Positions 1 to 64,000 of a DNA stretch of 64,000 nt are shown one piece after another. Source of the stretch: an uncultured Paracoccaceae bacterium (GTDB lineage Bacteria; Pseudomonadota; Alphaproteobacteria; Rhodobacterales; Rhodobacteraceae). Under the pieces are notes generated by a model. The model was not told the origin of the DNA. It was given only the letters and a program-made list of their open reading frames with translations, and ran no database searches. Numbering within the stretch: the first letter of the stretch is position 1; each line of letters opens with the position of its first letter. Position numbers and translations under genes: made by a program. The stretch is taken from the NCBI GenBank assembly GCA_947493335.1, contig CANLQO010000001.1, forward strand, positions 62,001-126,000, in the 5' to 3' direction.

Positions 1-3000
1 CCCGCAAAGCCGCTGCTTTCGGCGCACGCGACGCGCATGCAAACCGTCGAGCGGCAACTGCGTGCCTCGCGCGGGCGCGGCAACCCCTTGCCCGAAGGGG
101 TTCGCCAGAAAATGGAGCAGGGCCTGGGGGCTGATTTTTCCGGCGTGCGCATTCACACCGACCACCCGGCCTTTCTGATGACGCGGATGCTGAATGCCAA
201 GGCCTTCACCAGCGGGCGCGATATCTATTTTTCACCCCATCGGTTCGCACCCGGCAGTGCCAGCGGGGATCATTTGCTGGCCCATGAACTGGCCCATACG
301 CTGCAACAGGCCGCTGTCCCGGTGCGGGAAGAGGCGGTTGCCCAACGGGTCGCTGAAGAGGATCAGGTCAGCGTCCGGCCCGAGGCGCTGATGGCACTGC
401 GGGTTGCGCGCAGCCACATCGGCAAGATCAACTCAAAAATGCTGGGCGAGGACGGATATCGCATTGGTTGGAAACGACTTCTGGACATCTTTCGCACCTC
501 CTATGGGGGCGATGTTATCCATCCGGTGCTGATCAAGAAGATTGTCGCAGAGCCACATGATTTGCCGCATTGGTGTGGGGTATTTGCATGGCATGCGTTG
601 CGCAAGGCGGGCTATCCGCTGCCCAACTGGAATGCCTCTGGCCGGATGCTGGAAAACACTTTGCAGCGTCCGCCCGGCGAGCTGCCGCAGATCGGGGATA
701 TCGCTTACCGGCAAAAACTGCCGTGGATGCCGGACAGCGCGCCGTTGACCCACCATCAGGCGCTTGTGTCCGGGGTAGAGGCGCATGCAACGGCAACGGG
801 TAAGAACTTCAAACAGATCCTTGTGCGCACGGTCGATGGCAACACCGCAGGCACCAATAATCTGGGCGGTCAGGTCGAAGAATCCTGGCAACCTATCGGC
901 AATTGGGACGCCTTCTTTGACCCTGCGGGCAAGGTGCAGATGCCAGAGACCGAGCGCGTCACTGTGGACCGCTCTGATGTAGAAACCACTGTTGAACCGG
1001 CGAAGGATGATGCCCCGCAACCTCAGGCCGAGGTCGCCGCGACGGACGTGACTGATCTTGAAAAAGACGTCACGCCCGAGGCAGAAGCCTTGCCCGGGCC
1101 AGAGGCGGACGTCGCCGTCGATCTGGACCTGCCCCCTGCGGTCGAAATGGAAGCCGAGCCTGCCGCCAAGGTCGAGAAAGTCGCGCTTGACGGAAAGTCA
1201 GATGCCGCCGCAGTGGGCTTTACCAAGGCAAAACCAAGTTCCATGGCGCTTTCGGCACCTGATCTGGGCGGCGCGCTGGACGCAAAAACCCGTCAGGAGA
1301 AGAAAGAAACCGCCAAGGAAACGCCGGAGCTCAAGGCGCAAACCGGCGGCGCAGTTGATCCGGCGATCACCGCGCCGGGTGAAATTCCGGTGCCCGAGGA
1401 TGTGACGCTGAACGCCGATCAGAACGGGCCGGAAGTGGGTGAGATCAAGCCCGATCCCTACGTTGAAAAGGGCAAAGCCCCCAGTGCAGCAGGCAGCTAT
1501 ACCGGGCAGCAGATGGCCAAGCAGGCCGATGGCGGCGGATTTTTCGACTGGCTCAAGAAGCAGTTCACGAACCTGTTGAACTCAATCAAGACCGAGGACA
1601 ATAGCGTCAATACATCTGCAGGACCCAAGCAGCGCGTGGCGCTGACTGGCAAGGCCGATGTGGGTCAGATGGCGCGGCAGCGGGTCGATGGGACGGCGCG
1701 GCTTCGAGAAGAGCGTGACAGGAAGGTTGCCGATTTCAAGGGTCATCCGGGGCAATCCAATATCCAACTGCGCAAGGTGGATCAGGGATTCAAGCCCGAA
1801 CAGGCACCCGAACCGGCGGAACCGATTGATGCCTTAAGCCCGGACAGCAATGTCGCCGACTACGCGGCGGCCGAATGGCCCGCCGACTTCCGCGATGCGG
1901 CGGATGCCAAGATGAGCAAAAAGCTGGAAGGCGGCATGGCCAAGGCGCGGGCAGATGCGCAAAAGGCCGGCGCGGACCGGGACGCCGAAAAGTCCGCTGC
2001 GGTTGCCGAGGCAGAGCGCAAGACAGCCGCCGCCAATACGGCCGCCGACGACAAGCAACGACAGGCCGTCGTGGCAGGTCGAGAGGATGTGGCCCGCAAA
2101 CAAGGTGCTGCGGTGCAAGAGGCTTATGACAACGTCGCGACCTTTTCGACCGATGCTGCAGGCGAACAGACCACCAAAGGCAAGGCCATTGCAGCCGACG
2201 TCAAGCAAAGCGAGACGGATTCAGACAACAAGCTAAAAGACGGAGAGGCCGCCGCCGACAAATTGAAGACGGACGCCGAGAAAGAGGCAAAAGTCCAAAA
2301 GGCCGAGCTTGCCAAGAAGGAAAAAGAGGAAAGTTTCTGGGACAAGATCAATCCCAAAAAGATCATCTCGAAGATCATAGAGGGCATCGACAAGCTGTTC
2401 ACGGCGATGCGCAAAGCGGTCAAGGAAAAGATCGAGGAATATAAGAACAAGGCGATCAAGTTCATCAACGATGCCCGCGACCGCGCGATCAAGGGGCTGG
2501 AGGGATTTCGCACATGGGCCAAGGACAAGGTCGATACCTACGTTAAGGACCGCTATCCGGGGCTGGCAAAAGCGCTGAATGAAAAGATCGACGCAGGCGT
2601 CGACATCGCCGTGAAGGGCGTGAACGCCGCCGCCGACGGCGCAATTGATGCGGTCAACAAAATTGCCGATGGGCTCGCGGCTGCGATCGATGGTTTGCTT
2701 GCAAGGTTTCAGGCGGCACTGAAGCTTGCCGTGGGGGCGATTGGTGCTGTGCTGACGGGTGACTTCGTGGGTGCGCTGAAGCTCGCGTTTGAGGCGGGCT
2801 GCGCGCTGGCGGGCGTAAACCCCAAGCCGATCCTGGATTTCCTGGACCGGGCGGGGCAGCAGATATTGGGTATCCTCAAAAAGCCCGGCCCCTTTATCAA
2901 CAACCTCTTCAAGGCGGTTGGTCTGGGCATCCGTAATTTCGCCGAAAACTTTGTGACTCACTTCAAATCGGGCGTGATTTCATGGCTGACCGGCACGCTT

Positions 3001-4857
3001 TCGGCTGTGCCGATCACGCTGCCTGACAAGTGGGATATCAACGGGTTCTTCAGCCTTGTGGCGCAAATCCTTGGCCTGACCTATGACAACATCAAAGCGC
3101 GGATCATCAAGAAGTTCCCCAAGGCGGCCGGGGTGTTCGAGAAGATTGAGAAGGGCTGGAAGTTCGTCAAAATGCTGCTGAACCGCGACTATGCGGGGCT
3201 GTGGGCAGAGGTGAAGGCGAAACTTGCCTCGCTCAAGGACACGATCCTTGGGGCCATTCGCAACTGGACGCTGCTGAACGTCATCAAGCAGGGGGTTATG
3301 TGGCTGTTGTCGATGCTGAACCCGGCCTCTGCGATTGTGCGGCTTTTGAAGATGTTGGCCGATCTGGTGTTCTGGCTGGTCGAGAATTTCCAGCGCATCA
3401 AGGCCTTTGTCCTCAGCGTTTACGGCGCGATCACCAATATCGCGGCGGGCATCATCAAACCCGCAGCCAAGGCGGTAGAGGACGCGCTGGCGCGGGCGTT
3501 GCCAATTGTGCTGTCGTTCATTGCCTCTGCCGTGGGTGTTGATGATATCGCGGGCGCTATTCAGGGGGTGCTCAAGAAAATTCAGGCGCCGGTGAACAAG
3601 GCGATTGATGCGCTGATCGACCGGGTCGTGGCGTTTGCCAAAAAAATCATCGCAAAAGTGGTGGGTGGGGCCAAGAAGGCCGGCAAGAAAGCAAAGGATG
3701 CGGCTGTGTCGCTGCTGCGGTGGTGGACGGAGAAACGACGGTTCCGCACCAAGGACGGCGGCGATCACAAGATATACTACAAAGGCGAGGGCAAGCGCGC
3801 GGACCTCTGGATCAATTCTGACCCCAAAACCTTTCCGCAGTTTCTGGCAGAGCAAAAGACCTCGGACAATGCCGACAACAAGGCCTTGGCGATTGCGGCC
3901 GAGAAAATTTACACCAAGGGTGTTCTGGCTTCTGAAGAGAAGATGGACCAGTTGCAGGCCGAACGAAAAGCGGCCAAGGCCCGTGGCGACACGGCTGGTG
4001 AAAAAGCGGCGGCCAATGCGGTTAAGCGCGAGGTCACCAACTTCCGCAAGCAGTTGAAGTTGCTGTCGACCGAGATCGCCAAGATGACGGTTGAGGATGA
4101 TGCCGCAGCGATTACCCACACGACCTATACAGACGGCGGCCACAAGCAGGTCACGTCGCTGCCGCTGACGTTCTTGCCCGGGAAGGATAGCGGCAGTTCA
4201 CCGACAGATTCCCCCCCAGGCTGGCCGCACGCGCAAGCCATCAACGACAACGAGGGCAAGACCATCTGGATCAGGGGGCATTTGCTGAATGACAATGTGC
4301 ACGGCCCCGGCAAAACCAAAAACCTTGTTCCGATCCCGCAATCGGTCAACCGCACGATGGAAACGCAGGCGGAATCGGACGTCAAAACACGGGTTAAGAC
4401 CAACAAGGAACGGCTCTACTTTCGCGCGACGGCCACCTATTGGCCGCCCGAAATTCCAGCCACCAAGGGCTTTCCGAAAAAGATCATTCTGGTTTGGCAC
4501 AAGGCGGAAAAGAAAGGCACGAAATGGAAGAAGGGATCGCATCTGGGCACGGCGCAGTTCACATCGCCCAAGCCGCCCAAGGACGTGGACCAAAGCGTGC
4601 CGTCAATTGCCACAGATAGCCCGGCACGGCTTGAAGCCGCAATCAACACACAGACCGCCGGTGCCAAGGTCACGACCCACTTCATTGGATACCTCAAGCA
4701 GCGGACACCTTATGCCACGGCCAATGATATCCGCCCGCGCCTGATGACGGCACATACGAAATATGACAAGCTGAACCCCTCCGAGAAGGCAAATCGCGGC
4801 AAGCAGATTTACCGGACGGTCGCGGCGGTGAAAGCGAAAAAAGTAGAATTGGCCTGA
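1..4857 (+). CDS. Giant DUF4157 (eCIS-type) multidomain protein, 5' end cut by the window
   Basis: The frame is open from base 1, so the true start probably lies upstream; residue numbers here count from the first ATG at 37 (1606 aa). Residues about 16-93 match DUF4157, with the invariant HELAH zinc-protease-like motif at 83-87 and a trailing QQ. Residues about 118-300 resemble a CHAP/NlpC-like cysteine peptidase: WCGVF around C180, PQIGDI, H239/H240 and DGN near 267-269. A proline/acid-rich linker follows, then Ala/Lys/Glu coiled coil (about 620-780) and amphipathic or hydrophobic helices (about 860-1220). Near 1411-1435 is RGHLLN...HGPG...NLVPI, resembling a beta-beta-alpha metal nuclease. 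DUF4157 proteins are typical cargo or accessory proteins of extracellular contractile injection systems. The AAA+ gene starts 3 bases downstream and fits that setting. The DUF4157 call is firm; the peptidase call is likely; the nuclease call is tentative. Confidence 0.8.
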   Translation, partial: PAKPLLSAHATRMQTVERQLRASRGRGNPLPEGVRQKMEQGLGADFSGVRIHTDHPAFLMTRMLNAKAFTSGRDIYFSPHRFAPGSASGDHLLAHELAHTLQQAAVPVREEAVAQRVAEEDQVSVRPEALMALRVARSHIGKINSKMLGEDGYRIGWKRLLDIFRTSYGGDVIHPVLIKKIVAEPHDLPHWCGVFAWHALRKAGYPLPNWNASGRMLENTLQRPPGELPQIGDIAYRQKLPWMPDSAPLTHHQALVSGVEAHATATGKNFKQILVRTVDGNTAGTNNLGGQVEESWQPIGNWDAFFDPAGKVQMPETERVTVDRSDVETTVEPAKDDAPQPQAEVAATDVTDLEKDVTPEAEALPGPEADVAVDLDLPPAVEMEAEPAAKVEKVALDGKSDAAAVGFTKAKPSSMALSAPDLGGALDAKTRQEKKETAKETPELKAQTGGAVDPAITAPGEIPVPEDVTLNADQNGPEVGEIKPDPYVEKGKAPSAAGSYTGQQMAKQADGGGFFDWLKKQFTNLLNSIKTEDNSVNTSAGPKQRVALTGKADVGQMARQRVDGTARLREERDRKVADFKGHPGQSNIQLRKVDQGFKPEQAPEPAEPIDALSPDSNVADYAAAEWPADFRDAADAKMSKKLEGGMAKARADAQKAGADRDAEKSAAVAEAERKTAAANTAADDKQRQAVVAGREDVARKQGAAVQEAYDNVATFSTDAAGEQTTKGKAIAADVKQSETDSDNKLKDGEAAADKLKTDAEKEAKVQKAELAKKEKEESFWDKINPKKIISKIIEGIDKLFTAMRKAVKEKIEEYKNKAIKFINDARDRAIKGLEGFRTWAKDKVDTYVKDRYPGLAKALNEKIDAGVDIAVKGVNAAADGAIDAVNKIADGLAAAIDGLLARFQAALKLAVGAIGAVLTGDFVGALKLAFEAGCALAGVNPKPILDFLDRAGQQILGILKKPGPFINNLFKAVGLGIRNFAENFVTHFKSGVISWLTGTLSAVPITLPDKWDINGFFSLVAQILGLTYDNIKARIIKKFPKAAGVFEKIEKGWKFVKMLLNRDYAGLWAEVKAKLASLKDTILGAIRNWTLLNVIKQGVMWLLSMLNPASAIVRLLKMLADLVFWLVENFQRIKAFVLSVYGAITNIAAGIIKPAAKAVEDALARALPIVLSFIASAVGVDDIAGAIQGVLKKIQAPVNKAIDALIDRVVAFAKKIIAKVVGGAKKAGKKAKDAAVSLLRWWTEKRRFRTKDGGDHKIYYKGEGKRADLWINSDPKTFPQFLAEQKTSDNADNKALAIAAEKIYTKGVLASEEKMDQLQAERKAAKARGDTAGEKAAANAVKREVTNFRKQLKLLSTEIAKMTVEDDAAAITHTTYTDGGHKQVTSLPLTFLPGKDSGSSPTDSPPGWPHAQAINDNEGKTIWIRGHLLNDNVHGPGKTKNLVPIPQSVNRTMETQAESDVKTRVKTNKERLYFRATATYWPPEIPATKGFPKKIILVWHKAEKKGTKWKKGSHLGTAQFTSPKPPKDVDQSVPSIATDSPARLEAAINTQTAGAKVTTHFIGYLKQRTPYATANDIRPRLMTAHTKYDKLNPSEKANRGKQIYRTVAAVKAKKVELA

Positions 4858-4860
4858 TCC

Positions 4861-6213
4861 ATGACCTCCCAAACGCCCATCTTCGCTCCTTCGAACGCCG
4901 ACAACCTGGATACTGCGTTTGAGATGATTGCCCGCCTGATCCGTAGCCGGTTGGGTGGCGAAGACATTGCACCCGACGGCACGGTCGGGCTTGAATATTT
5001 CGATGACAACTCGCCCTTGGGAAACTTTCTGCGCGACCGGGAGCCACCGTTTGCCGAATACATAACGCTGCTGCTTGCGCTGGCCCCTCATGCGCGACCT
5101 ACGCTGATTGACGCGGAAATCCGCGCAATTCTGGACAAGGGTGGCGACTTCCCGGAGGTGGGCGGGCTGCGCGACCCCGACAGCCGGACCTTTCTGCCCA
5201 CAGGGCAGACAGTCGCCTTTTTGCTGGCGGGCGATGATCTTGAGGGGCGCTTTGTCGTCCAGCGCATCTTGTCACCCGATCATTGGTTCGCCCGCGAGGG
5301 CATCCTGCGGCTGGAGCCCGCGAAAGACGGCGCACCGGCGCTGTCTGGTCGGTTGATCCTTGCGCGGGACTGGGTTGATCGACTGACACTGGGCGAGACG
5401 AGCGCGCCGCCCTTTTCGGCCGAATTTCCCGCCCGCCGGATTGAGACACAGTTGGGGTGGGATGATCTTGTCCTGCCCGCAGGTACGCAGGCGCATCTTT
5501 CGGAGATACTGGATTGGGTGCAGCATTTTGGAACGCTTTCCGCCGACTGGGGATTGAAGGCGCGTTTGCGTCCGGGTTACCGCGCTCTCTTTCATGGTGC
5601 ATCCGGCACCGGCAAGACGTTTGCGGCGACCCTGATTGGCAAGACCACCGGGCGAGAGGTCTTTCGCGTTGACCTTTCGGCGGTCGTTTCAAAGTACATT
5701 GGCGAAACCGAAAAGAACCTCGCCAACCTTTTCACGATTGCGCAGGATCGGAATTGGATCCTGTTCTTTGATGAGGCCGACGCGCTGTTTGGCAAACGAA
5801 CCAATGTCAAGGACAGCCATGACCGCTATGCCAATCAAGAGGTCAGCTATTTGCTACAGCGGATTGAGGAATGTGACGCGCTTTGCATCCTTGCGTCCAA
5901 CCTGCGGGCCAATATCGACGACGCCTTTCTGCGCCGGTTCAACGCCGTGATCCGGTTCCCTGAACCCGGTGCCGCCGAACGGCAAAGTATCTGGCGGCGG
6001 GCGCTCCCGCTTGAACATCTGTCCGACGAAGTGATTGATCTGGTCTGTCCCTACGAACTTACCGGCGGCTCCATCGTGAACGTCGCCCAGTTTGCCGCGA
6101 TCAATGCACTGACCCGCGGAGAGCGCGAGGTCGGGCTGCAAGATCTCGAACTTGGCATCCGCCGCGAGATTGAAAAAGAGGGCAAAGTTTTTCGGAGCCT
6201 CAATGCGTCCTAA
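4861..6213 (+). CDS. AAA+ ATPase, injection-system-associated type
   Basis: A 450-aa protein with an N-terminal alpha/beta region (about 1-200) and a classical AAA module. Walker A is GASGTGKT at 246-253 and Walker B is ILFFDEAD with D304/E305. Sensor-1-like ILASN and arginine-finger-like FLRRFN follow, then a C-terminal helical lid. The start lies 3 bases after the stop of the DUF4157 gene, which suggests one transcript. AAA+ ATPases of this kind regularly sit beside DUF4157 proteins in extracellular contractile injection system loci (the Afp15/Pvc15-like component). No sheath, tube or baseplate gene is visible downstream, so any structural genes would have to lie upstream of the window. ATPase identity is firm; the injection-system role is inferred from context. 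Confidence 0.85.
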   Translation: MTSQTPIFAPSNADNLDTAFEMIARLIRSRLGGEDIAPDGTVGLEYFDDNSPLGNFLRDREPPFAEYITLLLALAPHARPTLIDAEIRAILDKGGDFPEVGGLRDPDSRTFLPTGQTVAFLLAGDDLEGRFVVQRILSPDHWFAREGILRLEPAKDGAPALSGRLILARDWVDRLTLGETSAPPFSAEFPARRIETQLGWDDLVLPAGTQAHLSEILDWVQHFGTLSADWGLKARLRPGYRALFHGASGTGKTFAATLIGKTTGREVFRVDLSAVVSKYIGETEKNLANLFTIAQDRNWILFFDEADALFGKRTNVKDSHDRYANQEVSYLLQRIEECDALCILASNLRANIDDAFLRRFNAVIRFPEPGAAERQSIWRRALPLEHLSDEVIDLVCPYELTGGSIVNVAQFAAINALTRGEREVGLQDLELGIRREIEKEGKVFRSLNAS

Positions 6214-6308
6214 CCAGAGGGATTATCATTTGGGGATCGGGGCAAGTTTGACTATCGTGATGACCGATTGGTCCAGCGATTAAAGTGACAGAAATAAAGG
6301 AAATTTTC

Positions 6309-8837
6309 ATGGGTGAGCCCAAGGCCAACGACCCCAATGCCGCCGCAGCGCATGTTTTTCTGACAGAGCTTTCGACCCGCATCGCGACCCAACGGCTCCA
6401 CTTCAGCGAAGGGGACGAGGCCGCAGCCCTTGCGAGCCTTCACGCGCTTTTCGGTGTCGCACGCAAGACGATCACGGATCATTTCGGGTGCGAGGATTTC
6501 GCGCGTGAAACGCTGGGGTTTCTCAACGGACCGTTTCGGTCCTTTATGGCCGATTGGCACCGCAAAAGCCTTGCGGGCCTTCTGAATACCCGGGATGGCG
6601 CGGTTGCGTTCCGGGCCGAGCTGCGCGCGCAACAGGACAAGATGCGCGTCTTTGCCGCGACACTGCATCAGATGGCATATGGAACCGCGATGCCGCCCTT
6701 TCCGCCAGACCGTGACCCTCAGCAACCGCCGCGCGATACGTTGGCCTTTGGCATCCCCGATGATGGTGTGATCCCATCGGGCAGCATGGTCGAGCAGATC
6801 AACCGTTCTGAGGCGGAGGCAATTGCAAAGCGCCGCGAAAAAGTCGCGACCTCTGCGCCCGATGCGGACGGAATTACCAATGCTGCCGGGCTTGCGCTGT
6901 CAGGTGGTGGAATCCGATCCGCCAGTTTCTGTCTTGGCGTGTCGCAGGTGTTGTCGGCCCGGGCAGGTATCATGAACAGCTTTGATCTGATGTCGACGGT
7001 CAGCGGTGGCGGTTTTACCGGGTCATTCCTGACCCGCCGCATTGCCGATCAGGGAGTGGAGGCCGTAGCACGCCCCAACGGGCCGGACACCGATGCAGTG
7101 AAATACCTGCGACAACGGGCCAATTACCTCTCTATGGGCAGCTTCATCAAGACCAGCGCCATCGCGATGAACCTGCTGGCGGGCATGGTCCTGAACTGGA
7201 CCGCGCCTGCAGCAATTATCGCGGTGATCACACTTTTATTGCACCTGCTTGGTGTTTCAGGCTGGGATACGTTCTTTGGTCTTTTGCCGGTGGTCGGAGG
7301 TGCCTGCCTTTTGGCGGCGCTTTTGTCCTACGCCTGGGTGCCTTACCGCTGGGGGGCGGTGCGGATCGCGGCACTCTGGGGGTTCTTTCTGCTGACCGGT
7401 GCATTCTTCCTGATCTATGGCATTCACCTATTCTACGGCGCATTCCTGACGATCCTGCAGGGCCAGAAACTGACCGCAACGCTGTCGTTGGCGGCACTTG
7501 CCGCAGCAGGTCCAGCCTTGTCGCGCGTGTTGCCGATGCTGGGCAAAGAGCGGGCGCGGATCATCGGCGTGCGCATCCTGTTGATCATCGCCTCGATCGC
7601 GGTGCCGTTTCTGGCGCTTATCGTGGGTTGCATGTTGTTCTATTTGGGCCATGTCCCGGGCGAGAAACTGCCCGCTTTCTTTGGTGCCATCGGGATCAGA
7701 TCGGGTTTGTGGCTTTTGGCGGTGATTGCGCTTGCGCTTGTGTTGACCACGCTTTTGACGCTCAACATCAATGCCACCGGGCCGCATTGGCTTTATCGAC
7801 AGCAGATTGCCAACACTTTCATTCGCCTTGGCCCGACGGGAGAAGTGGACGTTCCGCTTTCATCGCTCGACCCCGAGCACAAGGCCCCATATCTGTTGAT
7901 CAACGCGGTCACCAATCTGCCGACCAGTGACCGGATCGAAATGCGCGAACGGCAAGGCGACTTCTTTCTATTCTCCAAACATTGGTGCGGCTCTCCGCTT
8001 GTTGGGTATCACCCCACAGCCCATTGGCGTCACTGGCGCAATCAAGAGGTCGATCTGGCCACAGCCGTTGCGACGTCGGGCGCAGCCGTGGCACCCCATA
8101 TGGCGCTGTTGTCGGTATCTTCGGCCCGCGCGTTGCTGTCCTTTCTGAACTTGCGGCTGGGCTTCTGGCTGCGCCGTCCTGCGCCCGAGGGTGAAAAGGC
8201 CACCGGCGGACGGCCCGGCGCGCGGATGCTAATGCGCGAGATGTTTGCACTGAAGATGGACGAAACGCAGGACTGGATGATGCTGACCGATGGCGCGCAT
8301 CTGGACAATTCAGCGATCTATGAGTTGCTACGCCGCCGCTGCAAGCACATCGTAGCGGTTGACGCCAGTGCGGACCCCAATGGCAGTTTTGACACCATCC
8401 TGACCCTGCTGCGCCACGCTGCGGTGGACCTTGGTGTGCGCATTCATGCTGACCTGAAAGAACTACGCCCTGATGCAGAAACGGGCCTGACGCGGGCGCA
8501 TGGCGTCATGTGCGAAATCGATTATCCGGCGGTCGATGGCCGGCCTGCTGGCAAGGGGCTGCTCTTGTTGATCAAGCTTTCGATGACGGGGGACGAGAAC
8601 GAATTGATCAACGCCTACAGACACGCCCACCCCGAATTTCCAAATCAATCGACGATTGACCAGTTCTTTGACGAACACCAGTTCGAGGCGTTCCGCCAGT
8701 TGGGCGTACATGCCGCCGAAAGCCTTTTCAAAGAGGCGCTGATTGGTGCCGGTGAGGTCGACGATGTCGCAAGTTGGCTAGAGCGGCTTTATTTGCGCAT
8801 TCCACCGCAGACCGACGCGACTATTTCGTCTCAATGA
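6309..8837 (+). CDS. Patatin-like phospholipase with an inserted membrane region
   Basis: I chose the ATG at 6309 (842 aa) because AAAGGA lies 7 bases upstream; an in-frame GTG at 6285 is an alternative. Residues about 198-206 give the patatin oxyanion loop GGGIRSASF. The nucleophile elbow is STVSGGGF with Ser near 231, and the dyad Asp is in TDGAHLDN near 660. Between elbow and Asp, residues about 285-485 hold roughly six to seven hydrophobic segments, so the catalytic halves are separated by a membrane domain. Patatins hydrolyse acyl ester bonds of membrane lipids and act as effectors in several bacterial defence and toxin systems. The gene follows the AAA+ gene by 95 bases and overlaps the convergent membrane-protein gene by 17 bases. 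Confidence 0.8.
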   Translation: MGEPKANDPNAAAAHVFLTELSTRIATQRLHFSEGDEAAALASLHALFGVARKTITDHFGCEDFARETLGFLNGPFRSFMADWHRKSLAGLLNTRDGAVAFRAELRAQQDKMRVFAATLHQMAYGTAMPPFPPDRDPQQPPRDTLAFGIPDDGVIPSGSMVEQINRSEAEAIAKRREKVATSAPDADGITNAAGLALSGGGIRSASFCLGVSQVLSARAGIMNSFDLMSTVSGGGFTGSFLTRRIADQGVEAVARPNGPDTDAVKYLRQRANYLSMGSFIKTSAIAMNLLAGMVLNWTAPAAIIAVITLLLHLLGVSGWDTFFGLLPVVGGACLLAALLSYAWVPYRWGAVRIAALWGFFLLTGAFFLIYGIHLFYGAFLTILQGQKLTATLSLAALAAAGPALSRVLPMLGKERARIIGVRILLIIASIAVPFLALIVGCMLFYLGHVPGEKLPAFFGAIGIRSGLWLLAVIALALVLTTLLTLNINATGPHWLYRQQIANTFIRLGPTGEVDVPLSSLDPEHKAPYLLINAVTNLPTSDRIEMRERQGDFFLFSKHWCGSPLVGYHPTAHWRHWRNQEVDLATAVATSGAAVAPHMALLSVSSARALLSFLNLRLGFWLRRPAPEGEKATGGRPGARMLMREMFALKMDETQDWMMLTDGAHLDNSAIYELLRRRCKHIVAVDASADPNGSFDTILTLLRHAAVDLGVRIHADLKELRPDAETGLTRAHGVMCEIDYPAVDGRPAGKGLLLLIKLSMTGDENELINAYRHAHPEFPNQSTIDQFFDEHQFEAFRQLGVHAAESLFKEALIGAGEVDDVASWLERLYLRIPPQTDATISSQ

Positions 8838-10494
8838 TGTCGATCTGGTTGAGTGGCTGCAGCGCCTCAGTCCTGTCAATCTGCTTTTGTGGCAGATCGG
8901 ACTTTGCCGGCGGATCTGGAAACCAACGATATTCCAGCTGGAATTTGACGACAGTCGCGTCCCGGCTTTGGACGTCGCTTGAGACAATCGGGTCGTCACC
9001 ACCAAAGTAATCGCCAAGCGTGTCGATGAAATAGAACATCAATTGGTTGATCCCGACTTTCGCATCAGTCAGGTCGGCATAGACGACAAGCTCACCCTCA
9101 AGCTGTTTTTCGGTTTCGAACTCTTCGAATTGGTCGCGCCATTTATCAATTTTCTGTCCGTCGACGTAAAGCACCGCGTCCCAATTGGGGTTGGGGAACA
9201 ATCCTTCAACAAAGATTTCCAATGTCCCATCGGTTGGCAACTGTAGCCGCACCCTTTCGTGCAGATCAATCTTGAGGTTTCCGACAGAGGACTTGCTCTG
9301 CGGAAGCTCGATCGGTTCTGACTGGCGCTCTAACCGCTCCAATCTTTCGCCGGGCTTCAGCCCGATCACCGCTATAAATGAAAAGCCCACCGCAGCGAGT
9401 GCGCCCCAGCGGATCAGGTGGCGCGTGAACCGGCGTGGGTCGGTCGGGATTTGCGGGGTCAGGTTGCCTCGAATGCCAATCCGCAGCGCCAGAAAGATTG
9501 CGGCAGGCAGGCAAATCGCCAAATACGGCCCCATCATGAAGACGGACAGGTCAGAGTGGAACAGAAAATCGCCGAAGGTTGCCGTGTTTTCGCCCAGCGT
9601 AATCAGCCAAGCGGCCAGCCCGTAATAGATCACAAGTGTACCCACAGCGATTAAACAGAGCAGCGCCATGTAAACCAAGCGGTCTGTGATTTCGGATCGT
9701 ACAGCCAGTGCCAGCCGCACCAGCATCAGCGGAACGATCACGAACAAGGAAAATTGAGCGTAGGCCTCGGACGGCATGCGCTCTCCCAGGATCACCTGCA
9801 AAAGCAGCCAATAGACCACAACCAACAGGAACAGCCCGTAAGTGAGAATCTGGCGCGCATCGATCACCGCGGCGGAGCTTTTTCGAAAAGAGATCGACGG
9901 CGGGAGCATGATCAGCCCCAAAGGGAAAAACCCGACGATACCCGTGATGAACCCGATGGAGCCCATCAAGATGAAAAGGTCATCATCCGGGCTGCGCACA
10001 AGGAAGATGAACAGCGCCATCGCGATGATCTGCGACAGGCCAAAAGCCACCCAGATGTGTCGGTTCAGCAAGCGGGACAGAATGCCATAGCCGCTTTGCG
10101 ATGACAGCAATAGCCGACGGTTCAGTCGGCCGGAATTCAGCGTCTCGCGCCACCAACTGCCCACCGCGTGCCACAGGGAAGTGTCGGTGGCTTTTGCGAT
10201 CAGATCTGCACTGCGAAACCACTTGAGCGCATTTCGACGGTTCATTTTCTTGTTGTGAAGCTGGGTTGCTGTTGCCTGTAGCGGGCGCAATAGGTCGGTG
10301 TCTTGCGCAGCTAGCTCTGCTATCGCCGCGTCATTGACCTGCGGATCATCCTCTTCCGTGGCCAACTGCAGCAAAAGCTCTGCGGCTTCTTCGCTGTGCG
10401 CGGCCGACAACGCCTTGGTCAGATGAATGCGGACTGCGGGATCATCGTGATCAATGTAGTGTTTGAGTATCTCAAAGGCGGGGGTCTGGGTCAT
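8821..10494 (-). CDS. HEAT-like multi-pass membrane protein of the TIR-SIR2/nSTAND operon
   Basis: A 557-aa protein with three parts. Residues about 1-75 are short helical repeats rich in DDP(A/Q)V turns, resembling HEAT or PBS-lyase repeats. Residues about 145-385 hold around seven hydrophobic segments. The C-terminal 170 residues are hydrophilic and beta-rich, ending in a Pro/Gln-rich tail. I do not recognise the family. The start overlaps the stop of the nSTAND gene by 4 bases (ATGA), so it is probably translationally coupled and the last gene of a three-gene operon. A membrane effector or anchor is a reasonable guess from this position, since many STAND-based systems end in a membrane-acting component. 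No catalytic motif was seen. Confidence 0.6.
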   Translation of the reverse strand: MTQTPAFEILKHYIDHDDPAVRIHLTKALSAAHSEEAAELLLQLATEEDDPQVNDAAIAELAAQDTDLLRPLQATATQLHNKKMNRRNALKWFRSADLIAKATDTSLWHAVGSWWRETLNSGRLNRRLLLSSQSGYGILSRLLNRHIWVAFGLSQIIAMALFIFLVRSPDDDLFILMGSIGFITGIVGFFPLGLIMLPPSISFRKSSAAVIDARQILTYGLFLLVVVYWLLLQVILGERMPSEAYAQFSLFVIVPLMLVRLALAVRSEITDRLVYMALLCLIAVGTLVIYYGLAAWLITLGENTATFGDFLFHSDLSVFMMGPYLAICLPAAIFLALRIGIRGNLTPQIPTDPRRFTRHLIRWGALAAVGFSFIAVIGLKPGERLERLERQSEPIELPQSKSSVGNLKIDLHERVRLQLPTDGTLEIFVEGLFPNPNWDAVLYVDGQKIDKWRDQFEEFETEKQLEGELVVYADLTDAKVGINQLMFYFIDTLGDYFGGDDPIVSSDVQSRDATVVKFQLEYRWFPDPPAKSDLPQKQIDRTEALQPLNQIDIIETK

Positions 10495-12479
10495 GACGGC
10501 ACCGGCTCTGGTTCTGCAACGGCATCAGTGAAGTCACGATAGACTGTGAACAGCCGCGCATAGTCTTCACGTTGCAACCCACGCTGCAAAGCCGCGTGCA
10601 TCAGCAAGTCAAGCGCCTCTGCGTCCCAGGCGCAGCGGTCAGCGTTGTCGATCAAAGCAAGCACGGCATTGCTGGTCAGATTTTCGGCACGCTTTTCCAA
10701 CGCAGGGGCGTGGGTGTCGTGACTATGTCCCATGGCGCTGGCGGCGGTGCGTTGGGCATAGCGAAAGACCTGCTCGGCGCTGTTGACGTGTTCGACAATT
10801 TCCTTTTGCAAAGGGGCAATCAAAAATTCATGTGCGATTTCAATGAACTGACTGCCCATGCGGGCTTCTTTTCGGACAATGCCATTGTTTTGCATCACCC
10901 CAATCAGACGGCTCCGCTTGTTTGTGTCTCGTAAGGCACCACCGACAAGCGTCTTGTATTCGACGACATTCCGTTTGCTGCTTTGGGTAAGCAAATCCGA
11001 CAGCATGTCGAGGATTTCGAGTTGATCGGATTTGTCGAAATCATAAAGGATTTCCTTGAAGTAATCGCGCTGGATGCTGACCGTTCCGCCGGTCTGCTCC
11101 ATGAAATCATCAAATGACACCTTTGGAACTTCGACATTGCCGCCGCGCTTGAGGTCTTTCCCAAAAAGCCGCCAAATCTTCTCACAGACGATCTGGATGT
11201 GCGCGGGCTCTACAAACCGGTTTTCCTTTTTCAGTGCACCGATGATTTCGTCGTAAATCTGCGGTTCATAGTCGTAGCCAAAGGCTTGCGCGGGCAGTTG
11301 GATCGCGCGGCGCGCGTCCGAAACCGTCAAAAAATCCAGCCGGTATTGCGATGTGTCGCGCGCTGGTGCCAAGGGCGGCACCGAGGCAAGCTGCCCGACG
11401 TATTCATCGCGCATCGAAAGGACCACTGAGATTGGCAAAATCTCTTGGCTGCGCTGGGCCGGTGCGAGAAGGCGGCGCAATTCATCAAAGAAACTTGGCC
11501 GCAGCCGCCAATCGGGTTTTTCAAGATCTTCGGCGGCGTCCTGGCCCGCCTTTTCGGCGTCGTCGGTGTAGAGCGTAAAGATTTGCTCGAACTGGTCGAT
11601 CACAAGGCAAAGCGCAAATCCTGACTGTTTGCGGGCCCATTTGCGCCAGAAGTTTCGAAAGAATTGCACAAAGCCAAATTCCGGCAAATCCAGCTCATCG
11701 AGCCATTCACGATGCGCCGCGCGCGCATGAGCCGAGGACAAGAGCGTGTGGATCTCGTGCAGCGGGGCGCCTTTCCAAAGATCGTCGTGGATGTCCTGTC
11801 CGATCTGGTCAAAACAAAAGAATGTCGCCAGATGCTGCCAATAGGACCGGACATCCATGGTCCCGCCCAGCAGTTTGCAGAACAGCGGAGTCGTACGCCC
11901 GCCACGGTATCGGTAGGGGTCGAGCCAGAGTTTCTTGACCTCAAACGCGGCCAGTAGATTGCGCCGGACCGGGTCTTCGCTGTGAATGTCGTCAAACCGG
12001 TCAAGCACATCCTCAATCGGTGAATCCGCAAGTTCAGGCGCATATTCAAGCATCGCCGCAATGGCTGCTGCCTCGCATTCAGGGGGTGGGATCAACTGCA
12101 GGATCGAGGCGACGCGCACAGCTTCGAGCGGGTCACTTTGAGGCGTCAATCGCACGGTGTGCAATCCGGTTTCTTCGATCCGGGGAATGACCCGAGCGTT
12201 CAGGATTGAGGTTTTCCCGGCACCCGATTGCGCGTGGAGCAGGCACAGACGGCCCTTGAGAAACAGCGACGACATTTCACGCTCTTCCTGATCACGGCCA
12301 AAGAATAGCGGCGAGTCCTCGAACTGGTAGCTGTCGGTGCCCTTGTAAGGTTCATCGCCAACGGTGGTGCGTGAAAACTCCAATTGGAAATCGCTGGCGG
12401 TTTCACCGTAACCCTGCGGCGGGTTGGCCAAGGCGTCCAAGCGTCTTTTGGTCGGGCTTTCTGTTGCCGCGTCTTCCAT
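10491..12479 (-). CDS. nSTAND-type P-loop NTPase
   Basis: A 662-aa protein. After a short N-terminus, the sequence SPLFFGRDQEEREMSSLF leads into the P-loop AQSGAGKTS at 83-91. Walker B is LCLVIDQFEQIF near 290-301, followed by the acidic-aromatic stretch common in the nSTAND1 group (an FxGR entry, then a DQFEE-like Walker B). The C-terminal 300 residues are helical (winged-helix-like plus arm) and end in a Pro/Glu tail. STAND NTPases act as ATP-driven sensor switches that release a linked effector. The gene starts 2 bases after the TIR-SIR2 stop and overlaps the membrane-protein gene by 4 bases. The NTPase assignment is firm; a defence or regulated-death role is inferred from the neighbours. 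Confidence 0.78.
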   Translation of the reverse strand: MEDAATESPTKRRLDALANPPQGYGETASDFQLEFSRTTVGDEPYKGTDSYQFEDSPLFFGRDQEEREMSSLFLKGRLCLLHAQSGAGKTSILNARVIPRIEETGLHTVRLTPQSDPLEAVRVASILQLIPPPECEAAAIAAMLEYAPELADSPIEDVLDRFDDIHSEDPVRRNLLAAFEVKKLWLDPYRYRGGRTTPLFCKLLGGTMDVRSYWQHLATFFCFDQIGQDIHDDLWKGAPLHEIHTLLSSAHARAAHREWLDELDLPEFGFVQFFRNFWRKWARKQSGFALCLVIDQFEQIFTLYTDDAEKAGQDAAEDLEKPDWRLRPSFFDELRRLLAPAQRSQEILPISVVLSMRDEYVGQLASVPPLAPARDTSQYRLDFLTVSDARRAIQLPAQAFGYDYEPQIYDEIIGALKKENRFVEPAHIQIVCEKIWRLFGKDLKRGGNVEVPKVSFDDFMEQTGGTVSIQRDYFKEILYDFDKSDQLEILDMLSDLLTQSSKRNVVEYKTLVGGALRDTNKRSRLIGVMQNNGIVRKEARMGSQFIEIAHEFLIAPLQKEIVEHVNSAEQVFRYAQRTAASAMGHSHDTHAPALEKRAENLTSNAVLALIDNADRCAWDAEALDLLMHAALQRGLQREDYARLFTVYRDFTDAVAEPEPVPS

Positions 12480-12481
12480 GG

Positions 12482-14209
12482 TCAGGCAGACCGCGCCAGA
12501 CGGGCCGCGTCTGCCGCATTCAATTCCGCCTCCAGCGCCTTGAGGAAGACCTCTTGACCTGGCGGCAATTCAATCAAGTTCAACGTGCTAGCGTGGTGGC
12601 GCAGATTGTCCTGCATATCCTCTTCCAGCCGCATCAGCCATCCATCACGGCTGCGGCTCTTGAGCCCTTCACGTTCACGGGGCACCAGATATCGGTTGAT
12701 CCGGCTTGACGTAAACGGACCGCGCCAGACCACCTCGGCGGCCTGTTGCACTTCGGTCAGGAGGAACGAATTGCCAAACAAGACCGAGGGCGAAATTCGC
12801 AACCGTTCCTCGATGGCTGCGGGCACAAGATCGTCGATCCGGGTCAGTTCGAACAACTGCTCTGTGTTAACCACGCAACTGCCGTAAACATCGATGGAGC
12901 CATGATACTTGAACAGGATGCACCCTTCGAAGTCATCGAAACTCAGACCCTTGGGAGTGACCGGGCGCGCGTAGTCCTCGCCTCCTCGGCCATGAGCGCT
13001 GTGGCCCTGACCACGGCTCACCGATTGCACTGCGGCTTCCTCCAGAAAGGCCAGCGCTTCTTCCTCGGCATGAGGATCGTCGCGCGACAGGATGCGCGGC
13101 TGACTGTCGGGATCAAAAGCATCGCTTAGGACAATGGTGCCGTTTTGCACTGCAGATCCGATGCTTTGCACTTCCAGCCGGTTGGGCAAGTTCACGGTGA
13201 TGCGTGTGAATGGCACACCATTGCAGATCATGTGCCATTCAAGATTTGTGCCAAAATTGGTTGTAAAGATCATCGGCGCGGGTCGGCGCTTGCGCCGGGA
13301 CGCTTCGCTGCTGTCAAGCAATTGCCGCAGCACCTTGGCAAACCGGTCATAGAATTGATTGTTCTGCTGACGCCGGATTTGCAGCACCTCTTGCAGCCGC
13401 GATTGCACCATTTGCGGGCCGCTTGTGCTCATGCAAAGCCAACTGGCCACCAATTCCAGTGGCAACCTGTTGGAGACATCATCAAGCGACAATTCATCGC
13501 CCTTTTGCATCAGCAATTGTGCGACGTCCCACGGGCTGGGTTCGCCGAATTCCTGATTTGATATTTCATGCGTTTCCTCCGTCTCGGATGCGGGAGGAGC
13601 TTCGATTCCGGTCAATGGTCCGATAAGGAAATTCAACCCGAATTGCCGCGCGTCCCGACGCAATTGTTGCGCAATCGGGCGGAAAGGGTCCTGCCCACCC
13701 GATGTCGGGGCGGGCGCTGCGGCTGCAATCGGAACTGCCGCGGGTGCATCGGGTTCTGGCGCGGTCTCAGTGGCCCGTTGAGGATAGCCCTTTTCCTCGC
13801 GGATGCGGTCAACCATGTCCAAGAGTTTCTTGACCGGTTTCGTGTCTTCCAGGGTCGCAAAGGTGATCGCGGGAAAGCCACGAAATACCGTTGTGCGGTC
13901 CGCTGGCGTGGCCCCCGGCAGGATGACCGTGACCAGCGCTCCTTCCGACAGGACGTGGTTGTTGAACGCGATGTCCATTTCAACCTTGTGATAACGGCTC
14001 ACACCGTTGGGCCCCCAACAGCCGACAAAAACCAATGTCTTGGGCAATACCTCGTCAATCACTGCGCCAGCAATTTGATCGGGGGGCAGGTCGTCGTCAT
14101 CAAAGAATACTTTGCAGCCGTGACCTTCAAGTGTGCGGCAAAGCTCTCGTATTGCTGGTTTTTCCAGCGAATTGTGCGAAAGAAAAATATCAAAGAAATC
14201 GTCAGTCAT
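12482..14209 (-). CDS. TIR domain fused to SIR2-like domain
   Basis: A 575-aa protein from the ATG at 14209; an in-frame TTG at 14230 would add 7 residues. Residues 1-145 form a TIR domain: FDIFLSHNS at 6-14, a central GPNGVSRYHKVEMD segment with the probable catalytic Glu77, and alternating strands. After an Ala/Pro linker (about 145-200) comes a SIR2-like domain: SWLCMS, FTTNFGTNLE near 313-322, FKYHGSID near 432-439, and an SVLFGNSF end motif. Both fold types can cleave NAD in bacterial immune proteins, so this chain may hold two NAD-consuming units or one sensor and one effector. It is the first gene of a coupled operon with the nSTAND NTPase. The domain calls rest on motifs seen by eye. 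Confidence 0.78.
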   Translation of the reverse strand: MTDDFFDIFLSHNSLEKPAIRELCRTLEGHGCKVFFDDDDLPPDQIAGAVIDEVLPKTLVFVGCWGPNGVSRYHKVEMDIAFNNHVLSEGALVTVILPGATPADRTTVFRGFPAITFATLEDTKPVKKLLDMVDRIREEKGYPQRATETAPEPDAPAAVPIAAAAPAPTSGGQDPFRPIAQQLRRDARQFGLNFLIGPLTGIEAPPASETEETHEISNQEFGEPSPWDVAQLLMQKGDELSLDDVSNRLPLELVASWLCMSTSGPQMVQSRLQEVLQIRRQQNNQFYDRFAKVLRQLLDSSEASRRKRRPAPMIFTTNFGTNLEWHMICNGVPFTRITVNLPNRLEVQSIGSAVQNGTIVLSDAFDPDSQPRILSRDDPHAEEEALAFLEEAAVQSVSRGQGHSAHGRGGEDYARPVTPKGLSFDDFEGCILFKYHGSIDVYGSCVVNTEQLFELTRIDDLVPAAIEERLRISPSVLFGNSFLLTEVQQAAEVVWRGPFTSSRINRYLVPREREGLKSRSRDGWLMRLEEDMQDNLRHHASTLNLIELPPGQEVFLKALEAELNAADAARLARSA

Positions 14210-14250
14210 GAGAAATTCCGCCACCGACAAAAGAGATAATAAAAAATTAA

Positions 14251-14279
14251 ATGGTACGAAGGATACGCAAAAAATTCAA
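14251..14279 (-). promoter_or_regulatory. Candidate sigma-70 promoter of the TIR-SIR2 operon
   Basis: Reading the - strand, TTGAAT (14274-14279) and TACCAT (14251-14256) are separated by 17 bases, and lie about 40 bases before the ATG in an AT-rich stretch. This is a plausible housekeeping promoter based on consensus matching only. Confidence 0.4.
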
Positions 14280-14328
14280 GTGTTTCGGCTTTTTGGAACA
14301 TGAAGGTCAGTTGTGACCACGCATGAAA

Positions 14329-14358
14329 AAAGGACCGGCGCGTTTGCACCGGTCCTTT
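14329..14358 (-). terminator. Rho-independent terminator of the puc operon
   Basis: A perfect 10-bp stem (AAAGGACCGG with CCGGTCCTTT) encloses a 10-base loop. On the - strand it is followed by a run of T, 22 bases after the last puc-operon gene. It also separates that operon from the TIR-SIR2 promoter. Confidence 0.8.
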
Positions 14359-14380
14359 GTCATTGCTTCGGCGGGTTGGC

Positions 14381-15046
14381 CTAGCTGACGGTTTTCATTC
14401 CGAACATGCGTGAGAACGGGAAGCCGCCACCGGGGATGACCTTTTTGTGGCGCGGCTTGGTCGACAGCAGTTTGCCGGGCCAGAACATCTGCGACATGTA
14501 GCGCCCACCGCTGATAACAGACGATGACCGGGATTTGCGCGATATCAGCTTGCCGGGCCAGAATTTGGCCGACATCGGGTTGTTGTGCTTCAGATCGCGC
14601 TTGCGCCGATGCTCTTTGAGAAGCCGAAGGCCGAACTCAGAGGATACCGGGCCGCGCGGCGCAGGCACCGGAAGTGACAGGATAAGCGGATGATCCTTGA
14701 GCACGCTGCGGGCCTTTTCGGGCTTGCCGGGGACAAAGAAATCCTCGGTCACGTTGCCTGCGTCGATGGTGTCTCGCTTGGCAAGAATGTCGCGGGTCAT
14801 CTGGGCCGCGCCAAGTGGCTTATAAGTCGTCCGGACGACCAGCACCGCATTTCCTGCTGCGAGCGCCTTGCTATAGGCCGCGATGGCATCGGGATGCACC
14901 TGCGCGCGCTGCATCCGCGCCTCGGCCTTGTCACTGGCGACGATGACATCGCAGGCCCGTTTGGGCACACCTTTGAACTGCAACCGGTCCGCGGCACTTT
15001 GCGCGGCCGCCTGATCGGGCATTAGGCGGGTGATAATCGTTGTCAT
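14381..15046 (-). CDS. Last gene of the LH2 operon, PucD/PucE-like protein with tandem repeats (tentative)
   Basis: A 221-aa basic protein whose ATG overlaps the pucC stop by 4 bases, so it belongs to the puc operon. The N-terminal 120 residues look like a soluble alpha/beta stress-protein-like fold beginning MTTIITRL. The C-terminus carries two adjacent 26-residue repeats at 158-183 and 184-209 that share 14 positions, including FWPGKL, a later VI and a GG pair; a shorter third copy (MFGMK) may end the protein. In Rhodobacter-type puc operons pucC is followed by small proteins (PucD, PucE) that stabilise LH2. The position suggests that role, but I could not confirm homology. No transmembrane segment is obvious. 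Confidence 0.55.
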   Translation of the reverse strand: MTTIITRLMPDQAAAQSAADRLQFKGVPKRACDVIVASDKAEARMQRAQVHPDAIAAYSKALAAGNAVLVVRTTYKPLGAAQMTRDILAKRDTIDAGNVTEDFFVPGKPEKARSVLKDHPLILSLPVPAPRGPVSSEFGLRLLKEHRRKRDLKHNNPMSAKFWPGKLISRKSRSSSVISGGRYMSQMFWPGKLLSTKPRHKKVIPGGGFPFSRMFGMKTVS

Positions 15047-16473
15047 GATGCCTCCATTCGCTTGGTGTTCGTCGTCGTGATATCGATCCGTTTTGACACG
15101 CGCCGCGCCATGGGCAGGATCACGGCCAGCGCCAGCAAAAGGGCGATGGCCTCAATCGTGAATACAACAGTGTAGGGCGCGTGCGCGGCACTTCCAGTGG
15201 GTGTCTGCAATCCGACGATCAGGTCGCGGACGATCCCGGCCAATGCAACACCGACCCCGGCGGCGGTCGCCTGCGCGGCGCCCCATGCGCCAAGCGCCAG
15301 TCCGATGCGGTCCTTGGGTGCCGCCCGCATCATCGCCGTCAGCGTCGCGTGTCCAAAGAGGCCAGCGCCCAGCCCGACAAAGAAGGTGCCCAGCAAAAAC
15401 AGCGGTGTGCCGCCACCCATGGCCGCAAAAATGATCGCGCCAAAACCGGGCGCGCCGATGGCCGCCCCCGTCATGGCAAGGTTCTCAGGTGCGGTGGTGC
15501 CGCTGAGCAATCGAGAGGCGACACCAAAGCCCACGAGCGTGCCCCCCGCAAAAAGCGCCGTCAGCTTTGTGGTGTCTGCCACCGAAAGGCCCAGCACCTG
15601 CCCGCCGTATGGTTCAAGCAGAACATCGGCCATGCCAAAACCAAAGGTACCAAGGCAGATCACGGCGAGCAGCCTGATGATGCCTTTGGTCCGGGCCAAT
15701 TGGGTCCAGGCCGCCTGAAATGCCATGGGGCGGGCGGCCTTCATCTCTTGCGCGCGGGCACGGCTGCGTGCCTCTTGCTTCCACATCGCCAGCAGGTTCA
15801 GGGCGACCGTGACCACCGCACTGCCCTGAATAACCTGAATAAGCCGACCTGGCGTGTAGTTTTCCAGCATTGCGCCATAGACCAGCGCGCTTGCCACCAT
15901 GCCCAACAGCAGCATCACATACATCAGGCCCACGACTTTGGGCTGATCCGCTTCTTCAACCAGATCGGTCGCAAGGGCCAATCCCACGGTCTGCACGATA
16001 TGGACGCCGGCCCCCACCAAAAGGAATGACAGCGCAGCAGCACTCAGCCCGATCCAGCGCGGGGCGTCGACGGCCTCTCCGTAGCCGGACAGCACCAGAA
16101 GCGCGAAAGGCATGATGGCAAAGCCGCCGAACTGGCATAGCGTGCCTTTCCAGATGTAGGGGATGCGCCGCAGGCCAAGGGCCGAGACGTGGATATCCGA
16201 TTTATAGCCAATTAGCGTGCGAAACGGAGCAAAGACCAGCGGCAGCGCCAGCATGACCGCCACGAGTGTGGCGGGCACGTTCAATTCAACAATCATGACG
16301 CGATTGAGGGTCCCGACAAGCATGACCAGCGCCATGCCGACAGTGACCTGAAAAAGCGAAAGCCGCAGCAGGCGGCTAAGGGGAACATCGGCGCTGGCGA
16401 CATCCGCAAATGGCAAATACTTCGGCCCTAAAGCCGCCAGTTTTCGCGTGGCGAAGGTGCGGTAGTCAAACAT
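15043..16473 (-). CDS. pucC: PucC family light-harvesting complex assembly transporter
   Basis: A 476-aa major-facilitator-like protein. I start it at the ATG at 16473 (MFDYRTFATRKL) because the 31 residues before it read as non-coding Pro/Arg sequence. About twelve hydrophobic segments are visible. The early block LSLFQVTVGMALVMLVGTLNR and the loop YKSDIHVSALGLRRIPYIW are characteristic of the PucC/LhaA/bacteriochlorophyll-delivery family. In Rhodobacter, PucC is needed for assembly of LH2 at the inner membrane. It lies 97 bases downstream of pucA, with a strong hairpin between them, and overlaps the next gene by 4 bases. Confidence is high from motifs and operon context. Confidence 0.92.
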   Translation of the reverse strand: MFDYRTFATRKLAALGPKYLPFADVASADVPLSRLLRLSLFQVTVGMALVMLVGTLNRVMIVELNVPATLVAVMLALPLVFAPFRTLIGYKSDIHVSALGLRRIPYIWKGTLCQFGGFAIMPFALLVLSGYGEAVDAPRWIGLSAAALSFLLVGAGVHIVQTVGLALATDLVEEADQPKVVGLMYVMLLLGMVASALVYGAMLENYTPGRLIQVIQGSAVVTVALNLLAMWKQEARSRARAQEMKAARPMAFQAAWTQLARTKGIIRLLAVICLGTFGFGMADVLLEPYGGQVLGLSVADTTKLTALFAGGTLVGFGVASRLLSGTTAPENLAMTGAAIGAPGFGAIIFAAMGGGTPLFLLGTFFVGLGAGLFGHATLTAMMRAAPKDRIGLALGAWGAAQATAAGVGVALAGIVRDLIVGLQTPTGSAAHAPYTVVFTIEAIALLLALAVILPMARRVSKRIDITTTNTKRMEAS

Positions 16474-16535
16474 CTGGTGCCGGTCCCGTATCCGCCAACG
16501 CGCCTGTGGGGCGGGGCGGCTTACCCTGGAAGGTG

Positions 16536-16566
16536 TTGGGCCCGCCGCGGATGGCGGCAGGCCCAA
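16536..16566 (-). promoter_or_regulatory. Stable intercistronic hairpin after pucA
   Basis: TTGGGCC and GCCGC pair with GCGGC and GGCCCAA around a 5-base loop, with one C/A mismatch, starting 4 bases after the pucA stop and lacking a T run. In puc and puf operons such hairpins protect the abundant BA message and reduce read-through into pucC. That role is inferred here. Confidence 0.6.
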
Positions 16567-16570
16567 GGAT

Positions 16571-16918
16571 CTATTGGACGATCAGTGGCATTTCCACGTC
16601 TGCGGATGCCATCGTCTCGGGTAAGGTCAGGATACCCTTGGCGCTGGTTCCGTCAGGCAGGATCACCGTCACTTCCAAGCCGTCGCCGGTTGGCATGACA
16701 TAGCTGACCGTTGCCGCGTCAAGGCTACCCTCTTCAAGAATGGTGGCCGAGGCCATCTCTTCCCCGCCAGAGGCAGACCCTTGCAGGAAATCCGACACCC
16801 AAGTGGTGTTCTTGACTACCTGCATATGGACCGAGAATGATCCAACAGCGACCGCGCCAAGAAACAGCGGAACGCCTACGGTTGGTGAAACGACAAGCCA
16901 CATTTTTGCGTTATTCAT
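16571..16918 (-). CDS. pucA: LH2 antenna alpha subunit with long C-terminal extension
   Basis: A 115-aa protein. Residues 1-47 are a standard LH2 alpha polypeptide: a short N-terminus (MNNAKMWLVV), one membrane helix, His31 as bacteriochlorophyll ligand in SVHMQVV, and NTTWVSDFLQG after the helix. Residues about 48-115 form an extra soluble beta-rich tail (VTVILPDGT, LPETM) absent from ordinary PucA proteins of about 55 residues. Longer alpha chains are known, for example PucA2 of Rhodobacter sphaeroides. A GGGAG ribosome-binding site precedes the ATG, and pucB lies 12 bases upstream. The protein forms the LH2 ring with PucB and binds B800/B850 pigments. Confidence 0.92.
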   Translation of the reverse strand: MNNAKMWLVVSPTVGVPLFLGAVAVGSFSVHMQVVKNTTWVSDFLQGSASGGEEMASATILEEGSLDAATVSYVMPTGDGLEVTVILPDGTSAKGILTLPETMASADVEMPLIVQ

Positions 16919-16930
16919 GGTGTGTCTCCC

Positions 16931-17083
16931 TTATCCCAGCCACGGTGTCGCGATGGCGACCAGAATGTGTGCCAGCAGGGCAATTGCCCCGAACACGCGT
17001 GTGCCATCGATGAGGTAGCTGTGCACTTCTTCGGCTTCTTCGAGCGTCAGGCCGGTTGGCCAAACCTTATCTTCATCTGCCAT
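16931..17083 (-). CDS. pucB: LH2 antenna beta subunit
   Basis: A 50-aa protein starting at the ATG at 17083, chosen because AGGAGG lies just upstream and because [13 protein letters not shown] is the expected beta-chain N-terminus; the 23 in-frame residues before it are leader sequence. The [11 protein letters not shown] stretch, His21 and His39, and the C-terminal ATPWLG match LH2 beta polypeptides. His39 should bind the B850 pigment. It is the first gene of the pucBAC operon and sits about 100 bases below a PpsR-type palindrome. Confidence 0.95.
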
Positions 17084-17176
17084 TTGCAGTCCTCCTTCAT
17101 AGTTGGGGAAAGCAAACCCAGGACCCTGTGTCGCTGTGAATTGGACCGTCAAGCAGAGTTGCTTCCTATGTGCGAC

Positions 17177-17205
17177 AGATTGTCACGCTAGAGTGACATC
17201 GTCAA
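17177..17205 (-). promoter_or_regulatory. puc promoter with PpsR/CrtJ palindrome at 17181-17198
   Basis: TGTCACGCTAGAGTGACA (17181-17198) fits the PpsR/CrtJ operator TGT-N12-ACA and the stricter TGTC-N10-GACA. On the - strand a TTGACG -35 (17200-17205) and a weak CAATCT -10 (17177-17182), 17 bases apart, bracket it, so bound repressor would occlude RNA polymerase. PpsR represses pigment and antenna genes under oxygen and light in Rhodobacteraceae. The palindrome is certain; the promoter boxes are tentative. Confidence 0.75.
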
Positions 17206-17624
17206 CGTAAATTCAAGTTGACACATGCGTTTGAGTTGAATTGGGGTTGCGGCAACGCCCTTGTTTCTATGGCTCAATTCTCTTTCTGCCGTGATCTGGC
17301 GCAGGAGGAGGCGCAGGCAGGCAATCCAAAAGTTGTGCGCTTTCAGCGCGTTAGGTGCGGCGGGATGTCGCACCCTCATACCAACACCGAAGCCCAAATC
17401 CCGGGGCGGTTTGTGGTGACTTGCCGCAACAGTAGCGCTGGCGAGGCGGGGATAATTTGTGCGGGTTGGCGGATCGTAACAGGGAAATTCATGGCCTTGG
17501 AGAATCATCGAGACTTACGACAGGCGGTTGGTGCCGTTCTGCCAGATCGGTGCCACCGTCGGTGTCCCGAGGCTTCCATGGTGTCAATTAAGGCGCGTCA
17601 GGTCAGAGATTAAGGTGCAGCTCT
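17206..17624. other. Intergenic region upstream of puc, no gene seen
   Basis: About 420 bases with no convincing coding sequence. A GTCAA/TTGAC inverted repeat (12 bases apart, 17201-17222) abuts the puc promoter and could be a second regulator site. Nothing else stood out. Confidence 0.4.
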
Positions 17625-18425
17625 TTACGTTTCCTCGCGGCCCATGATCTCTTCTTCCATGTCCCAGATCATGCCGAGGATTTCCTCTCGGATCACAGAG
17701 AAACTGGGATCCTTTTTGACCTCTCGCAGGTCCTGTCCGACGCCCATGTCCGCAAATGGCAGGTTGTACTCCTGGCGAATCCGGCCGGGGCGCGGGGCCA
17801 TGACGATCAGCCGCTCACCCAAAAGCAGCGCCTCTTCAACCGAATGGGTGATCAGAATGATCGTCTTACCGGTCTCTTTCCATAGTTTGAGCACGAGTCC
17901 TTGCATCTTTTCGCGGGTCAGCGCGTCAAGCGCGCCCAAAGGCTCATCCATCAGGATCACGTCGGGGTCATTTGCCAGACATCGCGCCAAGGCGACGCGC
18001 TGCTGCATGCCGCCCGACAGTTCATAGACCGCCTTTTCCTTGAAGTCCCTGAGGCCCACGATATCTAGCAAATGGTCAACTTCATAAGCATATTTATTGG
18101 CTTTCTGGCCCTTCATGCGGGGGCCAAAGCTGACGTTGTCCCGCACGCTCATCCATTCGAACAGGGCACCTTGCTGGAACACCATGCCGCGTTCGGCGTC
18201 CGGGCCAAGAACCTGATGGCCATTCAGTTCGATCTTGCCTTCGGTGGGGGCCAAAAAACCCGCGACGATGTTCAACAACGTGGTTTTGCCGCATCCCGAT
18301 GGCCCCAGAACGGACATCAATTCGCCCGCCTTCAGATCAAGCGATACGTCCTTAAGCGCCTGCACGGATGACCCGTTTGGCAAGTCAAATCGCATGGATA
18401 CATTGCTGATCGTTAACCCGGACAT
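17625..18425 (-). CDS. ABC transporter ATPase, nitrate/taurine (NitT/TauT) type, orphan
   Basis: A 266-aa nucleotide-binding protein with Walker A GPSGCGKTT, Q-loop VFQQGALFEW, signature LSGGMQQRVALARCL, Walker B VILMDEPLGALD, and switch His in ITHSVEEAL. The Q-loop WMSV stretch and the spacing match ATPases of the SsuB/TauB/NrtD family, which power uptake of sulfonates, taurine, nitrate or pyrimidine precursors. No permease or binding protein is adjacent: puc lies downstream and a divergent membrane protein upstream. The substrate therefore cannot be stated. The C-terminal 45 residues are acidic and helical. Confidence 0.88.
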   Translation of the reverse strand: MSGLTISNVSMRFDLPNGSSVQALKDVSLDLKAGELMSVLGPSGCGKTTLLNIVAGFLAPTEGKIELNGHQVLGPDAERGMVFQQGALFEWMSVRDNVSFGPRMKGQKANKYAYEVDHLLDIVGLRDFKEKAVYELSGGMQQRVALARCLANDPDVILMDEPLGALDALTREKMQGLVLKLWKETGKTIILITHSVEEALLLGERLIVMAPRPGRIRQEYNLPFADMGVGQDLREVKKDPSFSVIREEILGMIWDMEEEIMGREET

Positions 18426-18668
18426 CTGGTCCCTTCAGAAATTCAAGTCGGCGGTTCTGATCACGGCTTAGCATGTTTTTTGTGAATGTGAGGTGTGAAT
18501 GTCAGACGCTTACGAAAGAAGTCCGATCGCCCGCCTTCTGCGTCACAAGATGAATGGGTGCCGCAATGCGACAGAACAGGCGCGTTGATGCTGGTCACCC
18601 GCGCATTGTGCCGCAGGAGAGTGCAGATTAAGTTGCGCCCACCGGGGTCGTTGGAAAGAGGCGCTGAC

Positions 18669-19919
18669 GTGAACAAAACGACGATCACCGTGCTCAGCGT
18701 GCAATTGGCCGGCATGGGTCTGCTTTGGATACCGCTGCTGCAACTGGGTGGCACAAGGATTGAGGTTTCAAACCTTGCCTCGCTGTTTGTGATTGCATCC
18801 ATGCCGCTGGTCGCCCTGCCGCATCTGCGCTTTCCACCGGTCATTGCGCTGCTGTATGTCAGTCTTTTTGGCCTTTTTGCCGCTTTCGCATTGCATGGGG
18901 GTGAGGGGCTGTCGCGTCTGGTGATGGCGGTGGTTTCCACCACCGCGGCCCTTGGTCTGGCCAACCTCAAGGGACTGACCCGCGCGACGCTCGCCCGCGC
19001 TTTGGTCATCGCTTATCCGGTCTTTTGGGCATTCTTCTGGCTGTCCGCGCAATTGGCCGGGCAAGATCTGTTGGGCGGAACGCTGGACTATCTGCAAACA
19101 CTCAACCGGTCTGTATTTGTGTTTCAGGTGCTGCGGCCAACATTCAACGCCTATGTCACAACCGGTGACGTGACCTATGTGGCAAGTACGCTCAACGGTT
19201 TGTCCGGGGCCTTCCTTGTCTTTTTCATCCTGAGCCTCGCCTGCTGGCCACAAGGCTGGGGCGTCAAGGTCGTTTGCATCACGGCGTTCGTGACGATTTT
19301 CGTGCTTTTCTCCAGCTCCAGTGTCTTACCTTTGGCCGTGATCTGCGTGCTTGCGGCGATTGTCTGGATACGGCAGGCCCGATCCAAGGTAGGGCCGGTG
19401 CTTGTTGTAGGGCTGATCGTGTTGGGGCTTGTTGCCCTGTCAGGGGACCTTTTGGCCTATCTGGCGCTCAATATCGCTAACGATCAGGGCAGCCGCGCCG
19501 CGCGGGTCAGCCAATATTTGGGCAGCATTGATCTGATCAACGCCAGTTTTGGTTTCGGCCACGGCTACATCAGTATTGAGGGGCACAACATCCACAACTT
19601 CCTGCTGTTTTCGACCGTGAGCGGTGGCATTCTGTTGGGGCTGATCGTCTTTTGGGTGATGGCGCTTGTCGGATGGACCTCTGCGCGCGCGGGATGGCGG
19701 TATCTTGTGCAGGGTCAATGGCAGGATCTGGCGATCTGCGGACTGATGCTGTTTTTTCTGGTGCGGCTGTCGGCGGGCGGGGCAGGGGGGATGCCCGCTG
19801 GTCCGGGCGCTGTGGCCTTGGGACTGGCCTGCCTTATCGCGGCCGACCGTCAACCAGCCTTGCCTAGCAGGGGCCTTAAAAATCCACCGTCACGCCGGGC
19901 AGATTCAGTTCCCGGATAA
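18669..19919 (+). CDS. O-antigen ligase / polymerase-like membrane protein
   Basis: I start at the GTG at 18669 (416 aa) because AAAGAGG lies 7 bases upstream and the hydrophobic sequence begins right after; the frame is open further upstream but looks non-coding. About ten to eleven hydrophobic segments are present. Near the C-terminus, GFGHGYISIEGHNIHNFLL followed by GG resembles the HN...G loop of O-antigen ligases and Wzy-type polymerases, which move or join polysaccharide at the periplasmic face. Its 3' end overlaps the convergent mipZ by 44 bases. No other polysaccharide gene is adjacent, so the product remains a family-level guess. Confidence 0.6.
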   Translation: MNKTTITVLSVQLAGMGLLWIPLLQLGGTRIEVSNLASLFVIASMPLVALPHLRFPPVIALLYVSLFGLFAAFALHGGEGLSRLVMAVVSTTAALGLANLKGLTRATLARALVIAYPVFWAFFWLSAQLAGQDLLGGTLDYLQTLNRSVFVFQVLRPTFNAYVTTGDVTYVASTLNGLSGAFLVFFILSLACWPQGWGVKVVCITAFVTIFVLFSSSSVLPLAVICVLAAIVWIRQARSKVGPVLVVGLIVLGLVALSGDLLAYLALNIANDQGSRAARVSQYLGSIDLINASFGFGHGYISIEGHNIHNFLLFSTVSGGILLGLIVFWVMALVGWTSARAGWRYLVQGQWQDLAICGLMLFFLVRLSAGGAGGMPAGPGAVALGLACLIAADRQPALPSRGLKNPPSRRADSVPG

Positions 19920-20685
19920 GCTCTCGCAATTCGTTGCGGGCCGCAACGTTCGAGATATTCAGTCCCTTGACCCCGATATCGCGCAGATCAAGCAAGGTCA
20001 GCCCGCGCGGGAAAAGCTCCCGAAAGATCACCCGCTCGTTAAAGCCCGGTGCCGTGCGGAACCCGATCCGTCGGGCCAGCTTGGCGATGACGCGGGCCAT
20101 CTTTTCCTTGTTGACCATCGCTTGTGCGCCCATCCGGTTGCGCACAACGATCCAGTCGATGGGGCTTAGCCCTGCCTGCGCGCGCAACTGTCGTGCGTTC
20201 CAGACCATCTCGGAATAGACGCTGGGGCCGGTGATGTTTTCACCCTCGGTGTCCACATGCGCCAGCAAGTCAAAATCGATGAAAGAGTCATTAAGTGGCG
20301 TGATCAACGTATCGGCCAGCGAATGCGCGACCTGCGACAGGCGCGTGTGGCTGCCGGGGCAGTCAATCAAGATGAAATCACAATCCGGCTCCAGCCCGGC
20401 AACCGCCATGCTGAGCCGGTGGTCATAGACGTTGACGCCGGGGGCAAGGCTGTCCTTGTCGATCTCGGGCAGATCGACGTAGCCGGGCGTGGGTAGGTTC
20501 AACCCTTCCTTTTGCATAAACGCCAGCCGGTTCTTGATGTAACGCCCCATGGTCTTTTGCCGCAGGTCCAGATCTAGCGTGCCGACCTTGTGGCCCATCC
20601 GAGCAAGCGCTGTTGCCACGTGCATTGCCACGGTTGATTTACCCGCGCCGCCCTTTTCGTTGCCCACGACGATGATATGCGCCAC
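19876..20685 (-). CDS. mipZ: Division-plane positioning ATPase MipZ
   Basis: A 269-aa ParA/MinD-type ATPase with a GTG start. The deviant Walker A is GNEKGGAGKST, followed by LDLDLRQKTMGRYIKNR, a stretch typical of alphaproteobacterial MipZ, and the A' motif ILIDCPG. MipZ binds polar ParB, forms gradients from the poles and inhibits FtsZ assembly, placing the septum at midcell. A ParA partition protein is the alternative, but the DLRQ(K/R)T...NR region and single-gene context favour MipZ. A CGCCAC/GTGGCG hairpin lies in its 5' leader. Confidence 0.88.
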   Translation of the reverse strand: MAHIIVVGNEKGGAGKSTVAMHVATALARMGHKVGTLDLDLRQKTMGRYIKNRLAFMQKEGLNLPTPGYVDLPEIDKDSLAPGVNVYDHRLSMAVAGLEPDCDFILIDCPGSHTRLSQVAHSLADTLITPLNDSFIDFDLLAHVDTEGENITGPSVYSEMVWNARQLRAQAGLSPIDWIVVRNRMGAQAMVNKEKMARVIAKLARRIGFRTAPGFNERVIFRELFPRGLTLLDLRDIGVKGLNISNVAARNELRELIRELNLPGVTVDF

Positions 20686-20993
20686 TGCTATGCCCCTTAT
20701 CGGATTTTGTCGCCACTATATGTGGCGGCGCGAGGCAGGGAAAGCGGATGCGACACCACCGGCCCGCTTTTTTCTGCGACCTTGACAGAAGCGCCACAAA
20801 GGCCCATGTGCTGGCCTAACCGGGATGCGCCCTGCCGCGTGAGCAGAGCGTTGAAAGAACGCCAAGCGCCCCGATGACTGGTTCCCAAATTCACGCAGGG
20901 GGTCCGATGCCTTGAACGGCGTCACCACTGCAACGGGCGCATCTTGCGCCTCTGAACCCATTTGCGCGGGGATATCCCGCCGGAAAGAACGAC
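20686..20993. other. Divergent intergenic region between mipZ and the helicase gene
   Basis: 308 bases with no supported gene. A perfect 6-bp inverted repeat (CGCCAC, TATAT, GTGGCG; 20711-20727) lies 26 bases upstream of the mipZ start and could be a leader hairpin or operator. A GGAAAG ribosome-binding site precedes the helicase ATG. Confidence 0.4.
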
Positions 20994-22304
20994 ATGGACT
21001 TTGATATGCTGGGCCTTGCGCCCCGTCTTGTGGCGAAACTCGCCGAACAAGGCATTACCGACCCGACACCGATTCAGAAACAGGCCATCCCACATGCGAT
21101 GCAGGGCCGCGACGTCATGGGCCTTGCCCAGACCGGCACCGGCAAAACCGCCGCCTTTGGCCTGCCGATGATCGATGCGCTGATCAAGGCAGGGACCAAA
21201 CCTGCCCCCAAAACCGCGCGCGGGCTGATCCTTGCGCCGACACGCGAACTGGCCAAGCAGATTGCCGACAACCTGACCGCCTATACCAAGGGCAGCCACC
21301 TGAAAGTGGCACTTGTGGTGGGTGGCGCGGGCATCGTTGCCCAAACTAAGCGGCTGCAAGGCGGCGTGGACCTGCTTGTTGCGACCCCGGGCCGTCTCAT
21401 TGACCTGTTGGATCGCAAGGCCGTGCGCCTGAATGAGACGATTTATCTGGTGCTGGACGAGGCGGACCAGATGCTCGACATGGGGTTCATCCATGCCCTG
21501 CGCCAGATCGCGCCTTTGTTGGCCGCAGAGCGCCAGACAATGATGTTTTCCGCCACAATGCCGAAGCTGATGAGCGAACTGGCCGAAACCTACCTCAAGA
21601 ACCCCGTGCGCGTGCAGGTCAACCCGCCGGGCCAGGCGGTGAAGAAGATCGAGCAATCAGTTCATTTTGTGGCCCAGGCCGCAAAGTTCGATCTGCTGGT
21701 CGAGCTTCTGGATGCACATCGCGACGAAATCGCCATTGTTTTTGGCCGCACCAAGCACGGTTGCGAGAAGATCTACCGCATGCTGGACAAGAAAGGGTTT
21801 GCAGCCGCTTCGATCCACGGCAACAAATCCCAAGGTCAGCGCGAGCGCGCGCTAGAGGCCTTCAAGACCGGCAAGGTGCGCGTGCTGGTCGCCACCGATG
21901 TGGCGGCGCGTGGCCTCGATATTCCCGGCGTGGCGTTTGTCTACAACTACGATCTGCCCAACGTGGCTGAAAACTACGTCCACCGCATCGGCCGTACTGC
22001 GCGTGCTGGGGCTGATGGCAAGGCTGTGGCGCTTGTCGCGCCCGATGAGATGATCGAGTTGCAGGACATCGAAAAGGCGATGAAGGACAGCATTCCCGTC
22101 GCCTCTGGTCGTCCGTGGGAGATCCAGCCGGGTCAGAAGAAGCGGCCCAACGGCGGCGGCAACCGTGGTCGAGGTCGTGGTGGCCCCGGTGGCGGTAGTG
22201 GCAAGCCTAAACAGCAGAACAAGCCCGGCCATACTAATGCCAAACCCGGTGGCGGTCAGCGTAGGCGCAGACGGCGTGGCGGCGGCAGCCACAAGGCGGC
22301 CTGA
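20994..22304 (+). CDS. rhlE: DEAD-box RNA helicase, RhlE-like
   Basis: A 436-aa helicase with the full motif set: Q motif (GITDPTPIQKQAIP), motif I AQTGTGKT, Ia PTRELA, Ib TPGR, motif II DEAD, motif III SAT, motif V ATDVAARGLDIP and motif VI HRIGRTAR. The last 55 residues are a Gly/Arg/Lys-rich RNA-binding tail (GRGRGG, RRRRRRGGG). DEAD-box enzymes of this type unwind RNA in ribosome assembly and mRNA decay, especially in the cold. It stands alone between mipZ (divergent) and a convergent dehalogenase gene. Confidence 0.9.
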   Translation: MDFDMLGLAPRLVAKLAEQGITDPTPIQKQAIPHAMQGRDVMGLAQTGTGKTAAFGLPMIDALIKAGTKPAPKTARGLILAPTRELAKQIADNLTAYTKGSHLKVALVVGGAGIVAQTKRLQGGVDLLVATPGRLIDLLDRKAVRLNETIYLVLDEADQMLDMGFIHALRQIAPLLAAERQTMMFSATMPKLMSELAETYLKNPVRVQVNPPGQAVKKIEQSVHFVAQAAKFDLLVELLDAHRDEIAIVFGRTKHGCEKIYRMLDKKGFAAASIHGNKSQGQRERALEAFKTGKVRVLVATDVAARGLDIPGVAFVYNYDLPNVAENYVHRIGRTARAGADGKAVALVAPDEMIELQDIEKAMKDSIPVASGRPWEIQPGQKKRPNGGGNRGRGRGGPGGGSGKPKQQNKPGHTNAKPGGGQRRRRRRGGGSHKAA

Positions 22305-22321
22305 CGGGTCTTTGTGTGGGC

Positions 22322-23230
22322 CTAGCCCTCTTCCCAAGCGGCCAATGCGGCGCGGGCAACTTCCGCGCCGTGCAATTCCTGTATGAAATGACCGGCATCC
22401 GGTAAGACAAGTGGCGGGCGTGTCATGCCAAGGATACTGTGCATCCGCTCCATTAGGCGCGGGGTAATCAGTAGATCCGCTGCGCCAACGGCCATGAAAC
22501 TATCCCCGCGCCAATCTTTGGCCCACCATCCGGCCGCGCGGCGAGACACCTCGACGCCTTCCATGTCCGGTTCTGTCATCACCAGAAATGGAAAGCGGCG
22601 CACGCCTGCGCGGTAGCGGGCATCGGGGAAGGGTGCGGCATAGGCCTTGGCCGCGGCGTCGGATATGCCCGGAATGTATCTGTGAAAAAGGGCAGCAATA
22701 TCATAGTCGGGCTTTCGCTTGTGAAAGTCGCGCCAGGCGTCAAAGCCTTCGCTGCTTCCGCCACCCAGCGCCAGAACCGTGTTCATGACCAGAAGCCGGT
22801 CAAACCGATCTGCCATGTCCTGCGGGATCGTCAGCCCCAACAGTCCGCCCCAGTCCTGCACCACAAGCGTGACCTTTTTCAGGTCCAGCTTATCGATGAA
22901 GGCCATCAGGCTTTGCCGGTGAAAGTCAAAGGTATAGATTTCATCTGCCACGGGTTTGTCTGACCGGCCAAAACCAAAAAGGTCAGGTGCCACAACCCGC
23001 GCGCCGGTTGCCAGGAAGACCGGGATCATATGGCGGTAAAGAAAGCTCCAGGATGGTTGGCCGTGCAGGCAAAGAAAGACCCGATCCGCATCGCGCGGCC
23101 CTTCGTCAATATAGGCCATGCGCAACCCGTCATAGCCCGCAAGTCTGTCTTGATAATGCGGCGTCCATGGAAAATCGGGCAGATTTGCAAAGCTGTCCTC
23201 TGGTGTCCGCATGGCTTCGATCTGCGACAT
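22322..23230 (-). CDS. Haloalkane dehalogenase
   Basis: A 302-aa alpha/beta hydrolase starting at the ATG at 23230 (MSQIEAMRTPEDSF), the usual N-terminus of the family; an upstream in-frame ATG would add 15 unlikely residues. HGQPSWSFLYR holds the oxyanion region, VVQDWGG gives the nucleophile Asp followed by the halide-binding Trp, and DAGHFIQE gives the catalytic His. These enzymes hydrolyse carbon-halogen bonds of haloalkanes to alcohols. Epoxide hydrolases share the fold and the DWG motif, but the HGQPSWSFLYR and RTPEDSFANLPDFP blocks point to dehalogenase. Confidence 0.85.
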   Translation of the reverse strand: MSQIEAMRTPEDSFANLPDFPWTPHYQDRLAGYDGLRMAYIDEGPRDADRVFLCLHGQPSWSFLYRHMIPVFLATGARVVAPDLFGFGRSDKPVADEIYTFDFHRQSLMAFIDKLDLKKVTLVVQDWGGLLGLTIPQDMADRFDRLLVMNTVLALGGGSSEGFDAWRDFHKRKPDYDIAALFHRYIPGISDAAAKAYAAPFPDARYRAGVRRFPFLVMTEPDMEGVEVSRRAAGWWAKDWRGDSFMAVGAADLLITPRLMERMHSILGMTRPPLVLPDAGHFIQELHGAEVARAALAAWEEG

Positions 23231-23325
23231 GGCTGCGACCCCTTCGCTCGCGTGGCGATTGACCCAAATGTGCATGCATGTGCCATTTGGCGCAAGTTGG
23301 CGCGGTTTTTTTGGTTTGAACTGGC

Positions 23326-24207
23326 CTAGCTGTCATCCTTGAGCAGCAGATATAGCGCTGCAACCGTCAGCACGACGCCACCAAGCACCAATGCGGGCGG
23401 CATGGACCCACCCAATGCCAATTGCCAAACGATGACCCAACTCGGGGTCAGATAGGTGTAAGCCATGACCTTGGCGCTGGGTATCTTAAGCGCTGCAAAT
23501 TGCAGCAGGGTGAAAGTGGCGGCACTTGCAAAGATCGCAGTGTAAAGAATGGTCAGCCAAACGAGCCCGGACAGATTGGCCCAGTCCGTTGCCTGTATGG
23601 CGGGCCAGCCGTAAACCGTCAGCATAATGGCCCCTGCCAGCAAGGTGCCAAAGGAAAAGACGATGGCGGGTTCGCCCCGGTTCAGTCTCGCGACCAAGGG
23701 CGTATAGAATGCGTGTGCGACGCATCCCAGAAAATAGATCGCCTCGCCTCGCCCCACGTCAAAACGCAAAAAGGCCGATATATCGGCGCGGAAAATAACC
23801 CAAAGTGCGCCAGTTGCCCCGATCGCGAGCGCGGCAGCCATACGCCCCGTCAGCCGTTGCCGCAGTAAGAGCCAGCCAAACCCCGCTGACAAGATCGGTG
23901 TCAGGGTGAAGACCGCTGCCGCACTTACGGCAGGGGCAGTCTTGAGACCCTCGAACATCAGCACAAAATACGACGCAAGGAAAAGTGCCAGCGCAGGATA
24001 GCGCCACGGAGCGCGCGCGGCACCTTCCGGAATGCCGGTGGTGGCAAAGACGGCGACCCCCATTACGGCGCATGCCACCCAGAACCGCACGGCATTCAGT
24101 GCCACCGGTGCGATCTCGTTGGCGACAAGCACACCCAGCGCAAATGACCCCGCCACCAGCAGAGAGAACATCAGCATTGCCAGATGGCCCTGGGCCGATG
24201 GCGTCAT
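23326..24207 (-). CDS. EamA-family (DMT) exporter
   Basis: A 293-aa protein from the ATG at 24207, chosen because it overlaps the LysR stop as TGATG and the hydrophobic sequence starts directly after it. About ten hydrophobic segments form two EamA repeats; the first contains NEIAPVALNAVRFWVAC and the second includes the YLTPSWVIVWQ element. DMT exporters move small metabolites across the inner membrane; the substrate cannot be read from sequence. Coupling to the LysR gene suggests co-expression. Confidence 0.8.
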   Translation of the reverse strand: MTPSAQGHLAMLMFSLLVAGSFALGVLVANEIAPVALNAVRFWVACAVMGVAVFATTGIPEGAARAPWRYPALALFLASYFVLMFEGLKTAPAVSAAAVFTLTPILSAGFGWLLLRQRLTGRMAAALAIGATGALWVIFRADISAFLRFDVGRGEAIYFLGCVAHAFYTPLVARLNRGEPAIVFSFGTLLAGAIMLTVYGWPAIQATDWANLSGLVWLTILYTAIFASAATFTLLQFAALKIPSAKVMAYTYLTPSWVIVWQLALGGSMPPALVLGGVVLTVAALYLLLKDDS

Positions 24208-25085
24208 CAGGCGGTCCAGCCTCGGGCCTGTTCTTTGATGTAGCTCAGGAACGACTGCACCTTTGCCGTCCGATGCAGATCGACATGGGTCACAAGCCAA
24301 AGGGCTGCGGACCATTCCGGTTTGGTTGGGATGACGCGGCGCAAGGTCGGATAGTCGGTCAGTTCGTTTTCTGGCACAAAGCCGATCCCGGCACCGGCCA
24401 CGACTGCGTCCCGCAAAACCCGCATATCTGTGGCCCGAAAGATGATCTTTTCACGCGGCACGGCGCCCGAAAGCCAACGGTAGAATGGCGCGCGGCTTTC
24501 GGCAGAATCGTGGCCGACGAAGTGAAAGTTTTTCAGATCGTCTTCATCTTTGGGTGTTCCGTGTTTGGCCAGGTAGGCCTCGCTCGCCACAAGTGCGATG
24601 CCTTGATTGACAAGGCTTTGGACCACGTTGTCAGGCTGCTCTGGCCGGGTGCCCGCGCGGATCGCGACATGTGCCTCGCCATATTCCAGCCGAAACAAGC
24701 GGTCCCCGGTCAGAAAGCGGACTGTGACTTCCGGATGCGCGGCCTGATAGCCCGCCAAAACCGGCACGATGAGTGAGGAGAGCGTGCCAAGTGAGGTGAT
24801 CAAAAGCTCGCCCCCGACGCCTGCGCCTTGCCCCTTGATCCGGCCCGCCAGTTGCGTGAACTGGTCGTCAGTCGTCTGCGCCACACGCAGAAGGTCATCC
24901 CCCGCCTCCGTCGCGGTGTAACCACGCGCATGGCGTTGGAAAAGCTTGACGCCCAGCCGGCCCTCTAACGCGTCAATGTGGCGGATCACCGTGGCATGAT
25001 GGACGCCGAGCGCCTCTGCCGCGCCGCTGACCGTTCCGGCGCGGGCGACCTGATAGGCAGTGCGGATTTCGTCCCAACTTTCCAT
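24207..25085 (-). CDS. LysR-family transcriptional regulator
   Basis: A 292-aa protein with an N-terminal winged-helix region (residues 1-65: TVSGAAEALGVHHATVIRHIDALEGRLGVKLFQR) and a periplasmic-binding-like effector domain. It is divergent from the azoreductase gene across a 104-base gap, which holds T-rich dyads (TTTGAAAT, TTCGAAAT; 25119-25144) that could be LysR half-sites. It is translationally coupled to the EamA exporter. The likely target is the azoreductase and/or its own operon, inferred from the divergent layout typical of LysR regulators. Confidence 0.85.
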   Translation of the reverse strand: MESWDEIRTAYQVARAGTVSGAAEALGVHHATVIRHIDALEGRLGVKLFQRHARGYTATEAGDDLLRVAQTTDDQFTQLAGRIKGQGAGVGGELLITSLGTLSSLIVPVLAGYQAAHPEVTVRFLTGDRLFRLEYGEAHVAIRAGTRPEQPDNVVQSLVNQGIALVASEAYLAKHGTPKDEDDLKNFHFVGHDSAESRAPFYRWLSGAVPREKIIFRATDMRVLRDAVVAGAGIGFVPENELTDYPTLRRVIPTKPEWSAALWLVTHVDLHRTAKVQSFLSYIKEQARGWTA

Positions 25086-25189
25086 GCTTCACCCTTTGTG
25101 CATTTTAGAACAGACGTTGTTTGAAATCTGCTATTTTGTTCGAAATTGCAAGGCGCAAATAGGGTGCTCAACAACAAGGAACGTTACCA

Positions 25190-25729
25190 ATGTCCCACAT
25201 CCTCCAGATCGACGCCTCACTCTCGGGCGCGGCGTCTGTCAGCCGCCGGGCCACTGCCCAGATCGTCCGCGATCTTGACGCCGCCCATATCACCCACCGC
25301 GACCTCGCCGCGTCCCCCTTGCCTTTGATCGACACTGCCTGGACGACAGCCCGCCTTGTCGCACCAGAAGATCAGACACCTGTTGATCGTGCCAGTCTGG
25401 CCCTGTCTGACACGCTCTTGGCCGAACTGGAGGCCGCCGACACCATCGTGATCGGCCTGCCAGTCTTCAACTTCGGGATGCCTGCCAGCCTGAAGGCCTG
25501 GGTTGATCTGGTGGCCCGTCCACGGCGCAGCTTTGTTTACACGCCTGATGGTCCCAAGGGTCTTCTGACCGGTAAGCGCGCGATTATTGCGATGGCGTCG
25601 GGCGGTACTCAAATTGGCAGTCCGGGCGATTTCGCCAGCACGCATCTGACTTTCGTTCTGAATTTCCTTGGCATCACGGATGTCACGGTCGTTGACGCTG
25701 CTGATTATGCGGCGGCCCAGGCGGCCTGA
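25190..25729 (+). CDS. azoR: FMN-dependent NADH-azoreductase (flavodoxin fold)
   Basis: A 179-aa protein beginning MSHILQIDASLSG, with the family features SxSRRAT for phosphate binding, PVFNFGMPASLKAWVD (FMN isoalloxazine contact) and MASGGTQIGSPGDF. AzoR-type enzymes reduce quinones and azo dyes with NADH and protect against thiol and quinone stress. At 179 residues it is slightly shorter than the usual 200. AAGGAA lies before the ATG. The divergent LysR gene is the likely regulator. Confidence 0.87.
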   Translation: MSHILQIDASLSGAASVSRRATAQIVRDLDAAHITHRDLAASPLPLIDTAWTTARLVAPEDQTPVDRASLALSDTLLAELEAADTIVIGLPVFNFGMPASLKAWVDLVARPRRSFVYTPDGPKGLLTGKRAIIAMASGGTQIGSPGDFASTHLTFVLNFLGITDVTVVDAADYAAAQAA

Positions 25730-25769
25730 GCCATCTTGACCGGCGGACGGCTACCCCTCACAAGGGGCC

Positions 25770-26681
25770 ATGCCGTCACGCCAACAAAGATTTTGGAACC
25801 TCTACGCCCGCTACGTGCAGAAACCGGCGCTTGCCTGGGTTCGTCCGCAGTGGCTTGCACGCAAGGTCTTCAGCCTCAATGCGATGACCGCCTACAAGCA
25901 GCCGCGCGGCTTGCGTGTCACCAAGATCACATTGGGCGGTGTGCCGTCGGCCATTTGCAGCCGGACCTCCGAGGCGACGGTTGGCACGATACTTTATATC
26001 CATGGTGGTGCCTTCGTGATCGGGAACTTGCGCGGCTATCGCCACCTGATCGCAGAACTGGCGGTGCAATCGGGACAGCGGGGGGTCTATATTGACTACC
26101 GCCTCGCCCCCGAACATCCGTTCCCCGCAGCCTTGGATGACGCAGAGGCGGCCTACCGCGCACTGCTAGAGGATCCGGACACAGGACCAATCACACTTGT
26201 CGGCGACAGCGCTGGCGGCAATCTGGTGTTGGCGCTGGTGCTCCGGCTCAAGCGGCTTGGCCTGCCGTTGCCGCTGGCATGCGCCTGCATGTCACCGGGG
26301 ACTGACCTGCGTTTGCAGAATCCCTCTCTCGCGGCAAACCAGAAAAGTGACCTTTTGGTTCCTATGTCCTGGGGCGCGCGTGGGGTGCGGGATTATCTGG
26401 CGGGACAGGACCCTGCCACGCCCGAAATCTCACCAATTCTGGGTGATTTCGCCGGTGCGCCTCCGATTTTCATCAACGTCGACCAAACTGAAGTGCTTTA
26501 CGATGACAGCCGGCTGATGGTCGCGAATCTTAAGACCCAGGGCGTCGACGTCACATTGGTGGAAGAACGCGGCCTGCCGCATGTCTGGCACCTTAACGTC
26601 GGCCGCTCGCCCGAGGCGGATGCCTCTGTCACCCAGATTGCCCGTTTCCTGCGCGCGCATCTTGACGCCGCAGGCCACTGA
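25770..26681 (+). CDS. Alpha/beta hydrolase, hormone-sensitive-lipase family esterase
   Basis: A 303-aa esterase with the HSL oxyanion motif IHGGAFVIG, DYRLAPEHPFPAALDD, nucleophile elbow GDSAGGNL, acid residue in the EVLYDDSR region and His in LPHVWHL. These enzymes cleave short-chain acyl esters. The ATG follows CAAGGGG and lies 40 bases after the azoreductase, so co-transcription is possible. The natural substrate is unknown. Confidence 0.87.
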   Translation: MPSRQQRFWNLYARYVQKPALAWVRPQWLARKVFSLNAMTAYKQPRGLRVTKITLGGVPSAICSRTSEATVGTILYIHGGAFVIGNLRGYRHLIAELAVQSGQRGVYIDYRLAPEHPFPAALDDAEAAYRALLEDPDTGPITLVGDSAGGNLVLALVLRLKRLGLPLPLACACMSPGTDLRLQNPSLAANQKSDLLVPMSWGARGVRDYLAGQDPATPEISPILGDFAGAPPIFINVDQTEVLYDDSRLMVANLKTQGVDVTLVEERGLPHVWHLNVGRSPEADASVTQIARFLRAHLDAAGH

Positions 26682-26888
26682 CGCATCCTGTCCCTCTGGG
26701 TTGACTCATCGCCCGCGCGCGCGTAGATCGCCCTCCAATACCCGGTGAGCATCAGCTTTCCGGTCCCCGGCCCATCACGGGGATCGCCACCAGTCAGCGC
26801 GTCGCGCCCACTGGTGCGCTTGTCGTTTGGGCCATCGCTCCCCACTTTGGGGGCACCCGTAACGAACCGGCCGAGGAGGCCACGCGCG

Positions 26889-28397
26889 ATGTTTGAAAGT
26901 CTGTCCGAACGCCTAGGCGGGGTCTTTGATCGCCTCACCAAGCAAGGTGCGCTGTCCGAGGATGATGTCAAAACCGCCCTGCGCGAGGTGCGTGTGGCAC
27001 TTTTGGAAGCTGACGTTTCACTGCCTGTCGCGCGCGATTTCGTCAAAGCAGTGCAGGACAAGGCGACCGGACAGGCGGTCACCAAATCGATCACGCCGGG
27101 CCAGCAGGTCGTCAAGATCGTGCATGATGAGCTACAGCATGTGCTGACCGGCGACGCCGACCCCGGCAAGCTGAAAATCGACAATCCGCCCGCGCCCATT
27201 CTGATGGTCGGCCTGCAGGGCTCTGGTAAGACGACCACAACCGCCAAACTTGCCAAGCGTCTGAAGGATCGCGAAGGCAAGCGCGTGTTGATGGCCTCGC
27301 TTGATACCAACCGCCCTGCGGCGATGGAACAGCTCGCCATCCTCGGCGAGCAGATCGGCGTTGACACCCTGCCCATCGTGCCCGGCGAGACGCCGGTGCA
27401 AATCGCCAAACGCGCAAAGACCCAGGCCAGCCTTGGCGGCTATGACGTCTATATGCTCGACACCGCGGGCCGGTTGCACATCGATCAGGAATTGATCGCC
27501 CAGGCCGCCGAGGTCCGTGATGTCGCCAACCCGCGCGAAACCCTGTTGGTTGTTGACGGCCTGACCGGTCAGGACGCGGTGAATGTGGCGCAGGAATTCG
27601 ACGACAAGATCGGCGTGACCGGCGTCGTCCTCACCCGGATGGACGGCGATGGTCGTGGCGGTGCCGCGCTTTCGATGCGTGCCATCACCGGCAAGCCCAT
27701 CCGCTTCGTCGGCCTTGGCGAAAAGATGGACGCGATCGAGACGTTCGAACCCGAACGCATCGCAGGCCGCATCCTTGGCATGGGCGACATCGTGGCCCTT
27801 GTCGAAAAGGCACAGGAAACGATCGAGGCCGAACAGGCCGAACGCATGATGAAGCGCTTCCAGAAGGGCGCCTTCAACATGAACGACCTCAAGATGCAGC
27901 TCGAGCAGATGCTCAAAATGGGCGGCATGGAAGGCATGATGGGCATGATGCCCGGCATGGGCAAAATGCAAAAGCAGATGGATGCCGCCGGATTCGATGA
28001 CAGCATTCTCAAGCGTCAGATCGCCCTGATCAATTCCATGACCAAGAAAGAGCGCGCCAACCCAGCGCTGCTGGCTGCGTCGCGCAAAAAACGCATCGCC
28101 GCCGGCGCCGGGATGGAAGTGTCGGAACTCAACAAGCTCGTGAAACAACACCGTCAGATGGCGGACATGATGAAGAAAATGGGCAAGATGGGCAAAGGCG
28201 GCATGCTGAAACAGGCCATGAAGGGCATGTTCGGCAAAGGCGGTGGGATGCCCGGTGGTATGCCTGATATGAACGATCCCAAAGCGTTGGAAGAAGCTGC
28301 AAAAGCCCTACAGGGCAAGATGCCCGGCGGCCTGCCCGGTTTGGGCGGTGGTGCTGCACTCCCACCAGGTCTGTCTGGCTTTGGCAAAAAGAAATAG
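26889..28397 (+). CDS. ffh: Signal recognition particle protein Ffh
   Basis: A 502-aa SRP54 GTPase. I use the ATG at 26889 (MFESLSERLGGVFDRLTKQG) because it is the invariant start and GAGGAGG lies upstream; 48 extra upstream residues are spurious. The N domain is residues 1-90, and the G domain follows with GLQGSGKTTT (G1), DTNRPAA, DTAGR and TRMDGDGRGG. The M domain is unusually Met/Gly-rich toward the end (MGMMPGMGKM, GGMPGGMP). Ffh with 4.5S RNA targets nascent membrane proteins to FtsY. It opens the ffh-rpsP-trmD-rplS neighbourhood. Confidence 0.97.
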   Translation: MFESLSERLGGVFDRLTKQGALSEDDVKTALREVRVALLEADVSLPVARDFVKAVQDKATGQAVTKSITPGQQVVKIVHDELQHVLTGDADPGKLKIDNPPAPILMVGLQGSGKTTTTAKLAKRLKDREGKRVLMASLDTNRPAAMEQLAILGEQIGVDTLPIVPGETPVQIAKRAKTQASLGGYDVYMLDTAGRLHIDQELIAQAAEVRDVANPRETLLVVDGLTGQDAVNVAQEFDDKIGVTGVVLTRMDGDGRGGAALSMRAITGKPIRFVGLGEKMDAIETFEPERIAGRILGMGDIVALVEKAQETIEAEQAERMMKRFQKGAFNMNDLKMQLEQMLKMGGMEGMMGMMPGMGKMQKQMDAAGFDDSILKRQIALINSMTKKERANPALLAASRKKRIAAGAGMEVSELNKLVKQHRQMADMMKKMGKMGKGGMLKQAMKGMFGKGGGMPGGMPDMNDPKALEEAAKALQGKMPGGLPGLGGGAALPPGLSGFGKKK

Positions 28398-28554
28398 CCC
28401 GGATCATGACGCGCAACGCCCTCTTTCTTTTGAACCCAAATATGCCCGCCGGAGGCTTTGACACCTCCGCCTTTGCGGCGCTGGGCCTTTGGCGTCGCGT
28501 TGCCACATCACACCAGCATGATGTCGCGGCTTGCCGCGTCCTTGAGGTCAAACC

Positions 28555-29100
28555 ATGACGCCCGCGCCGACGCTTCATACCAAGCGCCTGACGTTGCGTG
28601 GCCCGGTCAAGGACGACCTTGCCCCCTACACCGATTGGATGGTCAATTCTGACCGGATGGCGCATCTGGGCGGCAATACGACGCCCGAACGCGCCTGGGG
28701 CGGTATGCTGTCAGGCATCGGCCATTGGCAATGGCACGGTTACGGCTTTTTCACAGTCGTTGAAACAGCGACCGGCACGCCCATGGGACGTATGGGTATC
28801 CTCAACCATCTCGGCTGGCCGGAGCCAGAGCTGGCCTATCACCTTTTCGATCATGGCGAGGGCAAGAGCTACGGTTATGAATCCGGGGTTGCCGTCCGCC
28901 AGTGGGCCGGACAAGCCACGGGGCTTGGCCCGCTCATTTCGATCATTTCGCCGGCCAATTCCCGTTCCATCGCCTTGGCCGAACGCCTTGGCGCAGTCGC
29001 AGAACGGGAAACGACCCATGACGGCGAACCGGCGGTGCTGTACCGCCACCTTGCCCATGATGCCCCGCAAGCAAAGGCGCAATGGGAGGCGGTCCAATGA
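28555..29100 (+). CDS. GNAT acetyltransferase 1 of 5 (RimJ/RimL type)
   Basis: A 181-aa GNAT protein starting TLHTKRLTLRGP, the usual RimJ/RimL opening, with HLGGN, then LAYHLFDHGEGKSYGYESG as the acetyl-CoA pyrophosphate loop region and the terminal ISPANSRSIALAERLGAV block. Such enzymes acetylate protein N-termini or small amines. It is the first of five consecutive paralogues joined by 4-base overlaps between ffh and chorismate mutase. The substrate is unknown. Confidence 0.85.
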   Translation: MTPAPTLHTKRLTLRGPVKDDLAPYTDWMVNSDRMAHLGGNTTPERAWGGMLSGIGHWQWHGYGFFTVVETATGTPMGRMGILNHLGWPEPELAYHLFDHGEGKSYGYESGVAVRQWAGQATGLGPLISIISPANSRSIALAERLGAVAERETTHDGEPAVLYRHLAHDAPQAKAQWEAVQ

Positions 29101-29606
29101 TCCCCACCTTGACCACCGCCCGCATGACGCTCGGCCCTTTCACGATGGCGCATTTTGAGGCGTTCGCAGCCTTTTGCAAAACCGACCGCTCCGCTTTTCT
29201 GGGTGGCCCCACGACCGACCCGCGTGATGCCTGGGACAGCTGCATGATCCACCTTGGCCAATGGTCGGCCCGGGGGTATGGCGGCTTCTTCGCAACCGAC
29301 ACCGCCACCGGCGCGCCGTGTGGTCGTTTCTCAATCTGGCACCCGATCAGCATCGATGAACCCGAACTCAGCTGGGTCGTCTTCGACGGTTCTGAGGGCA
29401 AAGGCCTTGCCGCCGAAGCTGCAATCGCTCTGCGTGACTGGGCGGCAACCCAAGGCCTGCCAGCGCTGGCGTCCTACATCGCGGCAGAAAACACGCGGTC
29501 AATCGCCCTGGCCCAGCGGCTTGGTTGCTCCAAAGAGGGGACGCACAGCTACCGCCCGGGTGACGTGGTGGATGTCTGGCGCCATCCAATGGGGCAAAGC
29601 GCATGA
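29097..29606 (+). CDS. GNAT acetyltransferase 2 of 5
   Basis: A 169-aa paralogue starting at the ATG that overlaps the previous stop (ATGA at 29097), giving MIPTLTTARMTLGPF. It shares the FLGGP, W(S/T)xxGYGGF, LSWVVFDGSEGKGLAAEAA and AENTRSIALAQRLG blocks with its neighbours. The acetyl-CoA loop SEGKGLAAEA is intact. The substrate is unknown. Confidence 0.85.
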   Translation: MIPTLTTARMTLGPFTMAHFEAFAAFCKTDRSAFLGGPTTDPRDAWDSCMIHLGQWSARGYGGFFATDTATGAPCGRFSIWHPISIDEPELSWVVFDGSEGKGLAAEAAIALRDWAATQGLPALASYIAAENTRSIALAQRLGCSKEGTHSYRPGDVVDVWRHPMGQSA

Positions 29607-30115
29607 GTATGACATTGCAAACCCAGCGCCTTGTGCTGCGTCAACCGTCCCCGAACGATTGGCAACCGTTCCACGATTTCATGATGTCGGACCGGTCCAC
29701 CATGTTCGGATCGCACAACAATCTGGGCGCAACATGGCGTGCCTTTGCGGGCGAATTGGGTCATTGGCAGATTTTTGACTACGGCATGTGGACCGTCACA
29801 AAGCGTGGCAGCGATACCGCGTTGGGTTTTGTCGGCCCCTGGACCCCGCCTGACTGGCCCGAGCGCGAGATCGGCTGGATGATGTTCGACCCCGCTATCG
29901 AAGGCACCGGTATCGCAACCGAAGCGGCCCGGGCGGCGATCAGCCACGCCTGGGACGTCTTGGGCTGGGACACGATTGTCAGCTACATCTCACCGGGCAA
30001 TGACCGCTCTATCCGGTTGGCCGAAAAGCTTGGCGCGCGTCTGGACACCGATGCCACCGGCCCATCGCCACACACTTTGGTCTATCGCCACCCGCGCAAA
30101 GGGGGTCACGCATGA
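29603..30115 (+). CDS. GNAT acetyltransferase 3 of 5
   Basis: A 170-aa paralogue that overlaps the previous gene by ATGA. It opens TLQTQRLVLRQPSPNDW and has IGWMMFDPAIEGTGIATEAARAA as acetyl-CoA loop and SPGNDRSIRLAEKLGARLD near the end. The HLGGP-type early motif of the other copies is changed to MFGSHNN, so this copy has diverged most at the likely acceptor site. Confidence 0.83.
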   Translation: MSMTLQTQRLVLRQPSPNDWQPFHDFMMSDRSTMFGSHNNLGATWRAFAGELGHWQIFDYGMWTVTKRGSDTALGFVGPWTPPDWPEREIGWMMFDPAIEGTGIATEAARAAISHAWDVLGWDTIVSYISPGNDRSIRLAEKLGARLDTDATGPSPHTLVYRHPRKGGHA

Positions 30116-30678
30116 TCCGCCCCGCTTGGGAAATGATGCCGCAGGGTGCCGCTGCAGACCGCGTAGCGGCCACCTGCGCGACGCTTCCGCGGATTGAAAC
30201 CTTGCGGCTTGTGCTGCGTGCCCCGCGCCTGTCGGACTGGGCCACGCTGGAGCCCATTTTCACCACCGACCGCGCGGCCCATATCGGCGGCCCGATGTCG
30301 GCAGAGGATGCCTGGCTTGACTTCAATCAGCTTGTCGCGGGCTGGATTCTGCGCGGCCACGGTGCGCTGACGATCACGCTCCACAGTGATGATACGCCGC
30401 TTGGCCTTGTGCTGCTGGGTCACGAATTGGGCGATCCTCAGGCTGAGCTCGGTTGGCTCCTGACGGCAGAGGCCGAAGGGCAGGGCTATGCCACCGAAGC
30501 CGCCACCGCGCTGCGTGACTGGGGCTTTGACCTGCTCGGTGATGCCGGATTTGTCAGCTATATCGCCGATGACAATACCGCATCCCACCATGTCGCGAAC
30601 CGTTTGGGCGCTCAGCGGATTGGCCATCACCCGCTGGCCAGCGACGTGGCGATCTATGGCTACGGGGGCGTGGCATGA
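30112..30678 (+). CDS. GNAT acetyltransferase 4 of 5
   Basis: A 188-aa paralogue with a 25-residue N-terminal extension before the conserved IETLRLVLRAPRLSDW opening; the ATG overlaps the previous stop by 4 bases. HIGGP, LGWLLTAEAEGQGYATEAATALRDWGF and ADDNTASHHVANRLGA follow the family pattern. The acetyl-CoA loop AEGQGYATEA is intact. The substrate is unknown. Confidence 0.83.
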   Translation: MIRPAWEMMPQGAAADRVAATCATLPRIETLRLVLRAPRLSDWATLEPIFTTDRAAHIGGPMSAEDAWLDFNQLVAGWILRGHGALTITLHSDDTPLGLVLLGHELGDPQAELGWLLTAEAEGQGYATEAATALRDWGFDLLGDAGFVSYIADDNTASHHVANRLGAQRIGHHPLASDVAIYGYGGVA

Positions 30679-31187
30679 TCCCGACATTGCATACCGAACG
30701 CCTCACATTGCGCCCCTACCAGCGCAACGACTGGGACGCCTATGCCGCCTTCGCCGCCTCGGACCGCACCAAATTCATGGGTGGGCCAAAGTCTCAAGAA
30801 GAGGCCTGGGGATGGTTCACCAACGATATCTCTTCCTGGGCGCTTTATGGCTTTGGCACGCTGGCGATTGACGCCGGTGATGGCATGGTCGGCTTTGCCG
30901 GGCTGGTGCAGCCGCCCAGCTTTCCCGAACCGGAATGTGGCTGGGCGCTGTTCGACGGCCAAGACGGCAAAGGCTATGCGACTGAGGCGGGTGCCGCGAT
31001 GCTGGCGCACACCTTTGCCACGACCACGCTCGACACCATCGTGTCCTACGTGGATCCCGATAATGCCGCCTCTGCCGCCGTCGCCGAGCGCCTTGGCGGG
31101 GTCGAAGACCCCACTGCCAAAGGCCCCTTTGGCGATACCAACCGTATCTTTCGCTACATGCGCCCAGCCGCAGGAGACATCCAATGA
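30675..31187 (+). CDS. GNAT acetyltransferase 5 of 5
   Basis: A 170-aa paralogue, again overlapping upstream and downstream genes by 4 bases. It has TLHTERLTLRPYQRNDW, FMGGP, CGWALFDGQDGKGYATEAGAAML and DPDNAASAAVAERLGGVED. The downstream overlap links it to chorismate mutase. The two HTERL/HTKRL openings suggest this copy and the first may be the closest pair, which is an eye judgement only. Confidence 0.85.
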   Translation: MIPTLHTERLTLRPYQRNDWDAYAAFAASDRTKFMGGPKSQEEAWGWFTNDISSWALYGFGTLAIDAGDGMVGFAGLVQPPSFPEPECGWALFDGQDGKGYATEAGAAMLAHTFATTTLDTIVSYVDPDNAASAAVAERLGGVEDPTAKGPFGDTNRIFRYMRPAAGDIQ

Positions 31188-31480
31188 CTGACGCCGTTTC
31201 ACGGGCCGCGGACCTGCTCAAAGGTCACCGCGACAGCATCGACCGGCTTGATGCGATACTCGTCTACACACTGGGTGAGCGGTTCAAGCACACGCAAGCT
31301 GTGGGCAAACTGAAAGCCGAACACGACCTTCCACCGAGCGATCCGACGCGCGAAGCGCAGCAGATCGCCCGGCTGACCGACCTTGCAAACCGGGCCGACC
31401 TCGACCCGGAATTTGCCAAGAAATTCCTGAATTTCATCATTCAGGAAGTGATCCAACACCACAAACAACACCAATCGTGA
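31184..31480 (+). CDS. Chorismate mutase (AroQ class)
   Basis: A 98-aa all-helical protein with the AroQ pattern RDSIDRLDAILVYTLGERFKHTQAVGKLKAEHDLPPSDPTREAQQIARL. Arg near the start, the RFxxxxxVGxLK helix and the REAQ stretch supply active-site side chains. It converts chorismate to prephenate for Phe and Tyr synthesis. The gene overlaps the last GNAT gene by 4 bases and precedes rpsP by 46 bases. Confidence 0.9.
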   Translation: MTDAVSRAADLLKGHRDSIDRLDAILVYTLGERFKHTQAVGKLKAEHDLPPSDPTREAQQIARLTDLANRADLDPEFAKKFLNFIIQEVIQHHKQHQS

Positions 31481-31526
31481 GGTGGGAAAATCCCACCAAC
31501 CCAAAGACATCTAAGGAGAAAAACAG

Positions 31527-31961
31527 ATGGCTATGAAAATTCGTCTCGCCCGTGGCGGCTCCAAAAAGCGCCCCCACTACGCAATTGTTGCCGCCGACAG
31601 CCGCATGCCGCGCGATGGCCGTTTCAAGGAAAAGCTGGGCACATATAACCCGCTTCTGCCGAAAGACAGCGAAGAGCGCGTGAAGATGAACATGGAGCGC
31701 GTGCAGTACTGGCTGAGCGAGGGCGCACAGCCCACCGATCGCGTCAGCCGCATGCTGGAAGCCGCTGGCGTTCTTGCGAAGAAAGAGCGGAACAACCCCA
31801 ACAAGGGCACACCTGGCAAGGCCGCACAGGCCCGCGCTGAAGAGAAGGCTGAAAAGGCGACAGCTGCCGAGGAAGCCGCAAACGCGCCAGCCGAAGAGCC
31901 TGCTGCTGAAGAAGCTGCTGCAGAAGAAGCACCAGCAGAAGAAGCTGCGGCAGAAGAGTAA
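31527..31961 (+). CDS. rpsP: 30S ribosomal protein S16 with acidic Ala/Glu tail
   Basis: A 144-aa protein. Residues 1-85 are S16: [31 protein letters not shown] and the [15 protein letters not shown] block. S16 usually has about 80-90 residues; here the last 55 are low-complexity Ala/Glu repeats ([11 protein letters not shown] type). AAGGAG lies before the ATG. S16 binds 16S rRNA early in 30S assembly. The tail is probably disordered. Confidence 0.96.
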
Positions 31962-31972
31962 GCACGTGGTTC

Positions 31973-31997
31973 GGCCCGCACCTTGGTGGTGCGGGCC
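31973..31997 (+). promoter_or_regulatory. Strong hairpin between rpsP and rimM
   Basis: A perfect 10-bp stem (GGCCCGCACC with GGTGCGGGCC) encloses a 5-base loop 11 bases after the rpsP stop. The following CCCTCTTTTG is only a weak T tract, so it may attenuate or stabilise the transcript rather than end it. Confidence 0.55.
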
Positions 31998-32045
31998 ATC
32001 CCTCTTTTGCCAAGGGCCCACAGGCCCTTCGCCAAGGAGTAGGTG

Positions 32046-32561
32046 ATGAGCGACGACAAGATCATCGTTGGCAGTATTGGCGGGGCCTTTGGGGTCCATG
32101 GCGAAGTGCGGCTCAAAAGCTTTTGCGCGGACCCCGAAGCCATTGCCGATTACACGCCGCTGACCACCGAGGCAGGACGGACCTTCAATCAGGTTGTTCT
32201 GACTGGCCGGATGAAGAACGGCTTTACCGCCCGGATCGATGGCGTCATCAGCAAAGAGGACGCCGACGCCCTGCGCAATGTCAGCCTATACGCCTCGCGT
32301 GACGTCATGCCATCGCTGCCGGATGATGAATATTACTACGCCGACCTGATTGGCCTTTCGGTGCTGGACAGTGGCGGTGAGGTGCTAGGCACGGTCAAGA
32401 ACGTGATGGATCACGGCGCGGGCGACTTGCTTGAGGTCGCAGTACCGGGGCAATCGGAAACCGTGCTATTGCCCTTTACACAAGCCGCCGTACCAACGGT
32501 TGATCTGGCCAGCGGGCGCATCATCGCTGATCCGCCTGATGGGCTTTTTGACGCGTCATGA
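32046..32561 (+). CDS. rimM: Ribosome maturation factor RimM
   Basis: A 171-aa protein starting at the ATG at 32046, chosen over the GTG at 32043 because AAGGAG then lies 6 bases upstream. The N-terminal domain has [19 protein letters not shown], the linker [13 protein letters not shown] starts the PRC-barrel domain, and the end [27 protein letters not shown] matches RimM. It binds S19 during 30S head maturation. It overlaps the next gene by 4 bases. Confidence 0.95.
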
Positions 32562-33367
32562 CCACCCGCCGCGTTATCGTGCATCCGGGCTTTCACAAGA
32601 CCGGTACAAGTTCACTACAATCCTACATGGCAAAAAATGCCGATGTCCTAAAGCCTTACGTCACCTTCTATGGCAAAGCGGCATTTTTGCAGGCTGGGTC
32701 TGCGGCACGGATTTACGGACAAAAGCCATATCCGTGGCGGCGGCGTGGTTTCAGACGGCTACTGGATCAATTCCTGGACAGCATCCCTGATGACCCGGTG
32801 ATTGTGCTGTCGCGCGAAACCTTCAGCGGCGCGATGCCGGGGCACCGGCGATTGTTTGGGCGGTTGGTGACCGGGTATCAGCGGGCAGCAGTGCCTTTGG
32901 GCCTTGAAATCGTCGCTTCCCTGCGCCAAAGGTTCGGTCCAGAAGTGCAGATCGAATATTTATACACGCTGCGCGCGCGCGAAAGCTGGATCCGCTCGAT
33001 CTATGGACACTTGCTGCGCTCTATACATTTGCGCGACGATTACACCGCGTTTCGCCAACGCTTCCCCCGCCTGCGCGACCCTCTGGAAGAGGCGCGTGTC
33101 ATTGCGGAAAAACTGCCGCTTGATGCAGTGCATTATGCCCACCTTGAGGATTGCGGCGCGCACCGCGAAGGGCCTGCATCCGCGTTGCTGGACGTGTTGA
33201 ATATTCCGCAAGAGGTCCGCGCCGGTCTGCCCGCTGCGGCGCGTGCAAATGTTGGACAGTCGCCTGATCTGGAGGCCGCATTCCTGATCATGAACCGCAA
33301 AAGTGATGATAAGATCGCACTGAAGCGGGAAAAGGACCGGATGTTGCGAAAGGCGAAAGATGGTTGA
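32558..33367 (+). CDS. Sulfotransferase-like protein inside the trmD operon
   Basis: A 269-aa protein beginning with [16 protein letters not shown], which matches the 5'-phosphosulfate loop of PAPS-dependent sulfotransferases (HKTGT-S). A later [15 protein letters not shown] could supply the 3'-phosphate site (RxxxxxxxS). The remainder is not recognised. It is placed between rimM and trmD with overlaps on both sides, so it is co-translated with housekeeping genes although its likely job is modification of surface sugars or small molecules. Related sulfotransferase-like genes occur often in Roseobacter genomes. Confidence 0.6.
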
Positions 33368-34166
33368 AAAGAAAGCAAGATCTGCAGGACGGCTGACGGC
33401 GCGGCCTTCGTTGAAGCCGCGCGAGTTGATGACCAATACACCCGAACTGGCCGGGGCGTGGACGGCGCAGATCATCACACTTTTCCCCGAGGCATTCCCC
33501 GGCGTATTGGGGGCGAGCCTGACAGGCAAGGGCTTGCAGGACGGGCTTTGGCAATTGCAGACCCACGACCTGCGATCCTATGGCATCGGCAAGCATCGCA
33601 ATGTCGACGACACCCCCGCCGGTGGCGGCGCTGGGATGGTATTGCGGGCTGACGTGCTTGAACGTGCGATCCTGGATGCGAGGGCCGCTGCCAAAGGGGT
33701 CAGCCCCTTGGTCTATCTCTCGCCGCGCGGCATGCCATTTACGCAGGCCATGGCGCAGAACTGGGCGAGGGCCGATGGCGTGACGCTGCTATGCGGGCGG
33801 TTTGAAGGGGTGGATGAGAGGGTCTTGCACCATTTTGGCATTCAAGAGGTCAGTCTGGGCGATTTCGTCCTGACCGGCGGCGAGATTGCCGCACAAGCCA
33901 TGATTGATGCGACCGTGCGTCTGTTGCCCGGTGTTCTTGGCAATCAGGCCTCGGCGGTTGAGGAAAGTTTCAGCGACGGGCTGCTGGAACATCCTCAGTT
34001 CACCAAGCCTGCGACGTGGCAGGGGCTTGATATTCCAGAGGTTTTGCTGTCCGGCAATCATGCCAAGATCGCTGAATGGCGGCGCAAGATGTCTGAAAAG
34101 ATCACAGCAGACCGCAGGCCCGATCTTTGGGCCAGCTATCAGGCACGATCAAAGGACAGCACATGA
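33360..34166 (+). CDS. trmD: tRNA (guanine-37-N1) methyltransferase TrmD
   Basis: A 268-aa protein from the ATG at 33360; an ATG at 33429 is an alternative, since the conserved core begins AWTAQIITLFPEAFPG at about residue 33. GIGKHRNVDDTPAGGGAGMV, SPRGMPFTQ, LLCGRFEGVDERV and EVSLGDFVLTGGE form the SPOUT trefoil knot and SAM site. TrmD methylates G37 next to the anticodon and prevents frameshifting. It overlaps the sulfotransferase-like gene by 8 bases. Confidence 0.95.
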   Translation: MVEKKARSAGRLTARPSLKPRELMTNTPELAGAWTAQIITLFPEAFPGVLGASLTGKGLQDGLWQLQTHDLRSYGIGKHRNVDDTPAGGGAGMVLRADVLERAILDARAAAKGVSPLVYLSPRGMPFTQAMAQNWARADGVTLLCGRFEGVDERVLHHFGIQEVSLGDFVLTGGEIAAQAMIDATVRLLPGVLGNQASAVEESFSDGLLEHPQFTKPATWQGLDIPEVLLSGNHAKIAEWRRKMSEKITADRRPDLWASYQARSKDST

Positions 34167-34510
34167 TTTCCGCCAGCTTCATTTTTACCGAGACCGATCT
34201 GGACGAGGCATTTTTCGCACTTGATGCAAAGATAGCGGAAGCCGCCGAGAATACGCCGGGATTTCTGGGCAAAGAGGGGTGGGTTTCGCCTGATGGCAGT
34301 AAGAAAAACTCTGTCTACTATTGGGAAGATCGCGACGCGCTGCGGGCGTTCTCGTCGCATCCATTGCATCTGGAAGCAAAGGCGCAATACGCCAAATGGT
34401 ACGGTGGTTTTCATGTCGTGATCTCGGACGTGGTCAAGTCTTATGGCGATGGCGCGTTTGCGCATTTGACGCCAAACAGCCGTCCGGCGCGGGCTTCGAA
34501 AACCCCTTGA
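34163..34510 (+). CDS. Small antibiotic-biosynthesis-monooxygenase (ABM) domain protein
   Basis: A 115-aa protein starting at the ATG at 34163 that overlaps the trmD stop (ATGA). The pattern SASFIFTETD, TPGFLGKEGWVSPDGSKKNSVYYWEDRDALRAFSSHPLHLEAK and WYGGFHVVISDV fits the dimeric ferredoxin-like ABM fold. Such proteins are monooxygenases or heme-degradation relatives, but many have no known role. The SHPLHLEAK His pair could be functional. Confidence 0.65.
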   Translation: MISASFIFTETDLDEAFFALDAKIAEAAENTPGFLGKEGWVSPDGSKKNSVYYWEDRDALRAFSSHPLHLEAKAQYAKWYGGFHVVISDVVKSYGDGAFAHLTPNSRPARASKTP

Positions 34511-34763
34511 TCGTATGGGCCATACCGCCTAGAAGGCACCGTTCCCGGTCGGCTTGCTGATTCCGGGTGCGGGTTTATGGAACCGCTGGAGATCGAGCGC
34601 CCTTTCGTTGGGGTCAACTCGCCAGACAGGCCGGACAACCCACCACAAGGAAAGTTGACGACATCTCTGGCGGGCGCCACGGCGGACCCGGAAAACGACG
34701 CAGAGCTCTGGACGACACGCCACACGTCGCGGGAAAACCCGTGCTATATCAAGGAGCTGTCAG

Positions 34764-35147
34764 ATGGATCTGATTGCACAAATCGAAGCGGAGCAGGTTG
34801 CTGCGCTGGGGAAAGACATTCCCGACTTTAAAGCGGGTGACACCATCCGCGTCGGTTACAAAGTGACCGAAGGCACCCGGACCCGGGTTCAGAATTACGA
34901 AGGCGTCTGCATTGCACGCAAGAACGGTGGCGGCATCGCCGGGTCGTTCACCGTGCGCAAGATTTCCTTTGGTGAAGGCGTGGAGCGTGTGTTCCCGCTG
35001 CATTCCACCAACATCGACAGCATCACCGTCGTGCGCCGTGGCCGCGTGCGCCGCGCGAAGCTTTACTATCTCCGCAGCCGTCGCGGTAAGTCCGCACGGA
35101 TCGCAGAGGTTTCAAACTACAAAGCGCCCAAGGGCGCCGAGGCATAA
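34764..35147 (+). CDS. rplS: 50S ribosomal protein L19
   Basis: A 127-aa protein with [68 protein letters not shown] and RRAKLYYLR, all standard L19. The ATG follows CAAGGAG. L19 sits at the 30S-50S interface. It is separated from the ABM gene by 253 bases in which I see no gene, so it may have its own promoter. Confidence 0.97.
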
Positions 35148-35158
35148 GGATCGCTGTC

Positions 35159-35380
35159 ATGAAAAAAGATATCCATCCCGATTATCATGTCATCGACGTC
35201 AAGATGACCGACGGCACCGTGGTGCAGATGAAATCCACTTGGGGCAAAGAAGGCGATCAATTGTCGCTGGACGTTGACCCATCCGTGCACCCGGCATGGA
35301 CCGGTGGCGGCACCCGTCTGATGGACGCCGGTGGCCGTGTGTCGAAGTTCAAAAACAAGTACGCCGGTCTGGGCTTCTAA
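35159..35380 (+). CDS. rpmE: 50S ribosomal protein L31
   Basis: A 73-aa L31 protein: [29 protein letters not shown] and the C-terminal [11 protein letters not shown]. It lacks the CxxC zinc ligands of L31 type A, so it is a zinc-independent form. It begins 11 bases after rplS and is followed by a clear terminator, closing the operon. Confidence 0.95.
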
Positions 35381-35415
35381 GACCGGTCGGGCAATATGCC
35401 CGTCTGACAAGACTA

Positions 35416-35441
35416 ACGCCGTCCCGAAGGGGCGGCGTTTT
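35416..35441 (+). terminator. Terminator after rpmE
   Basis: A 9-bp stem (ACGCCGTCC with GGGCGGCGT, one T-G pair) encloses a 5-base loop and is followed by TTTT, 35 bases after the rpmE stop. Confidence 0.8.
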
Positions 35442-35572
35442 GCGTTGCGGGTCACGCGCGAGGTTAACGCGCCGGGCGTCGGGCATCATCCCATGCACAA
35501 TCCATACACAAACGGTACATACGAAAATCTTAACCGCTGTTCACATTAACGATTGCAGCGGCCGAGCCGGAT

Positions 35573-35908
35573 TTAAGGTGCCGGGTTGATTTCTGTTTCC
35601 AGAAACCGCTCGAACGCGTCGAGATCTATCCCCTCCATCTGACCAAAGCCCTTCATCCAGACTGAGGCATCGCGCAGCGCATCAGGTTCAAGCTTGCACC
35701 ACTTTACCCGCCCGCGCTTTTCCTGAGAGATCAGCCCGGCGGCCGTCAGCACACCCAGGTGTTTGGAAATGGCGGCCAGCGACATCTCGAACGGGGCGGC
35801 AACGTCAGTGACGGCCATGTCATCCTCGAGCAGCATGGCAAGGATGGCGCGGCGCGTCGGATCGGCCAAGGCCGCAAAGGTGGCATCTAGCGATGGTGTC
35901 ATGGTCAT
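35573..35908 (-). CDS. ArsR-family transcriptional regulator
   Basis: A 111-aa winged-helix protein from the ATG at 35908; an upstream in-frame TTG would add five residues. ALADPTRRAILAML, the recognition helix EMSLAAISKHLGVLTAAGLI and the wing KRGRVKWCKLEPDAL match the ArsR subgroup often encoded beside AHSA1/SRPBCC genes. There is no metal-binding CxC motif. It stands alone and converges on the rpmE terminator, so its target is unknown. Confidence 0.85.
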   Translation of the reverse strand: MTMTPSLDATFAALADPTRRAILAMLLEDDMAVTDVAAPFEMSLAAISKHLGVLTAAGLISQEKRGRVKWCKLEPDALRDASVWMKGFGQMEGIDLDAFERFLETEINPAP

Positions 35909-36055
35909 GGGATTACGCGCCAAAGGGTGGAAACGTCAACCAGATGGTTGAATATCACCGGCCCGCCAGATGTGCCATTGCAGCATCAAATCGGATGCCT
36001 TGAAGCGGTGTAATACATTTAGAAAACAACAAGTTAGTTGGGTTTCTGCGGTTGC

Positions 36056-36084
36056 TTGACTCTGTCCCGGCGCAACCCTAAACC
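36056..36084 (+). promoter_or_regulatory. Candidate promoter of the atp (Fo) operon
   Basis: TTGACT (36056-36061) and TAAACC (36079-36084) are 17 bases apart, ending 30 bases before the atpI start. It rests on consensus matching only. Confidence 0.45.
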
Positions 36085-36114
36085 ACAGCTAACTTCGCAA
36101 AGGGGTCTTTTGAC

Positions 36115-36468
36115 GTGTCTGACGACAAAATTCCCGCCGACGACAAGGCCCGGTTGGCCGCGTTAGAGGCGAAACTGGCCGAACGGCGCGCGCCGCAAGA
36201 GGTCAAGCACCACAGCGAAGAACATTATTCGCAGGCCCAACTGGCCTGGCGCATGGTGATCGAATTAGTGGCCGGTCTGGGGATCGGATTTGGCATCGGA
36301 TACGGGCTGGACAGCCTGTTCGGGACAACCCCGATCTTTCTGGTGCTTTTCATATTCTTCGGCCTCGCGGCGGGTGTGAACACCATGCTGCGGTCGGCCA
36401 AGGAAGTGCAAAGAAAACAGCTGGCGGCCGAAGCCGCAAAGCAAGAGGACGAACAACGTGGCGACTGA
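36115..36468 (+). CDS. atpI: ATP synthase accessory protein AtpI
   Basis: A 117-aa protein with a GTG start and AAAGGGG upstream. A charged helical N-terminus (1-45) leads to two membrane helices (about 47-70 and 75-95) separated by [14 protein letters not shown], as in the AtpI / AtpZ group, and ends in a charged tail. AtpI assists assembly of the c-ring and Mg2+ supply. It overlaps atpB by 11 bases. Confidence 0.85.
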
Positions 36469-37210
36469 TGCAAAATCCGAAGGCGGTCTTGTTTTTCACC
36501 CACTGGACCAATTCATCGTCAAACCGCTGTTTGGCGATGGCCCTGTTGGTCTGATGACCGTCACCAATGTGACCCTGTGGATGGGGATCGCGGTGTTGGC
36601 AATCATCGGCGTCTTCGTTCTGGGCAGCCGTGGTCGTGCGACAATCCCGACCCGGATGCAGTCAATCGCAGAGCTGATCTATGGCTTCATCTACAAGATG
36701 GTTGAAGATGTGACCGGCAAGGATGGGGTGAAGTACTTCCCCTACATCATGACGCTTTTTGTGTTCATCCTGTTCGTGAACTATCTGGCGCTGCTGCCGA
36801 TGTCCTATTCGCCGACCTCGATGATTGCGGTGACCGCGATCATGGGCTTTGGCGTGTTCATCTGCGTCACGATCCTGGGCTTTGTGCTGAACGGTGCGGC
36901 CTTCCTGGGCCTTTTCTGGATGAAAGACGCGCCGCTGGTCCTGCGCCCGATCATCGCAGTGATCGAGGTCATTTCCTACTTTGTCCGCCCCGTCAGTCAC
37001 TCGATCCGTCTTGCAGGCAACATCATGGCCGGACACGCAGTCATCAAGGTGTTCGCAGGCTTTGCCGCGCTGACGCTGGTGTCGCCCGTCGCGATCCTGG
37101 GCATTACTGCCATCTACGGGCTTGAGGTCCTTGTGGCCGGTATCCAGGCTTATGTTTTCACCATTTTGACGTGCGTCTATCTGAAAGACGCGCTGCATCC
37201 CGCTCACTAA
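36458..37210 (+). CDS. atpB: ATP synthase Fo subunit a
   Basis: A 250-aa membrane protein with a GTG start. [12 protein letters not shown] opens the protein, [13 protein letters not shown] is mid-sequence, and [14 protein letters not shown] contains the essential Arg of the proton half-channels. Helices 5-6 end [30 protein letters not shown], typical of alphaproteobacterial subunit a. It forms the proton path against the c-ring. Confidence 0.96.
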
Positions 37211-37269
37211 TCAGGTTTGGTGGGCGGATTGCCCACCTTTCGAAACTTCCAATCGTAAGGAGATACACA

Positions 37270-37494
37270 ATGGAAGGCGAACTCGCACACATCGGCGCTG
37301 GTCTGGCTGCAATCGGTTCCGGCGCTGCCGCAATCGGTGTTGGTACAGTTGCTGGCAACTACCTCGCAGGCGCCCTGCGCAACCCATCTGCGGCTGCGTC
37401 GCAGACCGCAACCCTGTTCATCGGCCTGGCATTTGCAGAAGCCCTGGGGATCTTCGCGTTCCTCGTGTCGCTCCTGCTGATGTTCGCCGTCTAA
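37270..37494 (+). CDS. atpE: ATP synthase Fo subunit c
   Basis: A 74-aa hairpin membrane protein starting at the ATG at 37270, with AAGGAG upstream. Helix 1 is Gly/Ala-rich ([21 protein letters not shown]), the polar loop is ALRNPS, and Glu57 in [13 protein letters not shown] is the proton-carrying carboxylate. No sodium-binding pattern is seen, so the ring should be proton driven. Confidence 0.97.
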
Positions 37495-37570
37495 GAACAA
37501 CACCCATATCCTTACGTCTGGCTGGGCGAGACCGCCCGGCCAGTAAAATCCAAGGTATTCGGGGGCCATC

Positions 37571-38119
37571 ATGGCAACAGAAACAACAGAAGCCACAGCC
37601 GGAGCCTGCGTCGACGCAGGTGGAAGCGCCATTGGCATGCCGCAGCTTTGTGCGGACTGGATGCCGAACCAGATTTTCTGGCTCGTGATCTCGCTGATCG
37701 TGATCTACTTTGTGATGTCGCGCATCGCATTGCCGCGCATCGGGGCGGTGCTGGCCGAACGGTCGGGCACGATCACAAATGATCTGGCCAAGGCCGAAGA
37801 CCTCAAGCTGCAAGCCGTCGAAGCAGAAGCCGCCTATGAAAAGGCATTGGCCGACGCCCGGACGGAAGCCAGCAAGATCGTGGCCGAAGCCCGCGCCGCA
37901 ATCCAGTCTGATCTGGATGCAGAGCTGGCGAAAGCCGACGAAAAGATTTCAGCACAGACCGCGGAGAGCGAAAAGGCAATCGCCGAGATCCGCGCCAGTG
38001 CAGCCGATAGCATCAAGACTGTCGCCAAGGATGTGGCCAAATCGCTGGTCAGCGCCATGGGCGGCACCGCAGATGCCAAGACAGTCACCGCGGCTGTCAC
38101 CGCAAAGATGAAGGGATAA
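37571..38119 (+). CDS. atpF': ATP synthase Fo subunit b' (second stator stalk chain)
   Basis: A 182-aa protein with one membrane helix (about 36-55, [17 protein letters not shown]) and a long charged coiled coil. The N-terminal 30 residues are a Cys-containing, Gly/Ala-rich stretch ending [14 protein letters not shown], which is typical of the b' chain of photosynthetic and related alphaproteobacteria. It pairs with AtpF to form the peripheral stalk. It is 4 bases from atpF. Confidence 0.92.
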
Positions 38120-38123
38120 GATC

Positions 38124-38678
38124 ATGCGTTTTCTGACCCCGCTGTTCATCTTTGCCGCGTCACCTGCCTTTGCCGCAAGTGGCCCGTTTGTGTCGCTCAA
38201 GAACACTGACTTTGTCGTCCTGATCGCCTTTCTGATCTTTGTCGGCATCCTGCTTTACTTCAAAGTGCCGTCCAAAGTGGGCGAGATGCTGGATGCCCGG
38301 TCCGCAAGCATCAAGGCCGACCTCGACGAAGCGCGCAGCCTGCGCGAAGAAGCGCAGTCGCTTCTGGCCTCTTACGAGCGCAAGCAGAAGGAAGTCCAAG
38401 AGCAAGCTGATCGGATTGTCGCCTCGGCCAAGGAAGAGGCGCAGAACGCCGCGACGGCCGCCAAGGACGAGATCAAAGCATCCGTCGCCCGCCGTCTGGC
38501 TGGCGCAGAAGAGCAGATCGCAAGCGCGCAAGCCGCTGCCGTCAAAGAGGTCAAGGATCAGGCCGTTCTGGTCGCCGTGGCTGCCGCCAAGGACGTCATG
38601 GCCAAGCAGATGGATGCGAAAGCAGCTGGTGCTTTGATCGACGATGCGATTGAGATGGTTGGCAAGCAACTGCACTAA
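38124..38678 (+). CDS. atpF: ATP synthase Fo subunit b
   Basis: A 184-aa protein: an N-terminal hydrophobic leader ([19 protein letters not shown]) that could be a signal peptide, a membrane helix [20 protein letters not shown], the conserved [24 protein letters not shown], then a coiled coil. It closes the Fo operon. The F1 genes are not in the window, as usual for Rhodobacteraceae, where Fo and F1 operons are separate. Confidence 0.94.
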
Positions 38679-38703
38679 GCGTGACATCACCACAGACTTG
38701 ATG

Positions 38704-38730
38704 AACCCGGTCCATGTGGCCGGGTTTTTT
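38704..38730 (+). terminator. Terminator of the Fo operon
   Basis: A 7-bp stem (AACCCGG with CCGGGTT) encloses a 9-base loop and runs into TTTT, 25 bases after atpF. It abuts the stop of the convergent quinone-reductase gene. Confidence 0.8.
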
Positions 38731-39482
38731 CATGTGCGGCGGATAAAGGGGCTGTGGCTGGGCGCATCGGGCCGAAGCCGTCCTGCGGCGTCAAAGTCTG
38801 TATCGGTGTTGAACGGCAACGTCGGGCGGGTATCCCAATCGGCGATGATGTCGTGCTGGGTGGCCAAAACGCGCGTCAGTCGGTCCTGCAAGGCCGCCTT
38901 GTCCGCGCCTTCAAAATAGCCGTGAACGCCATGGGTCAGGACCGGGTCCTTCACCGCATAGCCGCAGTAGCGAAAGGTGTAGGCCAGCGGCCAAAGAAGC
39001 AGGCGGGCGTCGCCCTCTTTCCCATCGGGTCCGCATTCGTCAGCCTCGGCCCCGGTTGAGACGCAAAAGAGCACCTCTTTCCCGCGCCCCATACCGGTGT
39101 CAAAGCGGGTGTCGACGTCGTGCAATGCGCCATGGGCAAGGCAACGGTCGGTCCAGCCCTTGATCATTGCCGGTGGGGCGAACCACCACATTGGAAAGTG
39201 CATAATGATCCGGTCGGCCACGCGGATCTTGGTGATCTCATTGGCGACGACGGCGGGAAAGAGATCATCGGCGGCGGCTTTTTCCTGCGCTTTGAGTGGG
39301 TCAAACGGGCCGTCAGTGCGAAAGTGCGCGGCCCGTTCGGCGGGGTCGAAATCCATCCGGTAAAGATCGGACCATAGCAACCCGCCGCCCAGATCGGTGA
39401 CAGCGGTAGAGGACGCCCGCGCCCAATCCATCGTGAATGACGTTGGTTCAGGGTGGGCAGAGACGATCAGCGTCGTGGTCAT
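38730..39482 (-). CDS. NAD(P)H dehydrogenase (quinone), flavodoxin-like fold
   Basis: A 250-aa flavoprotein of the NQO1/MdaB/KefF family. TLIVSAHPEPTSF is the phosphate loop, MHFPMWWFAPPAMIKGWTDR the flavin-contact region, and the late GVHGYFEG is also typical. It probably reduces quinones by two electrons using NAD(P)H. It starts directly after the stop of the FCD regulator gene, so both are likely one transcript. The C-terminal 35 residues appear disordered. Confidence 0.85.
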   Translation of the reverse strand: MTTTLIVSAHPEPTSFTMDWARASSTAVTDLGGGLLWSDLYRMDFDPAERAAHFRTDGPFDPLKAQEKAAADDLFPAVVANEITKIRVADRIIMHFPMWWFAPPAMIKGWTDRCLAHGALHDVDTRFDTGMGRGKEVLFCVSTGAEADECGPDGKEGDARLLLWPLAYTFRYCGYAVKDPVLTHGVHGYFEGADKAALQDRLTRVLATQHDIIADWDTRPTLPFNTDTDFDAAGRLRPDAPSHSPFIRRT

Positions 39483-40250
39483 CTAGCGCTTGTTCTCAAC
39501 TTCGAACCGCTTTTGGGCGTAAAGTTCGTTCTTCTCGGCCTTTTGGTGGCCGAAAAGCGCGGTTTCGACAAAGTTGAGGTGGCTTTCAACCGCGCCACGG
39601 GCGGCTGCGGGGTCGCGCGCCTGCAAGGCGTCGTTGATCGCGCGGTGCTGGTCCAGAAGCTGGTCGCGGGTCAGGCGCTGCTTGAACATGATGGCGCGGT
39701 TGTAGAACACGCCTTCGCGCAGAAGCTCGTACATGGAGCGCATCATATGCAGCATGACGATGTTATGGCTCGCCTCAATAATGGCGAGGTGAAAATCGGC
39801 GTCGAGCTGCGCCTCATCCGCCGGGTTCCGCTTGGTGTGGGCGGATTCCATCTTGGCGAAGATCGTGTCGATCACCTTGAGGTCCGTGTCACTGCCGAAC
39901 TGGGCTGCGCGGGCCGCGGCGAGCCCCTCCATATCGCGGCGAAAGCTGATGTAATCAAAAACCGCGCTGTCGTGGGTGGCAAACAATTTGACCAAAGCAG
40001 GGGCAAATGCGTTGCCAAGCACGTCCGCGACAAAAACGCCCGCACCTGCCTTGGACGTCAAAAGGCCACGGTCCTGCAAGTCGGCCAATGCTTCGCGCAG
40101 GGACGGGCGCGAGACGCCCATGCGGTCGGATAACTCACGCTCTGACGGGAGGCGTTCACCGGGGCGCAGGATGCCGCGCAGGATCAACTCTTCGATCTGG
40201 CGGATCACGCCCTGAGACAGTTTTTCCTGTGCGACAGGTTCAAATGGCAT
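39483..40250 (-). CDS. GntR-family regulator, FCD (FadR/PdhR) subgroup
   Basis: A 255-aa protein. The winged helix-turn-helix is residues about 10-78 (RLPSERELSDRMGVSRPSLREALADLQDRGLL). The FCD domain follows with metal-ligand-like residues in DADFHLAIIEASHN and a later AVESHL. PdhR/LldR-like regulators respond to small carboxylates. A palindrome 18 bases upstream of the start suggests autoregulation. The coupled downstream quinone reductase is a likely target. Confidence 0.87.
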   Translation of the reverse strand: MPFEPVAQEKLSQGVIRQIEELILRGILRPGERLPSERELSDRMGVSRPSLREALADLQDRGLLTSKAGAGVFVADVLGNAFAPALVKLFATHDSAVFDYISFRRDMEGLAAARAAQFGSDTDLKVIDTIFAKMESAHTKRNPADEAQLDADFHLAIIEASHNIVMLHMMRSMYELLREGVFYNRAIMFKQRLTRDQLLDQHRAINDALQARDPAAARGAVESHLNFVETALFGHQKAEKNELYAQKRFEVENKR

Positions 40251-40267
40251 ATGGCCCTCCGGCTAAG

Positions 40268-40286
40268 TGGTCAAAGGTTATGACCA
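40268..40286 (-). promoter_or_regulatory. Palindromic operator for the FCD regulator
   Basis: TGGTCAAAGGTTATGACCA is a perfect TGGTCA/TGACCA dyad with 7 bases between arms, 17 bases upstream of the regulator ATG. FadR/PdhR-type proteins bind TGGT...ACCA cores, so this fits an autoregulatory site. Confidence 0.65.
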
Positions 40287-40353
40287 ATTCCGGGGGTCTG
40301 CAACGGCAAAGGGGGCCGCGTGAAGCGACCCCCTTTCCAGCCGGTGGTTAGGC

Positions 40354-41007
40354 TTAGTTCGGTGTGATGATGACCTCGACCCGGCGGTTCTGGGCGCGGC
40401 CCGCATCGGTGAGGTTGGTGGCGACGGGTGCGTCCTCGCCCCGGCCGACAGAGCGGATACGCGACGGCGAGACGCCGGCGTTGATCAGCACAGAAGACAC
40501 GGCCTGCGCGCGGCGCTGCGACAGATCAAGGTTGAAGGCAGCACCACCGACGTTGTCGGTGTGGCCGATCACGTTGACGGTTGAATTTGGATAACGCTGC
40601 AGCGAGTTGGCCAGCGTAAAGAGGTTGTTCTGCGCAACCGGTGACACGGCGGTCGAGTTGGTGGCGAAGGTGATCGCCTCTGGCAGGGTCACTGTCAGGT
40701 TGTTGCCGTTGTTGACGATGCCGACATTGCCGCCAAGCTGCTGGCGCAGCTCTTCTTCCTGCCGGTCAAGCGCGTTGCCGATCCCGGCGCCGATCCCGGC
40801 ACCTACGATGGCGCCCAAAGCGGCCTGCTGGCGACGTTCGCCTTTGTCATCGCCCGTTGCGGCGCCCACAAGCGCGCCAAGTGCTGCACCTGCGGCCGCA
40901 CCGGTGCGGGCCTGACGGTTGTCATTGGGGCCACCGGTGCCAGCGCAAGCCGTCACAAAGGCCAAAGAGCCAGCGGCAAGAACAAGGTTCATACGTGAAA
41001 AAGTCAT
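40354..41007 (-). CDS. OmpA-family peptidoglycan-binding lipoprotein (YiaD-like)
   Basis: A 217-aa protein starting at the ATG at 41007 (a TTG further upstream is possible; neither has a clear ribosome-binding site). A signal sequence ends in the lipobox-like FVTAC. Next is a glycine-zipper region (GAAAGAALGALVGAATG, GAIVGAGIGAGIG), then the OmpA domain with NVIGHTDNVGGAAFNLDLSQRRAQAV and NRRVEVII, whose Asp and Arg bind diaminopimelate. It should anchor in the outer membrane and hold the cell wall. Confidence 0.9.
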   Translation of the reverse strand: MTFSRMNLVLAAGSLAFVTACAGTGGPNDNRQARTGAAAGAALGALVGAATGDDKGERRQQAALGAIVGAGIGAGIGNALDRQEEELRQQLGGNVGIVNNGNNLTVTLPEAITFATNSTAVSPVAQNNLFTLANSLQRYPNSTVNVIGHTDNVGGAAFNLDLSQRRAQAVSSVLINAGVSPSRIRSVGRGEDAPVATNLTDAGRAQNRRVEVIITPN

Positions 41008-41267
41008 AGGGAGGTTTCCGTCCGTAAAGCGCAAATCAGCGCGGTTGTTGTGCCCAACCTATGCCGGAAAGCGCCCTGATATCCAATAACCGGGAAGGAA
41101 TGGGCAAAGTTTCGCTGGCGGTTATCCGGTGACACGGCATGGATGCAGGTGCGCGGGTCCGGTTGCGCTTTGCCCGCAGTGACCCGGTCAGACAGGTTTG
41201 CTATCGGTGCGGGAATTCGTGCGGACTAATCTGCATGGTGCCGAGGGAAAGCTGCGTCACTCATCCG

Positions 41268-41624
41268 CTAGTCATAGGTTTCACCTTCGTCACCTACAAT
41301 TTGTGCGTGAAGCTGTGCTGCCAATGCGCGCATGACACTTCTTTGGTAGCAGTCATGATTGTCGAAATCGCGTGCAGCATTGGTGGAAATCCGCCCTTCA
41401 AACAATCGAAACGCCGGGACCCAGGATTGACTGTGTGCGTCGAATATTTCAACGGCTCCAGGCGTTTGGGGTCTGGAAATTTGTTCTCCGGTCTCGGTGT
41501 TTGTCAGACTGATCGGTGCTGCATCGGCCATCTGAACGTTTTCCGTGCGTGCGACGGCTTCGATCAAGTCGTCGAGGCCGATTGGTTCATTGTTCGCCCG
41601 CTCAATGTGTACGCCGTAACCCAT
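41268..41624 (-). CDS. Hypothetical acidic protein
   Basis: A 118-aa protein not recognised. It begins MGYGVHIERANNEPIGLDDLIEAVART, is acidic, lacks a signal peptide or membrane helix, and contains WVPAFRLFEGRISTNAARDFDN. The composition looks coding, more so than the opposite-strand frame over the same bases. The ribosome-binding site is weak. It is isolated by about 260 bases on either side, in which I see no other gene. Confidence 0.5.
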   Translation of the reverse strand: MGYGVHIERANNEPIGLDDLIEAVARTENVQMADAAPISLTNTETGEQISRPQTPGAVEIFDAHSQSWVPAFRLFEGRISTNAARDFDNHDCYQRSVMRALAAQLHAQIVGDEGETYD

Positions 41625-41886
41625 TTCAACACCTGTCCATCAATCTTGTTTGTCCCGATTTATGTGAACTTTCTGCGTCCTATCAACGTCAATCGGGGCG
41701 CATAAGGGAACGGCCTCCAGAGTGTTGCTGCCCGGCAGATCGGCAATGGATCAGGGTTGCGCTTTTTCCGAGCGGCAGGGGTGAAACTGGTTTTATTCCT
41801 GCAACTTGCAGACTTTTGCCGTGATTGGACACGCGGTGCGGTTGGTGCAGCGGGGCCTTGTCACGCCGACGCCAACCGATCCCGAA

Positions 41887-42723
41887 CTAAGCCACGGCCT
41901 CGGCCCGGGCGCTTTCCCAGGCCAAAAGGGCGCGTTTCACCGGAAGGCCCCAGTGATAGCCGCCCAAGGCACCGGATTTGCGGAGGGCACGGTGGCAGGG
42001 GATCAGGTAGCTGACCGGATTGCGCCCCACGGCGGTGCCGACGGCGCGGACGGCCTTGGGGTGGCCGATGGCCTGCGCGATCTCGGAATAGGTGGTGACC
42101 TGACCGGAGGGGATGGTCAGCAACGCCTCCCACACCTTCAATTGGAAGGGTGCGCCGATCATGTGCAACTGTGTCTCGCCTTTCATCTCGAACGCCGCCG
42201 TGACCCAAGGGGCCAGCGCCGTGGGGTCCTCGACAAAAGCGGCCTTGGGCCAGCGCGATGTCAGATCGGCCATGGCGGGTTCGGCCCCTGCCTCTGCCGC
42301 GAAACCCAGCCCGCAGATGCCCTTGTCGGTGCCCATGACAAGCGCCGGGCCAAAGGGGCTGTCGAACCACCCCCATTTGATCGTCAGACCTGCGCCGCCC
42401 TTGGCGAAATCGCCGGGTGTCATCGCCTCCCACTTGAGGAAAAGGTCGTGCAGGCGGCCGCTGCCCGAAAGCCCCACCTCTGCGGCGGTTTCAAGTGTGG
42501 TGAAATGGTCGCGCAACATCTGCCGGGCATGGTCAAGCTTCAGGTATTGCTGATAACGCTTGGGCGAGACCCCGACCCAGGCGGTAAAGACACGCTGGAA
42601 ATGGGCGGGGCTCATCTGCATTTGCTCGGCAAGATCGGCGAGTGTCACGGTGTCGTCAGCGGCGTCGATCGCTTCGATCGCGCGGCGCATGACCTGATAG
42701 TGATATGTGTGTTCCTGTTCCAT
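41887..42723 (-). CDS. Ada-like AraC / O6-methylguanine-DNA methyltransferase
   Basis: A 278-aa fusion. Residues about 5-100 are an AraC-type helix-turn-helix region (MQMSPAHFQRVFTAWVGVSPKRYQQYLKLDHARQ). Residues about 110-278 are the alkyltransferase with the active site IPCHRAL, where Cys accepts the methyl group, preceded by PSGQVTTYSEIAQAIG. The N-terminal zinc domain of full Ada, which senses methyl phosphotriesters, is absent, so induction by methylation of that Cys is lost. It repairs O6-alkylguanine and may regulate transcription. Confidence 0.9.
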   Translation of the reverse strand: MEQEHTYHYQVMRRAIEAIDAADDTVTLADLAEQMQMSPAHFQRVFTAWVGVSPKRYQQYLKLDHARQMLRDHFTTLETAAEVGLSGSGRLHDLFLKWEAMTPGDFAKGGAGLTIKWGWFDSPFGPALVMGTDKGICGLGFAAEAGAEPAMADLTSRWPKAAFVEDPTALAPWVTAAFEMKGETQLHMIGAPFQLKVWEALLTIPSGQVTTYSEIAQAIGHPKAVRAVGTAVGRNPVSYLIPCHRALRKSGALGGYHWGLPVKRALLAWESARAEAVA

Positions 42724-42784
42724 GCAGCCAATCTAGGGGGCGGGCGCATTGCAGGCGACCCGGAAATTGCGCATACCGGACGTC

Positions 42785-43429
42785 ATGGCAAAGCAGCTTG
42801 ATTATCACACGATCCGCGCGATCTTTACCCGCTTTCAGGACAGCGACCCGGAACCCAAGGGCGAGCTGGAGCATGTGAATGTCTATACGCTTGTCGTGGC
42901 GGTGGCGCTGTCGGCGCAGGCCACGGATGCGGGCGTGAACAAGGCGACGCGGGCGCTTTTTCAGGTGGCAGATACGCCGCAGAAAATGCTGGATCTAGGG
43001 CTGGAGGGGCTGACCGAGCATATCAAGACGATTGGCCTGTTCCGGCAAAAGGCCAAGAATGTCATGAAGCTGAGCCAGATTCTGGTCGATGATTATGGCG
43101 GAGAGGTGCCCAATTCTCGTGCGGCGTTGCAGTCGCTGCCTGGGGTTGGACGCAAGACTGCCAATGTGGTGCTGAACATGTGGTGGGGACAGCCTGCACA
43201 GGCCGTGGACACGCATATCTTTCGCGTGGGCAACCGCACTGGCATCGCGCCGGGCAAGAACGTGGATGTGGTCGAGCGCGCGATTGAAGATCATATCCCG
43301 GCTGATTTTCAGCTTCATGCCCATCACTGGCTAATCCTGCACGGGCGCTATACATGCGTCGCCAGAAAACCCAAATGCGCGGCCTGTATCATCCGCGATC
43401 TCTGCCCTTTTGAGGATAAGAATCTATGA
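42785..43429 (+). CDS. nth: Endonuclease III
   Basis: A 214-aa protein from the ATG at 42785 (MAKQLDYHTIRAIFTRF); an upstream in-frame start is less likely. The helix-hairpin-helix LPGVGRKTANVVLN carries the catalytic Lys, VDTHIFRV the catalytic Asp, and CVARKPKCAACIIRDLC gives the C-X6-C-X2-C-X5-C 4Fe-4S ligands. It removes oxidised pyrimidines and nicks AP sites. It overlaps the kinase gene by ATGA. Confidence 0.95.
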   Translation: MAKQLDYHTIRAIFTRFQDSDPEPKGELEHVNVYTLVVAVALSAQATDAGVNKATRALFQVADTPQKMLDLGLEGLTEHIKTIGLFRQKAKNVMKLSQILVDDYGGEVPNSRAALQSLPGVGRKTANVVLNMWWGQPAQAVDTHIFRVGNRTGIAPGKNVDVVERAIEDHIPADFQLHAHHWLILHGRYTCVARKPKCAACIIRDLCPFEDKNL

Positions 43430-44415
43430 GCTCTTACGACGTCATTGGCATCGGCAACGCAATTGTCGATGTGATTTCCCCTGCCGAGGATACCTTTCTG
43501 GATCATATGGGGATTGAGAAAGGCATCATGCAGTTGATCGAGCGTGACCGGGCCGAGGTGCTTTATGCCGCGATGACCGACCGGACAGAGACACCCGGCG
43601 GATCGGTGGCCAATACTATTGCGGGGCTGGGCGGGCTTGGCCTGTCGACGGCCTTTATCGGCAAGGTGAAGGATGACGCGCTGGGCCGGTTCTATGCCAA
43701 GGGTCTGCAGGATGCGGGCACCGCATTTCCCAACGCGCCGGTGGTTGAGGCAGACGCGCCCACGTCGCGGTCGATGATCTTTGTCTCCCCCGATGGCGAG
43801 CGGTCGATGAACACCTATCTGGGCGCAGGCGCGGATATTGGCAGCGGCGACGTTGCACCAGAGGTGTTTGCAGGCAGCAAAGTGCTGTTTCTCGAAGGGT
43901 ATCTGTTTGACAAGGACGAGGGCAAAACCGCCTTTGCCGCAGCGGCCCAGCAGATGCGGGCGGCGGGCGGCAAGTCAGGCATCACGCTGTCAGACCCGTT
44001 TTGCGCCGACCGGCATCGGGACGACTTCAAGCGGTTGATCGCGGAAGAGATGGATTTTGTGCTGGGCAATGCCGCCGAGTGGACAACGCTTTATGAAACC
44101 GACGATCTGGCCTCTGCGCTGGAACAAGCGGCCGCGGTTTGTGAAACCGTGGTCTGCACCTGTTCAGGTGATCCCGTGATCCTGATCCGGGGTGAGGAAC
44201 GGGCCGAAGTGCCGGTGACAAAGGTGGTGCCGGTCGATGCCACAGGCGCCGGCGACCAGTTTGCCGCCGGGTTCCTTTATGGCTTTGTCACCGGGCGCAA
44301 TCTGGCCGACTGTGGGCGCATGGGTGTCGTGGCGGCGGCAGAGGTCATCGGGCACGTCGGCCCCCGGCCCGAGGCGGATATGACGCAGCTTTTCAAGGAT
44401 GCCGGGCTGCTTTGA
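43426..44415 (+). CDS. Adenosine kinase (PfkB family)
   Basis: A 329-aa ribokinase-type enzyme: VIGIGNAIVDVIS start, PGGSVANTIAGLGGLG sugar site, NTYLGAGADI, and the anion hole DATGAGDQFAAGFLYG with catalytic Asp. The early NAIVDV and the TETPGGS patterns match the bacterial adenosine kinase group common in Rhodobacteraceae. It phosphorylates adenosine to AMP, though other sugar or nucleoside substrates are possible. The 3' end overlaps a convergent gene by 23 bases. Confidence 0.85.
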   Translation: MSSYDVIGIGNAIVDVISPAEDTFLDHMGIEKGIMQLIERDRAEVLYAAMTDRTETPGGSVANTIAGLGGLGLSTAFIGKVKDDALGRFYAKGLQDAGTAFPNAPVVEADAPTSRSMIFVSPDGERSMNTYLGAGADIGSGDVAPEVFAGSKVLFLEGYLFDKDEGKTAFAAAAQQMRAAGGKSGITLSDPFCADRHRDDFKRLIAEEMDFVLGNAAEWTTLYETDDLASALEQAAAVCETVVCTCSGDPVILIRGEERAEVPVTKVVPVDATGAGDQFAAGFLYGFVTGRNLADCGRMGVVAAAEVIGHVGPRPEADMTQLFKDAGLL

Positions 44416-45100
44416 GCCAAAGCGCATCCAGCGCATCAATCTCGTTCACGTCAAAGCGGTCCTCTTCCTTCCAGTACTTGCCGGAGGGCACGACGTAATC
44501 CAGCCGGGCCTCTTGCGCGTGGGCTTGTGCGGCGGCGCCGGTGTCAAAACGGATCGGTGAAAGAGCGTCCAAAGTCTCTGGCGTGGCGCGGGGAAAGACC
44601 AGACGGCTTTCGTCTTGTGACAGGTTGACCATCGCACAGCGGTTCTGCGCAGCCGTGACCATTAACCGCGCGGATTTAGCAGAGAGATCGCGCAGGGTGA
44701 CATCTTTGCGAAGCGGGTCCGGTTCACCGGTGCCATAAAAATGGGTTTGGGCGGATTTTGGATAGACCATATCGCAGCCCAGCATCGCGATGACAGTCGG
44801 GTTGAGCGCGCCAAGCGCCCAATAGGCCGCGGTAAAGGCCATGGTGCCACCGGCGTAGACAAAGCCGCCAAAGCGATTTTGTACGGGGACGTAATCATCG
44901 GCGGTGATGATCTTTTGACCACGCGACAAGGTAACGGGCTGACGCGCGACCGGGAAATCACTGGGGTGGATCAGAAAGTCCCAATCGGGGCGCACGGCCC
45001 AGGCGTTGTTGATTGCAACGATCAGATCGAACGGCGCGCGCGGCCAATGCTGGCAAGCTGTCACGTTGGGGCCGGAGCCGAGGATCAATACTTGTGTCAT
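44393..45100 (-). CDS. Hypothetical protein with Rossmann-like N-terminus
   Basis: A 235-aa protein starting MTQVLILGSGPNVTACQHW at the ATG at 45100 (an ATG at 45109 is also in frame). The opening GSGP motif, the later AINNAW, and VIAMLGCDMVYP resemble the MptE-like/DUF115 group and sialyltransferase-like glycosylation proteins, which bind a nucleotide-linked substrate. I cannot assign a function. It converges on the adenosine kinase gene and overlaps it by 23 bases. Confidence 0.6.
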   Translation of the reverse strand: MTQVLILGSGPNVTACQHWPRAPFDLIVAINNAWAVRPDWDFLIHPSDFPVARQPVTLSRGQKIITADDYVPVQNRFGGFVYAGGTMAFTAAYWALGALNPTVIAMLGCDMVYPKSAQTHFYGTGEPDPLRKDVTLRDLSAKSARLMVTAAQNRCAMVNLSQDESRLVFPRATPETLDALSPIRFDTGAAAQAHAQEARLDYVVPSGKYWKEEDRFDVNEIDALDALWLKAARHP

Positions 45101-45177
45101 TGAGGGCACTCATAAACCGTCGCATGTCATCTAGGTTGTTTTGCGCCGGGGTCGAGGGGCGTCGCGCGGACGTGATC

Positions 45178-45192
45178 GCCCTGCAACAGGGC
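45178..45192 (-). terminator. Small hairpin at the end of the sugar-acid operon
   Basis: GCCCTG and CAGGGC form a 6-bp stem with a 3-base loop, 17 bases beyond the uxaA stop. There is no T run, so terminator activity is uncertain. Confidence 0.3.
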
Positions 45193-45208
45193 AACGCGGG
45201 TTGGATTG

Positions 45209-46702
45209 CTAAAGCACCGCCCCGATCTGCCAGGGCACAAATTCGACCCCGCCAAAGCCCTGCGCCTCGCTTTTGGTGCGCTGGCCGCTGGCCGTCGCGA
45301 TGAGGGCTGCGAAAATCTCTTCGCCTTTGGACATGACGTCCACACCTTCGGCGATATCGCCGCAGTTGATGTCGATGTCATCGCCCATGCGGTCAAAGAG
45401 GCCCGAGTTTGATGCGAGTTTGACGCAGGGCGTCGGCATATAACCCGAGACCGAGCCGCGCCCCGTCGTGAAGGCAATCAAGTTCGCGCCAGAGGCGATC
45501 TGCCCTGTCACGGAACAGGGGTCATAGCCGGGGCTGTCCATGAAAACGAGGCCAGGCGTGGTCAGCGGGGCGGCGTAGTCAAAGACGCCGTTCAACGGTG
45601 CCTGACCTGCCTTGGCGACCGCACCAAGCGACTTTTCCAGGATCGTCGTCAGCCCGCCGCGCTTGTTGCCGGGGCTTGGGTTGTTGTCCATCGTCGCTCC
45701 ATGCTGGGCGCAATAGTCTTCCCACCATGAGATCTTGTCCTGAAGGGCGCGCGCCACTGCAGGCGTGGTCGCACGTTCCAGCAACAGATGCTCTGCGCCG
45801 TAAATCTCTGACGTTTCCGACAGGATCGAGGTGGCGCCGTGACGCACCAAGAGGTCCGAGGCCACGCCAAGCGCGGGATTGGCGGTAAAGCCCGACGCCC
45901 CGTCAGAACCGCCGCATTGCATGCCAAGCGTCAGCTTGGACAGCGGTGCAGGAGCGCGGGACGCCTGATTTGCGAACTGCGCAAGCGAGTCCAGATGCGC
46001 TAACCCGAGCGCGATGGTCTTTTGGGTACCGCCCGACTGCTGGATCGACATGTAACGCAGGGGGCCATCCTTGGTGATCTTGCGGTCCTTGACCAGTTGC
46101 GACAGTTGCAAAACCTCGCACCCCAGTCCGACCAGAAGGATGCCGCCAAAATTGGGGTTGCGCGCATAACCGGCAAGTGTGCGCTGCAGGATGTCATATC
46201 CCGGTCCGCTGCCTGCCATGCCACAGCCGCTGCCGTGCACGATGGGCACAAGGCCGTCGATGTTGGGGTATGCGTCAAGCAGGCCCGCCTTTTCCGCGGC
46301 CTCGCAGATGAACCGCGCGACGGAGCCAGAACAATTCACCGACGTCAGCACGCCCAGATAGTTCCGCGTGCCGACCTGTCCGTCGGCGCGGTGAAATCCT
46401 TCGAACGTCAGTGGGGTCTCTGCCGGGGGCAGGGGCTGTGGGGCACCTGTCGCCCCCTTTTTGTCGCGTGCAGTGGACATCATCAGGTTGTGGCTGTGCA
46501 CATGGCTGCCTGCCGGAATGTCCTGTGACGCAACGCCGATGATCTGACCATAACGGCGCAGGTATTCGCCTTTGGCGATGTCCTTGCGCGCGCATTTGTG
46601 GCCTTGCTGAATTGGTTCGGTCGCACCGGCGTCCCCCGGTTGCAGATCGTCCAGCGCAATCGCGACGTTGTCACGAGGATGAAGAAGAAGGGTCCGGGTC
46701 AC
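45209..46702 (-). CDS. uxaA: Altronate dehydratase, full-length UxaA type
   Basis: A 497-aa protein with a GTG start. The N-terminal SAF-like domain (1-90) has VAIALDDLQPGD and GSHVHSHNLMM. The main domain has GFHRADGQVGTRNYLGVLTSVNCSGSVARFICE, a HGSGCGM iron-site region and MQCGGSDGASGFTANPALG. UxaA removes water from D-altronate to give 2-keto-3-deoxygluconate (KDG) and is iron dependent. It is the last gene of an operon with a zinc dehydrogenase and an ABC sugar importer. L-galactarate or L-fuconate dehydratase activity in the same family is possible. Confidence 0.85.
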   Translation of the reverse strand: MTRTLLLHPRDNVAIALDDLQPGDAGATEPIQQGHKCARKDIAKGEYLRRYGQIIGVASQDIPAGSHVHSHNLMMSTARDKKGATGAPQPLPPAETPLTFEGFHRADGQVGTRNYLGVLTSVNCSGSVARFICEAAEKAGLLDAYPNIDGLVPIVHGSGCGMAGSGPGYDILQRTLAGYARNPNFGGILLVGLGCEVLQLSQLVKDRKITKDGPLRYMSIQQSGGTQKTIALGLAHLDSLAQFANQASRAPAPLSKLTLGMQCGGSDGASGFTANPALGVASDLLVRHGATSILSETSEIYGAEHLLLERATTPAVARALQDKISWWEDYCAQHGATMDNNPSPGNKRGGLTTILEKSLGAVAKAGQAPLNGVFDYAAPLTTPGLVFMDSPGYDPCSVTGQIASGANLIAFTTGRGSVSGYMPTPCVKLASNSGLFDRMGDDIDINCGDIAEGVDVMSKGEEIFAALIATASGQRTKSEAQGFGGVEFVPWQIGAVL

Positions 46703-46709
46703 GGGATGC

Positions 46710-47726
46710 TCATGTTTGCAGGTCTATCAGCACCTTAATCAGATCACCGCGATTCTTGGCAAGGGCGCCAAAAGTCTCTTGCAGTGCGGGCAGTGTGATC
46801 ACGCTGGAACACAGCGCATCGGTATCGATGTCGCCCGAGCGGATGGCGGTCATGACGTCGGCAAAATCCGCAGGCAGCGCGTTGCGGCTGCCGATCAGGC
46901 GCATTTCGCGTTTGTGGAACTCTGGGTCGCTGAAGTGGATGTCATCCTTGACCACGCTGACGAGCACGTAGGACCCACCGTGCGCGACGGCGGGAAAACC
47001 CGCCTCGATCGCGCCCTTGTGGCCGGTGGCATCAAAGACGACGTCATAGCCATCTGCGTTTTCTGCTGCCAAAGCCTCTGAGATGCTGGCATGCCCCTGC
47101 GCAAAATCAAAAGTCTGCGCAGCCATCCGCAAGCGGGTTGCGTCCAGATCCAAAAGCGAGACCTGCGCCCCACGCAACCGCGCGAAAAGCGCGGTACCGA
47201 TACCGATGGGTCCGACACCTGTGACAAGGACATCATCGCCTGCACCCAGCCCGGACCGGGCGACCGCATGCGCGCCGATGGCCAGAAATTCGACCATGGC
47301 GGCTTGATGGGCGGTCAGACCAGTGGCGTCGATGAGATTTGTGGCAGGCACCGCGATCCGGGACGTCAGACCCCCGTCGCGATGCACGCCCAGCACTTCG
47401 ATGGCGGTGCAACAATTGGATTTACCTTTGCGACAGGCGCGACAGGTGCCGCAGGACAGGTAGGGGTTGATGACAACCAGCTGACCCGCCGACCAGCCCG
47501 CGGCCGGGGTCGCGACCCGGCCACTGAGCTCGTGGCCAATGACACGGGGGTAATCGAGGTAGGGGTGCTTGCCTTCAAGGATATGATAATCGGTGCCGCA
47601 AAGGCCCACGGTGCAGATGTCGACCAGAACCCAACCCGGCGGCGCAGTTTGGGGGCGCGGGCGCTGCGCGACGCTGAAGTGTCCGGGGGCCAAGACCACA
47701 CCGGCTGGCATCATGTCGTTCGTCAT
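46710..47726 (-). CDS. Zinc alcohol dehydrogenase, L-galactonate/L-idonate 5-dehydrogenase-like
   Basis: A 338-aa MDR enzyme. Catalytic zinc ligands are in GLCGTDYH and GHE, structural zinc in [14 protein letters not shown], and the NAD site is [15 protein letters not shown]. The group includes L-gulonate, L-idonate and L-galactonate 5-dehydrogenases. Oxidation of L-galactonate at C5 yields D-tagaturonate, the substrate of the UxaB-like reductase in this cluster. The gene overlaps the ABC ATPase stop by 4 bases and precedes uxaA by 7. Exact substrate is inferred from context. Confidence 0.78.
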
Positions 47727-48508
47727 ACGCGGGCGCCTCTGGGTTGCCAGCCTTCGGGCAGGGTGCCTTTCACGATCAGGCTAAGGATGTCGTCTTTGTT
47801 GACGTCTTCAATGCGGAATGTCCCGACATTGCTGCCCTTGTTCATCACCATCACACGGTCACAAAGTTCAAAGACGTCGCCCATATCATGACTGATTAGA
47901 AAAATGCCGATGCCCTCGGCCTTGAGACGCATGATCAGGTCGGCAACCATTGCCGTTTCGGACGGGCCAAGTGCTGCGGTGGGTTCATCCATAATCAGGA
48001 CCTTGGCCTGAAAGTAGATCGCGCGGGCAATGGCGATGACCTGTCGCTGTCCACCTGAGAGCCGGGCAACGGGGTCCCGCAGGTTTTTGAAATTGGGGTT
48101 TAACTGGCGCAATGCCTCTGTCGCTTCTGCCAGCATGCGCGGTTCATCGAGATTGCCAAACCGGGTCTTGAGCTCGCGGCCCAGAAACAGGTTCGCGGGC
48201 GCGTCAAGATGATTGGCCAGTGCGAGCGTTTGGTAAATGGTTTCAATGCCAAGGCTTTTGGCATCTTGCGGGGTTTTCACCTCTGCCCTTGTTCCATTGA
48301 CAAAAATCGCACCATCCGTGGCGGCCATGGCACCTGACAGAATACGCATCAGGCAGGATTTTCCAGCACCGTTGTGGCCGAGGACCCCGACCACTTCGCC
48401 GGGATAAAGATCAACAGAGACCCCTTCGACCGCGTGCACGCCGCCGAAACGCTTGTGGATGTCGACCAATTGCACCAGTGGTGCGGGGCTGTGCGGCTGA
48501 TCAAGCAT
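47723..48508 (-). CDS. Sugar ABC transporter ATPase
   Basis: A 261-aa single-domain ATPase from the ATG at 48508. Walker A is GHNGAGKSC, signature [15 protein letters not shown], Walker [13 protein letters not shown] and switch ISHDMGDVF. The [17 protein letters not shown] stretch places it with ribose/xylose-type (CUT2) importers, in a shortened form with one nucleotide-binding domain such as FrcA. It forms an importer with the next two genes. Confidence 0.9.
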
Positions 48509-48570
48509 GAAGGCTTCCTGCAGAATGGAAAGTGCGGCCAGCACGCCGGGGCGCGCTGACCAATCGGGAG

Positions 48571-49509
48571 TTAGTAAAGCACGTTCTGTGCTTCGGGGGC
48601 GTCGATATTGTCCTTGGTGACCATCACGACACCGGTGTCGATGAAGCTTTCGACATCATTGCCGGCGATGATGTCTGCGACGGCATTCACCCCAAGCTCG
48701 CCCATCTGGAAGGACCCCTGGACTGCCGTCGACAACAGGGTGCCGCTGCGCACCATGTCCTGCAGGTCACCATTTCCGTCAAAGCCGATGGCCGTGATCT
48801 GACCTGCCTTGCCCGCCTGTTCCAGCGCGCGGCCCATGCCGATGGCGGTGGGTTCATTGGCACCGAAGATGCCCACCAATTCATTTGCGGCCAACACATC
48901 GGTGGTTTGGTTTAAAGCGGTTGCCATTTGCGATTGGGAATAGAACGGGCCCACGACCTCAATGTCGGAATTGGCGGTGATATGTTCCACAAAGCAGCCC
49001 ACGCGCCCGATCTCGGACCCGACGCCAGCGACATAAGACATGACCGCCACATTGCCTGATGTGCCCGCGCTTTCGATCATCATGGCGGCAGCCATTTCAC
49101 CAGCCGCACAATTGTCTGTCGACAGGAACGCCTGATAATATTGCTCATTCCCTTCGGCCAATCCGCTGTCGATGATTGCAACGGGGATGCCGGATTCAAA
49201 CGCGCGTTTGACCACGGGTGCGAGTGCATCGGGGTCAGACGGGGCCAGTACAATGCCCGCCACGCCACGGTTAATCGCGTTTTCCACCAGAGCGACCTGA
49301 TCGTTCACGGCTGATTCCGAGGCCGGGCCATTGAAGGTCATTGTGTGATCGGCGTGATTTGCAATGGCCGCCGTCGCGCCCTTGTTCACGTTTTGCCAGA
49401 AGTTGGAGTTTGTGGTTTTCACGATCACGGCAATTTCGCCCGCTGCTGCAACCGATGCTGTGGCCGCCAGAAGGCTGGTGGCGAGTGCTGTCGTCAGAAA
49501 TTTCTTCAT
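48571..49509 (-). CDS. Sugar-binding periplasmic protein (CUT2 importer)
   Basis: A 312-aa protein with a signal peptide ([24 protein letters not shown]). The mature part is a Peripla_BP_4 fold: [63 protein letters not shown] and [13 protein letters not shown]. It captures a monosaccharide in the periplasm for the adjacent permease and ATPase. Its ligand is not evident; the catabolic genes suggest an L-galactose-like hexose. Confidence 0.9.
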
Positions 49510-49539
49510 GGTTTCCTCCCTAGATGAAGACAGTTTGTG

Positions 49540-50553
49540 TCAGGTCTTGTTGCGGACCTGGTCGATGTAGACCGCCACGATGACGACGATCCCGATGATG
49601 ATTTGCTGGATGAAGGCCGAGGTGCCGGCCATGTTCAGGCCGTTGCGCAGCACTCCAATGATAAAGGCTCCGATCATGCTGCCCGAGATGCTGCCGACGC
49701 CGCCCATCAGCGACGCGCCCCCGATGACCGAGGCGGCGATGGCGTCAAGTTCGTACATCACGCCCTCGTTCGGTTGCACCGTCGAGAGGCGCGACATCAG
49801 CACCATGCCCGCAAGCCCCGCCAGTGCGCCCGAGGCGGTGTAGGCCCAGATCTTGGTGCGGTGGACGTTGACGCCGGAAAGGTGCGCGGCCTCTTCATTG
49901 GAGCCGACGGAAAAGATGTGCCGCCCGACCTGCCGCTTGTTCAGAAGGTAGGCCCCGACAAGCGCCATGATCAGCAAAAGGATTGCGGGGTATGGGATGC
50001 CGGGGAAGATGACCTTGGGAAATCCGTTGGCCTGCATTTCGACCACCCGAAAAAGCGCGCCATTGCCAAGCTGGCCAAAGGCATCGCCGAGGCGGCTGAT
50101 GGGGGCTGCACCGGTCAATTGTAGAGCCAGACCGCGCGCGATCAGCATCATGCCAAGGGTCGCCACAAAAGGCGTGATGCGCATCTTGGTGATAATCAAT
50201 CCGTTGGCAAAGCCACAAAGCCCGCCTGCGATGACGCCAGCCATCATCGCCGGATATACGGGCAGTCCGGCCTTGATCAGCAACCCGGCTACGACGCCGG
50301 ATAATGCCAGAACCGATCCAACGCTGAGGTCAATGCCGCCGGTGATGATGACCATCGTCATTCCGATGGCCAGGAGCGCGATGACAGATGTCTGCAAAAG
50401 CACAGTCAGGCCGTTGTTCACCGACAAAAAGGCGGGGCTGGTGAACGCGAAGATTCCGATCAGAAGCACCAGAGTCAGCAGTGCCGACAGCTTGTGCAGG
50501 GTCGCGCCGGACGGCAGAAAACGCAGTCCTGTTTTGTCCGCACCGGGCGCCAT
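49540..50553 (-). CDS. Sugar ABC permease (CUT2, RbsC-like)
   Basis: A 337-aa protein from the ATG at 50553, where AAGGAG lies upstream; a longer frame upstream overlaps the regulatory sites and is rejected. About eight to ten hydrophobic segments include GMTMVIITGGIDLSVGSVLALSG and the late EGVMYELDAIAASVIGGASLMGGVGS, both hallmarks of the BPD_transp_2 sugar permeases. It is the first gene of the transport-and-catabolism operon. Confidence 0.92.
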   Translation of the reverse strand: MAPGADKTGLRFLPSGATLHKLSALLTLVLLIGIFAFTSPAFLSVNNGLTVLLQTSVIALLAIGMTMVIITGGIDLSVGSVLALSGVVAGLLIKAGLPVYPAMMAGVIAGGLCGFANGLIITKMRITPFVATLGMMLIARGLALQLTGAAPISRLGDAFGQLGNGALFRVVEMQANGFPKVIFPGIPYPAILLLIMALVGAYLLNKRQVGRHIFSVGSNEEAAHLSGVNVHRTKIWAYTASGALAGLAGMVLMSRLSTVQPNEGVMYELDAIAASVIGGASLMGGVGSISGSMIGAFIIGVLRNGLNMAGTSAFIQQIIIGIVVIVAVYIDQVRNKT

Positions 50554-50575
50554 CTCTTTCGGTCTCCTTCGATTT

Positions 50576-50598
50576 ATGTATTTAATTATTTCAAACAT
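50576..50598. promoter_or_regulatory. Putative GntR operator A (transporter promoter)
   Basis: A 23-bp near-dyad, ATGT-W-TTTAATT-...-ACAT, 23 bases before the permease start. It is identical at 18 of 23 positions to operator C at 53709. Confidence 0.65.
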
Positions 50599-50621
50599 AC
50601 GAAGTCGAATGTGCTGGTCAA

Positions 50622-50644
50622 CTGTTTTTAATTTTTTTATACAT
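50622..50644. promoter_or_regulatory. Putative GntR operator B (regulator promoter)
   Basis: A second copy of the 23-bp element, with C replacing the first A. It is identical to operator C at 18 of 23 positions, 46 bases from operator A and 45 bases before the regulator ATG. Confidence 0.6.
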
Positions 50645-50688
50645 AGATTAAGAACAGGCAGAATTTGATCCGCGAAGGGGTGCAAAAT

Positions 50689-51654
50689 ATGGCGCGCACG
50701 AACGTCCGAATGGTGAGGGCTCACAACGCGCTTTTGGAAATTTGCGACGCGCGGGCCATTGGCGACCAACTGCCATCAGAGATTGCGCTGTCCGAAGAAC
50801 TGGGTGTCAGCCGGACCGTTATCCGCAATGCATTGAGCCGGATGCATCTGCACGGGATTATCACGCTGGATGGTCGGACAAAGCTGGTCCGGCGCCGCAC
50901 CGTCAGCGCGGACGTGATGGAGGGGCCGCCGGTTCTGTTGGATATCGACGATCTGGAAAAACGGTTCTTTGACTGGTTGTTGCGCATGGATGTGCCGCGC
51001 GGCACCACGCTGAATGTCGCGCAGATGGCAAAGGATTTTGAAGTCGCCGCGCATACCCTGCAGGAGTTTCTGACCTCGCTTAGCCGGTTCGGCATCGTCA
51101 AGCGGCGGCCAAAAGGGGGCTGGGTGCTCGAAGGGTTCACCATCGACTTTGCGTTGGAACTGTCCGACTTTCGCACCCTGTTGGAACTGAACGCGGTGCG
51201 GCAAGTGGTCGACCTGCCCGCCGATCATCCGGTCTGGATGCGGCTTGAGGCGCTCAAGGCCGAGCATGTCGATCTGCTATCGCGGGTCGAGCAAGACTTT
51301 CACGACTTTTCGGAACTGGATGAACGTTTTCATACCGCGATCAATGCGGTGGTGACCAACCGGTTCGTGACCGAATTTCAAAAGCTGATCTCACTTATCT
51401 TTCACTATCACTTTCAGTGGAACAAATCCGATGAGCGGGTCCGCAATGAATGTGCCATCCACGAACATCTGATCTACATTGACGCGCTGCTTAGCCGGGA
51501 TGCAGAGCGCGCCGTGGCGGCGGCCCGCAACCACCTTGCGACTTCAAAGGTGACGCTGGTGAACTCGATCAAAGCGCATGCCCATGATCAGGTCGTCACG
51601 AAAGCCAGCGCCGCATCTGACAAATCAAGCGCCGCGGCGTCCAGATTGCGCTGA
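50689..51654 (+). CDS. GntR-family regulator with two predicted winged-helix domains
   Basis: A 321-aa protein from the ATG at 50689 (MARTNVRMV), preferred over an in-frame TTG at 50665 because AGGGG lies upstream. Residues about 10-70 are a GntR winged helix (LPSEIALSEELGVSRTVIRNALSRMHLHGII). Residues about 90-150 look like a second one (TLNVAQMAKDFEVAAHTLQEFLTSLSRFGIVKRRPKGGWVL). The rest is FCD-like with DERFHTAINAVVTNRFV. Typical members have one helix-turn-helix and about 240 residues. It probably controls the flanking sugar operons. Its 3' end overlaps the convergent AKR gene by 67 bases. Confidence 0.8.
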   Translation: MARTNVRMVRAHNALLEICDARAIGDQLPSEIALSEELGVSRTVIRNALSRMHLHGIITLDGRTKLVRRRTVSADVMEGPPVLLDIDDLEKRFFDWLLRMDVPRGTTLNVAQMAKDFEVAAHTLQEFLTSLSRFGIVKRRPKGGWVLEGFTIDFALELSDFRTLLELNAVRQVVDLPADHPVWMRLEALKAEHVDLLSRVEQDFHDFSELDERFHTAINAVVTNRFVTEFQKLISLIFHYHFQWNKSDERVRNECAIHEHLIYIDALLSRDAERAVAAARNHLATSKVTLVNSIKAHAHDQVVTKASAASDKSSAAASRLR

Positions 51655-52565
51655 AGCGAGGACACTTTGCCGGTGCCGAGCAGGGTAGAGCATGCAGCCG
51701 GGTGGCGGATTGCGAATTGCACGGCGGCCTCTGCCAGCGTCAGGCTGACGTCTGACGCTTTGGTGGCGAGTTCACCTGCCTGATCAAGGATGTCCTGCGA
51801 CGCTGGGGCATAGTTGAACCATGCGCCGGGCTTCGGGCCGGTGGCCAGAATGCCCGAATTGAAGATGCCGCCAAGGACAAGGCTTGTGCCATGCTGGGCG
51901 CAGGCGTCCAGCAATCCGCCCTCTGCTTCGCGATCCAGAAGCGTCAGGCGCCCGGCCAACAGGATGACGTCCAGCGGCTGATGGGCCATGACGTCGAGAC
52001 AGACTTGCGATTCATTGACGCCCAGCCCGATTGCACCAACGCGGCCCGACGCTTTGAGCGTCCGAAGCGCATCGAACCCCGATCCCAAGAGGTCATCCAT
52101 GTGACCTGCATTCTCTGCGGGAGAATGCGTTACCTCCCCGATATCATGGACAAAAATGATCTCGACCCGGGATGTGCCAAGCCGCGCGCAGCTACTTTCA
52201 AAGCTGTCCAGAATGCCATCGTAGCTGTAGTCGTAGCGCACGGCATTGGGCAGGGGATTGATAAAGCCGTCGGCCTGTTCGAGTGCTGGGCCGGGGGACA
52301 AGACCCGCCCGACCTTGGTGGACAGCACGAAATCATCACGCGGCTTGTCTTGCAAGAAGCGACCCATGCGGACCTCCGACAGGCCACGGCCATAGTGTGG
52401 TGCGGTGTCAAAATATCGGATCCCGGCATCCCAGGCGCGGGTCATGACGTCGTGCACTGCGGCGTCCGAAACAACAGCGCCAAGGTTGCCAAGACTTGCG
52501 CCGCCAAGCGACAGGTTTGTGACCGTGACGTCGGTTTTGCCGACCGGGTTCTTGTGCAGTTTCAT
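51588..52565 (-). CDS. Aldo/keto reductase, aldose 1-dehydrogenase type
   Basis: A 325-aa AKR. LSLGGASLGNLG, DTAPHYGRGLSEVRMGRFL (catalytic Asp and Tyr), STKVGRVL (Lys) and FVHDIGE (His region) define the active site. The pattern matches D-threo-aldose 1-dehydrogenases, which oxidise L-fucose, L-galactose or D-arabinose at C1 to the lactone. It overlaps the UxaB-like gene by 4 bases. In this cluster it would perform the first oxidation of L-galactose. Confidence 0.82.
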   Translation of the reverse strand: MKLHKNPVGKTDVTVTNLSLGGASLGNLGAVVSDAAVHDVMTRAWDAGIRYFDTAPHYGRGLSEVRMGRFLQDKPRDDFVLSTKVGRVLSPGPALEQADGFINPLPNAVRYDYSYDGILDSFESSCARLGTSRVEIIFVHDIGEVTHSPAENAGHMDDLLGSGFDALRTLKASGRVGAIGLGVNESQVCLDVMAHQPLDVILLAGRLTLLDREAEGGLLDACAQHGTSLVLGGIFNSGILATGPKPGAWFNYAPASQDILDQAGELATKASDVSLTLAEAAVQFAIRHPAACSTLLGTGKVSSLQRNLDAAALDLSDAALAFVTT

Positions 52566-53668
52566 GGCTGAAGCTCCTGATGTTTCTGCGCGATGGCGGT
52601 CAGTACCGGTTTGGGTGTATCGTCGCCGTTTTTTGCGGCAAATGCGAGAAAGCCACCGATCCGGCGGGCGACCTTCTGCGCGTGGTTTTGCGCAATGTCG
52701 GCAAGCCGGTGGTCCAAAAACGGATTGGCGAACCGATCAAGCGTCGTGCGGTGATAGGCGTCAAATTCAGCACCCCAGCCCGTGGCGGCAAAGGCGGGGC
52801 GGACCTCATCCCACAGAACGGTTGTCAGCGCGGCGGGGTCCTGCATCATGTGTCGCACAAAGACGTTGCTGTCGCCGTCAGAACAGCGCCAGCGTTCTGC
52901 AAGAAAGCTATGCCCGAGGTTGAGAACAAAAAGTTTGAGTGCTTCGATTTGCGCCAGATCATCCACGACCCGGACGCAGGGATGCCTGCAGGGCACGACC
53001 AGTCCGGGCTGCGCCTCAATCGCCCAAAGGGCATAGGGCTCGGCCACAGCGCCAGCAGGTTCCAGAGGTTCTGACACGATACGGTCCACCAGCGAGTTGA
53101 CCCAGATAACATCGTTGCACAGGTACGCGCGAAAGGCCGGGGGGTCCTGTGCGGCCAGCGACAAAACCCGCTTTTTCAACACGGCTCCATTTTCCGCGAT
53201 CAGTTCAAGCGGCATGATCTGGATCGGCGCGGCCCCATGGGCAAACCGGAGGCGCAACAGATCGGTCAGCTTTGCGGGATAGGATTTCCCCTGATTGAAA
53301 CCGAGTGTTCCGTCTGCCGAGCGCGGCGCATATCCCGCGTCGCCGGTATTTGACAGGACGATCCGGGCCTCTTGCGCAAAGATGTCTGCGACCCTGTCCC
53401 AATCGGTTGCCGTCGACAGCGCGCGGGTGACGCTGCTGACCCTGATCGTTTCGGTGATAGCTGCGCCATCTGACAGCCCCTCGATCCGTACCGGGAAGGG
53501 TCGGGTTAATGCATCAAGCCGGCGGGCGCGCGTGGCGTCGCCTGAACTTTGCACAATCGTGATCGGCCCCACATCCTGTCCGCCGTCACGCGCCTGCGAG
53601 ATAAAGAGATCGGCATGGGCCTGCAGGAAACGGCTTGTGCCGAACTGCAGGATCGGGGTCAGTGACAT
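52562..53668 (-). CDS. Mannitol-dehydrogenase-family reductase, UxaB/tagaturonate reductase-like
   Basis: A 368-aa protein from the ATG at 53668, where AAAGGA lies 8 bases upstream; the long frame upstream is non-coding. LQFGTSRFLQAHADLFI is the NAD-binding start, followed by LIAENGAVLKKRVL, NDVIWVNSLVDRI and, late, FANPFLDHRLADIAQNHAQKVARRI. These enzymes convert D-tagaturonate to D-altronate with NADH. At 368 residues it is much shorter than E. coli UxaB (about 480). Substrate assignment is from neighbours. Confidence 0.8.
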   Translation of the reverse strand: MSLTPILQFGTSRFLQAHADLFISQARDGGQDVGPITIVQSSGDATRARRLDALTRPFPVRIEGLSDGAAITETIRVSSVTRALSTATDWDRVADIFAQEARIVLSNTGDAGYAPRSADGTLGFNQGKSYPAKLTDLLRLRFAHGAAPIQIMPLELIAENGAVLKKRVLSLAAQDPPAFRAYLCNDVIWVNSLVDRIVSEPLEPAGAVAEPYALWAIEAQPGLVVPCRHPCVRVVDDLAQIEALKLFVLNLGHSFLAERWRCSDGDSNVFVRHMMQDPAALTTVLWDEVRPAFAATGWGAEFDAYHRTTLDRFANPFLDHRLADIAQNHAQKVARRIGGFLAFAAKNGDDTPKPVLTAIAQKHQELQP

Positions 53669-53708
53669 GGCATGCGTCCTTTGAGTGCACGGGCCATCTT
53701 TACCAAAA

Positions 53709-53731
53709 ATGTTTTTAATTATACAATACAT
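53709..53731. promoter_or_regulatory. Putative GntR operator C (uxaB-like / lactonase divergent promoter)
   Basis: The third copy of the 23-bp element, lying in the 92-base gap between the divergent uxaB-like and lactonase genes. Its ATGTT...ATACAT ends form the clearest dyad of the three. Confidence 0.65.
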
Positions 53732-53760
53732 TTCTAGTTGAATGGAATGGGCGGCCTTTG

Positions 53761-54597
53761 ATGCGGATAGATGCACACCAGCATTTCTGGCAGATCGCAC
53801 GCGGCGATTACGACTGGATGACCGATGAGGTCGCGATGATCCGACGGGATGTCCTACCGGCAGAACTCGCACCGGCGCTGCAGCGGCACAGGATCGATGC
53901 AACGGTCGTCGTGCAGGCCGCCGCGACCGTGTCAGAGACGGAGTTTCTGATCGATCTCGCCCAAAAGGCACACTTTATCAAAGGTGTCGTTGGTTGGGTT
54001 GATCTGGATGATCCGGCAGCGCCGCAGACGTTGGACCGGTTGCGGACCAATTCGGTATTCAAGGGTGTTCGTCCGATGCTGCAGGACATTGCAGATACGG
54101 ATTGGATCCTGCGCCCAAGGATCCGCGCCAATCTGGAAGAACTTGCCGCGCGCGGGCTGCGACTGGACGCGCTGGTCACCCCAAGGCATTTGCCCGCCCT
54201 GCATGACATCGCACGCGCTTTGCCAGAGCTTCCGATTGTCATCGACCATTGCGCCAAACCTGTCATCAAGGGTGGGGTCGACGCGGGTGATGACTGGCGC
54301 GATGGGGTGGAGGCGCTTGCGCAGGAACCGAATGTCTTTTGCAAGGTGTCAGGGCTTGCCAATGAATGCGGGCCGGGCTGGAACGCGACCCGATTGCGTC
54401 CGGTCGTGGCACATGTCCTGAAGCATTTTGGCGCTGAACGTGTGATGTGGGGCAGCGATTGGCCGGTTCTAGACCTTGCAGGCAGCTATGATGCATGGCA
54501 CGCCGTCGCAGAGGACCTGTTCACCCCCCTTTCAGACGCCGCCAGATCAGCGGTTTGGGGCGGCACCGCAGCCCGCTTTTACGGATTGGAAGCGTAG
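53761..54597 (+). CDS. COG3618 sugar lactonase (L-fucono/L-galactonolactonase-like)
   Basis: A 278-aa amidohydrolase from the ATG at 53761; a TTG immediately upstream is in frame. RIDAHQHFW gives metal-binding His residues, IDHCAKP a further ligand region, and WGSDWPVL the catalytic Asp. The family includes L-fucono-1,5-lactonase and L-galactono/L-rhamnono lactonases. It would open the lactone made by the AKR. The kinase-mutarotase gene follows by 2 bases. Confidence 0.83.
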   Translation: MRIDAHQHFWQIARGDYDWMTDEVAMIRRDVLPAELAPALQRHRIDATVVVQAAATVSETEFLIDLAQKAHFIKGVVGWVDLDDPAAPQTLDRLRTNSVFKGVRPMLQDIADTDWILRPRIRANLEELAARGLRLDALVTPRHLPALHDIARALPELPIVIDHCAKPVIKGGVDAGDDWRDGVEALAQEPNVFCKVSGLANECGPGWNATRLRPVVAHVLKHFGAERVMWGSDWPVLDLAGSYDAWHAVAEDLFTPLSDAARSAVWGGTAARFYGLEA

Positions 54598-54599
54598 TC

Positions 54600-55841
54600 A
54601 TGACATACCGCATCATGTGTATCGGAGAGCCGCTTGCAGAGGTGTCCCAAGGTCCCTCTGGCATGGCGGTGCGGTATGGGGGCGATACGCTTAACACTGC
54701 GATCTATATCGCCAGAGAGGCAGCGCAGGGGGATGTCGCGGTGCAATATGTCACCGCCTTGGGCCAAGATATTATGTCCGATGGCGCGTTTGATCTGATG
54801 CAAGCGGAAGGGATCGGGACCGCATTTGTGACACGTGCGGCGGACCGGAACATTGGAATCTACGCGATCAAGAACGATGCCGCAGGTGAGCGCAGCTTTC
54901 ATTATTGGCGGGATGATACAGCGGCGCGGCAGATTTTCACCGCGTCAGACGATCCCGCGATTGCAGCGATTGCGGGTGCTGATCTTGTCTATCTGTCGGC
55001 CATTACGCTTGCCATTTTGCAGCCCCAGGCCCGCGAAACCCTGTTTGCTGCGCTTGAAACCGGCCGTGCCAAGGGGACGGTCATCGCCTTTGATTCAAAC
55101 CACCGTCCGCAGCTTTGGGAAAGCCACGACAGAGCGCAACAGGTGGTCGCGCGGATGTGGGCCCTGACGGATATCGCGCTCCCGACGCTCGAAGATGAAA
55201 CCGCCCTATTCGGGCATGACGATCCTGCGGCGTTACGGGATCATCTGCGGGCCGTCGGTGTGACACGGGGTGCAATCAAACAGGGTGCAAAGGGGCCGAT
55301 GCCGCTTGACCCGCAGATTGGTGCCGCGCGCTTTGAAAAGGCCAAGCATGTTGTCGATACGACCGGTGCGGGCGATAGTTTCAACGGGGGCTATCTGGCC
55401 GCATTGGCGCTGGGCGCGTCAGAGGCTGATGCCTTGCAAAGGGCCCATGATCTGGCGCGGCGTGTGGTGGGACACAAGGGCGCGATCATGCCCCGGCAAC
55501 CCGTCCAAGACCCGCAGCGGGTTGGGAGTGTTATTCGCCTCAGGCCGGAACATGCGGCCGAATATTTGCAGTTGCATGCGGATGTCTGGCCCGGAGTTCT
55601 GGCGCGGCTGAAGGCGTCAAATATCCAAAACTATTCGATCTTCCTCAAACGCCCGGAGCATCTGATGTTCGGGTATTTTGAATATACCGGCGATGATTTT
55701 GCCGCCGATGACGCGGCGATTGCGGCCGATCCGGTGACGCGGGACTGGTGGGCGGTGTGTGGTCCAATGCAGGACCCGTTTGAGACCCGCGCCGATGGCG
55801 AGTGGTGGGCGACGATGGAGCAGGTGTTCTTTCTGGAATAG
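54600..55841 (+). CDS. KdgK-like PfkB kinase fused to L-rhamnose-type mutarotase
   Basis: A 413-aa fusion from the ATG at 54600. Residues 1-303 are a PfkB kinase: CIGEPLAEVSQGP, GGDTLNTAIYIAR, an AFDSNHRPQLW segment typical of 2-keto-3-deoxygluconate kinases, and DTTGAGDSFNGGYLAAL with the catalytic Asp. Residues about 307-413 match COG3254 mutarotases (QRVGSVIRLRPEHAAEYLQLHADVWPG, NYSIFL, MFGYFEY, WWATMEQVF). The kinase would convert KDG to KDPG; the second part would interconvert anomers of the incoming sugar. The frame is continuous, so this is a true fusion rather than read-through. Confidence 0.85.
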   Translation: MTYRIMCIGEPLAEVSQGPSGMAVRYGGDTLNTAIYIAREAAQGDVAVQYVTALGQDIMSDGAFDLMQAEGIGTAFVTRAADRNIGIYAIKNDAAGERSFHYWRDDTAARQIFTASDDPAIAAIAGADLVYLSAITLAILQPQARETLFAALETGRAKGTVIAFDSNHRPQLWESHDRAQQVVARMWALTDIALPTLEDETALFGHDDPAALRDHLRAVGVTRGAIKQGAKGPMPLDPQIGAARFEKAKHVVDTTGAGDSFNGGYLAALALGASEADALQRAHDLARRVVGHKGAIMPRQPVQDPQRVGSVIRLRPEHAAEYLQLHADVWPGVLARLKASNIQNYSIFLKRPEHLMFGYFEYTGDDFAADDAAIAADPVTRDWWAVCGPMQDPFETRADGEWWATMEQVFFLE

Positions 55842-55846
55842 CGGGT

Positions 55847-56248
55847 TCAGCGCAATTCCTTGCGGATCACAAGCTTGAGGCCGGACCAGACGGCGTCGAC
55901 CGCGCAAACCTTGATATCGACAAGACCCATCGGCAGGGCGATCTCTCTGATCGTGTCCTCGGTGATCTCGGTCGGAACCTTGGCGGCCTTTTTCGGCCAG
56001 CTGACCCAGATCATGCCGTCGCGGTCCATGGTCTTTAACCGGGTCGTCAGCACATCCTCCAGCTCTGCGCGGAAGGTGGTGAAAAGGTGGATGAAGTCCT
56101 GCGCCTCTGATGCGCCCCAGTCTGCAGGCGGCGCATCGGCCAAAAGCAAGCCATGATAATCGTCAGGCGGGTTGATCGCCTCTGCTGTCATACCGTCCTT
56201 CAGGCCCAGCTTTTTCCAAAGCGGCGTGCCTGAGTATCCGGTTGTCAT
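55847..56248 (-). CDS. DUF3052 family protein
   Basis: A 133-aa protein that matches DUF3052: MTTGYSGTPLWKKLGLKDG, the P-x-DYHGLL element, and MIWVSWPKKAAKVPTEITEDTIREIAL. Its biochemical role is unknown. It is encoded 5 bases from the convergent kinase-mutarotase gene and overlaps the upstream sulfotransferase stop by 4 bases, suggesting co-expression with that gene. Confidence 0.85.
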   Translation of the reverse strand: MTTGYSGTPLWKKLGLKDGMTAEAINPPDDYHGLLLADAPPADWGASEAQDFIHLFTTFRAELEDVLTTRLKTMDRDGMIWVSWPKKAAKVPTEITEDTIREIALPMGLVDIKVCAVDAVWSGLKLVIRKELR

Positions 56249-57063
56249 TCGCCCAGTTTGGCGTGGACCTCGTGCAGGTCAATCTCACCCACGGGCATCT
56301 TGTTGCCGGGGTTTTCGAAATCGTACTTAAAGAGCTGGAAGTCTTTTTTGTAGATTTCATAAACCAGATGCATGGACAGATCGTCGAAATAATCCTCGAC
56401 CGGGTGCAGGCGCTTGGGGCCATGGCCCTCGCTTTCGTTGAAGCGCGGGATCGCGGTCAGATCAACGGCATGGGGTGTTTCGATCTTGTCGAGCACCTGT
56501 TGCATGCCGTCGTTAAACGCCTCGGTCCAGAAGATCTTGTCGTATTGGCCACCGTTCACGATGAACGTGCTGATATGCCCCGACATGGCAGACCAGTGGA
56601 TGTCCGGTTCCATCGGACGGCGCCAGCGGATGGTGTCGCGGGCAAACAGCAGGAAGCGGCGAAAGCTTTTGATCTGGTCGAACTCGAACCCCGTTTCCGG
56701 GTCGCCCACTTCAATCCCGTATTTCTGGATCAGGAGCGGCACGAGGTTGCCGCGATAGCGGCGGCCATTGCGCTGAATGCCACAAATCTTGTCAAAGAAG
56801 GACGACAGAATGCGGGTGTAGGGGTTGCGCACGCAGGTAAAGGCAAAGGAATTGTGGGCCTTGACGTTCGCGGTGATCACTGGCTGGCTGTCATCCATCG
56901 CCCATTTGTGCATGCCATGCTGGGCGTCGTGGATGTCACCGTCAAAGAATTCACCATGGTCAGAATAGAACATGATCTGACCGATAGTCGAGCAGGCGCA
57001 TTTCGGGACGACCCGATACACCACACTTTCACTTTCTGTCATCCAGGTGCCGGGGAAACCCAT
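56245..57063 (-). CDS. Sulfotransferase family 2 protein
   Basis: A 272-aa protein from the ATG at 57063 (MGFPGTWMTESES), with an alternative at 57105. VVPKCACSTIGQ is the 5'-phosphosulfate loop and FTCVRNPYTRILSSFFDKI the 3'-phosphate loop, as in HNK-1-type carbohydrate sulfotransferases. It transfers sulfate from PAPS to a sugar acceptor. The divergent neighbour is a glycosyltransferase, which supports a role in surface polysaccharide. Confidence 0.82.
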   Translation of the reverse strand: MGFPGTWMTESESVVYRVVPKCACSTIGQIMFYSDHGEFFDGDIHDAQHGMHKWAMDDSQPVITANVKAHNSFAFTCVRNPYTRILSSFFDKICGIQRNGRRYRGNLVPLLIQKYGIEVGDPETGFEFDQIKSFRRFLLFARDTIRWRRPMEPDIHWSAMSGHISTFIVNGGQYDKIFWTEAFNDGMQQVLDKIETPHAVDLTAIPRFNESEGHGPKRLHPVEDYFDDLSMHLVYEIYKKDFQLFKYDFENPGNKMPVGEIDLHEVHAKLGE

Positions 57064-57216
57064 GAACCGAACCCTCCGCGTTGGGGAAAACACGTCCCCA
57101 ACCATTACGTCACTCTATTAGTTGACCCTGAAAAGCAAAGAAACCCTGTATATTCAATGCTTGTTCACGCTATGACGTGTAAACAATAGTCGAACCCGGG
57201 CAGGACCGTTTCCCAT

Positions 57217-58794
57217 ATGGCAAAAATTGCCTTTATTTTGCTGTGCCACAAAGACCCTGACGCGATTGTGCAGCAGGCCAAGCTGTTGACGGCGGCGGGC
57301 GATTATATCGCGATTCACTTTGATGCCCGCGCGCCCAAGGCGGCGTTTGAACAAATCCGCAGCGAACTGGCGGACAATCCAAATGTCACTTTTGCAACCA
57401 AACGGATCAAATGCGGCTGGGGCGAATGGTCGCTGGTGCAGGCCACGCTTTACGCGGTTGAGGCGGCAGAGGCGGCCTTTCCCCGCGCCACCCATTTTTA
57501 CATGGTCTCGGGCGATTGCATGGCAATCAAATCGGCGGCCTTCGCGCATCAGTTCCTGGACAACGAGGATGTGGATTACATCGAAAGCTTCGATTTCCAC
57601 GACAGTTACTGGATCAAGACCGGCTGGCGGGAAGAGCGGCTGATTTACCGCCATTTCTTTAACGAGCGCACACAAGCCAAGCTGTTTTACGGCAGCTTTG
57701 AATTGCAGAAAAAGCTGGGGCTGACGCGCGAAATACCAAGCGACATTCAGGTGATGATCGGCAGTCAGTGGTGGTGCCTGCGCCGCCGCACGATTGAGGC
57801 GATCCTGGAGTTCACCAAAAAGCGGCGCGACGTGATGCGGTTCTTCCGCACCACCTGGATACCCGATGAGACGTTCTTTCAGACCTTGGTGCGCCATCTT
57901 GTGCCGGGCAAAGAGGTCAAGGCGCGCACGCTGACGTTTTTGATGTTTACCGACTACGGGATGCCGGTGACCTTCTACAACGATCACTATGATCTGCTGT
58001 TGTCGCAGGATGCGCTGTTTGCCCGCAAGATCAGCCCGGAAGCGAAAGAGCTGAAATCGCGTCTGGGCGCGCTTTATGCCTCGGGCCGCGATGACTTCAA
58101 GATTTCGGATGAGGGGCGGAACCTGTTCAAGTTTCTGACCGGGCGGGGCCGGGTCGGACGCCGTTTCGCCACGCGGTTCTGGGAAACAGAGACATCGTTG
58201 GGCCATGAACGCGAGCTTTTGGTGGTGACCTGCAAAAAATGGCATGTGGCAAAGCGCCTGCTGGGCGGGATCAAACACCACACGAACATCCCTGCGGTTG
58301 AGTATCTGTTCAACGAGGAAGACACCGAGATGCCTGATCTCGGCGGCATTCAGTCGACGTTGGCCAAACGCACCCGGCACCGCCGGGCACTGATGCGCAT
58401 GCTGTTTGACCACTACGAATCCGATCGAATGATCATCTGCCTCGACACGGTGAATTTCGATCTGATGCAGGACTTCTTTTCCGATCGCGCAACAACGCGG
58501 CTGTTAGAGATCGATTGCGAAATGACGGATGAATATCTGGCCGGGCATGCAAAACGGGTGGGGCTGGCCGGGCAGGAAACCTCTGATGAGGCCATCGCGC
58601 AAATCCTGCCAACGATCCGCTATGATATCATCTTTGAAAGTGACCGGATCAGGGACGCCAACTTTCCCCATCATCTGCGCATCCGCGAAAAATGGAACGT
58701 GGACCAGAACGCGGCAGAGATTGCGAAGTTTTTGTCCGTGAACGATGATACCGCACGGGCGATTGCAGAGACGCCGCATCTTTTTGTCGATTGA
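57217..58794 (+). CDS. GT14-type glycosyltransferase with C-terminal DUF5928-like region
   Basis: A 525-aa protein. Residues 1-250 are a core-2/I-branching GT14 domain: MAKIAFILLCHKDPD, YIAIHFDARAPK, WGEWSLVQATL, MVSGDCMAIKS, GSQWWCLRR and the TWIPDETFFQT acid motif. Residues about 280-525 are a separate region of unknown function that resembles DUF5928 of Rhodobacterales. GT14 enzymes add beta-linked sugars, typically GlcNAc or xylose. The divergent sulfotransferase may act on the same glycan. Confidence 0.85.
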   Translation: MAKIAFILLCHKDPDAIVQQAKLLTAAGDYIAIHFDARAPKAAFEQIRSELADNPNVTFATKRIKCGWGEWSLVQATLYAVEAAEAAFPRATHFYMVSGDCMAIKSAAFAHQFLDNEDVDYIESFDFHDSYWIKTGWREERLIYRHFFNERTQAKLFYGSFELQKKLGLTREIPSDIQVMIGSQWWCLRRRTIEAILEFTKKRRDVMRFFRTTWIPDETFFQTLVRHLVPGKEVKARTLTFLMFTDYGMPVTFYNDHYDLLLSQDALFARKISPEAKELKSRLGALYASGRDDFKISDEGRNLFKFLTGRGRVGRRFATRFWETETSLGHERELLVVTCKKWHVAKRLLGGIKHHTNIPAVEYLFNEEDTEMPDLGGIQSTLAKRTRHRRALMRMLFDHYESDRMIICLDTVNFDLMQDFFSDRATTRLLEIDCEMTDEYLAGHAKRVGLAGQETSDEAIAQILPTIRYDIIFESDRIRDANFPHHLRIREKWNVDQNAAEIAKFLSVNDDTARAIAETPHLFVD

Positions 58795-58803
58795 GGACCA
58801 GAC

Positions 58804-59166
58804 ATGTTCGACTATGACGACCAGAATATTTTTGCCAAAATTCTGCGCGGCGAAATCCCGAACCAGACGGTGTTTGAGAACGATCACGCCCTTGCCTTCA
58901 ACGATATCAACCCGCAGGCGCCGGTGCATGTGCTGGTGATCCCTAAAGGGGCCTATGTGTCGCTGGACCATTTTTCCGGCGACGCAACAGCCGAAGAGCA
59001 GGTGGGGTTTTTCGCAGCCGTATCAGAGGTTTGCAAGATCACAGGGGTGGATGCCGGGTTCCGTGCGATTGCCAATACCCGCAGTCATGGGGTGCAGGAC
59101 GTGCCGCATTTCCATCTGCATATCATTGGCGGCAAACAGTTGGGTCGGATGCTGCCAGCGGGCTGA
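58804..59166 (+). CDS. HIT-family nucleotide-binding protein
   Basis: A 120-aa protein with the histidine triad HFHLHIIGG near the end, plus IFAKILRGEIPNQTVFENDHALAFNDINPQAPVHVLVIPK. It is of the Hint/PKCI type, which hydrolyses AMP-linked substrates. It follows the glycosyltransferase by 9 bases and so is probably co-transcribed. Confidence 0.93.
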   Translation: MFDYDDQNIFAKILRGEIPNQTVFENDHALAFNDINPQAPVHVLVIPKGAYVSLDHFSGDATAEEQVGFFAAVSEVCKITGVDAGFRAIANTRSHGVQDVPHFHLHIIGGKQLGRMLPAG

Positions 59167-59211
59167 CGCTGTTTGCCGCAGGCGGCAAATGCGCCCCACC
59201 CGCCCGGCATC

Positions 59212-60141
59212 CTAACGGCTGGACGTCAGCGACAGGAACACGTCTTCAAGATCGGGCTGCTCGGTGGTCACGTCACGGACTCGGATGCCCGCGCCACTCA
59301 GGTGGGCCAGAATATCGCCAGCCTGTATGGTGCTTGATTTGTAAGAAAAGGCCAGCCGTCCATCGTCGCGCTGCTGCAGGGTGACGCCATCGGGCATGGC
59401 CGCGATGTCTGCGGGCTTTTCTGGCGTGATGACGAGGGTCTTTTGATCCAGCGTGCCCAGCAAGTTTGCGGTGGTGTCGCGCACGATCATCTCTCCATGG
59501 TTGATGATGGCGATCTCATCGCACATCGCCTCTGCCTCTTCGAGGTAGTGCGTGGTCAGGATGATGGTCTTGCCCGCACGGTTGAGGTCGCGGACGTTGT
59601 CCCAAAGCATATTGCGCAGCTCGATATCGACCCCGGCGGTGGGTTCATCCAGCACAAGGATATGCGGATCATGCACCAGTGCCTTGCCCAGCAGCAGCCT
59701 GCGCCGCATGCCACCTGATAGTGAGCGGGCATAAGCCTCTGCCTTGTCGGACAGACCGATGAGGTCAAGGATTTCCTCGGTTCGGCGCTGGGCCCTGGGT
59801 ACACCGTAAAGCCCGGCTTGCACATCCAGCGAACCGCGCGGGGTAAAGAAAGGGTCAAGGTTGGGTTCCTGCGGCATGATACCAATGGCCGCACGGCTTT
59901 GACGCGGGTTCACATCCTGATCAAATCCCCAGATTTTGACGCTGCCCGCAGTCTTGTTCACCAGCCCCGCCAGAATGTTGATCAGCGTCGATTTGCCCGC
60001 GCCATTCGGTCCCAAAAGCCCAAAAATCGATCCGCGGGGAATATCAAGGTCGATGCCTTTCAGCGCATCTTTGGCGGGCGCGCGGCCGGTGGCGGCATAG
60101 GTCTTGGTCAGGCCGGAAATTTCGAGTGCATGATCGGTCAT
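59212..60141 (-). CDS. ABC-2 type transporter ATPase
   Basis: A 309-aa ATPase from the ATG at 60141. Walker A is [10 protein letters not shown]-loop [15 protein letters not shown], signature [15 protein letters not shown], Walker [13 protein letters not shown] and switch TTHYLEEAE. The C-terminal 80 residues are a beta-rich domain ([21 protein letters not shown]) typical of the YadG/CcmA group. No permease gene is adjacent within the window, so the substrate is open. Confidence 0.88.
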
Positions 60142-60227
60142 TGGTGTCTTTCCACCGGGGCAGGGTCGTATTACTGTCGGGCCTGAGATATGGCGGGCCA
60201 GACCCGCGACAACAGACAGGCCGACCC

Positions 60228-60407
60228 ATGACACGTCCCGCACCGGAAACCAAGATCGTCCACGACTGGCGGATTGCCTGTGATGGCGGCGAAGGCGGCC
60301 TGGGCCATCCACGCGTCTGGCTGCAATTGCCCAAGGACCATGGTTGGGTCGAATGCCCTTATTGTGACGCGAAATACGTCCATCAGGAATTTGAGGGCAA
60401 AGTCTGA
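60228..60407 (+). CDS. Zinc-finger protein (zf-CHCC / NDUFS6-like)
   Basis: A 59-aa protein starting at the ATG at 60228. Cys and His are arranged as [16 protein letters not shown] then [11 protein letters not shown], the CHCC zinc-binding pattern of the accessory complex I subunit NDUFS6 and its bacterial homologues. It lies between an ABC ATPase (divergent) and polA. Confidence 0.88.
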
Positions 60408-60466
60408 TCTGGCCCCCCTTGGCCGTTCATGGCAAAACCATGGGGCTGTGATCAGGGGGATTTACG

Positions 60467-63265
60467 ATGACGACATTCGGCAAGGGCTGCCATCTGCACC
60501 TGATTGATGGCTCTGCTTTCATCTTTCGCGCCTATCATGCCCTGCCACCGCTGACGCGCAAATCAGACGGGTTGCCTGTTGGTGCGGTCAGCGGCTTTGT
60601 GAACATGTTGCAGCGCTATATTGAGGGCAATACGGGCGCGGATGCCGCGACCCATGTGGCGGTGATCTTTGACAAGGGCAGCCATACGTTTCGCAACGAC
60701 ATGTATGACCAGTACAAGGCCAACCGCGACGAGATGCCAGAGGATCTGCGCCCGCAGATGCCCCTGACCCGGACCGCGACACGTGCGTTCAATATCGCCT
60801 GTGAAGAGATTGAGGGGTTTGAGGCCGACGATATCATCGCCACGTTGGCGCATCAGGCACGGGATGCCGGTGGGCGGGTGACGATCCTGTCTTCTGACAA
60901 GGATCTGATGCAGTTGGTGGGGGGCGGCGTGGAAATGCTCGACCCGATGAAGAACAAGCGCATCGACAGTGACGGAGTGGTCGAGAAATTCGGCGTTGGG
61001 CCAGAGCGTGTTGTCGATGTGCAGGCACTTGCCGGTGACAGCGTGGATAACGTGCCGGGGGCGCCGGGGATCGGGATTAAGACGGCGGCCCTTTTGATCA
61101 ACGAATATGGCGATCTGGAAAGCCTGCTGGACCGCGCCGAAGAGATCAAGCAACCCAAGCGCCGCCAGACCCTTATCGACAATCGCGCGCAGATTGAGTT
61201 GTCCAAGCGGCTGGTGCAGCTTGATTGCGAGATGACGCTGCCGTTCGATCTTGACAGCCTCGAAATCCGCGATCCGGAGCCGGATGTCCTGCTGGGCTTT
61301 CTGGCCGAGATGGAGTTTCGCACGGTCACCAAGCGCATCGCGGACAAGCTTGGGCTGGAAGCGCCGGTTATCGAAGCGACGCTTGCGCCTGCGGAAGAGG
61401 CTGCACAACCCGAAGAAAAACCCTTTGATCCAGAGGCTTACGAATGCGTTCGCGATGCCGCCGCACTGCAGGTCTGGATCGAGCGTATCCGCGAGCGGGG
61501 CTATGTGGCCATCGATACTGAGACAACCGCACTCAACGAAATGCGCGCTGAACTGGTGGGGATATCGCTGAGCGTGGAGGCAGGGCAGGCTTGCTATATT
61601 CCGCTGACACATAAGGCAGGCGGGGCGGACGACCTTTTTGGCTCGGACGATCTGGCCGAGGGTCAGATGCCATTCGAGGCCTGTCTGGAGATGCTGAAGC
61701 CGGTGCTGGAGGACGAAAGCGTCCTCAAAATCGGGCAGAACATGAAATACGACGCCAAGATTTTCGCGCGTCTGGGCATCAATGTGGCCCCGGTGGATGA
61801 CACGATGCTGCTGTCCTATGCGATGCACGCGGGCGAGCATAATCACGGCATGGACCTGTTGTCAGAGCGGTATCTGGGCCATACGCCGATCCCGATCAAG
61901 CCGCTGTTGGGCACGGGGAAATCGGCGATTACCTTTGACCGGGTCGGTATTGATGACGCGGTGAAATACGCCGCCGAAGACGCTGATATCACGCTGCGAC
62001 TATGGCAGACGCTGAAGCCGAAACTGCATACCCGCAAGGTCACCACGGTCTATGAAACGCTTGAGCGGCCGATGATCCCGGTGCTGGCCGAGATGGAGAT
62101 GGCGGGCATCAAGGTCGATCGCGATACCCTGTCCCGGATGTCCAATGCGTTCAGCCAGAAAATGGCGGGGCTGGAGGATGAAATTCAGGAAAAAGCCGGG
62201 CGCAAGTTCAACGTCGGCTCGCCCAAGCAACTGGGCGAAATCCTGTTTGATGAGTTGCAATTGCCCGGCGGCAAAAAAGGGAAAACCGGCGCCTATTCGA
62301 CCGGGGCGGACATTCTGGAAGACCTCGCCACGGAACACGAGATTCCGGGGCTGATTCTGGACTGGCGGCAGCTATCCAAATTGAAATCAACCTATACCGA
62401 CGCGCTGCAGGAACACATCAACGCGGAAACGGGACGGGTGCACACCTCCTATTCGATTGCAGGTGCGAACACAGGGCGGCTCGCCTCGACCGATCCGAAC
62501 CTGCAAAACATTCCGGTCCGGTCAGAGGAAGGGCGGCGCATTCGCGAAGCCTTTGTCGCCGAAGATGGCAAGGTGCTGGTTTCTCTGGATTATTCTCAGA
62601 TTGAGCTGCGTATTCTGGCGCATGTGGCGGGGATTGAGGAGCTCAAGCAAGCCTTCCGCGACGGGGTTGATATTCACGCACTGACCGCGTCTGAGATGTT
62701 CAACGTGCCACTGGATGAGATGACGCCGGATGTGCGGCGGCAGGCCAAGGCGATCAATTTCGGGGTGATTTACGGCATTTCCGGGTTTGGTCTGGCGCGC
62801 AATCTGCGCATCCCACGGGCCGAGGCGCAGGGGTTCATTGACCGCTATTTCGAACGCTTCCCGGGCATCCGCGCCTATATGGACGACACCGTGGCCTTTG
62901 CCAAAGAACACGGGTTTGTGCAGACGCTATTCGGCCGCCGGATCAACACGCCCGAGATCAACGCCAAGGGGCCACACGCGGGCTTTGCCAAGCGCGCGGC
63001 AATCAATGCGCCCATTCAGGGGACGGCGGCAGATGTCATCCGCCGCGCGATGATCCGAATGCCGGACGCGATTGCCGGGATGCCTGCCAAGATGCTGTTG
63101 CAGGTCCATGACGAACTGCTGTTCGAGGTGGAAGAGGGCGCGGTGGATGATCTGATCGGCACGGCGCGGGATGTGATGGAAAACGCCAGCGACCCGGCGG
63201 TGAAGCTGGATGTGACCCTTGCCGTGGACGCGGGCCAAGGGGCCAACTGGGCCGAGGCGCATTAG
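60467..63265 (+). CDS. polA: DNA polymerase I
   Basis: A 932-aa enzyme with all three parts. The 5'-nuclease (1-290) has LIDGSAFIFRAYHALPPL and an EADDIIATLA metal site. The proofreading domain (about 320-520) keeps VAIDTETTALNEM and GQNMKYDAKIF, so the 3'-5' exonuclease acids appear intact. The polymerase domain has DYSQIELRILAH (motif A), RRQAKAINFGVIYGIS (motif B) and QVHDELLFEV (motif C). It fills gaps and removes RNA primers. The start codon follows GGGGGA. Confidence 0.97.
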   Translation: MTTFGKGCHLHLIDGSAFIFRAYHALPPLTRKSDGLPVGAVSGFVNMLQRYIEGNTGADAATHVAVIFDKGSHTFRNDMYDQYKANRDEMPEDLRPQMPLTRTATRAFNIACEEIEGFEADDIIATLAHQARDAGGRVTILSSDKDLMQLVGGGVEMLDPMKNKRIDSDGVVEKFGVGPERVVDVQALAGDSVDNVPGAPGIGIKTAALLINEYGDLESLLDRAEEIKQPKRRQTLIDNRAQIELSKRLVQLDCEMTLPFDLDSLEIRDPEPDVLLGFLAEMEFRTVTKRIADKLGLEAPVIEATLAPAEEAAQPEEKPFDPEAYECVRDAAALQVWIERIRERGYVAIDTETTALNEMRAELVGISLSVEAGQACYIPLTHKAGGADDLFGSDDLAEGQMPFEACLEMLKPVLEDESVLKIGQNMKYDAKIFARLGINVAPVDDTMLLSYAMHAGEHNHGMDLLSERYLGHTPIPIKPLLGTGKSAITFDRVGIDDAVKYAAEDADITLRLWQTLKPKLHTRKVTTVYETLERPMIPVLAEMEMAGIKVDRDTLSRMSNAFSQKMAGLEDEIQEKAGRKFNVGSPKQLGEILFDELQLPGGKKGKTGAYSTGADILEDLATEHEIPGLILDWRQLSKLKSTYTDALQEHINAETGRVHTSYSIAGANTGRLASTDPNLQNIPVRSEEGRRIREAFVAEDGKVLVSLDYSQIELRILAHVAGIEELKQAFRDGVDIHALTASEMFNVPLDEMTPDVRRQAKAINFGVIYGISGFGLARNLRIPRAEAQGFIDRYFERFPGIRAYMDDTVAFAKEHGFVQTLFGRRINTPEINAKGPHAGFAKRAAINAPIQGTAADVIRRAMIRMPDAIAGMPAKMLLQVHDELLFEVEEGAVDDLIGTARDVMENASDPAVKLDVTLAVDAGQGANWAEAH

Positions 63266-63362
63266 GATCACGCAAGGGTGAAAGGCGTTGGTGCGACAAC
63301 GCCGGAAATCCAGCTATACTGCGTTCAAAGGGAAAGTCACGCGATCCGGAAGGAGGACGAGA

Positions 63363-63842
63363 ATGCCCAAGATGCTGATGAACCGCCGCAAACTGCTCTA
63401 CGCCTCGGGTGCTATTCTGGCGACCGGGTTGTTGGCCCCGGCTGCGGCGCAGGGCCTCGCGCCAACGCCGACCATGCGGGGTGGCGCGAATAACTACCGC
63501 CCCGGTGCGCCCATCGTTGACCGGATCGGCGGTGGCGGGTTTCTGATGACCGGAACAGTGCGCCGTGCAGGCGATGGGGTGCCATTGGAAGGTATCCGCA
63601 TTCAGATTTGGGCGCATACCACCGAAGGGCATGAGCGGGACCTCCATAGCCATGGTGCGACGTTGACCGATGCGGCGGGTCGTTTTGAGATGGACATGCC
63701 GCAGATCGTGCCTGCCTTTGGGCAGGCGCACGGGCACCTGGCCTATGACAGCGGCGACTTTGAAACGGTGTTCCTGCGGCCCTTGATGGCCCGGTCCAGC
63801 GATACCACGCTCAACGCTGAATTCGTGCTTTCGCCCCTGTGA
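63363..63842 (+). CDS. Exported intradiol-dioxygenase-like protein
   Basis: A 159-aa protein from the ATG at 63363, where GGAGG lies upstream. A leader MNRRKLLYASGAILATGLLAP resembles a twin-arginine signal. The body resembles the intradiol ring-cleavage dioxygenase beta-sandwich: GGGGFLMTGTVRRAGDGVPLEGIRIQIWAH, TLTDAAGRFEM, and HGH near the position of the HxH iron ligands. The two Tyr iron ligands of protocatechuate dioxygenase are not evident. It overlaps the next gene by 4 bases, so the two work together. Confidence 0.65.
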   Translation: MPKMLMNRRKLLYASGAILATGLLAPAAAQGLAPTPTMRGGANNYRPGAPIVDRIGGGGFLMTGTVRRAGDGVPLEGIRIQIWAHTTEGHERDLHSHGATLTDAAGRFEMDMPQIVPAFGQAHGHLAYDSGDFETVFLRPLMARSSDTTLNAEFVLSPL

Positions 63843-64000
63843 AGAAGACCACCGGCGCAGGCTATAACATCCAGATATGGCTGGTTTTTCTGGCGGCCAT
63901 CCTTGTGCCGATTGCGCTTGCCGCCACCAGCCCGCAACTTGCTTGGCGTGACCCGATCTATATTGCTGCGGGATTTGCCGGGATCGTTGGGATGGTGTTG
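63839..64000 (+). CDS. Membrane protein, ferric-reductase-like, cut by the window end
   Basis: A GTG start overlaps the previous stop (GTGA). Fifty-four residues are visible: VKKTTGAGYNIQIWLVFLAAILVPIALAATSPQLAWRDPIYIAAGFAGIVGMVL, split here only by description: two hydrophobic segments separated by SPQLAWRDP. The pattern recalls ferric-reductase-like transmembrane proteins. The rest lies beyond the window, so the call is tentative. Confidence 0.5.
   Translation, partial: MKKTTGAGYNIQIWLVFLAAILVPIALAATSPQLAWRDPIYIAAGFAGIVGMVL

Follow-up and report, generated by a model that had tools for sequence, protein, structure and literature searches.

In bacterial immunity, SIR2 and TIR domains are both well known as NADase effectors; they usually occur as alternatives to each other, or in separate proteins. 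The described systems closest to the locus reported here are of three kinds. The nSTAND1-centred conflict systems are treated in part of Kaur and others (eLife 2021; PMC8195603), where the sections concerned describe an nSTAND1 NTPase switch with TIR among the effector domains. In those sections nSTAND1 is the central NTPase of the STAND-FGS systems, with fused EADs or effectors, while SIR2 belongs to another system, GreA/B-C. In Avs5 (SIR2-nSTAND3-repeats), as set out in the relevant parts of PMC12931631, a STAND NTPase of the nSTAND3 type controls a SIR2_2 domain within one chain that ends in C-terminal repeats. Thoeris, in the portions of PMC7272460 that describe its components, has TIR and SIR2 in one locus, as ThsB (TIR) and ThsA (SIR2-SLOG).

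The locus lies in a 64,000-base stretch of DNA, here called the window (G000:C1:62001-126000, in a 4.05-Mb assembly). An earlier note, made from the sequence alone, had described three genes on the - strand, the first two separated by 2 bases and the last two overlapping by 4, and the coordinates of the open reading frames (ending at 12482, 10491 and 8821) agree with this. The gap occupies 12480-12481 and the overlap 10491-10494. The genes, in order of transcription, and the intergenic stretch in front of them are as follows.

14210..14380, no strand: intergenic stretch 5' of the operon, delimited by DNA comparison with same-genus genomes
12482..14209, - strand: TIR-SIR2 fusion gene, 575 aa (ORF and Pfam)
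10491..12479, - strand: nSTAND1 NTPase gene, 662 aa (ORF and Pfam)
8821..10494, - strand: gene for a HEAT and seven-segment membrane protein (HEAT-7TM), 557 aa (ORF, Pfam and hydropathy)

A P-loop STAND NTPase thus adjoins an NAD-linked effector in one operon, which is the layout of a STAND-gated NADase module. The earlier note had held that the set matches neither Thoeris nor Avs, and this is borne out. Compared with the systems in the sections of PMC8195603 cited above, the effector, the switch and HEAT-7TM each have a gene of their own here, and the effector joins TIR to SIR2. Compared with Avs5, the genes are again separate, the NTPase is nSTAND1, no repeats are matched, and a TIR domain and a membrane protein are added; effector, STAND and repeat sensor do not form the single chain that characterizes Avs, and there is no PADLOC match named Avs. 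Compared with Thoeris, TIR and SIR2 are in one chain, with an nSTAND1 switch and a membrane partner. No ThsA model (SIR2 plus SLOG/STALD) in the 2023 copy of the PADLOC models matches the window protein at E<=1, and in place of a separate ThsB gene the TIR domain is fused, with weak matches to ThsB models (best E 0.0011). For the three proteins together, the best matches are also weak, with E 1.9e-4 in PADLOC and 5.7e-4 in NCBIfam. Among the papers listed by literature searches, none describes a TIR-SIR2/nSTAND1/HEAT-7TM layout in its title or the opening of its abstract, and a description may exist elsewhere. As judged from its domains, the operon appears to be a new variant of the STAND-gated NADase conflict systems.

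The operon and its setting in the genome

The TIR-SIR2 gene is read from an ATG at 14209, with 'ggtggcgg' immediately 5' of it; the list of open reading frames also offers a longer version from a TTG at 14230. A scan for promoters and terminators gave results no better than shuffled sequence. The GC content of the three genes is 0.553-0.570, against 0.611-0.629 for the right-hand neighbours and 0.593 for the whole window.

The right-hand neighbour genes are kept in five same-genus genomes at 74-79% identity. DNA homology to these genomes begins at 14381-14400 in four of them and at 14686 in one. The left flanks of the five have no long mutual match, except in one pair that is 98% identical, and some of these relatives match the window's assembly again at about C1:18.8-26 kb. 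Neither TIR-SIR2 nor HEAT-7TM was found in the five genomes.

The TIR-SIR2 protein

The TIR domain is above the Pfam cut-off (TIR_2, residues 8-129, 38.9 bits against 28), as the earlier note had proposed. It extends over approximately 13823-14188, and Glu77 is kept, which we take to be the catalytic Glu of TIR. The homologue from a second genome (locus L009, described below) is also above the TIR_2 cut-off, and E77 is invariant in both proteins. The domain thus has the conserved Glu expected of a TIR NADase.

The SIR2-like region occupies approximately 12710-13642, with limits set by eye, and leaves about 75 residues C-terminal of it (also by eye). Here the proposal of the earlier note holds by way of the homologue: SIR2_2 scores 29.6 bits in L009 against a cut-off of 24.5, whereas the window protein itself, at 13.3 bits, falls below it. 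A profile search of the PDB gave a SIR2 chain alone, with E 1.7. A match to DUF4123 in the same region (17.4 bits, below its cut-off of 25.8) was rejected. The AlphaFold2 model is too poor to test the fold (pLDDT 35).

The SIR2 motifs read GPLTG (197-201), TTNFG (316-320) and YHG (435-437) in the window protein. The first two read GPFTG and TTNFG in L009. Both proteins therefore lack GAGxS and the Asp of TTNxD, which according to the part of PMC12931631 on these motifs are characteristic of all known sirtuins. N318 and H436-G437, the catalytic Asn and His-Gly, are invariant in the two. In Avs5 the HG may read NG and still work, as stated in the same part of PMC12931631.

The earlier note had counted two NAD-linked domains in this chain. 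That description fits the TIR domain, with its Glu, better than the SIR2 domain, which has lost two of its motifs in both homologues. Because of this combination, TIR is likely to be the enzyme of the fusion, and SIR2 is more likely to be a ligand-binding or regulatory part than an enzyme. SIR2 may have reduced or altered catalysis and perhaps binds a ligand; since the Asn and HG are retained, some activity could persist.

The nSTAND1 NTPase and the HEAT-7TM protein

The second gene product is a STAND-type NTPase, as the earlier note had said, with an nSTAND1 score of 121.7 bits (Pfam cut-off 27.1). By eye, the Walker A motif is SGAGKTS at residues 85-91, and there is a Walker B-like VIDQFE at about residues 293-298. 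No Pfam repeat family was matched at the C-terminus. Plasmid relatives were found in 36 records, none of which covers 80% of the protein. A profile search of 299 genomes of the phylum at E<=1e-10 gave no further genome, and the second genome described below was not in that result. One nSTAND1 locus in Nostoc (L046) has no TIR-SIR2 or HEAT partner by annotation, and a Caballeronia locus (L128) has a single chain annotated as TIR with nSTAND1 and WD40.

The third protein has a HEAT_2 match limited to residues 6-62 (31.6 bits, cut-off 27.7, Pfam), followed by seven hydrophobic segments in residues 147-378, where overlapping hydropathy windows at 209-237 were counted as one. This agrees with the HEAT-like, seven-segment membrane protein of the earlier note. 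The inter-segment loops contain 2, 2 and 5 Lys plus Arg residues on the side proposed to be inside, against 1, 1 and 0 on the side proposed to be outside, which is consistent with an inside position of the HEAT part. The C-terminal stretch of about 180 residues is predicted to be outside, although five Lys plus Arg in the first 25 residues past the last segment argue against that position. The single-sequence AlphaFold2 model is again poor (pLDDT 47). We found no support for the suggestion in the earlier note that this protein damages the membrane; its seven segments and C-terminal stretch would better suit an anchor or sensor. There is no match to it in plasmids, and among 101 relatives it was found in its own genome and in the second genome, together with a weak match in G006 that has internal stops.

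A second genome with the same three genes

The earlier note had called for a survey of gene neighbours, and this shows that the three genes occur together in one further genome, a distant alphaproteobacterial MAG with 7% contamination (G067). The locus (G067:C789, or L009) is contig JAPULJ010000809.1, 5,644 bases long, in which the G067 stretches are present with identical sequence. Its genes are as follows.

1171-2802: TIR-SIR2 gene
2812-5100: nSTAND1 gene
5084 to contig end: HEAT gene, cut

The gene order of the window is kept, the first two genes being 9 bases apart and the last two overlapping by 17. Identity between the two loci is 39-40% for TIR-SIR2, 46% for nSTAND1 and 26% for HEAT over the cut protein. 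The TIR-SIR2 match is nearly full length, with E 5.4e-98. HEAT_2 scores 25.3 bits in L009, just under the cut-off of 27.7, and because the gene is cut by the contig end, the seven segments and outer domain are unconfirmed there. The three genes adjoin a methyltransferase gene.

The set is rare. The TIR-SIR2 protein was found in three genomes among 101 relatives, namely its own, G067 and G076, the last over query residues 6-95 only. A two-row TIR-SIR2 profile matched 8 of 385 genomes of the class, with the SIR2 part matched only in the window's own genome and G067, and 5 of 292 genomes of the order, with the SIR2 part matched only in its own. A single-protein scan of a collection of genome contigs gave no relative, while an alignment-based pattern scan of the collection, which reaches only relatives that have one of two short motifs, gave one, JAPULJ010000809.1. 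A plasmid DNA search gave no relative; a plasmid protein search with TIR-SIR2 gave two records, for the TIR part only; and viral contigs searched with the nSTAND and TIR-SIR2 alignments gave none. Among the genomes searched, two carry the full set. Since the order and the near-contact of the genes recur in G067, their association is more than chance. It is concluded that the three genes are a real set, conserved between families, yet rare in the genomes searched.

Other SIR2, TIR and nSTAND1 loci

The SIR2 motifs were compared in the 30 SIR2_2 loci listed out of 46 matches, from 33 of 190 genomes of the class, using loose patterns on the strand and frame of each match. GxGx[S/T] is present in 24 of these 30 loci, and [T/S]xNxD and HG in 26 each. 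All three patterns are absent from three (L071, L072 and L077), so loss of SIR2 motifs is not peculiar to the family described here.

One of these, L077 (G184:C394), encodes a 408-residue fusion in the reverse order, SIR2-TIR, with scores of 43.7 bits for SIR2_2 and 40.6 for TIR_2. It lies directly upstream of an nSTAND1 gene (80.6 bits) that is cut by the contig end. Its SIR2 part has GPHSS, lacks TTN, and has YG in place of HG, while its TIR part retains the E at the usual place (by eye). Plasmid pB of Ensifer adhaerens (L047) has an nSTAND1 gene (117.3 bits) preceded, at a distance of 110 bases, by a separate SIR2 gene (73.2 bits). PADLOC ThsA models match the SIR2 parts of both loci, with 39.2 bits in L077 and 60.5 in L047. 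As in the window operon, the gene immediately 5' of nSTAND1 encodes an NAD-linked effector in both loci, but no HEAT-7TM gene was recognised in either, and the domain order of L077 is reversed.

Within flanks of about 1.5 kb of the 30 SIR2_2 loci and 28 of 30 nSTAND1 loci, SIR2 lies beside nSTAND1 only in G184, G067 and the window's own genome. The pairing of an NAD-linked effector with nSTAND1 is therefore recurrent, though seldom seen. Plasmid SIR2 matches from Enterococcus and Vibrio adjoin TIR genes in a Thoeris-like manner and were set aside. SIR2 matches from Bradyrhizobium and Nitratireductor are downstream of a NUDIX gene.

The eCIS cluster and the patatin-like gene

Two features to the left of the operon had not been reported by the earlier note. 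An eCIS cluster on the + strand runs through G000:C1:30001-62600 (L001, L002) and window 1-6213, and a patatin-like gene follows it. The genes that fall within the window are as follows.

37..4857, + strand: eCIS_core gene, 99.9 bits, with its frame open to window base 1
4861..6213, + strand: AAA ATPase gene of the eCIS cluster, with homologues in the G006 and G330 eCIS stretches
6285..8837, + strand: membrane patatin-like gene, 850 aa from GTG 6285 (ORF, motifs and a Pfam match below cut-off)

The order of the cluster is sheath, gp19 tube, CIS_tube, spike, gp25, baseplate J (below cut-off), tape measure, eCIS_core and AAA ATPase. The eCIS_core protein has a match to Endonuclea_NS_2 below threshold (23.4 bits against 27), and the AAA ATPase scores 105 bits against the PADLOC IetA models. 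Upstream of the sheath gene there are a second, ordinary patatin (63 bits, L001:10114-11418, +) and an Exo_endo_phos gene (L001:11229-12443). The eCIS_core and AAA ATPase genes are regarded as neighbours and are not assigned to the operon. The cluster is rare in the class, where 3 of 385 genomes, the window's own included, have a CIS_TMP match over the cut-off, and in the fragmented G067 MAG there is no match to CIS_TMP or CIS_tube. At E<=1e-3, neither the three operon proteins nor the patatin was found in the other eCIS stretches examined, a small sample (60 kb of C12 and 40 kb of C8 in G006, 38 kb in G330 and 13 kb in G254). For these reasons the adjacency of the operon to the eCIS cluster is probably incidental.

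The patatin-like gene begins 71 bases after the AAA gene, in the direction of the eCIS genes. Its start is more likely to be the ATG at 6309, which is preceded by AAGGA, than the GTG at 6285. Its 3' end and that of the HEAT gene, on opposite strands and tail to tail, have 17 bases in common. The protein has an N-terminal domain (approximately 6330-6722), five hydrophobic segments, and the motifs SGGGIRS, STVSGGG and TDGAHLDN. All 11 aligned patatins, this one among them, have SGGGxRSA, VSGGG and DG[A/G]H. Its Pfam score of 23.8 bits is below the cut-off of 27.7, which its relative in L131 passes with 35.8. As a query it matched 40 plasmid records, none covering 80%; its Mesorhizobium relative matched 36, of which three, L131, L132 and L133, itself among them, cover 80%.

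In a tree of 11 sequences, the window patatin groups with these three, its closest plasmid relatives among those found, with FastTree support of 1.0. A Pfam-confirmed TIR gene adjoins the patatin in all three of these loci. In L131 there are ThsB_TIR genes upstream (73.7 bits, with one small gene between) and downstream (75.6 bits), in L132 the ThsB_TIR neighbour is divergent (78.7 bits), and in L133 the TIR gene is directly upstream (37.4 bits). No TIR match lies within 8 kb of the patatin in any of the seven more distant loci that served as controls (L134-L140; 0 of 7), which come from the 12 distant records listed out of 40 matches. The TIR profile used to scan the 8-kb flanks was trained partly on L131 and L132, and the Pfam matches are an independent check.

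Pfam has no match to the N-terminal domain of the patatin at E<=0.1, and none of the three operon proteins contains this domain. On a contig from a viral collection (L141, 7264-8384), a ThsB_TIR gene (70.1 bits) is directly followed by this domain standing alone, in a 169-residue frame. The domain seems to be a TIR-linked module. Possibly the patatin is a fourth component of the system; it is a better candidate for membrane damage than the HEAT protein. Small proteins next to the TIR genes of the Mesorhizobium and Sinorhizobium plasmids (L131:4790-5410, L131:7149-7790 and L132:4046-4696) have a common GFAPNPF stretch near the N-terminus, and are possibly a family of TIR partners. None of the papers listed by literature searches describes a phospholipase arm of TIR signalling in its title or the opening of its abstract.

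Discussion

The reading that we favour, with confidence a little better than even, is that the three genes form one acquired conflict module, of a suicide or anti-invader kind, in which HEAT-7TM acts through nSTAND1 on NAD cleavage by TIR, with a pseudo-SIR2 in a regulatory role. HEAT-7TM would lie in the inner membrane, with its HEAT repeats inside and one domain outside, and would hold or inform the nSTAND1 NTPase. Damage to the envelope could act as the trigger, or else a protein that is injected or comes from a phage. Once triggered, nSTAND1 would change its nucleotide state and oligomerise, and so bring TIR domains together, and the clustered TIR domains would cleave NAD. The SIR2 part would serve not as a second NADase but as a pseudo-enzyme, binding NAD or ADP-ribose and controlling or assembling TIR.

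As an alternative, if TIR and SIR2 were both active NADases, the result would be a redundant depletion of NAD that phages would find hard to block. The retention of Asn318 and His436 in both homologues is in keeping with this, given that N112A and H152A each abolish NAD cleavage by ThsA in the experiments described in part of PMC7272460. Set against it are the loss of GAGxS and of the TTNxD Asp from both homologues, the finding (in the part of PMC12931631 on PaAvs5) that D112A, at the same Asp of TTNxD, abolishes immunity, and the L077 fusion, where even TTN and HG are gone; we consider two active enzymes unlikely. A system of four genes with two arms, in which a TIR NAD-derived signal activates a membrane-digesting patatin and nSTAND1 with HEAT-7TM forms the trigger, is a possibility that we hold tentatively. 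It would account for the TIR neighbours of all three close patatin relatives, against none in the distant loci, for the stand-alone N-terminal domain after a TIR gene in L141, for the tail-to-tail contact with the operon, and for the absence of the patatin from the examined G006, G330 and G254 eCIS stretches. However, the patatin gene runs against the operon and in the direction of the eCIS genes, so that it could belong to these; the TIR neighbours of its relatives are mostly ThsB_TIR and not TIR-SIR2, and in L131 a small gene intervenes upstream; the controls are 7 of 12 distant records; and only one locus with the three genes has a readable patatin context, the G067 contig having ended.

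Another reading takes operon and patatin together as eCIS accessories, serving, for example, in immunity, in the control of firing or in self-killing of the kind reported for Streptomyces CIS. The operon directly adjoins the cluster, and the accounts of other CIS that we drew on, in part, describe a need for membrane partners or the death of the cell. Nevertheless, the further alphaproteobacterial eCIS stretches that were searched gave no match to any of the four proteins, and the second set of three genes adjoins a methyltransferase gene in a fragmented MAG without an eCIS match, which makes this reading improbable. A more elaborate version of the four-gene system is a membrane immune circuit, in which HEAT-7TM, as a receptor with an outer domain, acts through nSTAND1 to assemble TIR, and the NAD-derived TIR product, held or read by the pseudo-SIR2, turns on the patatin with its TIR-linked N-terminal domain, leading to phospholipid digestion and death. 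This we regard as doubtful; if true, a phospholipase effector would be coupled to TIR signalling by way of a membrane receptor.

A chain with an intact-looking TIR and a motif-stripped SIR2 is found beside nSTAND1 in two families, with opposite domain orders, an indication that SIR2 domains can be retained to read NAD or ADP-ribose. A HEAT-7TM partner would bring STAND sensing to the membrane, and the patatin, with its link to TIR, hints that TIR signalling has a phospholipase arm.
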